A DNA stretch of 64,000 bases, taken from assembly GCA_963971425.1 (NCBI GenBank), contig OZ020516.1, positions 17,534,593 through 17,598,592 on the forward strand, given 5' to 3'. This document shows, one piece after another, positions 1-64,000 of this stretch. Origin of the DNA: Bryoerythrophyllum caledonicum (Eukaryota; Streptophyta; Bryopsida; Pottiales; Pottiaceae). Below the pieces are notes generated by a model. The model was given only the letters and a program-made list of their open reading frames with translations, ran no database searches and was not told the origin of the DNA. The translations under genes and the position numbers were made by a program. Position 1 is the first letter of the stretch, and each line of letters starts with the position of its first letter.

Positions 1-3000
1 TGCCTAGTTTTATTTGTTTGGTTGAGTTATATATCCCATAACCGGCTTTTTCTCGGTGCCAATGTCCCGGGCTTACTTCGGTTGGTTCTTTAAAGGAGCC
101 GTCAGTGTAGTAGCTAAAGTTGGGGTCAAATTTAAGGTCTGTATTAATTTGGTAGTAGGAGAGGGGGAGGCTCAATTCGGTAATTGGCGATGTGGAGATG
201 TTTGCGTGGGGGGTTTTAGACCATTTTTTGTTGCGGTTTACACGGGTTGAAATGGGTGTGGGAGAGGCAATTGCGGTGTATACCTTGTTAATGTTTAGAT
301 TCTTTGCTATCAACGTGAGATGATTGAGGTTTTCTAGAGTACCTATTTCTTGAGTTTGTTGATATATACAGAGGATACGTAGAGTTGCTGGTTCAAGGCG
401 GGGTGTTTGTATTTGCGGTGGTATAGTGGGTTCTTTGTAAGTCATAGAGTCTGCTTCAAATAATACTATAATGTGAGAGTCCGAGAATGGGCCTAAATGT
501 GGGTTAGGGTTGTGGTACCAATAAGTGTCGGGAGTGATAATAATGGTGATGTTGTGGTTGGAATCACTATTTGCCGCTAGGCGTGCCCAATGTGTTGCTT
601 GTTGTGTTTCTTCTTCGTTGTGAGGGTGTGCAAGGCCTATTCCGCTCCACTTATAATCAAAAGTTTTTCCCAGAGAACCAAAAATCTTATCGCGTTCAAA
701 TGGAGAGTAAAATTTAGAGATTTTTGTGGAGCATGTAACGGGGGATGAGAAGTATGAATGTGTAATATTCATAGATGTAATAAGGTAGTCTAGGATAGGA
801 TCGGGTAATGTGTAGTGTGCATTTTTAAGGGGGTCATTTTTGGGTATTCGGTATTTATATCTTTGGTATAGCCAAACAACATCGGTTTCAAATGTTTGGG
901 GTATTGGTTCAATGTTAATGGGGGTTTGTAGTGCGTTGTGATATTGGTTCCACAGCCATTGTAGTCTAGCGAGTGGTATGGTTATGAGATGTCTACCGTT
1001 ATCTTCATATATTTGGGCATTATCTTGTTGTATTTTGATTGTATTTGTTTGTGCTAGGATGTCAGTTTCCGGGTTGCATTCGGTTGTAAAGATGTTAAGA
1101 AGGGGGATAGTAAGAGGTGGCGTGACAAATCTTCTATCGCGAGGTTGTGTTTGGGGGTGGTGTAATTGTATGATATTAAGGTAATAATTGTTTTGGGTTC
1201 TAAGGTAGTATTGTGTGAGGATTTCGGTGTTATGTAAGGAGGTGTTCGGGTTGTGCCAAGGGAAAAGATTTCTTTGTGGAAGCCATTTGGCGTAGGTGTT
1301 GTTGTTGTGGGACCAATGGCATAGGTATGTCGTATATTGTTTGTTTATGTTGTTAGAGTCAATGTACTTTCTATGTTTGTGCGCGGTTATGTTGTTTATT
1401 GGATGTATGGAAGGATTTTTTAGTATATGTGGTGGAGGGGCATATGGATGTGAATGTGGCGGGTTTGGAGGGGTTAGTGGGGGGTTGATGTTGGGGTGGA
1501 TGCCATTGTGATTGATGATGTATGAGTCTTTAAGTGTGTACGGTGGGGCGTGGTTGGTGCAAGGGTTAGGGCATATAGGGAGACATGTAGGGTGACAAAA
1601 TAATTGTTTGGCAATATTTAATGCACTTTTTATTAATTTATGAGGGGTGCCATAGATTTTCTTGTAGCTCTTGTCGTTCATAAGGTGTGTTCCATTTGGT
1701 AGTGTGATTTGTTTTAGATCGGTAATGTTTGCGGAGAAAAGTTTTTGTAGGAGTTTGTCGGATAGTTGTCGGTCAAGTCTAGGGAGGTTATGTATTTCAT
1801 TTGCCCAGTTTTGTTCGAGCGGCGCAGGGTCTAGTAGGAAATCTTCTAGTGTGCTTTTTAGAAATGTTTGACCTTCTGTTTTAAGTAGGAAAAGTGTGCG
1901 GGTAATGGGAGACCTAAGACAGTCCGATTTTTTAAGTCTTTTGAGGTATTGTGCTCCTCCATAAATGGCAAGTATGTGCCGAAGGAGTCCACTGTAGATT
2001 AGTCCTAGTCGTCCTTTATCGTTAAGTGCGTTCTGGAGTTGTTCTCCAATACAACGTAAATAGGCGTTCTTAAGGGAAAAAGCTTCTAATCCAAATAGTT
2101 CGTGGGGGAGTTGTGTTATGACATTGGGCGTACAATTAGGGAGTCCGCATACTTTCTTTTGTATGGCTATGATTTTTTTGTCAAGTTTGTTAATGGCGGG
2201 CATGGAATAAGGGACCGCATAGAAACTATATGAGATACCCGGACGTATAACTGTATCAATCATTTTTATTTTTTGTTGCAGTGTGGCCGGACAGAGTGTA
2301 AGTTCCCTGCATTGTTTAATAAGTTTTGTAGTAGTAGCGTGAATTTGAATTTTCCATTTTAAAGATGGGACGAGGTTTATTCCAAGGTATATGTAGGGTT
2401 GGTTTTGGTTGAGAACCGGAATTGGTTGGTTACGATAGTGGATATTGGTAGCTTGGATAAGGGCTTTGAAGGCGGTCGGATTAATTTTGGACTTGTTTGG
2501 GCATCCGGTTACGGCACATTTTTGGACCCCGAGTTCCATCCCGGTCCATAGACAAAATTTGTCTATTTTGTCTAATTGAATTTGGAGTGATTTAAGACGT
2601 CCGGAGATGGCCGCTAGATCGTCGGCATATGCGGCCGAGTTTATGGTGATTTTAGAGGTTCCAAATGTGTAGCCATTATTGCCTCTTTGAAGCCATCTCA
2701 GAAGAGGTTCTAGAAAAATAATAAAGAGGTATGGGCTCAGTGTATCGCCTTGGATGGTGCCACGTTGGATGGGGATAGGGCGTGTTTTACCAAAGAATTC
2801 TCCGACGTATGTAGTGGTAGATTGGGAGTATATATTGCCAACTAGTGTTACTGTGTCTTCCGGGTATCCAAGATCACTCATAACTGCTAGCAATCGAGGA
2901 TGGTCAATGGAGCCAAATGCGTTTTTGAAGTCAATATAGAGTATGTAGATGTCTTTATTCGTGAATTTTGCATCCTCAAGAGCGGCAATGAGGGTTTGAA

Positions 3001-3945
3001 GTTGTCGTGTGGTACTTCTCTCGGCTCTAAACCCTTCTTGGCTTTCGTGTAAAATTTGGTGTATTTCTCCATAAGCCGATAATATTGATGTTAGTGTGCT
3101 AGTATATAGTTTGTAAATGGTGTTAGCTAAGGCAATGGGTCAGTGCTAAGGTAGCATGGATGGGTTGCCTTTTTTGTATAATAAGATTGTTAGACTTGTT
3201 TTCCAAGATGCGGGAATGGATTTTTGTTTGTAGCAGTGAAGGAAAAATAATGATAGAAGATCATGGAATCTTGGGGGCATATTTCTTAGAATTGAGTTGG
3301 GTATATGGTCCGGACCAAGGGCTTTGTTGGTTCCCAGATTTTTTAGACACATGTTGTATGTGTCTCTGTTATAATATGTGTGGAGACGTGTTGTTGGCTC
3401 GCCTCTTTTATCAATAGTGAATCCGTCTAGCTCATGCCACGGGTATTGTCTAACTCCGCATGTGCATGTTGGCAAATGTTGTGGTTGAAAGTGACATGGG
3501 GGGATGGTTGGTCTATTGTTTATGGATTGTTGAAGATGTATTTCGTTTGCAATGTCATCTGGGCTGGTTAATATGTTATTGTTTTGGTCTAAAATGCAGT
3601 CTAGTGGTAGGTTTGTGTTGTTTTTAAAGATTTTTCTATTAATTTTTTTTGGGTTGGTTTCGTATAATTGACGATATTTAGCTATAGCTTTTTTAACACA
3701 TTCTCTTGCATATTTTGTGGTAATTTTTCGGGCTTCTTTATTGGCGGTTTTTGCAATGATTGCAATATCTTTTAGCCAGTCTTCATGAGGGGTGTTGGGT
3801 GGTGGTACTTGTGGGATTAGGGGATAACGGAGGTTTTGTAGTTCGGAGAGTATGGGGTGGGTTTGCCAATTTTGGTTGGTTTTAGCAATATAAATTGTTT
3901 TGCGAATAGTGTGGTATGCGGCAAGATGTTGTTTCCACTTTTTGG
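1..3945 (-). pseudogene. LINE ORF2, decayed RT and RNase H part
   Basis: This continues ORF2 after the frame break near 3970. Readable pieces include 3475-3146 (RT fingers, with GPDHIPNSIL and SIPASWKTSL), 3072-2887 (GFRAERSTTRQLQTL-type region and DFKNAFGSIDHPRL) and the catalytic YADD at about 2615-2645. Comparison with copy 2 shows two in-frame stops at about 3138-3148, where copy 2 reads PNHRPIALAN. One of these is CGA to TGA, as expected from methyl-C deamination. The last readable segment (about 1-250) encodes the RNase H N-terminus with the first catalytic Asp preserved (YYTDGSF). The domain order EN-RT-RNase H is that of I-group and related LINEs. Confidence 0.85.
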
Positions 3946-5706
3946 CTAGTTTTCTTGGGAGATACCCCCTTGTTTTGAGGTTCTAGGTGTAAGCTGTGGT
4001 ATTGGGGGCGCTTTACAAGTCTTTTCTAGTGTAGTGGAAATTTCGTTGATGAGTTTGTCAAGAGTCGTGCAAGCTTCTTGCCATTGTATATGTGTGAGGT
4101 GTTGGTGGTTAGAAAGAGTATCTGTGAGGGAGTCTATTTGTGGTGAGTTTTTTTCAAAGAATATTGTATTAAATTTATCAAGGTTTTCTTTTGGGATGGG
4201 GTTTAATATTTTAATATCATTTGATTTGATGGTAGTGGGAGGTCTGCTTATAAGGGTGTTGTGAGGTATATTAAGTTGGATTGGGAAGTGGTCCAAGTTT
4301 AAGTTGGTTGAGGTATTAGTGATAGATGTATATCGAGTATGGTTAGGCGTTTTAATGTAAAATCCATCAATTAGGCTAGTGTGAGTGTAATTAAGACCAC
4401 CTTGCCGGGAGTATTGTGTATCGGTTGGGATTAAATGTAATTCTAGGTTATTCGTATAGTTTTGCCATTGATAGTCTATGTCCAGTGGAGGAGTGATAAT
4501 CCCTCCATTTTGTCTTCCAATAAGGGCGATGTCTCGGTTAAAGTCTCCGCAAAGTATTATTGTGTGATTAGTATGTGTATTTATTTGTGAAGTAATGGAA
4601 TTTTGGATTTCCGGAATAAATTTGGAGTCTTCTATGTGCGAGGGCATGTATAGGTGGAGAATGAGCCATGGTTGGAGTGGTCGATTAGTAATTTCAATAA
4701 TCTGGAGATATGGTGATATATTGGCCGGGGTAGGGATTTTAGTAATATTCCCGGGGAAGGCATATGATTGATGTATGAGCATGAGTAGACCTCCCCTTGC
4801 TGGTGTATATGGCCTTCGTTGTTGGATGCAACGTGTGAGAGAATGAGTGTTGTTAAATATAAGTTTATAGTTAGGGAATGTTTTTTGAATGTATTTTGTG
4901 GATTTGGTAGCGGTTATTTTAGTTTCCTGTATAGCAATTATGGCGGGTGGTGTGTCGGTGTGGGTGGTTAGATTGTGTATGCATGGTAAAGCAGTGTTTA
5001 ATGTTGAGGCGTTCCATGTGACTATATATGTATTTCTATTGTCTATATTGTCGTGGTTATAAAGTGAAGGGGGAATGTAGGCAGGTATCGGGGTGGGGTG
5101 CGTGTAGGTATGAATTGGTTCAAAGCATCTGAGAGCTTCAAGGATGAGATTGTGAGGAAAGTAGGGAAATTTTAGTTGTATTTCATTGGTGGAAGGGGGT
5201 ATGGTTTGGCTATGAATAAAGTTGTATAGGTCATTGTGTAGAGAGGTTTTGTGTTCAAAAAGGTGTTGATTTTCTTCTAGGAATTTAGTGTATGGGTGGA
5301 GTGTATCTATGTGTCTTTCAGGGGGATTATGTAGAGCGGATAAGGTGTTTAGTAATATATTTGTCCAATGTGTTGGGTTTGTGTTGGTAGAATTTTGGTT
5401 AGTGATATTGTTGCATTCGTCTATTGATGGGTGGAGGGTGGTAATTATGGCAAATAAGATATGTGTGGATGGGTGGTTGTTTTTTTGATATATATAGCGG
5501 GAGATGTTGGGGTAGAGGGTGGAGTAGTTTTGGTGAAGTATGTGATTACTTTTTAGGAGTGGTGCAAAGGAAGATGCTAGATGTTGATATTCGGGGTGGA
5601 GTTTTATAGTGTTCGGAATGAAATATATTTTTGATAACCTTTTGTGTATTTTTGGGTGGTTGTGGAAGACATTTGGCATTGGACCGGGGTTGGTTTCTAT
5701 GTCTCC
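3946..5706 (-). CDS. LINE ORF2 N-terminal part: 2A-like motif plus AP endonuclease
   Basis: A 577-codon open frame from ATG 5679 to a stop at 3946. Residues about 1-200 are a poorly conserved, Asn/His/Thr-rich leader. Residues about 218-470 are an apurinic-type endonuclease (EEP fold) with W222-N223, Q251-E252-T253-K254, G378-D379-F380-N381, D438 in LIDGFY and D463-H464, so all expected catalytic positions are present. It would nick target DNA to prime reverse transcription. The frame has no stop upstream of the ATG as far as 6018 and reads GDIETNPGP directly before the Met. It ends because a G run near 3965-3972 has five Gs where copy 2 has six; copy 2 reads on into the RT linker. The codon bias towards A/C-rich codons differs from the host genes. 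Confidence 0.85.
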   Translation of the reverse strand, partial: GDIETNPGPMPNVFHNHPKIHKRLSKIYFIPNTIKLHPEYQHLASSFAPLLKSNHILHQNYSTLYPNISRYIYQKNNHPSTHILFAIITTLHPSIDECNNITNQNSTNTNPTHWTNILLNTLSALHNPPERHIDTLHPYTKFLEENQHLFEHKTSLHNDLYNFIHSQTIPPSTNEIQLKFPYFPHNLILEALRCFEPIHTYTHPTPIPAYIPPSLYNHDNIDNRNTYIVTWNASTLNTALPCIHNLTTHTDTPPAIIAIQETKITATKSTKYIQKTFPNYKLIFNNTHSLTRCIQQRRPYTPARGGLLMLIHQSYAFPGNITKIPTPANISPYLQIIEITNRPLQPWLILHLYMPSHIEDSKFIPEIQNSITSQINTHTNHTIILCGDFNRDIALIGRQNGGIITPPLDIDYQWQNYTNNLELHLIPTDTQYSRQGGLNYTHTSLIDGFYIKTPNHTRYTSITNTSTNLNLDHFPIQLNIPHNTLISRPPTTIKSNDIKILNPIPKENLDKFNTIFFEKNSPQIDSLTDTLSNHQHLTHIQWQEACTTLDKLINEISTTLEKTCKAPPIPQLTPRTSKQGGISQEN

Positions 5707-5730
5707 GTAGAGTATAATTAATAGTTTGAA
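5680..5730 (-). other. 2A-like ribosome-skipping motif upstream of ORF2 ATG
   Basis: In the ORF2 frame the codons just before ATG 5679 encode FKLLIILYGDIETNPGP. This fits the 2A consensus D-(V/I)-E-x-N-P-G-P, preceded by a Leu-rich helix-like stretch and a Gly, exactly as in active 2A peptides. In that family the ribosome skips the Gly-Pro bond, giving two proteins from one frame. 2A-like sequences are known at the N-termini of some non-LTR retrotransposon ORFs in trypanosomes and marine invertebrates. No ATG lies upstream in this frame before the stop at 6018, so its use would need readthrough, a non-AUG start or a spliced or ancestral longer frame. Confidence 0.8.
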
Positions 5731-5769
5731 ATGAGTAGTGTTTATAGCTACTAGTGGGATGGGTGTGGG

Positions 5770-6009
<240 letters not shown>

Positions 6010-6195
6010 TAGTATTTATATATTATAGTATATAAATATACTATGGTATTTTTTTAAATATACTATGGTATATAAATATACTATGGTATTTATCTTTTCT
6101 TTTATATATATATTTAAATATTTTGAGGTTTTTGATATGTATTTTAGTATATATATATACTATAGTTTGGTTTGTTGTAGCGTTGTTTGACGCTA
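6010..6195. repeat. AT-rich spacer with short tandem repeats
   Basis: This sequence separates the LINE ORF1 stop from the CAA tract. It contains repeated tatactatggtat-type units (about 6030-6085) and AT dinucleotides. In the frame shared by ORF1 and ORF2 it holds stop codons TAG at 6195-6193, TAG near 6162 and TAA at 6018-6016. Confidence 0.85.
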
Positions 6196-7782
6196 TTAGT
6201 TTGACGTGTCCATTTTGCTTTCGATGGCTCGTTGCTCACGTTCCGAGGCTTGTGTTTCCGCTGCCATGATGGTTGCAATGAGTTGGGATCGGAGAGTCGT
6301 CATTTCCCCTCGTAGGGATTTCACCGTGTTTGCTTGTACCATATCCGCATATTGCCTTGCCTCTTCCACGATTTCTCCTTTCATGGTTTTCATTTCCCTT
6401 CGGAGTTGTTGAAGAGTGACACCGTTACCTTGCTTTGGGTCGTTTTCCATAGCAATTACCGCGTTCGCTACCGCTGCGTTCACATCCGAAAATCCTAGTC
6501 TTGTCAATTCATCTACACTGGGTTTGTTGCTACCGTCTAGACTCTTAGGGTGGGGGGTAAACATTATGTATTTACCATGAAGTTTTTTACTTTGTTTGAC
6601 AAATTTCTTATATACCGCTGCGTTTAGACATTCAATATTGCAAGTGCCAACATGTCTTCCATGTTCGAGTTTGAAGAATGTATCTACCACATTCTCTTCC
6701 CCAAGTATGGATTTAATTCCCTCCGTTAGTTCTTTTTCATTTTTCGTTTTGTTGAGGTTTTTCGCAATTAGAATTAGGCAATTCTTTCTTGCAAGTTCAT
6801 CCTCATCCATCTTCCGAGTTGCAAAGATTGGCACAAAAATCTCATTATCAAATGAGATTTTGTAATCCTTTACTTTGGCCGCTTGCTCCGGAGAGGGGGT
6901 TTTAACCCATGCAAATTCTGATAATCCCTTTTTCTCTACCCCCGTTACTTCAAAATCATACCCCCGGGCAAAGCTATCTCTCACGATTTCAGCATGTAGG
7001 TCATATGCTTCTCTATTGGCTAGGTTTGGACCAGATATTTTGACCGACAAAAGATGTGAGAATGCCAAGGCATCATATGACTTGCATATTTTGCCTTTGT
7101 GTGGGATTCCATCATTCAAAGTGAGAATGAATGGCCTTGTCCCTTGCAATAATCCCTTGGCATCCACATCAGGGTTCTTTAGGTGTAATTTGATAGCTCC
7201 ACTCCAATTTTCGGATTGGTGATAACAAAACACAGCTATGGGTTCACCAATGCGGGACCCAGTAGGGATTTCCATCTCTTTGAGTCGTGATTTTACCATG
7301 TCAAGAATCACTTCTTTTGCCCATTTTTGATCACCAAGTTCAAAATGGATTGAAACTTGATAATCCAGGGCGTAGCCATCTTCATCTACCTCAACTTCAC
7401 TTGGAAGTTGGGTGAGGTTGAAGTGGTTGCCAATTTTTCCATCCACTCTATTCGAAGACCATTCTTCCTGGGGGACAAATGGGAACGAGGGCATTGCACT
7501 AACATTTTCAGCTGCCTCTTTCCTATTAAGACCATCTTTGACCAAGTCTTCTACGGTTTTTAAAGGCACTTTCGGGCTCCCATTCTTTTTTGCCAAAATG
7601 TTCATTGTGTGAAAGCCTAGCCAGAATTTGGTGCAAGGCAAACTTGTTGCCTTAACCTTTTTCTGGATGGCACTAGCAATGATCAAAGCATTTTCATTTT
7701 CATTCAAATCGCAAGGGTTTTGCTCAAGTACATCAACAAACAAACGTTTTGAGGGGCTCACCGCAACTTGAAGCTGAGACAT
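6196..7782 (-). CDS. LINE ORF1-type RNA-binding/coiled-coil protein
   Basis: A 528-aa protein if it starts at ATG 7782 (MSQLQVAVSPSK). The frame stays open up to 8745, but the added part is low-complexity (Pro/Gln/Ala) and looks non-coding. Residues about 334-412 look RRM-like: a beta strand CLILIAKNLN, then GRHVGTCNIECLNAAVYKKF resembling RNP1 plus a helix. Residues about 455-525 form a Glu/Arg/Met-rich heptad region predicted as coiled coil. The central part (about 140-320) has a Trp-containing region (ENWSGAIKLHLKNP) that I do not recognise. No CCHC knuckle is seen. Position upstream of ORF2 on the same strand and in the same frame supports an ORF1 nucleic-acid chaperone role. A host gene captured beside the LINE is the alternative. 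Confidence 0.7.
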   Translation of the reverse strand: MSQLQVAVSPSKRLFVDVLEQNPCDLNENENALIIASAIQKKVKATSLPCTKFWLGFHTMNILAKKNGSPKVPLKTVEDLVKDGLNRKEAAENVSAMPSFPFVPQEEWSSNRVDGKIGNHFNLTQLPSEVEVDEDGYALDYQVSIHFELGDQKWAKEVILDMVKSRLKEMEIPTGSRIGEPIAVFCYHQSENWSGAIKLHLKNPDVDAKGLLQGTRPFILTLNDGIPHKGKICKSYDALAFSHLLSVKISGPNLANREAYDLHAEIVRDSFARGYDFEVTGVEKKGLSEFAWVKTPSPEQAAKVKDYKISFDNEIFVPIFATRKMDEDELARKNCLILIAKNLNKTKNEKELTEGIKSILGEENVVDTFFKLEHGRHVGTCNIECLNAAVYKKFVKQSKKLHGKYIMFTPHPKSLDGSNKPSVDELTRLGFSDVNAAVANAVIAMENDPKQGNGVTLQQLRREMKTMKGEIVEEARQYADMVQANTVKSLRGEMTTLRSQLIATIMAAETQASEREQRAIESKMDTSN

Positions 7783-10640
7783 GCTGTAGATAACAAGAAT
7801 ACGAGTGTTACTAAAAGAGTTGTGAAGATTTGCTAAAGCATTATCCCTTATCATCTTGATTCCAACTTCTCCCCTCAACATACATTGAGGGCTTGGCGAA
7901 GTTGGAATGGTCAAGAAGGGATAGATTTTAACAATGTATATGCCATGCAAAGAATTCAAATGACCTCTAACTCTCAACTTTAAGTGGAAGAGGATGCAAC
8001 TGTGACGACTAGTGACATTTACACATACACGCCCATGAGAGGTGCCATAAAAGTGGTCACCTCCCCCAAAAAATAATACGTGTAATATTAAGCTTTGTGT
8101 GTATGCCCATGGGTTTTCACAATAAACCCAGTGGTAACATATGATAGTGAAATGCGAAAGGAGTGATAGAGAACTATGACCTGGTTGTGTTTCCTTTACA
8201 AAGGTGCAGTAAAGCCAAGTCGTGAATTGGGCGTCTCTTGTCTTCTTCTTGTATCTCCTACGGATTTTGGGCGTCGAGCAGCGCTGGGTCCCGTCTTTGT
8301 TGGTGGCGGGCTTAGGGTTTGCTGATGGCTCTGGCTGCTGTTGCAGGGGGCTTACGGTTTGCGGCTGGGCGGCGGCTTCTGCGGCTGGGCTGCGGCTTGC
8401 GGTTTGCGGCTGTACTGCGACTTGCGGCTGGGCTGGATTGGGCTGCGGCTGGGCGGCGTCGGCTCCAGGGATCTTGCTGTTGCCCGACGGTGGACTTGCG
8501 GAGGCCTTCCGACTTCTCTGCGGCTGCAGGTGCATGCGGGTGCTCAGTGTGGTCTCCTTGCGAGAGCTCTGTTGCGCCTGTCTTGTGCAACTCCTTGCGA
8601 TGGCTCTGGTGCAACAATACTGCTGCGGTCTGTCTGATGTGCATGCGGCTAGGGTTACGTCTTCTTCTCGTGTAGACGTTCTGAGTTGCTGGGGCCGTAG
8701 ATTCGTTTCTCGGCTGCTCTGTCGGGGGCTGCACGTTCTGGTCACCTTGCGATGGGAGTTGTGAGTGCAGTTGCACTCCTGCTATACTGTTGTATCAGTA
8801 CGTGGGGCTGATGGTTCGACGCAGCCTCGTCTGGGTTTTTGGCGCCGCAGGTGAGTCTTTGAACTGCACAGCTTCAACAAAGTACGCAGCTTCAGCGGTG
8901 TCTCAGATCTGAGATTGCAAAGTGCTGGTGGTGACTGCTGCTGGTTCTTTGGCGTAGATCTGAACTTCAGTATTGGTTTCTTCACGACTCTCCTTTGCTT
9001 TGTGAGTGTGCCATCCTCTGATCTGGTCCGTTCGGTTGTGTTGCGCAGGTCCTGTACAATCTGGAGAGAGTACCATACTGGGTTAGCGATGGATTTAAAA
9101 AAGATCAAAGCACTAAACAAGACATTCTGAGAGGTTAGGGAGAGAGATTCTTCACAGCTGCAGCGCGTCGTCGTCAGCGGTGTGAATGTGCGCTCTTCCT
9201 CCCGTGGGTCTCCTCGTAGGTATGTGTTCTCCCCGCTGGCTGTGTGAGTGGGTCCTTGTTTTCCAAGGGCAGGGGCAATGTGTCTGCGAAATATAACAAA
9301 GTAAGAGGATTCGAGAGATAGATAGGAGCGCATTATATACCTTGTGGTGGGTTGTCGTTTGGTGGATGTCGTTGTGTTCGATGAACATCGATGTTTTTGA
9401 ACTTGTGGTCGTTTAGGGTTGGCTCTTGCGTAGTGTCGTTTGGGTACATCTTGACGGTTCTGATGTTCTAGATGGGAGTTTAGATCTTGATCTATCATGG
9501 ATTTGTCTTTTTTGGAAATCTTGTGGCGGCTAGGGTTTTGTTCCAGTAGCAGCAGTTGGCAGTAGATTTGTGTGCGTGTCCTGTTGTTTCTGTCACCTGA
9601 TAAAGACTTACAAAGGCATTTGGGCAAAAATGATGAGGTGGTGAGGACACTTACTTGGGTGTGTACATACCTTGGATTTCTGTGTTGTCTTAAGGTCTCG
9701 TTTGTATGTTGGTGTTGGTGTGTTTGGGGCTGTAGTTGATGGTGTTGTGTCGCTTGGTGTGTGGAGCTTGATGAGGTTTGTTGTCTTTGTGTGTGCTCTC
9801 CCTTCCTTCTTGTCTTTGGTGCGTCGATCGCAGTTAGCTGCTATCTTTTAGGCCCTTGGTTTTGTTGTCTTGAGGTCTTCGAGTTGTGGAGTCTAAGAGC
9901 CTTGTTCATCTCCTGCTTGATATGTTGGCATATTCTTCTGCTTGCTGCCCGTGTGATGAGCTCGCGGTTTTGCCTCATGTCATATAATATCAAACACATA
10001 ATGATTAGTTGAAAGGTTGGAATACGTACCTTGGCCATAGAAGGTGTTGTGTCATTGTTGTTGCATGGCTTGCATTTGGTGATGTCTACGTTGGTTGCTG
10101 AGTGCTGATGTTGAATTGTAGGTGACGTTGGTGGTGTTGGTGTGAGCGTTGGCGTAGGTGGCTTGACGATCCGCCACATCTGCTTCAGCTTTCTGTCTCT
10201 TCCTTGGGTGAACCTCTGCGGGTTCTGCTGTCCCCTACGTCGCATCCTGGCGCTCCTCCCCTGGTATTGCATCGCCCTGCGTCTTCTTATGGTAAACCAC
10301 CACTGCTGGCTGCGTTCCGGTGTTGGGGTGCTTTTTCTGAGTCGTCCTGCTGTGATCCACCGCGAGTACTCTTAACGGCGTCCTATTGCTGCACTGATCT
10401 TTCTGTGGCAGCTATGCGATACTTTGTAATAGAGATTGGACTTGAGTATATCATTAGCAGCAATCTCTAGCATAGTTCTATCAAATCTGTATGAGCAATA
10501 TTGAAACTCTACTAAGTACGTAATACATATATGGAACTTAACTGGTCCTTGGGAGTGTTGGTATGTTTGGACATATCTCGTATCTTGATGTTGGTCTTGA
10601 GCTCGTTGTAGGCAGTAGCTGGTCCTCATGTGTGTGTGCT
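7783..10640 (-). other. LINE 5' region: GC-rich low-complexity sequence, unclear coding
   Basis: 8300-8780 is rich in CTGCGG/GCTGGG units and reads as Pro/Gln/Ala repeats in several frames. A 281-codon open frame lies at 8782-9627 (minus), very basic and without a recognisable domain; it is in the same frame as ORF1. Further frames around 9841-10272 have no recognisable product. This may be the LINE 5' UTR or leader with internal promoter, or an adjacent transcribed sequence. I see no convincing gene. Confidence 0.4.
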
Positions 10641-13365
10641 TGTGTCCTAGCTGAAGAGGTGATAGGTGTGATGCTTCTAGTTGTGATATGGTAACCAGAT
10701 CTAGATCTATCTGTGCATGTTTGACGTGGGTGGTGCAGGATCGAGAACTAGATCTGGGCCAACACAGAGCCCCGCTTCAGATTCACTCTCCCATGCTAGT
10801 ACTAGATCCTTTGCAGCCCATTCAAACTAGTGACATCAGATCAAGATCTTGCAATCCCTGCCAACACTTTTCACAACTTAGAAACATCTTCTAGCAACAA
10901 AAACGAGGTGCTCAACGGGATCTGCAATAAGGCCCAGCATTCCTCATTGCATTTTGCTTCGTGTTTGCGCCTAACACCTAAAACCTCTCCTCACCAGGTT
11001 TTGCGGAGCTACTCTCTAGACATCTCGACATTGGTACAATAGTGCCACAATCCTCACATGTGTTGCCATCTTCCTATCAAGATTGTTTTGAATGGTTTTT
11101 TAGCTTTTCAACCATCCAAACTTGCCTACGACCATGGTACATGAAGGCCAACTCAAGTCGGCATGGTCATATGACATTTTCATGTGCCAGCTGACCTGAC
11201 GTTTGATGCTAGGCCAATTTTAGGAAATGACAATAGGTGGATGAAGATGAAATTGTGCTGAAGTTACAAAGTCCTCCACTACAACCACCATTAACTTTTG
11301 ACATCTACTAAGTTCTTACCACGTCCATCTATTGGCGCTAGATTTGACTATAACTTATGGAACGGATTGGTGTAGATGAATGCACTTTAACTTTGTTTTT
11401 TGTTATAATTTTGCTTTTTGTTGGCCCACACTATAATTTTAATTCTTTTCAGCCATTTCTTTTGGTTGTCAATTGTGACAATTTCACACCATAACACTTC
11501 AAAATTGTTGATTCTAGTGCAATGAAGAAGGAAGGAGACAAAACCTTACTTTTATAATTTTGACCATACTGTTACAAGACATGGCGTCGAGGGCCTCTCC
11601 GAATCGTAGTTTTAGGGTAGATTAATTTGTTACTAATCTATCGGTGTTTAGAGACGAATGGCAACGTACTGCATTCATCCGTGGATGATTTTCAACCACT
11701 TAGGGTTGTATGTGTGTGCGTATAGCGCCGCACACGTCCTTGACTTGAGGTCTTTGTCAAGTCAAGCTTTGTGAGTGAGCTAGAGAGTGTTTACTAATTA
11801 CCTTTGCTTGTAAGTGATTCTTTGTCATTAGTAAAGGCTTCGCATTCGCTTATAGTACTTGCACTCGTTGATTCTCCCTTGATGGAGTGCAGAACAGTTG
11901 ACTACGTGAGTGATTTTATACTTGTTCTCTGGGGGTGTATTACGTATATTTGTTTTAGGATATATAATTTTCATTTATTTGATGTTGGTTAGAACTCTCG
12001 ATCTGTTGTGGTTATCGATCTTTTTTACACGTCAGAAGGATCCAAATTAAGACTTATAAAGTAACATACTCACAAAATTTCAAAAACTTTGACTGCACAG
12101 ATTGAATGATTATAATATTTGAAGTCAATCAAATGGTTCATTTTCTTTTCTAGGTTTAGTGGATCAGCATCAGCAGACTTTGACTTCACTTGGTATCAAA
12201 TTTTTGCACTACACAAGGTCTAAATCAATTTTCATTGTGTTGAACATGATGTTAGTTCCCTGTACACCAATTTTTAAGGTAGAGAAGGAAAGTAGCGTAT
12301 TCAAAACAAGTGTGCAAGGAGTGGAGGTTCAAAAATTGTCAATTCACGTTTTATTTTTTTGAAAGTACTTTAAAATGTTTTAGAATGATAATTCAAATGG
12401 TCAATAAGAAGGTTCTCATCCGATATTGTTGTTGGAAAAATATAAAGTGGAAAATATGAAGATCTCTAGGTTTTTTATGTAGAAAAGATTATGTTTTTTT
12501 CCCCACTTGCCTGAAATGTGTAAATATATTTGACTTGAGTTAAAATAAAGACAAGCAATCTTTTTTGACATCTTCGAAGAAGATGACATGCTCAATATGT
12601 ATGAAAAATCTCAATGTCAATAGAAACTTCTAGCAAAATTTTGGAGTTGTTTGGAGTTTCCATTTTTAACTTTGAGTGGTGCTAACTTTCAAACCATGAA
12701 TCCAAAAATAATAATAAAAATACCTCCACAAATCCCTTACTATAGACAATCTAGTATAAAAATTTCAATTCATTTTTTTTTGAATTTTTGAATTTTTGGA
12801 ACATGCCCAAAATCAAAATCGTCCTCCCTTGCTTAAATGGTCATTTAGGGGTTAATACACTAAGACAAATTCTAGCAACTCACCAAAATCCTTGCTATGC
12901 TCTTCTTACAATTGTGATATTACATCATTACTATACATCACACCATGATATCTCAAGGTGAGTAAATACATTTGAAATTCATTAATCTACAAATCCAATA
13001 CTTTCATTTATCATCCACAAATCTCCAAATAATATGTACAGTCCAAAGTTTAGGATTTAATATAAAAGTCCAAAATTAGTCAAATATGGTACATAAAAAG
13101 GAAGCATGAAAATCCTCATGCTCTCTACCTTTTCCATTTCTTTTCTTTTCAGGAATGATTTTCACGAAAACTCTAATGTCTCCAAACTTTCAACTTAGCA
13201 ATAGTTTTGAAATTCTTCCTTCAAAAACGTAGTTGTGGTCCTTTAGGGTCTAAGACCAACTCAATCATAAGTAGAAGAAGTATAACATACTTTTCCATCA
13301 AAAGAAATGTCACATACACATGTAGCGTTGTCATTAAAATTGTGTTATTTATCTAGTGTTAATTG
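10641..13365. other. Intergenic, degenerate repeats
   Basis: No supportable gene. From about 12,000 the sequence is AT-rich. The stretch at about 12060-12130 resembles 41570-41640 and the reverse complement of 60690-60760, and about 12838-12855 has a '...tttaggggttaa' end like the TTAA-flanked element at 60 kb, so this is probably an old member of that repeat group. Confidence 0.5.
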
Positions 13366-13663
13366 AGGTAACACTACTAGTAACCAACCACAACCCATAA
13401 TCAACACCTATAAAATTGGGATTTATTCAACCCACTTCCATCCCATCCAAATGGATGTTTGCTATCAATCAAGAGTCATGACCCCTTACTTTTGGACCAT
13501 GGGATAAACATAAACACTTTAAAAATTCATAACTAATTCACATTTCATCGGAAAAATATGAAATCACTTGGATTGAAATTGTACTTCTAATGGCTATCAC
13601 TGAAAAATGATTTTATAAATATTTGTGCTCTCCATACACATTAACTTGTCGTTTATAGAGGGG
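13366..13663 (+). mobile_element. R1 repeat (MITE-like), copy a
   Basis: About 298 bp bounded by AGGTAAC at the left and GTTACCT just past the right GGGG end. Internal blocks (CAACCCACTTCCATCCCAT, CCCCTTACTTTTGG, AAATCACTT, TAACTTGTCG) are shared with copies at 40.88-41.21, 42.39-42.72/49.80 and 50.03-50.97 kb. Its right end abuts the stop codon of the GT4 gene. A non-autonomous DNA transposon is the best guess; no coding capacity. Confidence 0.7.
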
Positions 13664-13667
13664 TTAC

Positions 13668-16600
13668 CTAACTCGTCTTAGACAAAACAGTTTGCAACAC
13701 AACGCCGAGTCTCTCACACATATGATGCTCCATGAAATTTTGTTTCACTCGGACATATCCTCGTCTGCCCATCTTCACCCTCAATGCCTTGTCAAAGGTG
13801 AGATCCCTTATGTTTTGCGCTAGTAAATGCACCCCCTGCTTCCCCACAGGATGTAATCTCCCACTGCTTCCATTCACCACAATCTCCACCGTCCCTCCAG
13901 CTGCTGTGCCCTACATGTAGCAAAGAACCCTTTAACCCTTTAGCGCATTTTGAGCTCCTCATTAGCTTTCCAACGGATCATTCCAATCTCTAATCCGTGT
14001 AGGCATCAACAAACTACAGTGATTTCCATGAATTAGAGTCGTAGTTTTTTGTGCTGAAATGTACCGACTATGTCAATAATGTTTTGTCTAATCTACCACA
14101 CTCATAGATTGTCTCTCAGTCTCATGGTCCATGTAGGCGCTGGAGGGGTTAAAGTTTAGATCAAGTGAGCTATTGGATTCTAATTTAGCGTTTTGTTTAG
14201 GGTTCAAATGCCAGATGTACACCCACCAATATTGGCAACTGGAAAGCCATGGCTTCAATTGTGATTCGTCCAAAACACTCACCTCGACCCTGCGCGTCCA
14301 ACCAACAAAAATGGAATTTAAACCTTTAGGACCTAACGACTATTTTTGTGTTGTGTGGGCAATGTTAACCTCCCCAATAAGCACTACAGGAGGAAAATTT
14401 GAGCTGTGACTTCGACGTGGAGCAAGATGAGCATCTACCGAGACCAGCACCACCAAAATCCATGCAAGCATTGGCGAGCTACAATGACTTCCATGATATG
14501 GATTCACAATGAAATATATCCACTATGTAGATGATATTCTACATAATCTATTACTCTCCCATGCCTTGTGAGCTCATCAACCTCAAGCATAGGACTTTTG
14601 TTTTCCACAATGTTAGAGTAAACTCACCCAAAGTTTGAATAAGATCGCTTCAAGTTGATCTCGATGGGTGAAATTAGCTCAGCGAAAGAAAAATGGCCAT
14701 ATTCATTAAATTGAGACATTTTACAAAGTCTGAGACTTCCATCCCTACTACTGTCAAGTTCAAAGTCACTCATCTGAGACTCGGAAATGTCTCAATTTAA
14801 AGAAGAGAGCGTTAAAAGTAGATAATATTCAGAGTTTATTTTAACACGACTAAAAAAACTTTAAAAACCACCGAGCTTTTCTGCACTAACACATGATACT
14901 GATGTTGTGTTCGATGAAAGATCACCTATTTAGAGTGGACGAATAGTAGTGATATTCAAACAAATTCATTGAAACGTTTGGGTGACTTTCACAAAACAGA
15001 ATGGAGAGGCTCTTGTGAAGTAGTACCTGAGCGTTCTGCACGAGGACATCAGAGGCAGCCAAGTAAGGAGCAACGTCCACCGACTTGTTCACAAAATGCA
15101 CCGCGCTTTCCAACGCGTTTTCCTTCACAAAATCACGTAGCATGGCTTCATACTCGTGAGCAGCCCAGTCACTCCCCACCAGCAAAGCATGCACCTTCAG
15201 CTCCCGCTGTTGCTGCGCCGTGTTGATCTCCCTCACCATGTCCACTCCCTCGACAAAAGCCCTCAGAAACAAATCCTGTCCCTTGCCACGCGAAACACCT
15301 GAACAAAAGAAAGAAAAAAACACTCAAGTTCTGGGCCAAAAACAGCACTGGACTGAAAGGACTGCAGCTAGATTTTGTATTGAGAAGTGCGAGGTTAAGG
15401 TGATGAGAGCACACTATTTATCATCGCAAACACAACATCAGTATCGTGAATCTCGAGCGTTTGGCGCACGCGCTGCCTCATTGATGCTCTTCCAACTGGA
15501 TCCTCAGCAGCAAGCATCAGCTCTTGCCTGTTGCCCAAGTGTACTACATGTGTCTTGGGCAAACCAATCCTGAAAACCGTATCATGACATAGGTTAAAAC
15601 TATCTTGACAAATCTGTTCAAACCATCACCAACACAAAATCCAGATCAAAAGCCCACACTCAGTTTCACCTGCAGCACTCTTGACCACCCTACAACATTG
15701 TTTCAGAATTCATTGTTTTTCGTCCCTGGAACGTACACTTTCAACAGCATATTGCATCCACCTGATTCCTGAAAAAACTACAGCCAAGATGAATGGGAAA
15801 ACAACGCAGGGTGGTCAAAAGAACCGCAGCTGAGATTCTCTTGTACCAATACATCAACCAACAATGTTAGCCTCGACAAGAAGAGGTTACAGGGAAGGCA
15901 TCAGCTTTTTTTTATCACAGATCGAGATCCTAAAGACTAATTCTGAACATGCTGAACAATACATCAACCAACAAGGTTACTCTCAGAAAGAAGAGAGGTC
16001 ACAGAAGATGGAAAAATATCAGCTATATATGAGATGGAAATCACAGAAGAAGAGCCTAGAGATCCTGTGACTGTAGAGAGAACCTCAAGCGCTCTCTGGT
16101 GCGTGTTCGCCAATACTCCGCGGCGGCGTGGGAATCGATCATCACGCCTGCCACTCGGGGGAGGTGCCGCACATACTCCATGGCGAAGTAGTGGCCCCGC
16201 ATCTCGTGGATCCACCACAGCGTCTTGACCAGCACCTCGCTGGATTTCACTCCGCCTAATTCCCTGAGCATGGCGTCCATCCATTTCCCTGCCACGGCTG
16301 TGTTGAGAATCACCAGATCTGCGGCTCTCAGTGCCGACACCGTCCTCGTCCCTCGCGCTGGCGTGATCTGAGCACACACAACGTAACGAATCGGTCATCA
16401 AACATAAATCCTTTTGCAAATTACACAACGGGAAGGCACCTGTAGTCCATGATTGAGTAGCTTCGTCTCCAAAGAGGCAACCACTGGATCAGAACCGGTT
16501 CTCTTCTTATTCGCCGTCACCCAGACAACATGAGCTCCATTTCGTCGCAGAATGCTCCCCAGCTCCATCAGCAGCAACGGCCCGCCTGCACGTCCGTGAA

Positions 16601-16880
16601 AAGAAAACCCTAAACCCTTGGAAAAAGACACCAAAACACAAGATGAAGAGCCTGACAATGTACAACCCGAAACACATGAAAAAAGGTGAAGAGACCGACC
16701 GGATAAAGAGAGCTCATGAGAGACCAGAAGCACGCTCTTCCCGCCCACGAACCGAAGGCCGCCATTCAGAGGCTCCTGAGCTACTAACGTAACGCCACTG
16801 AAACAGAATGCGATGAAGAGGAGACACGCAAACGTCACGGCATTTCTGATCGTAGAAGACGCTCGACAACAACGCCTCAT
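13668..16880 (-). CDS. GT4-family glycosyltransferase (plant UDP-glycosyltransferase-like, Golgi type II)
   Basis: Seven exons on the minus strand: 16880-16700, 16585-16440, 16367-16084, 15569-15415, 15298-15027, 14289-14227, 13910-13668, giving 1344 nt and 447 aa with consistent phases and GT-AG borders. A signal anchor spans about residues 13-33. Plant-family landmarks follow in order: HELSLSGGPLLLMEL, LNTAVAGKWMDA, WWIHEMRGHYF, DSHAAAEYW, PKTHVVHLGN, SVSRGKGQDLFLRAF and VHFVNKSVDVAPYLAASDVLVQN. The 63-nt exon carries GRGECFGRITIEAMAF with the EX7E pair E350/E358, then GTAAGGTVEIVVNGSSGRLH. These match the Arabidopsis At1g75420/At1g19710 group; the acceptor is not established. A short TTAA-flanked element sits in the last intron, and an R1 repeat starts right at the stop codon. 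Confidence 0.9.
13932..14152. mobile_element. TTAA-flanked short TIR element in the last GT4 intron
   Basis: Between TTAA at 13932-13935 and TTAA at 14149-14152 lies a 213-bp unit starting CCCTTTAGCGC and ending GCGCTGGAGGGG, whose reverse complement is CCCCTCCAGCGC. TTAA targets and C-rich termini resemble piggyBac-type MITEs. It lies wholly inside intron 14226-13911. Confidence 0.55.
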
Positions 16881-17969
16881 GGTGATGTCAAACCCCTAGA
16901 TACCCATGGGCGCCAAAACGAGGGTAGAAAGAACCGTGACGCTGCTGCAGCCTGTGATGCCTGCGCAGACAGTGGATGATGGAGGTGAGCGAGGTGAGAA
17001 GGACAAGAAGTGTCGGGTGATTGTGCTACCAGAAGTATCTTGGCGTGGTGAGCAGGAGCGGGCGCAGCATGGCGCGCACGAACTTGGTGACCGCCACATA
17101 CACCACCGCGTACCGGCGCTCCTGCAGCGCCCACAAGTTGCCGATGCACACTCGTACGCTATCCATCATTCTCGCCCTCCATCACAGACACGAAAATACA
17201 AGGCACCACCCATCGTGCGCGCTCTCTCACTCAGCTAACAAACCACGCCGCGGACGCGAAATATCTCTACCAAACCCCCACCTTTTCGGAGGAAGATTCA
17301 CCGACAGAAAGCAGTAATATTGTAATAAACACAGGCAAGGCCCTCACACCGACTGAAATGGAATTGTTTGAACAGTTCTTACAAGTTTCGTGGAGATGCA
17401 AATTCTAGCAACGAATGTGATACAATCATCGGCGCTAGATCCACCGCCAACTGAGAGCGCGACAGCGGCGCTGGCCAAATCACGACACGAGCGCCTCACC
17501 ACCACCCGAGTATCACAGTAGTATCTCACTAGTATCACCCAAGTATTGAGGAGAGGTATCACACCGATATCACACCGATATCGCACCGATATCACATCGA
17601 TATCACATCGATATCACCCGAGTAAAGCACCGACAACCGCACGTTGCCAGTACTGTAAGTTGCTTGCGGTAGCTGTGACGATGAGGGATTTTGTGGGAGG
17701 TGACAAGTAACAAGTTGGTTGGGGATGACGAAATAAGACTTTTATATGTATTATGAAAGTCTTCGAAAGTTTTGATTCTAATTTCTTGACATAATGAGAA
17801 ATTAAAAGTCCACTTTGTATGTTTTTCAGGTCAGAAGCGGGCACGACAACATTGGAGGAGGAATCCGGTAGCGACAAAATCACTTGGGTAAACTAAACCT
17901 AACCCTAAGCTACACCCTACCCTATCCTAGAAGAGGATAGAGGGATCCCTTTTGTTTACCCCCGGTCAA
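16881..17969. other. Upstream region of GT4 gene with an 11-bp minisatellite
   Basis: No gene recognised; 16881-17300 is probably GT4 promoter/5' UTR. At about 17560-17625 there are roughly six copies of an 11-bp unit (ATCACACCGAT and variants), with further degenerate copies from 17510. A telobox-like stretch (ctaaacctaaccctaag) is at 17893-17910. Confidence 0.6.
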
Positions 17970-18186
17970 GCGTTGCACCAAGCCTCAATCTTGGGGGGGT
18001 CCATTTTCTGGCCTTCTCACTTTTGGAGCGCTAGAGGCTTTTTCTGGAAAAAAATTAGCCAAATTCGGGGCCTTTGCCCCGAACTTGCTTGAAGGACATC
18101 CCTGAAGATCAAATAGGGCCCCCCTCCAATATAAAAATAGGGGCCGGTTTTATCCCACCCCTTGAGCCTTAGGCTTGGTGCAACAC
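17970..18186. mobile_element. MITE with 16-bp TIRs
   Basis: The left end GCGTTGCACCAAGCCT (17970-17985) and right end AGGCTTGGTGCAACAC (18171-18186) are inverted repeats matching 15 of 16. Length is 217 bp with no coding capacity. The target duplication is not clear. Superfamily not assigned. Confidence 0.7.
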
Positions 18187-18599
18187 TAGTGGGATCCAAG
18201 AAAGAGAGGGTGAAGAGTAGGTGAGAGGGGGAGAATGTTACCTAAGGTAAAAATTAAAGCATAGGAAAATCCACTTTTGCATTGATAAAAAATTATATCC
18301 ATAAATTAGTACAATAGAAAATTACTACCATTCTAATGTAGTGGCCCATTGTCTTCAACAGGATAAGGATGTTCATGACTAAGTAAAGTAGACGCCACCC
18401 AAATATGTTCTGTAGTGTATTTATAAAATGGTGAAATCAACCCATAACCACTCAAAAAGTCTTAAAATGTTAGTAACTAAAAATAGAGTGTGGTGGCATT
18501 GGATCTTGAGGTGATCCGAATTGAGTTGCACTTCCCATAGGAGCTTCACATTGGTGGGCTTGCCTCAAAACTCTCGAAAGGAGGTACGGAATCGGGTCA

Positions 18600-19070
18600 T
18601 GCTTCAAAAGTTTCAAAAGGTGATCTTGTGCCAAAAATTTCATGGTGAAGTAACAAGTTTTCAGCCCTAGGGAGGGTGTCGAAGTAGGAAGTAGTGAAAT
18701 GCTTTCCCAGTTTGTTTCTCACAACTACACATGTTGGTAGACCTAGGATATTGTTTTTTGTGTGGATGTTTTGGACTTAAAATTTTTTCACACGTGTAAT
18801 CAACGTAGATGTGGTCTCACGCCAAAAATTCCATGGGCGAAAAGAAAAAATCTCAATCCGTCAGAGGATGTCAAAGTTGGCAGCTGTGAAACTTTTCTCA
18901 CAGCTACACATGTTGGTGGATTTTGAATACCTTCTTCGGTATTCATCTCCTGCCTTGAAATTTGGCACACAAGTTATCAACATAGAGATGATCTTGTGCC
19001 AAAAATTTCATTGGGTAAACCAACAATTTTTCAGCCCTCAGAAGGGCGTCAAAGTTGGCAACAATGTGGA
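18600..19070 (+). repeat. Diverged tandem repeat, about 180-190 bp unit, about 2.5 copies
   Basis: The block 'tcttgtgccaaaaatttcat' or a variant recurs at about 18622, 18813 and 18990. It is followed each time by a 'cag/gtcaaagttggcagc'-type block, and the first two copies by 'ctacacatgttggt'. No coding sense. Confidence 0.65.
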
Positions 19071-19707
19071 CTCTATCCTGAAATTGCAAAAACGCCAATT
19101 TGAGTGTCACCCCACTGTACTGTACGTTACAATGAAAACAGGCTATCTATACAAAGGCTATCATATGGAGCTTGCGTTTATGCACATGCATGGCCGCTTC
19201 CCAACATGATGGCCTGAGTATCAGGACACATGTTTCGGACCGGATATATCACGGGTATCAACTGATAATCTCTCAATTACTACCCGTGATATAAGCGCAC
19301 GTGAAGATCAGGATGCTCGTCATGAATTCCTGCGTGAATCCCTCCACAAGACACTGTTCTCAATTGATATTCCCTTAATACCCGCCAGAAACTCAGGCGA
19401 TACTGGCCTTAGACCTATGGAGCGGTCGTTGGCTCCGTTAAATACCCGCCGAATACTCGGATAGTACATGGGAAAATCCGCACCGGTACCCTCTCAATAC
19501 ACCCGCAATACCCTCCGAAGAACCAGGCATTCATGTTCAAGCTCGCAAACGCGACGCACACAATTCCCTCGCATTAGAATGCGGCTCATGGAGTTGCAAG
19601 TTGCCGCCATTCTCGAAAGCTTGTTCGGTGACAGAGATGGTGCGTTGCGGCGGTGATCCGTAAGATGAAGCGGAGGAGAGGGCGCAGGAGATTGGAGAAC
19701 AGCAGCC
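19071..19707. other. Upstream region of the polyprenol kinase gene
   Basis: No gene seen. It contains repeated ATACCCG-type motifs (for example 19376-19385, 19441-19450 and 19490-19513) and a possible 5' UTR/promoter for the gene starting at 19708. Confidence 0.4.
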
Positions 19708-20742
19708 ATGGGCGCGACCAGCTTGGGAGCAGCAGGAGGAGCAGCACTTGCAGGAGTGGGAGCTCAATCGCTGCTCCTCACCAAGCACCGGCGGTTTTTT
19801 CCTCGTAGCGCCTCAACCGTTGGTCGCAATCAGGTTCGATTCCATCGCGTGCGAGCTTCGAGTCTTCCATCTCAGCAGCGGATAAGCCTGCGTTTTTCAT
19901 CTCAGACACACGCTGCAAGCTTAGGGCAAGCGTGTGAGCCTCAGCAAGCGCTCATTGGAATCGACGGGGGCGCGTGGGGATTGCCGCCTGTGCAGCATGA
20001 CCTGGGCGTGACGCTGGCGGTGCTCGTCGGGGGATGGGCGTGGGTGCGCGTGTTTGACTTTCTGACGAAGCGGGAGTATTTAGGGCAGAAGCTGAGCCGG
20101 AAGCTGGTGCACATCACGTCGGGGTTGCTATTCGCGGCCTGCTGGCCGTTCTACAGCTCCCTCCCCTGGGCGCAGTACCTCGCAGCTCTGGTGCCCGGGA
20201 GCAACGGCGTCCGCCTGCTGGTTTACGGGTTAGGGTTTCTCAAGGACGAGGGTTTGGTGAAGTCTGTGTCCCGGGAGGGCAATCCCCGGGAGCTTCTGCG
20301 CGGGCCGTTGTATTATGTCATAGTGTTAATCTTCGCCACGGTGCTGTTCTGGCGCGACTCGCCCGTGGGAGTCATGGCGCTGGCGATGATGTGTGGAGGG
20401 GACGGCATTGCGGATATCGTTGGGAGAAGGTTCGGGGCGAGGCGCACGCTGCCGTGGAATTCCGGGAAGAGCTGGGCGGGGAGCGTTGCCATGTTCCTGT
20501 TTGGATTCCTCGTGTCGTACGCGGCTCTGTGTTACTTCTCCGCCATGGGATTCTATCAGCTGGACACCAATGGCACTCTTGTGCGCCTGGCTGTGGTTTC
20601 CCTGGCTGCTACCGTTGTGGAGTCGCTTCCTATCTCGACTAAGCTTGATGACAATGTCACTGTGCCGTTGACGACTGTCGTTGTGGGAATGCTGCTGTTT
20701 CCTCCCGGTGCCAAGGTGCTTGGAATCCCAAACCTTATGTAA
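19708..20742 (+). CDS. Phytol/farnesol kinase-like membrane protein (VTE5/FOLK family), plastid
   Basis: A single-exon 344-aa protein. Residues about 1-70 are Ser/Arg/Ala-rich and acid-poor, like a chloroplast transit peptide. Then comes the polyprenol kinase core with about six membrane helices: EYLGQKLSRKLVHITSGLLF, the GPLYY region, CGGDGIADIVGRRFG (about residues 229-243), LPWNSGKSWAGS (about 248-259) and VVESLPISTKLDDNVTVPL near the C-terminus. The family phosphorylates phytol or farnesol with CTP as donor; VTE5 feeds phytol recycling into tocopherol synthesis. Sequence alone does not separate VTE5 from FOLK. It has no introns, unlike all its neighbours. The start gives a full transit peptide and follows a non-coding region. 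Confidence 0.88.
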   Translation: MGATSLGAAGGAALAGVGAQSLLLTKHRRFFPRSASTVGRNQVRFHRVRASSLPSQQRISLRFSSQTHAASLGQACEPQQALIGIDGGAWGLPPVQHDLGVTLAVLVGGWAWVRVFDFLTKREYLGQKLSRKLVHITSGLLFAACWPFYSSLPWAQYLAALVPGSNGVRLLVYGLGFLKDEGLVKSVSREGNPRELLRGPLYYVIVLIFATVLFWRDSPVGVMALAMMCGGDGIADIVGRRFGARRTLPWNSGKSWAGSVAMFLFGFLVSYAALCYFSAMGFYQLDTNGTLVRLAVVSLAATVVESLPISTKLDDNVTVPLTTVVVGMLLFPPGAKVLGIPNLM

Positions 20743-21183
20743 CGTAGGCTCTCAGGTTTAATGTATAATCATGGGAAAAAGAGAGTATTACAGTAGAAGG
20801 ACATGAGGCGAAGGATATGGAAACGTACCAATTACGTATGCTGGAGCTGTGATGTATCTGTGAAATGGAATTTGTTCCTTTCGCACATTCAATGAAATGT
20901 GTGTGCATCCTTAGATATCCAACGCAATTGCAGAGAAACCAGATGCAGCTTCGTACCGTGTGCAATCCGAAAAAATCTTGAATGGAAGCACCTCAATTGT
21001 GCGCACACCGTTGTCATTCTGTTGAAACACCTCTCTACCTCATCTAACCTACAAATGCGAACCTCGAACTAAAGTGGAGGTTCGAATGATCTCTCGTTTA
21101 TCAAGACACGTTAACAATCACCGAGAAATAATAACCTAATCATCTTCCGCTACTCCATTTACCATGAATGATCCTTTCTCTCC
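20743..21183. other. Intergenic between convergent genes
   Basis: 3' flanks of the polyprenol kinase gene (plus) and MZM1 (minus). No additional gene seen. Confidence 0.6.
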
Positions 21184-22087
21184 TCAGACAGGTTCCAATT
21201 CACCGCCCTGGTGCTCTGGTTTCAGCTTCATTTCTGCATCATCCAAAACAAGAAAAAACATGAAGCATCAACCGACCACATAACCAGAAGACTGTCTTTC
21301 AAACATATTTTTAGATTCTTTGGGAAAGCGGTTCAGTTTCAAATATGTAGTCCAAAGGAGTTTACACTAGTCAATGCTTGGACCGGTAAATTAACACAAT
21401 GTCAAATGTTTTAGCATCGTGAGCTCACAAACTGAAGCCATCAAAGTTACAAACTTCATGACGATGAATTCGCAAATTACTGCACAGCGACCAACTTTTG
21501 TAAATTTTCGTAGCAACTAGCGACAATGAGGCCCAAAAACGAACTCTGAAGATTTGAAAAAACACTGCCAGAGAGCTTCGGATGCAAAGAAAACCCTAAA
21601 CCTAAATCTCTCCTCGACATCCTGGTCTCTCTTGACAATTTTAGCATCATAAGCTCACAAACTGAACGTCACAAAGCCATCAAAATTGCAGACTCCGTGA
21701 AGGTGGGTTCGCAAATTAATCAGCTAGCGACAATTAGACGTGAATTGCGCAGGATCACGAACGAAAAACTGTGAATTTTTTGAAGAGCATGAAAAAGAAC
21801 TGCCTGGGAACCCTAACCCTAACTCTTTCCAGAAACGCACCGTAATTCCCTCGTTCGTTCAGCTTCGCCTGCACGATGTTCACTCTCATGAACTCCACTC
21901 CCTCACGCGCCTTGCTGATGAGCTCGTCGAGCTCCGCGCCAGGCCCCACATTCCGGTGCGCCTCGAACTCCTCCCGGATCTGCTTGGCCGACAACGCGAG
22001 CATGTCGGGGTCGCCCGCGAAGCAGTGCCGCCGCGTGCGCATCAGTGATCGGAACACCGCCACAACCTCGCTCCGCGCCCCCGCCAT
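21184..22087 (-). CDS. MZM1: Mitochondrial LYR protein MZM1 (LYRM7-type complex III assembly factor)
   Basis: Two exons on the minus strand, 22087-21841 and 21233-21184, join in phase 1 to give 98 aa. The protein reads MAGARSEVVAVFRSLMRTRR at the start (LYR-like F-R-S-L-M-R helix), then FAGDPDMLALSAKQIREEF, VEFMRVNIVQAKLNERGNYE and a short C-terminus KLKPEHQGGELEPV. This is the full length and order of plant MZM1, which in yeast and animals (LYRM7) stabilises the Rieske Fe-S protein during complex III assembly in the mitochondrial matrix. The 607-bp intron holds telobox sequence (about 21811-21826) and a direct duplication (about 21414-21520 and 21643-21740). The gene is divergent from the calcineurin B-like gene, 293 bp between start codons. 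Confidence 0.88.
21414..21740 (+). repeat. Direct duplication inside the MZM1 intron
   Basis: The segment beginning 'gctcacaaactgaa' recurs about 227 bp apart (21422 and 21651), with 'gccatcaaa', 'ttcgcaaatta' and 'ctagcgacaat' blocks conserved in the same order. It is moderately diverged. Confidence 0.6.
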
Positions 22088-22380
22088 CGCTCCTACGCAA
22101 TTCCCACCGCCAACACACACACAAACCTCTTCACAGTTGCCAATCAAAACTACCATTCGGCCCCCCCAGCGACCCGGTTCCGCTCTGACCCCGCCCCCAT
22201 ACCCGCCCCCCATACCCTCCACTCTCAAAGCCGTCGTCGTCCTTGTCTCCGTCGTTTGCCGCACCCAAGGTCGTTTATCGCTGTTCACCTTTCTCGGTCC
22301 CATGCCGCATCGAGGAACCAGTGATCCTCGAACCAGAGCAATTACGCGAGTAGGGTGCAACGGTTCGTGGGTTTGCAGCG
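22088..22380. promoter_or_regulatory. Shared divergent promoter of MZM1 and calcineurin B-like gene
   Basis: 293 bp separate the two start codons on opposite strands. It includes an ACACACACA stretch and a CCAAT motif (gccaatcaaaac, about 22139-22150). No clear TATA box is seen. A rearranged copy of its left part and of MZM1 exon 1 lies at 24995-25129. Confidence 0.6.
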
Positions 22381-23668
22381 ATGGGGAACTCGTCGTCGCT
22401 TCTCACGCAGTACGACCTGGAAGATCTCCAGAACCATTGCAACAACCTCTGTAAGCTTCGTATACTCACTTGTGAATTTCTAGAGTGGAAGGCTATGAGG
22501 AAGTAAGTATCTGGAGCAATTTTGCATGGTTTAGGGTTTGGAAGTTCACGTGAAACCTGTCCACTCGTGAATTTTCAGGTAGTTTGTATCATGATTTTAG
22601 GGTCATCTCTTTGTTGTGGACATTCAGGGTGATTTTTTTCTTTTTCTTGACAGATTCGCAGCGGGAGATAATTGCTTTGTACGAGCGATTCTGTCAGTTG
22701 GACCGAACTGGGAAGGGCTTCATCTCCGCCGATGAGTTCATGGGCGTGCCCGAGTTTGCTGTGAATCCTCTTTGCCAGGTACAATTCAATCTGTGAATTT
22801 ATGGGTTTTATTGTTTGTTAGGTGTTTTGTTGATGAATGGTGACGCTTCTGTCTTGCAGAGGTTGCTGAAGATGTTGGAAGGGCTGAATTTCAAGGAGTT
22901 CATTGCCTTGCTTTCTGCCTTCAGTGCACGCGCCACAAAAGACGACAAGTTGAAGTGTAAGTGAAGTGAACGAATAAATAATTGTCTGATGTCTGATTTT
23001 GTAACTGACACAAGAGTGCCATGTTGTTTTTGCAGTTATTTTCAGGGTGTATGATACGGATGGCAACGGCAAAGTGACAAGTAGCGACATGCTGCAAGTT
23101 CTTCGGGATTTATCAGGGAGTTTTTTGACGGATGAGCAGCGCCAGGTGAGAGGCGTAAAGCAGGCATGATTAGTGAGTTAGCCAAAGTTGCTGTAAGATA
23201 TATTATGTTGATTTTTTTGTTCCTTCTAGATCATTAGAAGAGCTTGGTGGTTTTTCAATTTTAAGCTTTGTGGCCGCTTAACTCAAGCTAACGTCGTTTT
23301 AGCCGTCTTTGAGAGAGTTTCAAGCTTGAGATGCCACTTCAGTTGATTTTTTTAGATAATATCTTGAGCTGTCCATCTTCTAACGATGCATGTTCTGGTG
23401 GCAGTCGGTTTTGAACCAGGCTCTTGAACAAGCAGGGTACACGGTGGATTCAGCTTTAACATTACAAGATTTCAAGAAGGTCTGTCTTGAACCTCACACT
23501 TGACGTCATAATATGCCTCCTCAAGATATGCTTCTGTAGTTGCTGTGACATGCTTCTGTAGTTTGACCACTGGATGCTTTTGAATTGAATCGCTCACATT
23601 TGCTCTGGTACTTGCAGGTTTTGAGCAAGGCGGACCTGAAAATGGACGTGGAAGTTCCGGTGGACTAA
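22381..23668 (+). CDS. Calcineurin B-like EF-hand protein (At3g18430 type)
   Basis: Six exons, 22381-22450, 22654-22778, 22860-22956, 23036-23145, 23405-23479 and 23618-23668, give 175 aa with all phases consistent. The start MGNSSS is an N-myristoylation signal. EF-hand loops are visible at D40-E51 (DRTGKGFISADE) and D104-D115 (DTDGNGKVTSSD, Asp at position 12). The regions NPLCQRLLKMLEGLNFKEF and LRDLSGSFLTDEQRQ, and the acidic C-terminus MDVEVPVD, match the conserved plant family. It is related to the regulatory subunit of calcineurin, though plants lack a classical calcineurin A, so the partner is uncertain. A likely poly(A) signal AATAAA is at 23716. Confidence 0.92.
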
Positions 23669-23699
23669 CTAGGCCCACACTGACACTGTAGCTTTGTTT

Positions 23700-24191
23700 G
23701 TACTGTAGCTATTCCAATAAAATGATGCATTCTATGTTACAAGTCTGGTAAAACGATACAACACAATTTGCAAGAATTCCTTGCATACCTGATGCTATGA
23801 TATGGTGTAAAACCTCCGACTCTACAGTTTCAGCGAAGGACTTTGTTCAACGATGAACAACTAGAGCTTGATGAAGCAGGGGAGCAGCAGCTCTCAAGCA
23901 CGTCTTCATAAAGATCACTACAGTACACGGACTTCTAAAGCTTGTCCTGCCAGAACCAGCCAACTCCAAACTTGAAGGTGACGAGGAGCCCGACCTGAAT
24001 TCCAGGTCAGTACTCTCCGCATCAGTCTGTTCTTCCTCAACTTCAGGTTTTGCTGCAGGACCGTGCTTTTGTGGAGCCAACTTGTGTTGTACAAACGCAT
24101 ACCCAACCGTGATGTTCCCGCTTCTATAATGGTTACCTGCGAGCTGATTATACTGGTTGCGGAGGTACACTCCTCTCTCAGCTGGATACTT
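23700..24191. other. Intergenic with an uncertain open frame
   Basis: A minus-strand open stretch (24170-23847, Glu/Ser-rich, SGSSSPSSLELAGSG) follows the stop of the Ser-rich frame below. Coding status is unknown. No homology recognised. Confidence 0.3.
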
Positions 24192-24587
24192 TTAAATGTC
24201 TCTTCGTGGTGGTGGTCTCCATGGTAGAGTTGGATCTGCTGATTGCGGTGGATTTACTGCTTGGTTTGAGAATATCTGGGAGTCTCTAGCCATGATGCTA
24301 GACTTCCTTTCTGATGCAGATTCTGGAGCCAGATTGGTTGTTTTCACAAGTTGGCCCATGCGAGAACTTGAGGGAGATTGGTCGCTGTCGTTGCTGAGGC
24401 TTGATGGAGGACTCTTGGATGATGAGCTGGTGGTAGGTCTTTCGTCGTCGCTGCTGGAGTCTCGCGGTGGCGGAAGTGCAGGTGCGCATGCGTGGTCACT
24501 CGTTTTGACATGCCTTGCTCTCCACACTCTGCATTCATAAGCTACAGGAGTCTTAAAGAAATTGGGTCTTGATTTTGTCGAGGACAA
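24192..24587 (-). CDS. Hypothetical Ser/Pro-rich protein
   Basis: A 131-codon open frame starting MSSTKSRPNFFKTPVAYECR, followed by a Ser/Asp-rich low-complexity part (DSSSDDERPTTSSSSKSPPS) and a Pro/Arg-rich end. It has no recognisable domain, and no clear splice sites join it to other exons. It could be part of a disordered plant protein or fortuitous. A further open stretch in the same direction lies just downstream. Confidence 0.25.
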   Translation of the reverse strand: MSSTKSRPNFFKTPVAYECRVWRARHVKTSDHACAPALPPPRDSSSDDERPTTSSSSKSPPSSLSNDSDQSPSSSRMGQLVKTTNLAPESASERKSSIMARDSQIFSNQAVNPPQSADPTLPWRPPPRRDI

Positions 24588-24994
24588 GAGTGGCCATTAC
24601 CATAGCTCATTAGACCTCAAAAGTTTTAGGAAGGGATCAAGTTGTAAAGAACATGGGGGGTAGTTTGGATTGACATTGGGTGTTTCGTTGTCCATCTACA
24701 GAGGTTTGGATTGCCACGTCTGTGTTTAGATTGGGGTTGGCAAGAAGTAGAGATTAGTGGGGGGGTGTTTGGACCTTTCCATGAGGTTGAGTGGTGTAGT
24801 CATGCGCATAATCCTGCACAAATATTAATTTATGTGACATGTTCTTAGAGCAAAATATGGGACCGTATAGATGGCCCCACATCAATCGCGAAGTGTACAG
24901 ACAAGGACATATTTTACCCGGTATAAAATATAAAAAATGTAATAAAGTCACACCGCGAACACAAAGACAAACAAACTCCCACCGCGAACCCACT
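24588..24994. other. Intergenic
   Basis: No gene seen. About 24890-24950 ('ggacatattttacccggtataaaatat') resembles 30150-30195, pointing to a dispersed repeat. Confidence 0.4.
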
Positions 24995-25129
24995 TCTGCT
25001 TGGCCGACGACGCGAGCACGTCGGGGTCGCCCGCGAAGCACTGCCGCCGCGTCCGCGCCCCCGCGCCATCGCTCCTACGCAATTCCCACCGCGAACACAC
25101 ACACAAACCTCTTCACAGTTGCCAATCAG
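24995..25129 (-). pseudogene. Duplicated fragment of MZM1 exon 1 and promoter
   Basis: Bases 24995-25129 closely match 21980-22147. Matching blocks are tctgcttggccgac, cgtcggggtcgcccgcgaag, ccatcgctcctacgcaattc and the cacagttgccaatca promoter block. About 35-40 bp that encode MZM1 residues near the N-terminus (ARSEVVAVFRSL region) are missing, so it cannot encode the LYR helix. Confidence 0.75.
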
Positions 25130-25953
25130 ACCTTCCTCGCTCGTGTGTCACAACGAATATTCCTTCTCTCCATCAATCTCCACATGGATCAAGTCACATT
25201 CTCAGACGTTTTTCATGAGTGATATCTGTAAAGTTTGATCACATCATCACATGAGCAGAGTCGTCTGAGGATGCTCACCTAAATTGTAGCCATAACTGCA
25301 GCTCTCTTAAAGCCCCATGTATACTCATAAGGTTCGCTGCGTCATTTATGGTTGGGTGAGCACTGCCAACTTTTCGGTCATGGATTTGAAGCTCTCGATA
25401 TGACGTTTCTGCAAACGAATAGACACGAGTACTACGCTCGGAGACGATCATTGACACTGCAAGCTCTGAAGTGCTTTAGGAGCTTGTACAACCTACGGTA
25501 AGTACGCGAGTTACTCTCTCTGTCGTGGGTCCGTTGTCGCACATGATAATGTACCTTAGGTGGGACCGGCTCATGTCAGTCGACGTACTTGATCCCTTGC
25601 AACGATCACCTTCTCACAGACGTGCAGCTTCTGTTGCAACCATTTCATGGCGTGCCCACATTGCGAAACGAAATTTTGAGAGAGTCTCCGTAAGTTTTTG
25701 CAGTGTAGTAGTTCTGATGAACCTGCCGTAGAGGACGTAGGCTCCAGGGTCATGGGAATTGGAGTGTCCTGGACTCGGTACGAGTGAGATGGCCGGCCAC
25801 CTCACCGACCACACGCCCCGCCGTGTTTTTGTGATCATTGTGGCGACTTTGTTGTAGGTACCTCTCAATCTCACTCTCTGGGGAAGTGGCTATGGACTCG
25901 TTGATGTGCACTACTCAAAGGTGAAGGCTCTCCTTCTCTTTTCCCCTGCGAAG
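25130..25953. other. Upstream region of the malectin-LRR gene
   Basis: No gene recognised. It contains short open frames without domain signal. An ATG at 25892 is followed by an in-frame stop before the chosen start at 25954. Confidence 0.45.
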
Positions 25954-28900
25954 ATGACGCTCCTGGCGATCTTGGTGTTCGTCCTGTCCGCCTCTCCTCT
26001 GATATCTGCTCAAGGTGAGATTCTCCTCCCCAGATAATGTGGGGTGGGTGTAGAATAGACATGGCGATGATGTGTGATTTCAGGAACTTCTTCTGCCATC
26101 CGTTTTGTGTTTGTGGAATGTCTGGAGGTATGGCTTCGAGTCCCTGATATGTGAAAATGCAGGTGGTCCGTATGTGAAGCGGATAGCGTGCGGTTCGCTC
26201 ACCGAGAAGTACAGCGCGGGTAAAAACGTGTGGGAGAAGGACCAGGGCTTCACAGGAGGGAGCATCGCCGCTTCAGTTGCAGTGCGGAACCCCGAAGTGC
26301 CGCAGCTCAACACGCTCCGCTACTTTCAGAACTCGGATGGCCTGGAGAATTGTTACAACATCACCGCCCCAGTCGGTCGGTACCTGATCAGGTAAGGTCT
26401 TCTGAGTTTTCGGGTGACATGCAGCTTAGTTTTGATCCACTAGCTATGGTTTTCAGGTTATTCTTCGCCTATGGAGAGCCAGACAACAACAGCCGCGAGC
26501 CGCGGTTCGACGTTTCCATCGAGGGCACGCTCGTCTACAGGCTCAGCACAGGCTGGAGCGAGGACCCGGAGGATGCATACCGGGACTCCCTGGTGCACGT
26601 CAACGACGGCGCGGCAACCATCTGCTTCCACGCCTCCAACCACGGGAACCCAGCCGTGGCCTCCATCGAGCTTCTGCAGATCCTCGACGACGCATATAAC
26701 CCAGACCCAAAGGTGATACTGAAGACCATGAAGCGAGTGAGCGCAGGCGCGAGACGGTCCGGGTTTGGAAGCGAGTTTCACGCAGATCCATGGGCTGGGG
26801 ACCGGTTCTGGCAATCCGACAGCAGCCTCTTCCTCCCGGGCTCGAAAGTGGACTCCATCACCACCACACAGAACATCACGCGGTACTCCATCCCGCCGAA
26901 TCTCTACCCCATGGACATCTTCCAGTCCGCGACAGTCACCACGGACGAGATGCAGAGCCTGTCTTACACGCTACCCGTGGACGCCAACATGCGATACTCC
27001 ATCTGGATCTACTTGGCGGAGATCTCGCCCTTCGTGGTGCGTCCCCAGGACCGCGTCTTCGATGTGTTTGTGAACAAGAAGCGCGTGCTGGCGGCCGTGG
27101 ATGTCGTGGACCAGGCGCCGGGGAAGTTCACGGCGCTTGTCTTGAGTGTCACGGTCATGGTGGAGGTCGCCTCGCTGGTGTTGACGTTCAGTCCCATCTT
27201 CGGCGCTGTTGCTGTGAACGCCTTCGAGATTTACCAGATGGTGCCCATGGATGCCGCTACTGTCAAGACTGATTGTAAGCTGTGCTACAAGCACCCCTTT
27301 GTTGTTTTAGCAGTTTTGATCAGTATTTCAAGGCCTAGATGCAAACTATCTAGACCTTGTTGTGTTTTCAAATCTAGACCTTCTTGTTATCTCGACCTTG
27401 TTACCTGGACCTCAAGCTTCATCCATGGTTTGTGACTAGTCGTGTTTTTTGTAGTATGGGCGTTGCAGTCGCTGAAGCAGTCGCTGGGGTTGCCGGCGAG
27501 CCATGGATGGAATGGAGACCCATGCGTGCCGCAAGTGCACACCTGGCTTGGAGTGCGCTGCGAGTTCAACGCTTCGAGAAACTCCTGGCGCATTCATGGA
27601 TTGTACGTAATTCTTGCAACGTTAGTTCAAGCTGACAGTGTTTTATGTGGGTTCCTCACCATCGATGTCTCTATTTGATGTGGTTTTTGCGGTTTCCTCA
27701 CTGCTCGATGTGCAGGTTTTTGGAAGTGCAAGGAGTGCGGGGAGTGCTGGGTGAGGAGATAGGATCATTGTCAGGCGTCCAAGTCCTGTACGTCAAACCA
27801 CACGTCTACGCTTAATATCGTCTTGTAACTTAGTTCGGTGCGTGTGAGTGATGTGCACCTGACTTTTTTCTATGGCGTCTGTGTTACAGGAACATAAGCC
27901 ACAACACGCTGCAAGGATCCATTCCTGCGTCTATTGGAAACCTCTCATCCCTTGTGATATTGTAAGCGTTTGTACTTGCTGCTACATTGATGAATCTGGA
28001 TCATTGTTGGGGTTAACTGTTGGGTTGTCAACCTGCGCAGAGACCTTTCCCACAACCATCTCAATGGTTCAATACCTGCATCTCTTGGCACCCTTCCAAA
28101 TCTCAAGAAACTGTAAGTTTTTCCATCGTTTTTTTCCCTGAAAAACTCAATCCTTGAGACGTTCTCACCACTTCGTCGTTTTTCAGGCTCTTGAATGACA
28201 ACCAGCTCAGTGGAGAAGTCCCATCCACTCTCGGTGCTGGTGCTCTTCGCGGTGCCAATCTCAAGTAAGATATCTATTTCCAGTCACCTCTTTGTTTGCC
28301 ATCTATTAGAGTTAGTTGTAAAGTCACCTAAAGCTTCAACGAGATCCCCCCTTTTCTGGTTTTTATACTACTCTTTCCTCACCCCAAATAGCTACTAGAT
28401 CAATAGAAGAGCCTGGTGGTCTCTCAAGTCTGAAGTAGTTCTAATGAAGATGAAGGTCATGTTGTATCATGAATCTTACCATGAAACTCAACCGTCTCTC
28501 TCCTCTTCCACTCAAATGTAGAGCTATTTCAAGCTCATAGAAGTCAATACTCATGCCTCACTTCACAAATAACTCAACATCATCACTGCAAAGCTGTTGG
28601 AGGATGAAGATGAAGGTCATGTTGTATCATACCGTGAATCTCAACCGTCTCTTTCCTCTTCCACTTCAATCTAGACAATTCAGAGCTGAATTTAGTAACG
28701 AAAAGAGAGGAAAGAGGTCAACACTCGTGGTGTCTTTGCCTCAGCTCTACGTTATCACTGCTCCAGCTTTGCAGGTAACGATGGGCTCTGCGGAGTGGGC
28801 CTGAGGCCATGCGACGCCGGGAAGAGCGACAAGAGCAGCGCTGCTGCGGCGCTGCGCGTGACAGCTTTTGCGGTGGTTTTGGTGGCTGCCCTGATGGCTG

Positions 28901-29694
28901 GATTCGGCTTCATCGTGTGGAAGAGGAGGGCCAACATGGCGCGCGCACAAAAGCTCGGTGAGCATTACCATCCCAAATCATGGTACAAGTTCGTCGAGTG
29001 TGGCGAGGGACTTAGGATCAAGAAGGTGGCCAGCTTCTAGTCTACCTTCACTTCACCACCAGTTTCAACACAAAATACTTAGCCATTCTTCTATTTTTTG
29101 TTGGAAAACAAATAAATGAAAGGCAACAGTCTTCACAGCCCTCCCCCTTCTTTGATCTTACTGAGTTGGTGGATTTTTGTATTTCGTTTGGTTTACACTC
29201 CTTTTTCAGTGTGTTGATCTCTAAACTGAAGTCAAAAAACGTCCTAGTTACAGTCCATGAACTATCTAGAGCTCACTTTTATTCTTAACAGCCAGGGCAT
29301 CTTATTCACCTGGGTGACTATACTAGTGATTATGGCACTCTAGGTTTAGGTTTAGGGTTACGAACAGAAACTATATTCACGTTCAAACCAACTGTTGTTT
29401 TCAAACAGTTGAAAATCTAGACTGTTTTCTCAGACACAGTTTTCTAGTCATGAGATAAGTAGCAACAGTGCAACTAGTTTGTAGAGCACACACTTGAAAA
29501 CCTAAACCTAACCCTAAACCTAAACTTTAATGTGTGCAGCCCGGGGTGCACCGTATGCCAAAGCGAGGACGACCTTTGTGAGGGATGTGCAAATGGCGAG
29601 GAGTGTGTTGACAGACCATTTCAGGCCTGTTCACAGAGACCCTGGGTCATGTGTTCCAAGCCAAACTAGTACTCTTTTAGGCTCATCTTCATAA
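25954..29694 (+). CDS. Malectin-like/LRR receptor-like protein without kinase (At3g19230/At1g25570 type)
   Basis: Ten exons: 25954-26014, 26163-26391, 26457-27274, 27455-27602, 27716-27787, 27890-27961, 28041-28112, 28187-28264, 28767-28957 and 29540-29694. They total 1896 nt and 631 aa with consistent phases. A signal peptide is at residues 1-20. A malectin-like (di-glucose-binding) ectodomain runs to about 370, with IACGS, NTLRYF, GLENCYNI, GDRFW and FDVFVN landmarks. Then comes LKQSLGLPASHGWNGDPCVP, followed by LRRs encoded by typical 72-nt exons (LNISHNTLQGSIPASIGNLSSL, LDLSHNHLNGSIPASLGTLPNL), the Cys-rich cap NDGLCGVGLRPC, one membrane helix at about 548-568, and a basic tail ending after ARGAPYAKARTTFVRD. 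No kinase domain follows, so it is receptor-like, probably at the plasma membrane. Intron 8 holds a tandem duplication; intron 9 is 582 bp with telomere-like motifs. Confidence 0.9.
28440..28660 (+). repeat. Direct duplication in intron 8 of the malectin-LRR gene
   Basis: 'gaagatgaaggtcatgttg' followed by 'tatcat' and 'ctcaaccgtctctctcctctt' occurs at about 28446-28508 and again at about 28604-28664, roughly 158 bp apart. Confidence 0.6.
29341..29527. repeat. Interstitial telomere-like motifs (TTTAGGG type)
   Basis: 'taggtttaggtttagggtta' at 29341-29360 and 'aacctaaacctaaccctaaacctaaa' around 29499-29525, on opposite orientations, inside intron 9 of the malectin-LRR gene. Confidence 0.7.
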
Positions 29695-29809
29695 GCCTTT
29701 TTTTTTACCTTTGAGGAGGGAACAAATAGACACTTTATTCACTTTGGTCTCTAATTAGCTCCCTTTACAAAAGTATCCATTTCATGTATGAATAGTCGGC
29801 TTGGGTTGT

Positions 29810-30030
29810 TGTAGAGGGTGCTGACTCTTATTATTCCAACAATCAAAAGGTGTTGTAATAGGGAACTAACTCTTATTGGATGAATGCGAGATGCTATTGT
29901 AATAGGGAATTGATTGTTATTGAATGAATGCCAAGTTTTTTTATTATTGGGGATGTTGTGGAGGGAGTGGGCTGTTATTGAATGAAAGGGTGCTTAAAAA
30001 AACAAGGTTGTTGTAGAGGGAGTTGACTAT
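29810..30030 (+). repeat. Degenerate tandem repeat, about 45-60 bp unit
   Basis: Five variants of 'gttgttgtagaggga/gtaatagggaa...ctgttattgaatgaatg' follow one another. It lies downstream of the malectin-LRR gene. No coding sense. Confidence 0.55.
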
Positions 30031-30189
30031 ATTGTTTATGAGATTGGAGCATGTTGTCCATGAGATTGGGGCTTTGATTTTCATCTTGGAGGTGTATTTT
30101 GATATTTCCCCTCTACAATGTAATCCCTGAACGTCGGTCATGAACTATATATACAAGCACATATTTTACTTTGTAGAATATAAAATATG

Positions 30190-30345
30190 TATTGAAGTTT
30201 AGCAAGACGTACAGTGTCGGATTAAAGATTCTTTAGCTGTTATTTGAAGGTCATTTCAATATGTGAACCTTATCATGTTCAAATATGACACCATACTTGT
30301 AGAATAATGTGGCCAGGAGCGGCACCTTCTGACGTTTAAGGGTTA
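30190..30345 (+). repeat. Dispersed repeat R2, copy a
   Basis: Shares 'agcaagac', 'ggccatttcaatatgtg'-type, 'atcatgttcaaat', 'gacaccata', 'tgtagaata' and 'tgacgtttaagggttaa' blocks in order with 38708-38853, which lies in an intron of the ATP synthase-like gene. Confidence 0.7.
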
Positions 30346-32394
30346 ATCTAATGTGCCAATTGCGACAAATTTTTGTTGTGTTTGAAATGGTTTCACAACT
30401 TTAATGAATTTAAAGTTAAAAATGAAATTATAGTTCATGTTCATGTGGTTTAGATATGTTAATAAGTTTGGATTTCGAGCTTTCTACCTACAAAAATTAC
30501 CAAACATGAATTTGAGCCTTCTAAGGGTTAATGACACTACTTTTGGAATACATTTGATACTCTTTTGTTGAGTAGTTGATAAGACCTCTTCCTAATTAAC
30601 AATTTTATTTTCTTTTTGTTGTTGCTACTAATTATTTGATTGTTTGGCAACGTTGCTCTCTTTGTACAAGAACACAATCAAATCTTTGACCTTGGAAGGT
30701 CTTCAACAGGCAGTGTATGTCTAGATACAATCTCATAACATATCATGATGTAGCAATACGGATTGTGATGTAGAATCCGCTAGAAGATGAGTATGCAAAC
30801 TTTTTATGTCCCACACAATATTTTTCATTACTTAAAATCCGCAAAATTTTTGCCACTCTAGAATTCGACGACCGTCTCCTTGTAGACGTTATCTTGGACG
30901 GGACCTATCGCCCATAATCTCGCTTCGAGTGAGACTCCCAAAATCTAACGCACAGAATCCTAGATTATGCAAAAGGCTTCGATCCTATGGGTATCTTCAA
31001 GGTTCTGATTCCAACACAGAACCATCTAGAAGGGACAAACAATATTCTTTTAAATACATAGAAAAGTCTAGATCCATGTTGTCCCCGACGGATCAAGGGC
31101 AATCTGCCAAGACCCTATCTCAACACAATACCATATTTTGGTGCAAGACATGGTCCGGGTATCAATTTAAGTATCGGCCCCCGGACAAGGTAGTCCACTT
31201 CCGATATTGGAAGTGCTTGGAGTCACGATAATGTGGCTAGACATGGACTTGTATATACTCCAAAAACGTTTATGTACACGGGCCAAGTCTCAAAGTCCCT
31301 ACTTCACTCAAGTATTTTTAGTACCACCCAAATTTATTTCTTTGGAGGCTAGTATTTCAATAATCTATATAATCTATAGATTCATAGATTAAAAAAATTC
31401 ACAACACGTGAACTTAGATAAATATGAAAAAATAAAAAATAAAAATAAAAACATCAAATAAATTAGATTCAAAAATTCATAAGTACATTTGGTAGATGAA
31501 GAATTTTTCTCACAAAGTAGCAATGATCTTCAATTTTTTCTATTAAGTTAAAATCACTATACAATAGTTGTTGTGGAACCTTTTTATATAGTGAAGGAAT
31601 ATCTTAATTTTGACTTTGAGTGTTCAAAATTTTAATCATAATTTTAAAAATTAAGTTAATATTTGGTATTGAAATTTATAAAAGATCATTGTATGGAAAC
31701 CATATTTTTAGAATTGAATTTGTAGCAATTAGTTTTCCAATTTTGGCACATAATAGTATTTTTTAAATCATTAAATTTATACTTTAAGCTAAATCCTACT
31801 GAAAAGGCACATTCAAAGGATCCTTCTAATGGGCATATTCAATTCAAAGGGCACATCTACAAGACAAAGTGATTCCGCCAAATGGCTTTGTTCCAAAAGG
31901 ATATCTTTGAGGTTTCATCGTGGTGGGATCACCGGGTAAGAAATCCTTTTCTTTTATATGTAGAGAAGACAAATGTAGATCCTCATCGTCCCCGACGGGG
32001 CAAGGGAGTCCCTAGTCCTCCAAGTCTCCATTTTCCATTTTCCCGCAGAATTCACTTCATGGATTGATTCATCATCCAATAAAATTCCCAATGCTAAGGT
32101 TTTGACGCAGTTTTAGATTTCACTTAAGTTATTTCAAAGTTTGCAAATTCTCAGGATGCAAGTGATGCTACAAAATGGAAGTTTCATAATTTAATTTGGA
32201 AGTCTGGGAACTTCGGAAGATGATAGTGCTTAAAGAATAGCAAGTATTATATGGACAGATCAATGTTCCGTGCAACATGGAGAGTGCTTTGCAAGCGCAC
32301 AAATTAAATTGCAAATGCATAAAGAGACATCATGTGCAAGTGCATTTACTAAAATAAGACAACCACTTGCAATGGTGTGGCGGACACTACAACA
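30346..32394. other. Repeat-rich intergenic DNA
   Basis: No gene. 31640-31920 and 33220-33425 are diverged direct copies ('cataatagtattt', 'aaatcctactgaaa', 'gggcacat', 'caaagtgattcc', 'ggctttgt'). Short conserved blocks 'gtccccgacgg' occur at about 31080 and 31990. Confidence 0.5.
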
Positions 32395-32506
32395 AACCTC
32401 GTCGTTTTTCATTTACTATTTTTTTGATTTTTAGTGAGCAAAGAGCGACATTTAGTGAGTGATGAGAAACACTTTTGAATGAAAAGTGATAGGGTTTCTT
32501 GTAGTG
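32395..32506. mobile_element. CACTA-type MITE
   Basis: Starts CACTACAACAAACC (32395) and ends GGTTTCTTGTAGTG (32493-32506), which is CACTACAAGAAACC in reverse complement. The 112-bp unit has the CACTA/En-Spm end signature. A related, decayed copy in reverse orientation lies at about 61535-61685. The 3-bp target duplication is not exact. Confidence 0.7.
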
Positions 32507-34427
32507 CGGGATGAAAAACGATGTTGTTCGTACTAGTGAGATAGGTGTTCTATCGTGGAAGAGTATTATCAACTAATTTATGGTGTTGTCTACCTCATCA
32601 CCAGATTCTCTGAGGAATAACTTCAACATCGTGTCTCAGGAAATTTATACAATACTCAATATCTCTTCCTCTGCTCCACAAACCTCTAGGAGTAGATCTG
32701 CAAGTAGCATCTCCATACACGGCTCTTGAGAATTTGAGATTTCATCTGACTAATATCATCCTATGGGTTCCGATACAAAATTGTCTGGCTGGGACAGACA
32801 TCATAGATAGATACTATTTATATTATACTAGTGGAACCCCCCGCTGTAACCAACGGGCCAAAGGCAATCTCAAGTCAAACAAATGTATGTTGATGAAAGC
32901 TTTAATTTTTTGATTGGAAGCTGCCTACAATGTGCAGCGAAAAGGAACCCAAGGCTCTCTATAATCAAAGGAATTTGTGGTATCAATGCAACATACCCCG
33001 CACAATTGCTTGTAAAGATTTCCGTCTGAAACACTCGTGCCGAGCACCAACATACAATTAATCTGGTGCCATTATATGATCCATTTGATGCAAGCAGATT
33101 GCAAAGAAGCATCATGGGTGTATTTGTTATTTACTACGTATCCATTATTTACTTTAGATACCCCATATTCACTTCATATACCCCATAGTTTCAACCAAAT
33201 AAATAGAATACGTAGAAATCATTATTTTTGAATTGTATATGTAGCACTTATTTTATATATTTGGTGCATAATAGTATTTAAAAACTTAATGATTTTTTTA
33301 TCACATCCAAATCCTAATGAAAGGGCACATTTAAAGGATTCATCTAAAGGGCATATATGGAGGATTCTTTCAAAGGGCACATCCAAAGAACAAAGTGATT
33401 CCTCCAAAAGGCTTTGTCATCCGAAAATGTGCCAAGAACCGGCGGATGAAAGTTGTTTGTTCCATAATCAGGGATGTTCCACAGACACACATGACAATTT
33501 GTTTTCTAATACATATAGAGATATCATTTACATTGTATATAGTATATATAGCATATATATAGTACATATATATTAGAAATACAACAATATATTGTATAAA
33601 TTTTATACTACATCCATATAGTATATTCTATAGTACGTATATGGTCAATACTCAATATTAAATGTTAACAAGTAAAAAAATTGTATTCGTGATTTTACTA
33701 AAGTTGACAAATATTGTTATAGTTGGCATTTACTTACTTTTTGCAGTTATATATAGTGTTGTCTATGCTAAACAGCATTTTTAGTGTACTACATTTTGTG
33801 TACAACGGTTATTTAATATTATGAGAGTTGCACATAGTTAGCCACTGCAAAAAAAAGTGCATGACAATACGTTTTTGTAAGATTTTTCACATTCCTTGTG
33901 GCATCTCCAACCTTTGACAAGGTATCATCCATGTGGATTTTGAACCTTGTTAAATCCTTTCACAACGAGCAAGGCCAAAAGTGGTTGTTTTTGGTCACAT
34001 AGTTATAGGTATTGTTGTTGAACGATTAACCCTATGACTGTGGCTTCAATCCTAATATCTATTTTGATGTGTAATTTAATTTTTCATTAAATATTGGTGG
34101 GATTTTGTTAATCTCATTTTTTAGAAATGAGATCACATGTCTAATATATGTCACAAAAGTCATAGATTTCTTTCCAAAATTTGAAATTATTGTGATTTTT
34201 TGAAGAATAAGTAAAGAATATTCATATCAAATACAAAAAATGCTTTAAACTTCTGAAAACTTTGCCAAAGGTGTACATTATATTGCCAAACATTTTAGTG
34301 TAAATGAAACTTTCATGTTCAGCTAAAAGCAAAAATATGGAGATAATGTGTTCAACCTATCTCCATATTTTTACCCGCCCTTGCTACATTTCTAATCCAA
34401 CAATAATGAAATTGTTTGATCAAAAAT
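32507..34427. other. AT-rich repeat DNA
   Basis: No gene recognised. Around 32830 the sequence 'agtggaaccccccgctgtaaccaacgg' resembles 59916-59941 near an AT microsatellite. 33220-33425 repeats 31640-31920. Tata-type simple sequence is at 33530-33630. Confidence 0.45.
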
Positions 34428-34734
34428 TGGGCAACAACTTTAACGTCCCATCTATACTACAAAGAGAGCTACTAAACATTGGTCTTCTGATGCAAAACTA
34501 CAACCAACTTACCAACTTCATTCTTCACAACCTAAGCAAAAGTGGTCATTCTTTTGGTAAGTTGGTAAGTTGGTTGTAGTTTTGCATCAATGAAGTTGGT
34601 AAGTTGGTTGTAGTTTTGAACATATAGATGGTGGGTGATTTGGCGACAACTTCATTGATTTCTATATGTTTGAAGTTGATAAGTTTAGGATATATATTTT
34701 GAACATATAGATGGGATGTTAAAGTTGTTGCCCA
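34428..34734. repeat. Inverted (foldback) repeat with internal tandem repeats
   Basis: Left blocks 'gggcaacaactttaacgtcccatctata' (34429-34456) and 'tgcaaaactacaaccaacttaccaacttcatt' (34493-34524) recur inverted as 'gaagttggtaagttggttgtagttttg' (about 34558-34585 and again about 34590-34618) and 'atagatgggatgttaaagttgttgccc' (about 34707-34733). The transcript could fold into a hairpin. Confidence 0.8.
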
Positions 34735-35172
34735 ATTACCAACCAGACGCCCCCACGTTTGGTGCCCCGCCAACTATGCTCCCTGCAAATTTCACACCGC
34801 AAGACGGGGGTCTCATCGCCCAATGCCATGTTGGGGTCCGTGCTCCATGCGAAATTACCGCAGACGGCAATGAAACCACCGCACACAACGGCAAGTGCCT
34901 CGTGTAGTGAAAAGTGCAAATAACCGCAACGAGGATAGCCACAACCACTCTCGCGCTGCTACATGGTGGCATGGGAGTGGTGGGCGCAGACGGTGAAATT
35001 TGGCGATCATCCACCATAGTCCGGACTTTTCCCGTGACTCTCCAAGGCCGGAGCCAAGACACAGAGCGGGACAACAAGCAACAACTTTGCGGTGGGGCGG
35101 CAATGTCCTTTGAGAATGCCATCTCACTCATTTTTGCTAGAGCTTAGTGCCCCAGTGGAGATGCTCTAAGTC
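34735..35172. mobile_element. GC-rich block with a GAGCATCTCC-type right end
   Basis: GC-rich sequence inside AT-rich surroundings ends in 'ccagtggagatgctctaa' (35152-35169), the right terminus of the GAGCATCTCC MITE type also seen at 63032-63469. A left terminus is not evident. Confidence 0.4.
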
Positions 35173-37629
35173 AGGAAATGAACCACCGCGAAAAAAAACA
35201 AAAAAACACCTAAATAATATGCAAGCGACACAGCAATAAGTAGTTTAAAAAAAATAGGGCCAGAATATGTAGGCATCACAGGAATGGTACTTAGTATGTG
35301 TGTACCATTGAATCAACCTACAACAATCTTTGGAATCAGCAGCACTAATTTTCTTACGAAACTGTCTCTTACAATGACATCCCACATAGGAGTCTTAAAA
35401 CTCATTCCTAACCTCAAAAAAAAAAAAAAAAAAAGCAACCAGAAATAAAATCTAATTGGAGGCACGAAACTTAATTGAAAAATAAAACAAACAACTAGAA
35501 ACAATGAAGCAAGCCTAACTAATTACAATAGAAACAATAACAGAAGCTGCTGCTTCTCACGACAACAATGCTTATCTCTGCCTAGAAACCAAAAAACAGT
35601 AGGTGAATATACTACAACAACCTCTGAAACCAAGATCAATCGCACCTACAAAGAAGAAGAAGAACACCGGTCCCGTGAGGAGGCCGGCGTGAATAGAGTG
35701 TTTGTTCGTTCCACTTACTAAAACAATGCCCACTGGACAAAAGATTAGCAGGATGGAACTACAAACATAGAGTTGTACCTGCAAGTAACATTAGTCGCTA
35801 CTACAACATTTTGTTGTCAACATATGAAACACTACAACAAGAGCACTCCAAAAATAATGTGAAACAATACAACAAGAGCACTCCAAAAATAAGCTACAGC
35901 TCTCACAACTTTTGCTTATAATAGGTTCTCTACCAATACCATCGACTCACCGAGACTACATAGTTTTGGTGATCGTGCCAAGACAAGTGACTTTTGCCGA
36001 TACTAACGAGACAAACGGCGTCTAGAAACTAACGAGAAGACAAACTTGAACATACAACTGAGAGCACCGCCGATGCTTGTTGTGATTTTCTAATGAATTA
36101 TTGAAGTAAGACTTCCTTACAGGCCTCTAAAGTTGGTATTCTAAACTTTATGTTTAGTGTAGCTACACTGTATGATTTATAAATTCTACAAGTTTTACTA
36201 TCAATGAATATTTTTATCAACTATGTTGACAATGATCACTCTCTTTGAGTAGTATAGATAGTTGTACTCCCAATAAAAATCTTCACCGAAAGTAAAAAGT
36301 TGTAGCGCTATTAAATTATAAAGTACCACTATACCCATCATCGTAAAATATGGTGTAGTAAACTTATCTATTCTTGTACTATTATCCAAGCGCCATAGTA
36401 GATCGTCCCTTGGAATGGGCAACATTGGTCTGTACACTTTTAGAGCTCCTCCACTAGCACTTGCCAAAAACAAGGAGAGAATGCCAAATTTGGATGAGAT
36501 GTTTGTTAAAATCATTGTCAATTGTCCCAAGTGCTAAATGGTAGGGAGGGCACAAAGAAATGTAGGGCACAAATTTGTGCCCTATATTTCTCTAGACTTT
36601 CAAACATTTAGTAGTCGAGAGAAAAAATGTTGATTAATGCAATCATGTTTATAATTAAAATGCATTGAAAAATGACATAGAAATTAAGGATTTTTTTCCA
36701 AATTTGTTTTCCTCCCTAGGAGAAGAAGGCACAATGATTTCATCTATCTTTGATACTTTAGATCCAGTTCTCCTTTATTCACATAAAAATATAACTGCTG
36801 TGGTAATGAAATGGCCATGTTTTATACCCCTAGATGTTGCACAAAAATTTTCCTTATCTTAAAGCCTTCTATTACTTGCAATATTTAGCGTACTATGACC
36901 CTAGAATGTAGTTCAATAAGATTCATACAATGTGTAATGGAAAGTTATGCCATTATTTTGCATCCACATACATTGATCTGGTCTTTCCATGGTAGAAAAA
37001 TATTTTGCACTCTTATATCTTACAGTCCGCCCAATCGAATTTGATGAAATCTTTTGAGTGTTCTTGTAGTGCCAAACTTCAAGATCATACGATTGAAAAT
37101 AGTGATTATTTTCATAATTAGTCTTATAGTATCTCATCCTAAAGAGGCATTTTTGAAGTGGTAGTGACACGAAGCCTTGGTCTTTTAGGGGTTCAACTCA
37201 TCAAGTGAAGCAAAAAGAATTTCATGATCTCACGAGCCAAAATCTTGCGCTGGTAGTAAAAATCGGTTTGGGCAATCAAAATTAGGTTCGCTCAATCAAA
37301 ATCAAGTTCAGGCAATCAAAAATTGTGCAGAGTATGACTCCAGGAGAGTCCCTCCCGTTCAGAACTCACGGTAGGGAGGCGCCCTCCTTGTTTGGACGTC
37401 CCTTCCCGTAAGTCCTTCACGAGAGAGACTCTCCCCGTACTTTCACAGCTTGACCTATGTTGAATCACGGGAACAAGCACCAAGAATGCAATGGAATGAC
37501 AAGTTGCAAGGAAGAAATGTTAACAAAAGACCAAGATGCTTTTCGATGAAGTGTTGGCAACACCCTCATAGTAAAGCTTTCATTTGTTAAAGACAACAAA
37601 TAAAAAAAGAAACAACCAAAGCTTCTACC
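35173..37629. other. Intergenic, no gene recognised
   Basis: A run of 18 A (about 35417-35434) may be a retroposon tail. A 35-bp direct duplication ('acaacaagagcactccaaaaata') is at about 35828-35893. A 109-codon minus frame at 36201-36530 has no recognisable domain. Confidence 0.45.
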
Positions 37630-37830
37630 GCATCCAAGGGTCGGATTTGGCACCCTTGTGCCGAATATTTATTCATGTCTAAACATAGAAGTTTGGTAAA
37701 GTTCTAAAAATAAAATATTCTTCAAACTCCATCTTCGCCCGCTTAAAAATTGTTGTTTTTTTGAGAAATAATTTCCGAAAATTTTGACAGCTATTTTTAG
37801 AACATATATCTCGCCGAATCCGACCCTCGG
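37630..37830. mobile_element. Short TIR element
   Basis: 'agggtcggatttggc' (about 37638-37652) and its inverted counterpart 'gccgaatccgaccct' (about 37813-37827) bound about 190 bp. 14 of 15 positions pair. No coding capacity; superfamily unassigned. Confidence 0.5.
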
Positions 37831-37939
37831 GTACGATATTCTTCCCCCCGGGAACGAGATCCGGGAACCCAATGGAGCTACGAGTTCGCACGCTCCCAAA
37901 GAGGAAGCATCTGGACCGTTGGCGGAACGAAAGGCCACG

Positions 37940-38011
37940 ATGGCGTCGATGCTACCGTCGTCGTCGTCGTCATCGTCGTCATCGTCGTCGCCGTCGTCGT
38001 CGTCGTCGTTG
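37940..38011 (+). repeat. (GTC)n trinucleotide repeat upstream of ATP synthase-like gene
   Basis: GTC/GTCATC units around 37954-38010 lie about 140 bp before the start codon, probably in the 5' UTR or promoter. Confidence 0.85.
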
Positions 38012-38152
38012 CATTGTGAAGAGCGAGAGTGGCAGTGGCTTCGCTCAAGCAACAAAGCAAAAACCAACTGAATTCCGCATCGAAAACCATCGCACACTCG
38101 CACAACGCTCGCTCCATCACCGATCCATCGCCTCCGCAGCTGCACGTACTCC

Positions 38153-40811
38153 ATGGCCGCCCTCGCTCGCCGCGCCTCCTCCCTCCTCCGCACGGTAACG
38201 AACAACATCCCACATTCTATCTCACATTCCATCTCTCACTCTAGACAGACAAATGTGTCGATGGAGTGGGTGGCATTGTTCTGGAGCATTTGGGTAATCA
38301 TTTAGGTTTGGTGGATTTTTATAATAAAAAATTGGGTTTTGGTTCTTGTGCTGGTTTTGGTGGTTTTTAGGGTTTGTTGATTCTCTTGTTTGTTTTTGAG
38401 GGTTTTGGATTTTTAGGGTTTCGAGGTTGTTGAGGTGTGTTGGATTGCTTTCTAGGTGCGAGCCGTGAGTGGAGAGGGATCCTCATTCACGCGGGCGATG
38501 AGTGTTGGTGCTGGCAAGACTGGCGCGGAAGCTGTAGGTAATGACTGACACGCCTCTAGTGTTACTACTTGTGGAGTAATGCCTCAGAGGAAATGAATTA
38601 TGCTGCGTAATGTAGCCTCCTCGACCGTAATTTTGTAAGCTGCCTAACCAGTCAAAGATTCTGCATCCAATCTTTATTTTTTCCGAATTTCGACACAGGT
38701 TACTCAAAGTTTAGCAAGACTGACACCTTTGGATCGAAGATTCTTCGACTATCATCTCTCATTTGGAGGCCATTTCAATATGTGGACCGCATCATGTTCA
38801 AATACGACACCATACATGTAGAATACTGTGACCTGCTGACGTTTAAGGGTTAACATTGCGTTTTCCTAGGATTGTAGGTATACTTCACTTTGATTGTTAT
38901 TGTTTTGCCGAATCGTAAGGTATGCTTATGTCTGAATGGCTGGTGATGTTGTTGGTTTTGAAGATGATGTGGTGAAGGCGGCCTTCCAAAGGCAGCAGAA
39001 GAACTTCAGAGCTTACTTGAACGAGGTTTCCAAGTTTAAGTTTGACCTGGATGCTAACAGTGGCTGCCGTGCACGCCTACTTCGACACGCAAGCTAGAAT
39101 CAGGGCCAAGTGAGTTAGTTCTTGAATGGTTTCTAAATAGTTCTTGAAGGGCCCTGTCTGTTGTGATCATGTGCAAACTAAGGTGTTGCTGGTTCTTCCT
39201 TGCAGCCTTGGTCTTTCATCATACACGCAAAAGATTGCGGATCTTTTGGAAGGAGCTGCTGAAGAGGGCCCGGACGTCCGCACTTACTTGAACATTTCCA
39301 GCAGCCTGCGCCACGAGTATGTACTCTTCACTTTTGTATTCTCATCTTCAGGGTTATTTGTGAAGTCATCCAAAGTTTCAATAAGATTTTGGTCTTTTGA
39401 TTTACAGTACTGCTCTTTTGTCTCTGAACCGATTGTAGAAATTTAGAGCTACTTAGGGCAAATTGTAATTATTAACAATGAGAGAAGAGGTCAATTGCCC
39501 CACTTCACAAATAACTTCATTAAAGTTAGCTTCTATCTTATGTTCTCTAACCTCTTTTTGGGCAACTGATCCTTGTTTTAGCTCGTCTTCAATACTAGTT
39601 TTCACCGCCTTAGTGTTGGAAATTTCTAACATCGCCATACTCTTTTGGGATGACTTTATGAATAGCTTAAATGTGACTAAGTGGCTGATGAAGACTTATT
39701 TGCGTTGATGGTAGGGCTGGAATTGAAGATGACTCGGGAGCTGATGCTCTGATGATGGAGGCTCTTGAGAAGGTGGAGAAGAGCATTGGCAAGACTCTGG
39801 TGAAGGATGATGCCAATGGCATGGCTGCTTGGAAGAAGGAACTTGACTTGGTCAATGAAAAGTAAGTGCATTTCAATCAATCAACTTCATTTGACGTGTG
39901 AGCCTGGGTAGTCTGCGTCTGAATCTTCAATCGAAGTGAAACTTGGAAAATGGAACACTTCAAACTTGTATAATAACAAAATCTCCTCATGTGCATTCAA
40001 ACTAGCCCATGTTTTTTGGAAAAGCTTTTTTTATTTTCTTCCCATTTACAAAGTATACAATTCCTCCCCTTCTAGTGGTTTGTTCGAATGAGCAATAGAC
40101 ACTTAGGAGTTAACTTAGAACATAGTTTTTCTTTTCAATGTGAAAGAGGTTCTTGCAATTTGAATACTTGACAGCTTGGTTATGGAGCACCACAAGTTGA
40201 TTTTAAGCCCAGCTTATGTTTGATCCTTGAAGCTTGTTGCCTACAACTACTTTTGTCTAGCACTATTTCTGTCTGGGTTTTCTCATTTTGGTATGGTATT
40301 CAGGCTCGGTATCAATGACTCGATGTTGGAGAAGCTGGAGGAGGAAGCTGAGTATGCGGCAGCCAAAGCAGAGTTGGAAGAGGTGCGAAATGTAGCCATG
40401 GAAAGGATCGACACTTACAAGCGCAGGTAAAAAAAATTGGTCACTTTGCGTGTACGTGCCTTGAAACTTCCTAGATTATATATAAAAAAAAAAAACCTTC
40501 ACCTATCATCAACCACCCCTAAAATTACACCAACCCATTTTTGAATGAGATAGAGAGATATATCATTTTCATTGACTATTTAGTGGTTGATAATATGTGT
40601 TTCATTAGGGTATTCCCTATGGTCCACTTGCTTAAATGGTTGCAACCAGATGTTAGAATTATAGAAGTGGATTATGTTCTACAAACTGATTCATGAAGCC
40701 CTGGAAAATTGAAGTTGTAACAAATGATTAGTTGACTGGTTGTGGTTTTGCAGAGACGAATTGATCATTGAGGTTGACCCAAAGGAACTTGACCACCGTA
40801 CGTACCTCTGA
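38153..40811 (+). CDS. Mitochondrial ATP synthase 24-kDa (FAd/MGP1)-like subunit, apparent frameshift
   Basis: Exons 38153-38194, 38456-38537, 38964-39109, 39206-39316, 39715-39861, 40304-40426 and 40754-40811. The N-terminus MAALARRASSLLRTVRAVSG is a typical mitochondrial presequence. The body is helical and charged (AFQRQQKNFRAYLNEVSKFK; LGLSSYTQKIADLLEGAAEE; EALEKVEKSIGKTLVKDD; KLEEEAEYAAAKAELEEVRN) and ends PKELDHRTYL. Length, presequence and C-terminal pattern recall the plant ATP synthase 24-kDa subunit; this is from memory and not certain. In exon 3 the frame DLDANS runs into a stop at 39094-39096, whereas the next frame (VAAVHAYFDTQARIRA) joins exon 4 correctly, so there is one extra base near 39055-39060. 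Without it the product would be about 235 aa. Either sequencing error or a broken allele. Confidence 0.6.
38708..38853 (+). repeat. Dispersed repeat R2, copy b, in intron 2 of the ATP synthase-like gene
   Basis: Colinear with 30190-30345, including 'tgacgtttaagggttaa' at the right end. Stops in all frames. It lies between exons 2 and 3. Confidence 0.7.
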
Positions 40812-40877
40812 AAACCTGAGGTTTTTAGTCTTTTCCGGAAGAGTTTTCCAACATCACTTGTAATTTTTTATGGATAC

Positions 40878-41213
40878 TCATTCCATGAGCTTTCAAAGTT
40901 AAGCAATGTGCATATATGGAGAGAGGAAAGAATATTACATTATTATTTTCAGTGATAGCCAATAGAATTACAATTTCATTTGAAGTGATTTCATATTTTT
41001 CGAAGTGAATAAGTTAGTTATGAATTTCCAAAGTTTTCTGCCATGTTTAGCTGGTGGCTGCCAATAGGGAGCCCCAAAGAAGCACTGACCAAAAGTAAAG
41101 GGGTCTTGACTAATAGCAAACTCCATTTGGATGGGTGAATGGGTGGTAATGGGATGGAAGTGGGTTGAATATACCTCAATTCGGTTGGTTACGAGGGGGG
41201 TTACCTTAGTTGC
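40878..41213 (-). mobile_element. R1 repeat, copy b
   Basis: Reverse-oriented copy of the R1 family. It contains 'tagccaatagaattacaa', 'agtgatttcatattttt', 'agtaaaggggtcttgact', 'atgggatggaagtgggttgaatatacctcaatt' in pieces and ends GGGGTTACCTTA like copies a and c. Confidence 0.7.
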
Positions 41214-42391
41214 TCTATTCCTTTTTTGGTGTAACTTGCACTCCAATAAATAAGTTGTTTGAGCTTTGTTGGGTCATTCCATTCTGATTGGTCAACTAGA
41301 GGTAGAGGTTGATGAAATCAACTCTATGGTAGCAAGAGTCTTATTTTAGTTTCTTCAAAACTAGAGTCTTTTTCTTCTCATTATGGTTTTAAAGAGACAT
41401 TCGTATACAATAGACTTTTGTTTGATACCAAACATACTTTCTTTTTGATTATTATGAAGGTTTCATTCTGAAAGGACCAAGGCATTTTAGAGAAATCTCT
41501 ACTCCATTGATTACAAACTACCAAGATGAACTTTTTGAGAATGTATCCATAGGATCTTAAATTTATATGAGATGATGTGCTTAAAATTTTGTGAATTTTG
41601 ATTGTACGGATTGAAAGATGATTTTAGTCAAGGTGAAATTTTTTGTAACCTATAGGTACATTTGGTCCTTTAAGGGATTAATATAGTGTATTGAAGAAGT
41701 TCTTATATAATATTATCAAAAAATGTAGGAATCTATTTATCATAGAAAACTTATTTAAGTTAAAGACATAACATTGTCTAACTTCAAACTTCATTATGAC
41801 CCTTCATATAATTTGATACCTTTGTTCATATGTGCATTATTTAATCCTTCTATAAATAATAAATCACTTTATGTAAATGGCATTTGTAGATAGTAAAGGC
41901 CAAGACCATTCCCACTTAAGAAAATCATACTTTTCAAATTCTAGAAAGGAAAGACGGAAAGTTGTTTGACAAATCAAGTTTGTATTTTGTTAGTATGAGG
42001 TTATCTTTACTAATTTGTTCGTGTTATTACTGGTATTGTTGAGAGATAAGAGACCTTAAACTCACATTTAAAGATGTCAATTTACCAAATTTGATTTGGT
42101 CTTTGCTTCAAACTATCAAATTCTTGAGTTGTTAGGAGTAATTAGGAAAGCCTCAGAGAAATTAGGGTATTTGGCTTATGCTTTGAGAAAAAATGGACCT
42201 TCTAATTGTATGACAAATTTCATCCGAAAGCTAGTCTTATCAGACCAAAAGTTAATATATGAATTTCATTGACATAGTTGGTTACAATAAATTGGTTTAT
42301 AAGCTTATATGAAGGGATACTTTGGTAATAATCATTGTTTTCTTATTTTTAGTAATTTAGTCAGGTATGTCAAAACTATATAAGATAATTT
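41214..42391. other. AT-rich intergenic repeats
   Basis: No gene. About 41570-41690 resembles 12060-12130 and ends 'tcctttaagggattaat', a degenerate form of the ends of the TTAA-flanked element at 60 kb. Confidence 0.45.
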
Positions 42392-42719
42392 CCCCAGTAA
42401 CCGACAAGTTCAACAATATGCATATATGGAGAGAACAAATAATAATACATTTACTTTTTAGTGATAGCCAATAGAATCACAACATTACACCAAGTGATTT
42501 CATATTTTTCCAATGAAATGTAAACTAGTTATGATTTTTGTGTTGCCATGGTAAGCCGGTAATTGCTAACCGGTACCCTCCATAAGCACCGACCAAGAGT
42601 AAGGGGTTCTGACTAGTAGCAAATCTTCCTTTGGAATTGAATGGGTGGTAATGGGATGGAAGTGGTTTGGATATACCTCAATTTTATAGGTGTCGGGTTA
42701 TAAGTTTTGGTTGGTACCC

Positions 42720-44450
42720 AACATTTCCCGCTACATACATCAAAAAAACAACCACCCGTCCACACATATCATATTCGCCATAATTACCACCCTCCACCCT
42801 TCAATAGATGAATGCAACAATATCACCAACCAACATTCTACCCACACAAACCCAACACATTGGACAAATATATTACTAAACACCCTATCCTCTCTACATA
42901 ATCCCCCTGAAGGACATACAGATACACTTCACCCATACATTAAATTTCTAGAGGAAAACCAACACCTTTTTGAACACAAAACCTCTCTACACAATGACCT
43001 ATATAACTTTATTCATAGCCAAACCCCACCTCCTTCTCCCGATGAACTACAACTAAAATTTCCTACTTCTCGCACAATCTCATCCTTGAAGCTCTTAGAT
43101 GCTTTGAACCAATTCATGCTTACACGCATCCCACCCCGACACCCGCCTACATTTCCCCTCCACTTTGTAACCACGACAATATAGACAATAGAAACACATA
43201 TATAACTACATGGAACGCCTCAATGTTAAACACTGCTTTACCATGCATCTACAATCTAACCGCCCACACCAACACACCACCTGCCATAATTGCCATACAA
43301 GAAACTAAACTAACTGCTACTAAATCCACAAAATACATCCAAAAAACATTCCCCGATTACAAACTTATATTTAATAACACTCATTCTCTCACAAGATGCA
43401 TCCAACAACGGAGGCCATATACACCGGCAAGAGGAGGTCTACTCATGCTCATACACCAATCATATGTCTTCCCCAGGAATATTACTAAAATCCCTACCCC
43501 GGCTAATATATCACCATATCTTCAAATTATTGAAATTACTAACCGACCCCTCCAACCATGGCTCATTCTTCATCTATACATGCCCTCGCACATAGAAGAC
43601 TCTAGGCTTATTCCAAAATTCCATCACTTCACAAACAAATACACACACTAACCATACAATAATACTTTGCGGAGACTTTAACCGAGATATTGCCCTTATC
43701 GGACGACAAAACGGAGGGGTTTTTACCCCCCACTTGACATAGACTATCAATGGAAAAATTATACGGATGACCTAGAATTATATTTAATCCCAACTGATAC
43801 ACAATACTCTCGTCAAGGTGGACTTAATTACACACACACTAGCCTACTTGATGGATTTTACATTAAAACACCTAACCATACCCGATATACATCTATTACC
43901 AATACCACAACCAACTTAAACTCGGACCACTTCCCAATCCAACTCAATATACCTCACAACATCCTTGTAAGTAGACCTCCCACAACCATCAACTCAAATG
44001 ATATTAAAATACTAAACCCCATCCCAAAAGAAAACCTTGATAACTTTAATACAATATTCTTTGAAAAAAACTCACTACAAATAGACTCCCTTACAGATAT
44101 TCTTTCTAACCACCAACACCTCACACACATACAATGGCAAGAAGCTTGCACGACTCTTGACAAACTTATTAATGAAATTTCTACTATATTAGAAAAGACT
44201 TGTAAAGCACCCCCGATTCCACAACTCACACCTAGAACCTTGAAACAAGGGGGGTATCTCCCGAGAAAACTAGCCAAAAAGTGGAAACAACATCTTGTCA
44301 CATACCACACTATTCATAAAACAATTTATATTGTTAGAACTAACCAAAATTGGCAAACCCACCCCATACTCTCTGAACTACAAAACCTCCGTCACCCTCA
44401 AATCCCACAAGTACCACTACCCAACACCCCTCACGAAGACTAGCTAAAAG
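42720..44450 (+). pseudogene. LINE copy 2 endonuclease region
   Basis: Frames 42720-43184, 43223-43651 and pieces beyond match copy 1 ORF2 residues from about 57. IQETK is readable at about 43300 and GDFN at about 43672-43685, but in different frames because of indels near 43185-43220 and 43640-43660. DSRLIPKFHHF replaces the intact reading of copy 1. Confidence 0.85.
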
Positions 44451-44788
44451 ACATTGCAATCATTGCAAAAGCTACCAACAAAGAAGCTCGGAAAATTACT
44501 ACAAAATATGCAAGAGAATGTGTCCAAAAATCCATTTCTAAGTATCGTCAATTCTACGAAACTAGCCCAAAAAAGATTAATAGAAAAGTCGTTTAAAATA
44601 ACACAAACCTGCTACTAGATTGCATTTTAGATCAAAACAATAACATTCTAACCAACCCAGATGACATCGCAAACGAAATACATTTTCAACAATCCATAAA
44701 CAACAAACCATCCACCCCCCCATGTCACTTCCAACCACAACATACATCAACATGCACGTGCGGAGTTAGGCAATACCCGTGGCATGAT

Positions 44789-46452
44789 TTGAATGGATTT
44801 ACCATTGATAAAAGAGGCCAACCAACTACACCTCTCCACACATATTATAACAGAGACACATACAACATGTGTCTAAAAAATTTCGGAACCAACAAAGGCC
44901 CCGGCCCAGACCATATATCTAACTCAATTCTAAAAAACATGCCCCCAAGATTCCATGACCTTCTATCATTATTCTTTCTTCATTGTTACAAACAAAAATC
45001 CATTCCCGCATCTTGGAAAACAAGTTTAACAATCTTATTATACAAAAAAGGCGACCCATCCGTGCTACCTAACCACCGACCTATTGCTTTAGCTAACACC
45101 ATTTACAAATTATATACTAGCACACTAACATCAATATTATCGGCCTACGGGGAAAAACACCAAATATTACACGAAAGCCAAGAAGGGTTTAGAGCCAAGA
45201 GAAGTACCACACGACAACTTCAAACCCTCATTGCCGCTCTTGAGGATGCAAAATTCACTAATAAAGACATCTACATACTCTACATTGACTTCAAAAACGC
45301 ATTCGGTTCCATTGACCACCCTCGATTGCTAGCCATTATGAGCGATCTTGGATACCCAGAGGACGTAGTCACACTGGTTGGCAATATATACTCCAAATCT
45401 ACCACTACATACACTGGAGAATTCTTTGGTAATACACGCCCTATCCCCATCCAATGAGGTACCATCCAAGGCGATACATTGAGCCCATACCTCTTTATTA
45501 TTTTTCTAGAACCTCTATTGAGATGGCTTCAAAGAGGTAATAATGGCTACACATTTGGCACCTCAAAAGTCACCGTAAACTCAGCCGCATATGCCGACGA
45601 TCTAGCGGCCATCTCCGGACGTCTTAAATCATTCCAAATTCAATTAGACAAAATAGACAAATTTTGTTTATGGACCGGGATGGAACTTGGGGTCCAAAAA
45701 TGTGCCGTAACTGGATGCCCAAACAAATCAAAATAAATCCGACCGCCTTCAAAGCCCTTATCCAAGCTACCAATATCCACTATCGTAACCAACCAATTCC
45801 GGTTCTCAACCAAAACCAACCCTACATACACCTTGGAATAAACCTAGTTCCATCGTTAAAATGGAAAATTCAAATTCACGCTACTTCTACAAAATTTATT
45901 AAACAATGCAATGAACTTACACTATGTCCGGCCACATTGCAACAAAAAATAAAAATGATTGATACCGTCATACGTCCGGGTATCTCATATAGTTTCTATC
46001 CGGTCCCTTATTCCATGCCCGCCATAAACAAACTTGATAAAAAAATCATAGCCATAGAAAAGAAAGTATGCGGACTCCCTAATTGTACGCCCAATGTCAT
46101 AACACAACTCCCCCATGAACTATTCGGATTAGAAGCTTTTTCCCTCAAAAATGCCTATCTACGTTGCATTGGAGAACAACTCCAAAATGCACTTAACGAC
46201 AAGGGACGACTAGGACTAATTTACAATGGACTCCTACGGCACATCCATGCCATTTATGGAGGAGCACAATACCTCCAAAGACTTAAAAAATCTGATTGCC
46301 TTCGGTCTCCCATTACCCGCACACTTTTTCTACTCAAAACAGAAGGCCAAACATTTCTTAAAAGCACACTAGAAGATTTCCTACTAGGCCCCGTGCCGCT
46401 TGAACAAAATTGGGCAAATGAAATACATAATCTCCCTAGACTTGACCGATAA
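44789..46452 (+). pseudogene. LINE copy 2 reverse transcriptase
   Basis: 44789-45457 encodes RT fingers and palm: GPGPDHISNSILKNMPPRF, IPASWKTSLTILLYKKGDP, HRPIALANTIYKLYT, GFRAKRSTTRQLQTLI and LYIDFKNAFGSIDHPRLL (first catalytic Asp). A TGA at 45455-45457 interrupts the motif RGTIQGDTLSPYLF, where copy 1 keeps Arg. The next frame 45479-45736 has AAYADDLAAISG with the catalytic Asp pair and the thumb start WTGMELGVQKCAVTGCPNKSK, which ends in a stop; an overlapping frame continues the thumb to 46452 (YLHLGINLVPSLKWKIQIH, MIDTVIRPGISYSFYPVPYS). Confidence 0.9.
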
Positions 46453-46536
46453 TTATCCGCCAAACTCCTACAAAAACTTTTTTCCGCAAACATTACCGAT
46501 CTAAAACAAATTACACTACCAAATGGAACACACCTT

Positions 46537-47706
46537 ATGGACGACAAGAGCTACAAAACATTCTACGGTACCCCTCACAAATTAATAAAAAGTGCACTAA
46601 ATATTGCTAAACAATTATTTTGTCATCCTCCATGCCTCTCTATATGCCCCAACCCTTGCACCACTCACGCCCCACCTTACACACTTAAAGACCTGTACAT
46701 CATTGGTCACAATGACATCCACCCCAACATCAACCTCCCATTAATCCCTCCAAACCCACCACAGTCACGACCATATGCCCCTCCACCACATATATTAAAA
46801 AATCCTTCCATACACCCAATAAATAACATAACCGCACACAAACATAGAAAGTATATTGACTCCAACAACATAAGCAAACAATATACGTCATACCTATGCC
46901 ATTGGCCCCACAATAACACCACCTACGCCAAATGGCTCCCACAAAGAAATCTTTTCCCTTGGCACAATCCAAACGCTTTCTTACATAACACCGAAATCCT
47001 CACACAATACTACCTAAGAACTCAAAACAGTTATTACCTGAATATCATACAATCACACCACCTCCAAGCACAACTTCAAGATAGAAGATCTGTCACACCA
47101 CCTCTTATAATCCCCCTCCTGAACAACTTTACAACCGAATGCAACCCCAAAACTAACATCCTCGCACAGAAAAATACAATCAAAATACAACAAGATAATG
47201 CCCACATATACAAAGGTAATGGTAGACACCTAATAACCATACCACTCGCTAGACTACAATGGCTGTGGAACCAATATCACAACGCACTACAAACCCCCAT
47301 TTGCATTGAACCAATACCCCAAACATTTGAAACCAAAATTGTTTGGCTATACCAAAGATATAAATACCGTATATCCAAAAATGACCCCCTTAAAAATGCA
47401 CACTACACATTACCCGATCCTATCTTAGACTACCTTATTACATCTTTGAATATCACACATTCATACTTCTCATCCCCCGTTACATGCTCCACAAAAATTT
47501 CAAAATTCTACTCTCCATTCGAATGTGATAAGATTTTTGGTTCTCTTGGAAATGCTTTTGATTATAGGTGGAGCGGAATAGGCCTTGCACACCCTCACAA
47601 CGAAGAAGAAACACAACAAGCAATACATTGGGCACGCCTAGCGGCAAACAATGATCCCAACCACAACATCACCATTATTATTACTCTATTGGTACCACAA
47701 CTCTAG
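46537..47706 (+). pseudogene. LINE copy 2 post-RT region
   Basis: A 389-codon open stretch between RT and RNase H, Asn/His/Pro/Thr-rich. It includes IARLQWLWNQYHNALQTPI-type text and a segment FGSLGNAFDYRWSGIGLAHPHNEEETQQAIHWARLAA, followed by NITIIITLL, which is conserved in the mirror region of copy 1 (about 530-1930). I recognise no domain in it. Its length of about 2 kb between RT and RNase H is notable for a LINE. Confidence 0.65.
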
Positions 47707-48034
47707 CCCACACTTAGGCCCATTCCCGGACTTTCACATCATAGTACTATTTGAAGCGGACTCTATGACTTACAAAGAACCCACTATACCACCGCAAATA
47801 CAAACACCCCGCCTTGAACCAACAACCCTACGTATCCTATGTATACATCGTCAAACTCGAGAGATAGGTACCCTAGAAATCCTCACTCATCTCACTTTGA
47901 TAGCAAAAAATCTAAACATTAACAAGGTATACACCGCAATAGACCCGCCCACACCTATTTCAATCCGTGTAAACCGTAACAAAAAATGGTCTTAAACCCC
48001 CCACACAAACATCTTTGCACTACCAATTACCGAA

Positions 48035-48778
48035 TTGAGCCTCCCACTCCCCAATTACCAAATTAATACCGACCTTAAATTTGACCCCAACTTTAGCTAC
48101 TACACTGAGGGCTCCTTTAAAGAACCAACCGAAGTTAGCTCGAGACATTGGCACCGAGAAAAAGCCGGTTATGGGGTACACAATTCAACCAAACAAATTA
48201 AATTAGGCAAAAAACTACACGGACTCCAAAATATTCTAAGAGCCGAAATGATGGCTATACACAAAACCCTTAAGATAATCACCACTCAATACCCAAACGA
48301 ACTGGCTCACATTTTTACAGATTGCATATATGTATTATATCTCCTTAATACACACGTAAAACACCCCACTTTACACAATAGTCACCCGGACAAAACTATC
48401 CTCACATCTATGGTTGTAATGCTCCAAAATCGCACACAAATTACTACACTCCACAACGTCCGAGCTCATGCTAATATTGCTGGCAATGAACAAGCCGACA
48501 AACTAGCAAAGGAAGGAAGAGAAAAAACCCACAAGAATGCCGAACACCCATACAAACACGCCCGTGCCACCCCATATTACTTTCATAGATATGAATGGTC
48601 CTCTATAGGCAAAACTCCCGATAAAGGCCCCATACGATTCTTGGACAAATACCTCAAAAAACATGATCTTGTAAATAACCTGGAAAAACTTACAAGAATT
48701 TCCCCAATATTGATAAATGGACCGGCAACCCAAACATTCACGATGTACTGTCCAACAATTTTTGGAAAAACCCCATAA
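48035..48778 (+). pseudogene. LINE copy 2 RNase H domain
   Basis: RNase H fold motifs in order: YYTEGSFKEP (first catalytic Asp replaced by Glu), AGYGVHN, LRAEMMAIHKTL (catalytic Glu), HIFTDCIYVLYLL (catalytic Asp) and NVRAHANIAGNEQADKLAKEG (His loop and last Asp). In copy 1 the first motif reads YYTDGSF. The domain would remove RNA template during first-strand synthesis. Confidence 0.85.
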
Positions 48779-48828
48779 TTACGGATCCACAAATCACATG
48801 CCTAATCAAATTTTGCACCGGACAATAC

Positions 48829-49563
48829 ATGGGAAATGCCGGCAAACAACTCTTCTTCGGAATAGAAAGATTTTCTACAATAACATGTCCAATTTGCAAC
48901 ACCACGGACCCGGACACATGGCTACATGTCTTACTCAAGTGCCAAAACCCCCATATACACTCACTAATTGTCAAAAGACAAAACAAAGCCGTATGGGCAA
49001 TTCGTAAACTACTCGTATCATCAAACCAATCCCGTTGCTTTACTCCCTTGAATGCCGGAACCTTTAATGACAACCCACAGGAAAATACGGTCTCGTGGTG
49101 GCTATTACCATGCATATGTTGCACTCAAAGATGCCACTGTAATGTAAGATTCAAACCCGACCTTCTATGTGTTAGAGGACTATCATACAAAGATCCCCCA
49201 CCAAACCACATAGACCCTAGTCTCACTATTCAATTTATTGAATTCACGTATTGCAATGATAGATTCTCTCCGGACACTATTGCAAACAAAACAAATAAAT
49301 ACCAACCACTACTTGACAATATTCAAGCACTAGGATGGAAAGTAGACCCCCTCATTGTCATCACCGCGGGTGCTAGAGCCACCACCTTCATTCCCTCAAT
49401 GACAACCCTTGAAGAAACATTTAACCTCCCCATCACTTCAATCAAAACCACTTTTTCAAATATCAAAATTATTGCAATTCAACATGCTATGTCGATACTC
49501 CTACATAAACGAAAACTGGAAAACAATCAACCCCTTCCTGACGCTTGGGACCCCCCTCCATAG
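48829..49563 (+). pseudogene. LINE copy 2 C-terminal CCHC domain and tail
   Basis: CPICNTTDPDTWLHVLLKC gives a C-x2-C-x9-H-x4-C knuckle, followed by HIHSLIVKRQNKAVWAIRKLL, a conserved C-terminal block in several LINE lineages. The frame runs to a stop at 49561-49563. Downstream is the 3' UTR. Confidence 0.8.
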
Positions 49564-49679
49564 ACTAACATTTGCATTTCACCGTACACGCCCTCCCTCT
49601 TTTGGAGACTTTTGGGACCTATGGTCCTTTGTTCTTGGCTACTTGTTACTAGGTACATAGTGTCTACCCTTGAAAGGGG

Positions 49680-49784
49680 GAAGTAGTTCCATACTACTAA
49701 CCCATGCCCGGTGGGCATAGACTTGGTGGTGGAATGAACGGACACTTTATTCAGGCCGGCCCCCTTCGGAAACCGGCGTTCTTC
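49680..49784 (+). other. Structured LINE 3' end with three hairpins
   Basis: AGTAGT-tccat-ACTACT (49682-49698), ATGCCC-ggt-GGGCAT (49704-49718) and GCCGG...CCGGC (about 49755-49777) lie in a row just before the target duplication. There is no poly(A) or simple repeat at the end. These may be the RT recognition structure. Confidence 0.6.
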
Positions 49785-49804
49785 TTTTGGTTGGTATTCA
49801 GGGG

Positions 49805-50029
49805 TTACCTAATAACACATCACTTTAGGCCTTCTTACATCCAAACTTACTTCCTTATGTTCAAAGCACTATTTTATCCCTAGGAATCTCCAACAAAAAG
49901 GGACAACAAAACATGGGATAGACTTTAAAAAAAAGTATGGTTTTGCTTCAAACATAAAGTTTCACAATATTGTGAAATTTGAAAGGAGTTACTATGAAGA
50001 CAAGATAAGGTGATCCTATTGAAACCAAC
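49805..50029. other. Short intergenic stretch
   Basis: Sequence between R1 copies c and d. No gene or clear repeat seen. Confidence 0.5.
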
Positions 50030-50966
50030 CAAAATCCATAGCTTATACTTATAAAATTGGGGAATATTCAACCCACTTCCGTTCCATTACCACCCATTCA
50101 GTTCCAAATGGAGGTTTGTTATTAGTCAAGACCCTTACTTTTTTTTTTTGACACAAGCAAAGAGAACCTTTACTGCAGAGAAAAAATGGTACGAAGGCAA
50201 ACCCCACCAACTACGGCGAGGCTGGGACAAGGCCCGGGCCAAAAGCAAAACAAAGAGCCATTAGTGGTTAGTATTAGTTCAATCTCTCCTAGGGTCAGTA
50301 AAAGAGAGATGCTAATGAGGACAATCATCCACCCAAGAAGCAAGAACCTCATCACAACACTACAAATCTTTGAAGCGCTTAGTGAGCTTTTCATTATTCT
50401 AAGGGGCTTGTTTGCGATTGGAGAGAGTACTAGCCCACGCGCTTCTACCGTAATCAACCAAGCCAAGCCAAATCTTCACATGAAGCTTCTGCTTGGGCCA
50501 CTTGGTGTCATTGAAGACCGTGTCATTCCATTCACACCACAAGTACCAGATAATAATCCCACGCAGAAGAAGCCAGAGTTTGCAAATCTGTTTGAATCGC
50601 CTCGGCATATGATGGGCGAAGATTCCATGTTTCCACGTAAGAGAGGTGTTTGGAAGGTAAGTGGTAGACGCAGGCAGGTTCTCGGGAAGACCCTTACTTT
50701 TGGTTGGTGCTTATGGGAGGTACCTAGTGGCGGCCACCGGCTAAACATGACAACATACTTTGAAAATTCATAATTGATTCACATATCATCCAAAAAAAAT
50801 GAAATCACTTAGGTTGAGTTTGTAATCTTATTAGCTATCACCAAAAAATATATGTCAGCTGTGAATTAGTTATTAACAATTATTAATTGTTAATTAACTG
50901 TTAATTGTTAATTATTAATTGTTCTCTCTATATATGCACATTGCTTAACTTGTCGGTTATGGGGGC
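50030..50966 (+). mobile_element. R1 repeat, copy d, split by a second LINE
   Basis: 50030-50142 and 50702-50966 form one R1 copy in plus orientation. It reads 'accaaccaaaatcc', 'cttataaaattggg', 'attcaacccacttcc', then 'tggttggtgcttatggg', 'gaaatcactt' and 'ttgcttaacttgtcggttatgggg'. It is inverted relative to copy c. Confidence 0.75.
50128..50701 (-). mobile_element. 5'-truncated LINE fragment of another family, poly(A) tail, 15-bp target duplication
   Basis: AAGACCCTTACTTTT occurs at 50128-50142 and 50687-50701. The insert 50143-50686 begins with a T run on the plus strand, that is, a poly(A) tail on the minus strand. The minus frame 50608-50399 reads RRFKQICKLWLLLRGIIIWYLW, continuing CEWNDTVFNDTKWPK, the typical C-terminal (zf-RVT) region of plant LINE ORF2 proteins. 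About 540 bp are retained. A different family from the 2A-bearing LINE. Confidence 0.88.
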
Positions 50967-53256
50967 TTTACTTGGAGTTTCTTGGAGTTCGTACCTGAAT
51001 TTTACTGAAACTTTGACCATCTGGCATGAATTTTGATTTTATGCTTTTTCTTCTCACGCATCAAAGTGATCCACTGCCACAGGACAATTCCACACACTTT
51101 TCATCAGCTAAGAAGCCTGGACACTGGCAACCAGGCAGGTGAGAATTTATTCAGTCAGTGCAAATAGTCCAATGTCATTCTTGTGTAGTCGACAAAACTT
51201 TGTAGAGAATTACCACATCATGTACAGTACAAAACAGTATCACAATGCACATATCCCTCATTGTATGATCCCAGAAAGGACAGCAAAATTGCAGAGTTGC
51301 CACCCTAGGAACAAATATCTAATACTTTTTTGAGAATACGGTTAATTTTAAAAATAAAATCAGAGAAGTTTTTTCTTTTTTTAGGGAAATTATGACTAAA
51401 AATGGCCGAGAATAGAAATCTAAGCTTGGTAGAAGGGAAGTTCCCAAAAAATAAGAAATAAAAGTCACCCGCCTCTATAATCATACAACAGTCTCACATC
51501 AAGTGCAAGAAATGGTTTACCTATTCAAATGACACCAACAGCCATGGGAGATATTCTTTGATAATAGTGCCTTCCATGGAGTAAACAGCCATGTTCCGGA
51601 AGATCTTTGGAGTGCATTTGGCCAGGCCAGGCTGGGCTGTAATCTTGCATAACCTGAGTCTCAGTCTTGGACGGAGCTAAAATGTGGGAGACGAGAAATC
51701 TTCCAACATGTGCGAGGCTGCAGTCTTGCTCACATGCTGCACACAACAAAACTGGCTATGTAGACTGATGCCATAGATTTGTTTGACATGCCTCCATCAT
51801 CTAGTGTTTTGAACACTGGATACGAGGTTAACTTCCCGTGCTGTGAAATTGCAAGTATCAAAGCTTCATTTGAAAATGAGACTGTTTATCTTGACAGGGA
51901 GGATTGAAAACAAATTCCACAGATACCAAAAACTGTTCTTGAGCACTCTTTTTGAGACCAAGTGTGTTCCTTAAATCCAGGCTCCAACTCAAATTTCTTG
52001 GATACTACACTTGCAGAAGAATTTGCAACTAACCAAATGATTGATTGTTGATGGTTTGAAATTTTGAATGGGTGTTTGGTTTGAACTGTTCACCTGAAAT
52101 TTGTGACAGAAACAGCTGCTACTCAATTTGCTTGTCTCATAAGCTTGCCATTTTAAAACCTGGAAATGATTTCCAAGAGCACATGAATGAGCTCACAAGA
52201 CATCCCTGCGAGCACATTGAACAAGTTGCTATGTTATGGTTTTTTATCTTCGGCCACTTCAGTCAAATTGTTAGGGATAATAGGAGCCCAAAAAATTTGA
52301 GAAGTTGTATATTGAAAGTTTTAAAGAGAGTGATAAAAAAAATATGTCCTCATGAACAATGTGGCATTGGGATCTCTGGTACACAATAAGTTCATATCAT
52401 AGCGCTTTCAATGAAACATTCCACAATGACAGTGGAGCTTCTCCATATGTTGTAACTTGTGACATTGTTACTGCATGCCCTGGATAAGAGACCAGTAGGT
52501 AATTATTTAGTGCTCAGAAGCTCAGACAATATTGATTTCCAAGTCCACAGCACCAACAAATGCCTCGTGTTCCAGATCAATATTAAATTCTGGCAGGACC
52601 TCACCGGATTCAGAATTGCAGATGCAACAGACTTCTGGAACTCTCACAGAGCATTATATATAATATCAGAAACATGTACCAAATATGTCACTGTATGTAC
52701 TGGAAGAGATACGTACAGCTCATGATGCAAGAATCACATATCAATGATCTCCGTTGAATACCGTATCGTCCGAGCTGCACTGAAAATCTGAATGTTTATT
52801 CCATAACATGGTGTTCAATTCATGTCTGTAGGAAGAATAACCATCTCATGGTCTCACCACCAAAGATTAGGCCCAACCATTCAACATCATCTCCCAGCAA
52901 ATTCAAAGAAAATGTACTACATATTCAAGCTCTATATCACCATGTTATAGAATGCAATGTACTCGCACAAACCAATCATATGCCTCCACATTATGAACTG
53001 CTAAGACTGGAATGGTAACCAAAGATTTCCAACCAACCAAATCCTAGAATCATCCCTTTGCTTACAAATCACATCTGTTGGTAGAAGGGATCAAACTGTT
53101 GGTTGCAAAGCTTCCGAGTCCAACCAGGACTGTCAAACGTGCAAATACTGTAAAATTCTGAAAAAAATAGATATACATCATTTTAACAAGTTTTTGTCAG
53201 AAAAATTAAAAATATTAGAACTGTAAAATTATTAAAAAAAAACACTCACATGCAGT
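50967..53256. other. Intergenic, no gene recognised
   Basis: Short open frames (for example 52072-52389, 52459-52725) have no domain I recognise and no consistent splice partners. Simple AT sequence at about 50880-50920 (repeated taattgtta). Confidence 0.4.
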
Positions 53257-53466
53257 TTACTTGAATGCAAGCTTGTGCTTGCTGAGGCCAGCAACGGAGC
53301 TAAATTTACTAAGGATCGTGCGCACCTTACTGTTGGAATCCGATGGGTTGAAACTTGGCCTGTCTCCAAGTGCAGCAGCATTTGTGGAAGCCATAACTTC
53401 GTGGGATCCCAACAAGGCAGTGAGACAGAAAAGCGCTGCCTCCACATTACTCCATTGCAAAATCAT
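53257..53466 (-). pseudogene. Possible importin-beta-like exon fragment
   Basis: The minus frame reads QWSNVEAALFCLTALLGSHE, followed by a part ending SSVAGLSKHKLAFK. The W-x3-EAALFCL pattern resembles a helical repeat in plant transportin/importin-13-like proteins. No flanking exons were found, so it is either a fragment or a chance likeness. Confidence 0.25.
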
Positions 53467-53469
53467 TCA

Positions 53470-54745
53470 CTAGCTGTAGGGTGATCAGACTCCAGAGACA
53501 TGGGCATGGCAGCGGCAGGGAGACTTCCATGGTTGATACACTGCGTCTCTATAATGTGGCATGTGATCAAATCACTGTTTACATGGAACCAGCGGGAAAC
53601 ATTGGAAGCATTGAGAACCCAGCTTCTACCGCTCCAAGGTACATTTCGGGCGTTTCGATCGCCTTTAATTCTATGTCACAGAAAATTGACAGAGGAATTC
53701 ATGGTGACTTTTACTTTGAGAATTGATTATTATTTGTGGACGTTGCATTTGTCAGAAAGCGCTGCTTGCTAAGTTATCTCTCTCCGACGTTAGCACCTAA
53801 TTAATCTCTCTCTGTTTCCAAACGGTTCGGGGAATGATTAATCACTTACGAGATTACCGCAACGGGAGTCTTGCAGACTCCAGAGAGTCGTTGCAAATCT
53901 CCTCATCTTAACCTTGACTTACTTGGAGATAAGAATCTGCAATGAACCTGCAGTACGATGTTGTCAGACAGGTCCTGAAAAGCAATTAAAGTCAAATGAT
54001 CAGGCTATGAGCTGAGTAACACTGTCCAGTATTTTCATCTGGTGCGTGCTGAGGGCTCTTCATAAGGCACCTACTCCAGGGGAGCAGTTGTGAGATTTTC
54101 CAGCTTCCAATTCCTAGTGTCAGAACCAGGCGGTAAAAGTGATAATCGTTGCCATTCACATAGGTACAGCACAACGAAATCAAGTGCTTTGAGCTCGTGA
54201 GTTGACTTCCAGTTTGATGACCAGCTCCGCTTCTGACAGCCCACGGAGAGGTCGTAATTTCATTTGTGGTCATGAGCACGCTATGGGCTCGGTGCACTTG
54301 AGCCAGTTGTGAAGCTGTGAACAGAAACAGAACATAGAGAGTTGTAATTGTGAAGCTTTATCATTGTGAGTCTGTAACTGTGAGGCAGCTCTAGGAGTTC
54401 GATTTGTACTTGGTAGATTTCTGAGCGCTGCATCTGTTGATCGAGTCTTCACTTGTCTTGATACTTGGCGCGGAATGGCCTCACTAGGAGACTCAGCTTA
54501 ACCTGTTCGTATCCATTACAGAGAGAGTCTTTGATTGATTCTATGCTGGTGGGTTGTAGGTGGGGAGCATTTGTGTCGAACCGTTGGTGTCAGCATTATT
54601 CAGCTCAACCTTGTAAGGGGAAAGAGTGAGGGAGGCCGAATAGGAGTGTGAATTAAGAAGGGACATAACAGAAATGAGTTAGCTTGCAGGAGATGTTTGC
54701 GTAAACATTTTAGAAAGTAAGCATTGGTGACAGGAATTTAGCATA
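53470..54745. other. Upstream region of the remorin gene
   Basis: No gene recognised; probably contains the remorin promoter and 5' UTR. Several short open frames without domain signal. Confidence 0.4.
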
Positions 54746-57571
54746 ATGGCCACTCTCCCTCTGTTACCTGATGGAGCACTCGGTGCCCCACGATATGATT
54801 GTCGACTGGCACCGAGGATTAAGCTGGAGGACAATGTGAGTCCCAAATCCGTGATCGCAGACATCCGCTTCATTAGCCCAGCATCCTCCTCATCAAGCAG
54901 CATGGATCATCGTCCTCTGTCGGATGCAAATCATGTCAAGTTGCAGCAACCTCGCCATGACCGAGGCTACTCAATCTCGGACGGTGACTCGAGCGACCAA
55001 GATACAATGTTGGAATCTTCTCGTGAACTGAATAAGGTTTGTTGCTGTGCCCTGTTTCACACCATTGTAGTCAATAACTGTCTAAATCGACGCACTAGAG
55101 TGATTGTTTCATCATGGAATTATGAGTATGAGCATTTATGTGGTTTCTTTTTCTTTAGGCCTGCGCCATCTCGCGATCCTTGGAGTCATTACCAGAGACA
55201 CACTCTCTGGCATTGAAAGCTACAAGAATCAATATTCCTCGAGGAGAAAGCAGGTCATATCAGTCGGCTGCAATGCTTCCTACCATCGAAGATAAACACC
55301 AGATACAGCAGAGCAGTGACCATACCTCGGCTCAACCTGGCTCCTTATCTTTTCCTTCTGCAGACAACCAAACTGCAAGTGGTGAGTTGAATTTGCAAAA
55401 TGAATCTGATGAAGAAAGCAAAAGCTCTACGGTGCGTAGCCCTGTTGATTTTCCGGGAACTCCTATTCGTCTCTTCCCAGGTTGGCAGGCTCAATTGAGA
55501 AGTCCCGGGGGAAGCTACATTCCCCTCGGAAGCCCCGGATTTGAGAAAGGAACTGTAACTGGATCATACAGTCCTGCAAGTTTGGTAGAGCATTTGAGTA
55601 GAGGCATTTCGTTTCAGCATAGATTTTTCTCGGGCCCTATTCAAGGTGGCAAAAGCCCTCGACCTCCGCCTTCCAAATGGGATGATGCAGAGAAATGGAT
55701 TGTAAGCCCTGGTCACCAGGAGTCCTCACCTCAACCTCAGCTGAATCGACCTACTGCGCAAGCTCTCCCATCAGGTATGTATCTGTAGAAGAAATCCTCG
55801 TCTCGTCATCAATTAACTCTTCTTGTTTCCAAGTGAATGACCATATCTTTCCAGTGAATTAATACGTGATTCTGAACTGATGATCGATATCCCACCGTGA
55901 TGTCAAACAGGTAGAAGGCACTCAATTAGCGGAAACTGCCACCGGCCAAACTTCGGGTTAGGTAGTCCTGAGTTCTCAGCTTCAAACGCGGAGGAGACGC
56001 CCGTGTTTCCAACCTCTGAACCCAAGAATGGAAGAAGCGAAAGCCTCACACGCAGCAGCTCCCAGAAGAAGCGTTCAAAGACGCTCTCGTTCGGCGACCT
56101 GTCAAAACGCGTCTTCGACATCTCTTGTTCCAACACATGCCAGACGACTACTCTTCCTGAAGTTGATGGCCCAGTGCCAGAGGTGGAGCCGGAATCATCC
56201 GAAGGTATTGAGCTACGTAACAGTTACGAGACTACGAGCAACGATGTCAAGGAGCTCGGTAAGGAAAATGAAGTACCAAGCAATGTTCTCCCATCAACAC
56301 AATCCGAATCACTTGAGGATGTCAAATTGAAGCTCCGAGCCACTTCAAGACGAGTTGGTAATTCGCCGTCTCATTAGCCTTTTGCAATTCACAAGTCCTT
56401 CAAACTCTCATCTCTGTAATGTTTCTCAGGAGCGCTTTCAATAGTAATATTGCCAGGTCGAGTCTTATACGCTTAGTGTAGCTTATTCTCTTCTCTCTCA
56501 CGATGCTGATGTTTCACAAGCAAGAAAGTAATGTACTGAGACCAAATGTTGCCCTGGACATTCAGAAAACTCGACGGATGTGGAGATTTTGAAGCACGCA
56601 CTTCCAGAGGCAGGCTCGCAGCAAGAGCAATTCACACACACCGCTGGTCCTCCTCCGCCTTCAGAACATAGCTGGAAGTTCGGCAGACGGACAGCTTCAA
56701 CCGAGAGTCAGAAAAACTCCAGGCCATCAACTCCGGTACTATCGGCTTCACCTTCACGACACAACACCCCGGCTCGCTCCGGCAGAGCGCCAATGTCGAC
56801 CGGATCGTTCACAGCCGCTGGAGAGCCCGAGCTTCAGACCTGTCAATTCGCGAAGTTCGAACTGTCCAATCTAGGAGACGATGCCAGAAACATCGCTTGG
56901 ATCACGCGAGAGGAAGAAGACATGGAGTGCTCCGCTAGCTTACGAGATAACGACTCCGGTGTTCTGGACAGAGCAGTTTATGATGAGAAGATCGCAGCAC
57001 ACTGGGAAGAAGCCGAGCAGACGGAAGATAGCAAAAGGTACCTTGACGCTTGTAATTAGTTTCCTCGCCATGAATCATTTCAGAAACTTACCTCTATGAT
57101 ACATTTCAGAAACTAATTGAAAACATCGCCATGTATAACCCTAAGCAATTTCCTCATAAAGAAGACTAACAGAAGTCCCGTTTCTTCCACCAGGAGCGAC
57201 AAGGAGGAGGCCAGAATCAAGGCATGGGAGGAGCTACAGACGTCCAAGGCGGAAGCCGAGATGCAGAAACTAGAGGTTGGCATCGTCCTCACATTTACGC
57301 TATTTCACGAAAACATGTATTCGAACTAAACCTTGACACCTTCTTCTTCCTCGCACAGATGAAAATTGAGAAGATGCGGCTGCGCGCGCTCGAGAAAATG
57401 TCGAACAGAATAGCGCTGGCGAGGAAGAAAGCGAAAGAAATGCGAGCTTCCGCTGAAGCTGCGGCGAGAGCAAATCAAAGGCAACAACAAGTAAAGCAGA
57501 TCCACGTACCGGTCCTTGGTCACGTCTCTCCGATTCCAAAGTCGGCGTTCAAGTGCTGCTTCACACCATAG
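54746..57571 (+). CDS. Long remorin family protein
   Basis: Six exons, 54746-55036, 55159-55774, 55911-56357, 56566-57037, 57194-57275 and 57359-57571, give 2121 nt and 706 aa with consistent phases. Residues 1 to about 600 are Ser/Pro-rich and probably disordered, with repeated short motifs (SPVDFPGTPIRLFPGWQAQL, SPGGSYIPLGSPGF, KWDDAEKWI). The C-terminal remorin domain covers about residues 608-690: EARIKAWEELQTSKAEAEMQ, KLEMKIEKMRLRALEKMSNR and ALARKKAKEMRASAEAAARA, a coiled coil. The protein ends KSAFKCCFTP, with a Cys pair placed as in the remorin C-terminal membrane anchor. Remorins oligomerise at plasma-membrane nanodomains. The long N-terminus fits the large remorin group with a KWDDAEKW-like motif. 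Confidence 0.9.
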
Positions 57572-59079
57572 CCGAGGATGCAGAAAGCAATTCTGGTTGT
57601 CGCTCACGAAGCCATAGCTGAGATTTCGCTGCAAGCGTTCGTTCTCGAAGAAACACGCACCCAAAGCCGACACTTTCCTCTACACGTTTTGAAGATTCCA
57701 GAGACGTGAATGTTCTGGTTACGTAGATGGTGCTGGTTTGGTGAATGTAGCGGTTTTTGGTATTCGTCTCTTTGCATGGGCATGAGCTTTGCCTTCTGTT
57801 CTTTAAACTTGGATGAGACCTAACTTGGATGATTCACGTTGGTCAGTGAGGCCCATCATGTACATTTGCATTTTAAGGGCATTATTTTATTTTATTTTAT
57901 GTTTTGGTCAATACTAGCTTTTGCATTAGGCTTGTATCTTCACTTTGAAGTTCTAGAGCAATAATATTCATTAGCTATATATGTTTGACATGAATGGATT
58001 TATGACTTACTTTTGAGGGACACTAAAATTTTGCTACATCAAGGGTGAGGAGGAAGGGGCAAGAAAAAACATTTAAAGATTTGATGGACTCTAGTCATTG
58101 GTTTTCTTTTCTCTTTTTGAAAATTTACTTGAACAAACCAATTTCTATCTAATGAACTTTGAGTTTATTTTTGAAGTTTTATTGATGTTCTTCATTTTCT
58201 ATGTTTGTGCTCTTCCATTGTAAGCTAAGAGGGAACCAACTCCACTATTTATGCCTTTGATATAATTTAACATTAGGAAAAAATAGGTTGGAAAAAAAGA
58301 AGTTAAAGGCTAATTTTACAAACAACTCAAGAAAATGGACCCTCTAAAAACAATGATAGACATGCTTCTATACTTTCTCTATTTTCATTTGAATTTGCCA
58401 ATATTAAAAAAAAGATGTAATTAACTTGAATCCAACCACATATGTACAATGGTTACATTGTTGGCCATAGGTTTAAAATCATTAAAAAAAATTCAAGAGC
58501 ATAAAAACTATAAGAAATTTATTTTTGTTTTGTGATAAACAAAAAGAAAATATAAAAAATATGAAATTTGTATAAAAATACAGTATTCATATATCATATC
58601 CTTAGGAATTACCAAATTATGCCGTATTGTTGTTTTAAACCTATTCCATTATCTAAACCCCTCAATTATTTTTTTCACCTTTCTATCTTGTTTAATTGAT
58701 TGTCTTCACTTCTGGATATATAAACATAACAGAACATAAAATAGAATCTTATTATAATGTGCAAATTATTGGCTTATTATAATCATGATATACTAAAGTA
58801 AACCGTCCATTTAAATTGATTTGGTTTATTCAATTTAAATAATAGTTGGTCAAATTTTTATATGCAAACTATATTGTCCCTTGGCCAAGGATTCAAGGTT
58901 GTTCTTCTCAAACAACTTTCTAAGTAAATTTATGACATTTAATTCTAATTATATTGAAATGTTTAAATTTTTGTCAATAAGAATAAATTATATTTTTATG
59001 TAATAGAGATGAAACTTTGAGGTGCCAAAGCAAATACAATTTTAAATTATGCTTGGATTTAATTTTTATGAAACTGTTC
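57572..59079. other. Remorin 3' flank and AT-rich intergenic DNA
   Basis: A (TTTTA)n run at about 57883-57901. No gene seen. Confidence 0.5.
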
Positions 59080-59312
59080 TTATTTAAAAATATTACAACA
59101 CCCTTTGCTTACCACAACACTAAATTTATTCCATAAGGCCAACTCCTCCGCTTGTCCAATGCTGCTCAACATGAGCAATTGTGGACTCCCTAGTGCACCT
59201 GCTGTGAAGATCACCTTACTCCTTGGGTAGTCATTCAACAAAGTTGTGTGATTGTTCCCATTTAGATCCACATACCACACTCCTTTGGCTCTTGGCTTTG
59301 TATAAAGAAATG
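59080..59312 (-). pseudogene. GMC oxidoreductase (HOTHEAD/mandelonitrile lyase-like) exon fragment
   Basis: The minus frame reads PRAKGVWYVDLNGNNHTTLL, then DYPRSKVIFTAGALGSPQLL and MLSSIGQAEELALWN. This is the conserved middle region of plant FAD-dependent GMC oxidoreductases (AGALGSPQLLMLSGIG signature). I found no FAD-binding N-terminus or catalytic C-terminus nearby, so it appears to be an isolated exon remnant. Confidence 0.75.
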
Positions 59313-59845
59313 CTTGATAAATCATAGAATTTATCATTAAGTTAGTGAATAACCACAATAATGAACTACCAGAGTGATCCTAGATGTTCCATAGTGAAAG
59401 TATAAATAAATAGTGATGTTGTTACTTAGATACATGGGATTGATAAATAGAATTTTGTCTTATCAATTTACCATTCTAGGCAGGGTTGATAAGCAATTGC
59501 TGAACACTTGCCTAAAGATAGAGGTTGAGGTTGTCAAGATTGGCATAAGTGAGAAGGTCGGCAGCTGTGTGGCAATGGCCATTTTCATCAAAGACGGAGC
59601 GTCCTACCTTAGTGCCAATAAAGATAGCGCAATTGATAATTGTTGAATATTGCCAAGTTATAATCTTTCAACTGACCAGATATCATAATTCACCGCTTCT
59701 ACAATGTAACTCACCGCCATAGATCTTTTCTATATCGTTGTAACTCACTAGTGTCAACAACATCACGCCTACAGCGAACAAAGTTTTCACCGTGTCTCTC
59801 AATTGGACTTATAAACGTTGATTCATTATTTGAGAAGAGAATACC

Positions 59846-59914
<69 letters not shown>

Positions 59915-60090
59915 TAGTGGACCCGCCGTTGTCCCCAACGGACCAATGATAATCCTTAATAAAGTAAACATGTGCCCAATTCAAATACCCGGATTTCCTA
60001 TGTACGTGAAGTAAAAGTGACCCGGGTATCGCCACATGACGCATTTTGAGATGCCTAGGTATCGGTCCAGTTATTCGCCTCGGCCATTTA
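59313..60090. other. Intergenic with AT microsatellite and a dispersed repeat end
   Basis: (AT)n at about 59848-59905, followed by 'ttagtggacccgccgttgtccccaacggacc' in pieces (59914-59944) that resembles 32828-32862. A 77-codon plus frame at 59413-59646 has no recognisable domain. Confidence 0.55.
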
Positions 60091-60905
60091 TTAACCCCTA
60101 AAGGACCAAAGTCTCCTCGGGGGACATTTTGAGTTTGGGTAAGGTTCCACGTTCTCAATTCTAGGCATTATTTTCTGAGATTTTTTATTGAATGGACAAC
60201 TTTTGATTAGCTTTGCGTAGACACAAATTTCGTAGAATTCCAACTTATGGTCAAAAGTTACAATTTATTTTCACTTACATATACAAATAGTGCAGTAGTT
60301 TAGTGTGACATATCACAAATACTGTCACTAAACTTTAATAACTTCTAAATTCATTAGAAAATTCGAGTTTTGTCCATTTAAAAGAAAGAAAATGTCCTCT
60401 TAGAAAGGAAATTGAGATCTTTGCATCTACCAGACGGATTTGTGAATTTCAAAAATTTGATAAGGATATGGTATATGCAAAATATAAAGTGTATTGTTGT
60501 TTTTCAGCACATAGTTGTATTGCAGGATTTTTTAGGACATCTTTTACACCTCTTCTACTTCTAAAATTTGGTGCACATGTGCCTAACATGATCCTTTTCA
60601 AGTCAACATAATAAATTCACGGCCTGTAGTGCAAAAAGTTGCTATAGAAGGTGGCCGAAGTTTGTTGAAGGTGTTTAAAATGACCTCAAAAAGAGATTAT
60701 GTCTCACTTCAAAGGCTGATATCTTTCAATCCATGTGGTCAAACTTACCAAAATTTTCACCACATACTCTCATACAACTCTAGTACAAGATCCCATGGTT
60801 CAATTTTCAGAAAAAACATTTTGTATCATTTCGTATTGAATGCACTGAAAATGGTAGTTTTGGAGTGATTTTTAGGGGAAAATGTTTTGGTCCTTCAGGG
60901 GTTAA
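60091..60905. mobile_element. TTAA-flanked element with 16-bp TIRs
   Basis: TTAA at 60091-60094 and 60902-60905 flanks an 807-bp unit. The left end is CCCCTAAAGGACCAAA (60095-60110) and the right end TTTGGTCCTTCAGGGG (60886-60901), inverted with 15 of 16 matching. A TTAA target and C-rich ends are piggyBac features. There is no transposase frame, so it is non-autonomous. Confidence 0.8.
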
Positions 60906-61059
60906 TATATATAATAATAATAATTATTATAATAATTGGTGCTTGTTTTGCAACGCATTAGTCCAACCATTTTAATGTAGTTCTTATATTACAAACTATA
61001 AAAAAAAGGTAACATGATTCACTGCATAATTGACTACGTAACTAATTGTGCAGTTGACT
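60906..61059. other. AT-rich sequence before gap
   Basis: Contains an ATA/AAT simple stretch at 60907-60941. Nothing else supported. Confidence 0.6.
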
Positions 61060-61259
61060 NNNNNNNNNNNNNNNNNNNNNNNNNNNNNNNNNNNNNNNNN
61101 NNNNNNNNNNNNNNNNNNNNNNNNNNNNNNNNNNNNNNNNNNNNNNNNNNNNNNNNNNNNNNNNNNNNNNNNNNNNNNNNNNNNNNNNNNNNNNNNNNNN
61201 NNNNNNNNNNNNNNNNNNNNNNNNNNNNNNNNNNNNNNNNNNNNNNNNNNNNNNNNNNN
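61060..61259. other. Assembly gap (200 N)
   Basis: Run of 200 N; the round number suggests a gap of unknown or nominal size. Confidence 0.99.
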
Positions 61260-61688
61260 AAAATATGAGAAAAAATTAAGCAAAATAAATATGAGCTTAC
61301 TATAAGCAAAAGTTGAAGCAAAATATATATCTTTATTATATCTTCAAACACTGTACAATAGAAGTGACTTGAGTGTAAAAATAAATCTGATTTACTAAAT
61401 TTAACCAAAATTAGAACATTTTAATTGTTATTCTAGTTTTAGTTTCTTGTTCTTGTGATTTTTCACCCATGGAGACTCAGAGTTGGGTTTACCTTAGATA
61501 AGAATTCTCTAACCTCTGTTAAAATTTGTGAGCCTCGTGTCTCTTCACTCATCAAATGTCGCTCTTCGCTCACTAAAAATTGGAAAAGCGTTTGTTGATT
61601 TGTCCTTTGTGATCTAACTGTCTCCCCGCTCAAAAAAAACCTCGAAATAGTAAATGAAAAATGACAAGGTTTGCTGCAGTGGTTCATC
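61260..61688. other. Flank of C2 gene with decayed CACTA-type copy
   Basis: About 61535-61685 is related in reverse to the MITE at 32395-32506: 'gtcgctctt.gctcactaaaaa', 'atagtaaatgaaaaatgac', 'aggtttgctgcagtg'. It lies just 3' of the C2 gene stop (61689). Confidence 0.55.
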
Positions 61689-62426
61689 TCAGTGATAAGA
61701 ATATGACTCATCGAGTAGCGAATGCTCTTCCTGCCTCGTCCCTTTCGAATTACTCCGTCTCGGTGCAAGGACGCCATAGCCAACACTATTCTCCGACGAC
61801 GCATTCTGTCTCCGTCGTTGTGAAGCACTCTTGCGCCTCGTGCTTGAGTCTCGCTGCAACAGCGGCGGCGCCGAAGCTGCTGCGGGAGTCACATGAGGAT
61901 CGTGCTGCGGCGACACCAGAATGAGCTCGAAGCTGATAGTTCCTTGATGTCTTCCCGAGCGTCTTGTCACCTGCAGGAATCATGAAATGGCAATGAAAAT
62001 CCAGGAATCCTTCGCCTGCAGATTTTCAGAGGTTTTCCTTTTCATTCTCAAGAAGAATTGCACAGGAAGAGCGGGTACCGGATAATCGTGAAACTTGGCG
62101 CTTGCGGCGGCGCCATCCGCGCCTCCGAGGAGGAGCTCCGTCATGTCGACTCGCACGAATCCGACAGGCGTCGTGGACACGAGGCCCTGCGCTAGGAGCT
62201 CGATGTGCAGGTAGTTCTTCCCGGCGGCGCGGTCATCCAGCGAGATGGAGATCGTGGCGTCCCAGACCGGGTTGCGGCCGTGGCGCTTGTCCACCGGCGA
62301 CGGCACGCGCACGCTCGGCTCGATCCACGCCACGGCGTACGCCGCCATCCGCCTCGCCGTGTGCACTCGCTGCAAACCCGCCGCGGACCGCAGCGCTATT
62401 TCCAACCTCCTCGCGCCCTCCTTCAT
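61689..62426 (-). CDS. C2-domain protein (SRC2/BAP-like)
   Basis: Two exons on the minus strand, 62426-62079 and 61970-61689, join in phase 0 to give 209 aa. The C2 domain fills about residues 5-140: RRLEIALRSAAGLQRVHTAR, YAVAWIEPSVRVPSPVDKRH, GRNPVWDATISISLDD, LHIELLAQG, TPVGFVRVDMTELL, then across the junction FHDYPVTRRSGRHQGTISFE and LILVS. This strand order and the R-R-x-S-G-x-x-Q-G-x-I/L ending are those of small plant C2 proteins involved in stress and membrane responses. Few acidic loop residues are visible, so calcium binding is doubtful. The tail (about 150-209) is basic and Ser-rich (RRKSASQRRRQNASS). Confidence 0.88.
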
Positions 62427-63031
62427 CTCGAACCCTCGCGTCTCGAATAATTTTTCTCTCCCCGACTAATCCAGAGCGTCCGAGGTTATGAAGATTTCGG
62501 TTGCGTACCTTGTGCAACCTTTCTTGACTGACGTCGGCATTTTCGTGCACTTATGTTGACATATGCGAATTCTCGGTTTTGTACGAAGCTCGGGAGCGGA
62601 TTATTCCTGTGGAAACGTGGACTTCGCCTGGCTTGGCAGCACACTCTGTTGGTCGCTGTGAATCTGAGCAAGCATCGTTTGTGGATGCTGCCGCGGCGTT
62701 GAAGTCAAGAGGCTTCGGAGCTTGTTGACGACGGCGGCGACTTGCGTGGGCTTTCCGAAGGTTCTGTTGAAATTGTAGTGGAAAGCGGGAATTCAGGTGT
62801 TTTTCAGACTTGCTGAGGAGAGACGATTTCGGTGCACTGTCTTTCAAGCCAGTAAGAAACTCAACTCTGTAAAAACGTCTGTTTCGTTGGTGACTGAGAT
62901 TAAACAACACCGTTTTAGAGAAATGAACAGATAAAAAGTCAAAATTACAACAAGAGTATGACATGTTCTCAGACTAATTTGAGTACTTCTTCTCTGGAAA
63001 AACTGTGACAAACTGTATCAACACAACTCAC
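62427..63031. other. Upstream region of C2 gene
   Basis: Promoter/5' UTR side of the C2 gene. A minus frame at 62964-62551 is open but has no domain signal; it may be chance. Confidence 0.45.
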
Positions 63032-63469
63032 TAGAGCATCTCCACCCTTCCTCAGGGCCTCGGCTCTCTGGCCCGGCCTACTCCCAAGGGAGGCCCGCCA
63101 CGCAAGTCGTTTAACGGCTATGCACCCATAGCGTAGCCCGGGATGTGAATAAACCATGCTGCATGACTGACGGTGAGCGGATGAAAATTCATAACTAGGC
63201 TGAAAATTGAAACTAAGAAGACAATGCCGTCGCCAAGATATGCAGCCACTCCTCGATTGCCATGTGGCGGCACATGAGGGACTGCCTCAACCGCCAAAAC
63301 TTACTCTATGTACATCAAAAGGCCTGGAATCTGCGGGCCAATATTACCCCCCGCCTATCGGCCCGACTGGGAGGCCAGGCCTCGGTGGCACGGTGGGGCG
63401 GCATCCACAGCCTAGCACAAGAGGCCGGAGCAATCTACTAAAACACAACACCTTGGTGTAGATGCTCTA
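63032..63469. mobile_element. MITE with GAGCATCTCC-type TIRs
   Basis: Left end TAGAGCATCTCCACC (63032-63046) and right end GGTGTAGATGCTCTA (63455-63469) are inverted repeats, 14 of 15 matching. The 438-bp interior is GC-rich and non-coding. This terminus type is widespread in plant MITEs. A similar right end occurs at 35152-35169. Confidence 0.8.
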
Positions 63470-64000
63470 ATTCTCAGCGCTTGCTCTCTTACCAAGGAAG
63501 ATATATTATGGTGCACCTGCTAGCCATCAATTTACCTTTACCTACCCTAAACCACTACCACCTATCCACCAGCTGCAATGGGAATACCATGGGTGAACAA
63601 ACACCCTCTTAGAAGTACAATAAAACACCCTCAAGGTTGCTTCCCTCTCTCTATATATATAAATAGATATATATATCATTCTTATCTTTATAGTCCTATA
63701 TATTGTTTATATGCTACTACTAGACAAGCTTTTGCCCCATTCTGCAAATCAAGTGAGTCACATTGACGCTCTGTCAAAATCCACCATTCATTGATTAATT
63801 AGATCATTCAACTTCCAATCAACTCTTACATCTACCTCCAGTTGATTAGTAACTGAATTAGGTAACCAATCTAAAAACACAAATTCAATGTAAATCCCTT
63901 ACATCAGCATCGACGTCTCACAATGAGAGTGAAGAAAGAGATTTGTATGAGATACAGTACATGAATATTTGTCATCTCTCTCCTTCGAACCGAGAGGAAA
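63470..64000. other. Intergenic to window end
   Basis: AT-rich with a TATATA stretch around 63650-63675. No gene seen. Confidence 0.6.

Follow-up and report, generated by a model that had tools for sequence, protein, structure and literature searches.

The closest described systems include several non-LTR retrotransposons. The trypanosome LINEs L1Tc and ingi, from kinetoplastid hosts, consist of a single open reading frame with an AUG-started 2A, and are not known to have an ORF1 or a frameshift. Odon 2013 is said to describe 2A sequences that mediate recoding in APE-type non-LTR elements of animals; the elements reportedly belong to animal clades, and the 2A is said to tend to accompany loss of ORF1. 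Eukaryotic and viral 2As are reportedly the subject of Rao 2025 (Cell Rep). Retroviruses and LTR elements make Gag-Pol by -1 frameshifting, with a heptamer and a protease. In the literature examined, 2A sequences are named for non-LTR elements of trypanosomes and sea urchins as well as for some sea-urchin genes, and cardioviruses have StopGo beside -1 frameshifting (PMC4981915, PMC5972666, PMC5009743, PMC11512398, PMC8310308, PMC8623073). According to a 2026 survey, StopGo motifs are almost absent from plant viruses even though StopGo works in plant cells; the survey detected no natural use by plant viruses and ascribes its six matches to misclassified hosts (PMC12846837).

The window, by which we mean the whole stretch of 64,000 nucleotides that was analysed, contains on its minus strand an element in which ORF1, a linker, a 2A-like peptide and ORF2 follow each other (Table 1). 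The preliminary description had taken the frame after the 2A-like motif for ORF2 of a plant LINE. Its assignment to a LINE is borne out by the reverse transcriptase domain, by the RNase H of a second copy in the window, by the 5' truncation of that copy and by the solved structures closest to ORF2, among which R2 proteins were the best matches and L1 ORF2p was also matched. The plant origin is supported by a gene with a malectin-like domain, which has no match in the PDB at 1e-5, and by AUX/IAA domains, detected at two loci of the assembly (437 Mb in 894 contigs) and in none of 14 control genomes. Such a small AUX/IAA number would suit an early-diverging land plant.

Table 1 Coordinates of the features identified in the window
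Feature	Position	Strand	Remarks
Malectin-like domain gene	26224-27435	+	Pfam E 1.5e-30
ORF1, 528 aa	6199..7782	-	no confident Pfam match; stop TAA 6198-6196, second stop TAG 6195-6193
Proposed -1 shift site A-AAC-TA	6197..6202	-	AAC 6201-6199 is the final sense codon before the stop
Linker between ORF1 and 2A	5734..6195	-	window copy: out of -1 register, 3 stops
Tract of 79 CAA/CAG units (78 CAA, 1 CAG)	5773..6009	-	inside the linker
2A-like peptide HFKLLIILYGDIETNPGP	5733-5680	-	ATG 5679 directly after; core conserved in 40/40 copies, purifying selection
Expected skip point	between Gly 5685-5683 and Pro 5682-5680	-	predicted from the 2A motif
ORF2 from Pro of NPG/P	1..5682	-	continues past the left edge of the window; broken
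APE-type endonuclease region (weak)	4279..5022	-	PF14529 E 1e-4, PF03372 E 4e-4, both below Pfam cut-offs
Reverse transcriptase	2375..3139	-	PF00078 (RVT_1) E 3.3e-26
PCIF1-like domain after the reverse transcriptase	530..901	-	PF12237 E 4.7e-10; PDB 6irx E 0.074
Second copy, 5'-truncated	about 42715-49565	+	begins inside ORF2, downstream of the 2A
RNase H in the second copy	about 48149-48520	+	E 3.7e-13

The window copy is degenerate and lies outside the -1 frame discussed below. Its ORF2 changes frame between 3982 and 3946 and contains two stops, 3148-3146 and 3142-3140, and the second copy, which begins downstream of the 2A, is uninformative on this motif. ORF1 was found by tblastn in 25 of 25 copies including that of the window, with an identity down to about 45% over its length. 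A domain related to PCIF1, of the cap-adenosine methyltransferase family, sits in ORF2 after the reverse transcriptase and before the RNase H. PCIF1 carries an NPPF motif; AHPH was placed by eye at this position in the window copy, L001 and L014, and the PCIF1-like domain of the element is therefore probably not catalytic. When viral contigs were searched with the reverse transcriptase half of ORF2, four stretches matched a pattern and none was confirmed as a relative.

Further copies were collected by a six-frame genome search using the 2A and ORF2-start protein as a query, in which 85 of 5,299 candidates were scored. In all 85 scored matches the alignment began at query residue 1-3 and so spanned the 2A; finding the copies with a 2A-containing query may have biased the sampling. 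The 43 loci that we read consisted of L001-L024, stretches of 10 kb that cover the 20 best other matches and four lower ones, L027-L041 (about 2.5 kb each, picked chiefly for long frames) and two divergent relatives (L042 and L043), with L025 (filler sequence) and L026 (ends short of the motif) left out of the counts. The family set thus comprises 40 copies including the window copy, plus the two relatives; 44 of the 84 other matches are outside the sample, which leans to close, long-framed copies.

Because the main query contained the 2A, the PCIF1-like domain was used as a 2A-independent probe. The comparison covered 150 scored of 2,614 candidates for this domain and the first 100 of 1,624 places for the 2A. 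On the listed part of contig C1, 8 of 16 PCIF1-like matches were preceded on their own strand, at a distance of 4.7-5.9 kb, by an intact 2A, compared with an expectation of about 0.005 per match. All four matches with open frames of at least 1500 aa on this part of C1 had an upstream 2A, and the remaining 8 of the 16, which had no such 2A, all had frames under 650 aa. Open frames of exactly 3,087 aa with an identical score made up 33 of the 150 scored PCIF1-like matches; these frames represent a very recent burst of near-identical copies. In each of the three 3,087-aa copies on the listed part of C1, the 2A lies exactly 4,773 bp upstream.

In the window, the minus-strand codons ...THFKLLIILYGDIETNPGP run without interruption up to ATG 5679, and the core GDIETNPGP occupies 5706-5680, confirming the motif that had been read at the start of ORF2. 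A chance match had been judged very unlikely and is now ruled out: the pattern GGNGAYNTNGARNNNAAYCCNGGNCC matched once in the 64 kb window and never in 100 dinucleotide shuffles, and across the whole genome the codon pattern GD-x-E-x-NPGP had 1,624 exact matches, 827 on one strand and 797 on the other, and the reversed control pattern had none on either strand. Variants among the first 100 of these 1,624 places included GDIETNPGP, GDIEKNPGP and GDIEQNPGP. The StopGo core is given as (D/G/C/N)(V/I)ExNPGP in the 2026 survey (PMC12846837), and the GDIETNPGP of all 40 copies falls within it.

Analysis of the 40 copies indicated that the motif is maintained by selection. The GDIETNPGP core was identical in every one of them. 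Divergence was estimated from pooled pairs of 30 unique rows, which represent every copy except L027, too short to be included (39 of 40). The core displayed a pN of 0.000 for a pS of 0.231, the nine codons preceding it a dN/dS of 0.27 and the whole 18-codon 2A a dN/dS of 0.15; the first 50 codons of ORF2 gave 0.088 and the 13 linker codons immediately upstream of the 2A gave 1.04. All the segments compared sat in the search query, and the contrast between them is therefore not produced by the query. The preliminary description had named copies without the motif, or neutral decay within it, as signs against a functional 2A; none of the 39 other copies examined lacked the motif, and the core values show no such decay. 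With a linker at 1.04 directly beside an unchanged core, we infer that the 2A peptide is translated and under purifying selection in the ORF2 frame.

The position of this frame relative to ORF1 was then read in the 39 copies with a readable ORF1 end; L028 was excluded since no ORF1 end lies within its stretch. The 2A frame was -1 relative to ORF1 in 32 of them, and the distance from the ORF1 stop to the 2A ranged from 263 to 1793 nt. Linkers of the 32 copies at -1 contained 4 stops in the 2A frame versus 372 and 206 in the other two frames. They were stop-free in the 2A frame in 28 of 32 cases (the other four copies carry one linker stop) and in either other frame in 0 of 32. As related copies are not independent, the linkers were grouped into 14 clusters, 10 of which included copies at -1; in the non-repeat head of the linker, one representative of each of these 10 clusters had 0-1 stops, compared with averages of 4 to 24 in shuffled sequences (P 0.01 or less each). 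The -1 frame overlaps the 3' end of ORF1 in every one of the 32 copies that have it, by 16 to 175 nt. An in-frame AUG between the opening of the frame and the 2A was absent from 28 of 40 copies and present once or more in 12, ruling out such an AUG as a general start. The -1 relation, the absence of an AUG in most copies and the overlap with the ORF1 3' end together indicate that frameshifting would precede skipping.

The seven copies not at -1 are the window copy, L011, L018, L022, L023, L024 and L031. ORF2 is interrupted in all six that could be traced into it, L031 being too short to tell. Among the 24 ten-kb copies and the window copy, 7 have an ORF2 open to the end of the stretch, and all 7 are at -1, but an interrupted ORF2 is seen as well in 12 of the 19 ten-kb copies at -1.

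Linkers are of variable composition. Their CAA/AAC tract ranges from none (L043) to about 1 kb (L027) and reads poly-Asn, poly-Gln or Asn-His in the 2A frame. The idea that the frame relation is a by-product of triplet repeats is weakened by L043, which has the same relation without a tract, and by the stop counts in the non-repeat head. A/T palindromes of the AGTATA..TATACT type occur in the linkers of the window copy (6162-6145, minus strand) and of others, for example L014 and L035, and translate in the 2A frame to peptide repeats resembling IVYIYT. Some subfamilies, represented by L028, L031, L035 and L036, have very long linkers, of about 590 codons or, in L028, no fewer than 754 open codons ahead of the 2A; in L031, L035 and L036 the linker is rich in Lys, Asn, Thr and Pro.

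With overlaps of 16 to 175 nt, a single common shift site would have to lie in the last few codons of ORF1. At this place the sequence A-AAC-TA stands unchanged in all 39 copies, which form 26 unique rows: entropy was zero at positions -4..+1, and the neighbouring base on each side varied. The ORF1 stop was TAA or TAG and never TGA in these 39 copies. A full heptamer, G UUA AAC followed by UAG, which we take to be of the arterivirus type, was only present in L031, L035 and L036. The standard heptamer X XXY YYZ is absent from the other 36 of 39 copies, where UCA, ACA or CCA precedes AAC and disallows re-pairing in the P site; only the tRNA on AAC could re-pair in those copies. A small hairpin just past the ORF1 stop and an AGTATA..TATACT palindrome about 35 nt further on recur in many copies. 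In an alignment of 13 sequences, 88% of the cells of this downstream hairpin were paired, and its covariation score was reached by 53 of 500 shuffles. The hairpin is thus a candidate frameshift stimulator with a high degree of pairing, though its covariation does not stand clearly apart from the shuffled background.

After the frame hypothesis had been recorded, the two divergent relatives L042 (GDIEKNPGP) and L043 (GDIEQNPGP) were chosen solely by their motif variant. At the start of ORF2 they share 59% and 53% identity, respectively, with the window copy. In both, ORF1 ends with AAAC-TAA or AAAC-TAG, the 2A is at -1 and Met follows NPGP. Their linkers, each with one in-frame ATG, have 0 stops in the 2A frame versus 12 and 6 (L042) and 8 and 8 (L043) in the other frames, and L043 has no CAA tract. 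The hypothesis of a shift site and a -1 frame therefore held in both of the relatives picked later.

Collectively, these data make it quite likely that an abundant, recently active plant LINE family produces ORF2 through a -1 frameshift at the ORF1 stop followed by 2A skipping. The sequence itself shows a 2A under selection, an open -1 frame and an invariant hexamer; that ribosomes shift and skip, and at what rates, is inferred from them. Termination at the ORF1 stop would be the usual outcome. With tRNA-Asn on AAC and UAA or UAG in the A site, a fraction of the ribosomes would slip one base back (A-AAC-UAR to AAA-CUA) and would read the linker, which is of low complexity and measures 0.26 to 1.8 kb or more, in the -1 frame. 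At ...LLIILCGDIETNPG/P the Gly-Pro bond would not be formed, the ORF1-linker-2A product would be released, and the same ribosome would continue to make a free ORF2 starting with Pro-Met, in keeping with the release predicted in the preliminary description. The shift would set a low, Gag-Pol-like ratio of ORF2 to ORF1, and the 2A would keep ORF2 from staying attached to ORF1. This layout suggests why the 2A is kept, namely that it undoes the fusion that frameshifting would make.

An open linker leading into a 2A is accounted for equally well if the -1 frame is entered without a shift, by non-AUG or internal initiation near the end of ORF1, with the 2A acting as proposed; the 12 of 40 copies with an in-frame ATG between the opening of the frame and the 2A are in agreement with this. 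Initiation of this kind, however, does not account for the constancy of A-AAC-UA where ORF1 stops, nor for an overlap with ORF1 in all 32 copies at -1. Inspection by eye also revealed no shared near-cognate start, the codons after CTA differing between families. We consider this explanation unlikely, although it survives better than the others.

The AUG after NPGP has a C at -3 in 40 of 40 copies and a C (37 copies) or an A (3 copies) at +4, and this poor context speaks against initiation there. An out-of-frame ATG is found in the linker of 10 of the 32 copies at -1, which argues against re-initiation at this AUG. ORF2 could nevertheless be made by re-initiation or internal entry at this codon, the 2A codons being an untranslated ancestral leftover: AUG 5679 is the first AUG past the ORF1 stop in the window, the leader is A-rich, and the Met after NPGP is invariant in 30 of 30 rows. 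A leftover 2A would not give a pN of 0.000 for a pS of 0.231 beside a neutral flank, nor would it leave the linker nearly stop-free in the 2A frame only. We regard initiation at this site as very unlikely, and the ATG after NPGP is probably not what opens the frame.

One class of viral StopGo sequences is L-rich and ends in (A/S/C)G before Asp (PMC12846837). The family consensus upstream of Asp, LLIILC-G, fits this class; the residue before GD is Cys in 24 of the 30 unique rows, Cys or Ser in 25 and Gly in 4, and the window copy, with a Tyr at this position, is off the A/S/C-G class. This composition bears on the possibility that the peptide is translated and selected for another role, for instance in N-terminal signalling or ribosome pausing, and causes little skipping. 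Sea-urchin 2A-like sequences do double as signal sequences (PMC4981915), but the plant family keeps the very residues on which StopGo depends, the final NPGP among them, and its Leu-rich upstream part matches an active viral class; we find this alternative highly improbable. Least credible of all is a splicing event joining the linker to ORF1: the linker is A/T-rich and splicing is compatible with the DNA data, but in 28 of 32 copies the unspliced frame already runs unbroken between ORF1 and the 2A, making an intron unneeded, and the invariant A-AAC-UAR is, by eye, no splice signal.

The occurrence of 2A in LINEs is already known; the literature examined contains no description of such an element with a plant host, a retained ORF1 or a stop-codon frameshift followed by a 2A. 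No plant retrotransposon 2A was found among the literature matches listed, in agreement with the earlier statement that no case was described in a land-plant LINE; priority is subject to Odon 2013 and Rao 2025, which might list plant cases. With somewhat less assurance than for the mechanism itself, we favour the view that this is a land-plant LINE superfamily, with more than 1,600 motif copies in one genome, in which a shifty stop A-AAC-UAR, mostly without a heptamer, precedes StopGo; it would provide the first known natural plant 2A and the first known frameshift-fed 2A in a retroelement. A natural plant family with many variants would represent a source of plant-evolved 2A sequences, and the variants a natural experiment on the residues that ribosomes require. 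The layout from ORF1 to ORF2 also offers, for this plant LINE family, a testable answer to the question of how LINEs express ORF2.

Like the plant family, the trypanosome LINEs L1Tc and ingi are non-LTR elements with a 2A-like peptide in frame with the encoded proteins; unlike the plant family, they are not known to have an ORF1 or a frameshift. The animal 2A LINEs of Odon 2013 reportedly likewise have multicellular hosts, whereas the plant family keeps an ORF1 linked at -1 and resides in a land plant; the pattern in which a 2A replaces ORF1 is absent here, ORF1 being present in 25 of 25 copies. SART1 and L1 face the same problem of translating an ORF2 after an ORF1 and solve it by termination and re-initiation, whereas the plant linker is coding in the -1 frame (PMC5972666). 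In the cardioviruses EMCV and TMEV, StopGo and a -1 frameshift are also close together in one message (PMC5009743, PMC11512398). In these viruses StopGo precedes the shift, which puts an end to expression downstream; in the plant LINE the shift would come first and open the way to the 2A and the polymerase. The likeness to Gag-Pol is the partial -1 entry from a gag-like ORF into a polymerase ORF; the differences are that the slip in the plant LINE, which lacks a heptamer in 36 of 39 copies, would take place directly at the stop and that a 2A stands in place of the protease. If true, this would be a protease-free route to Gag-Pol-like ratios with separate products.
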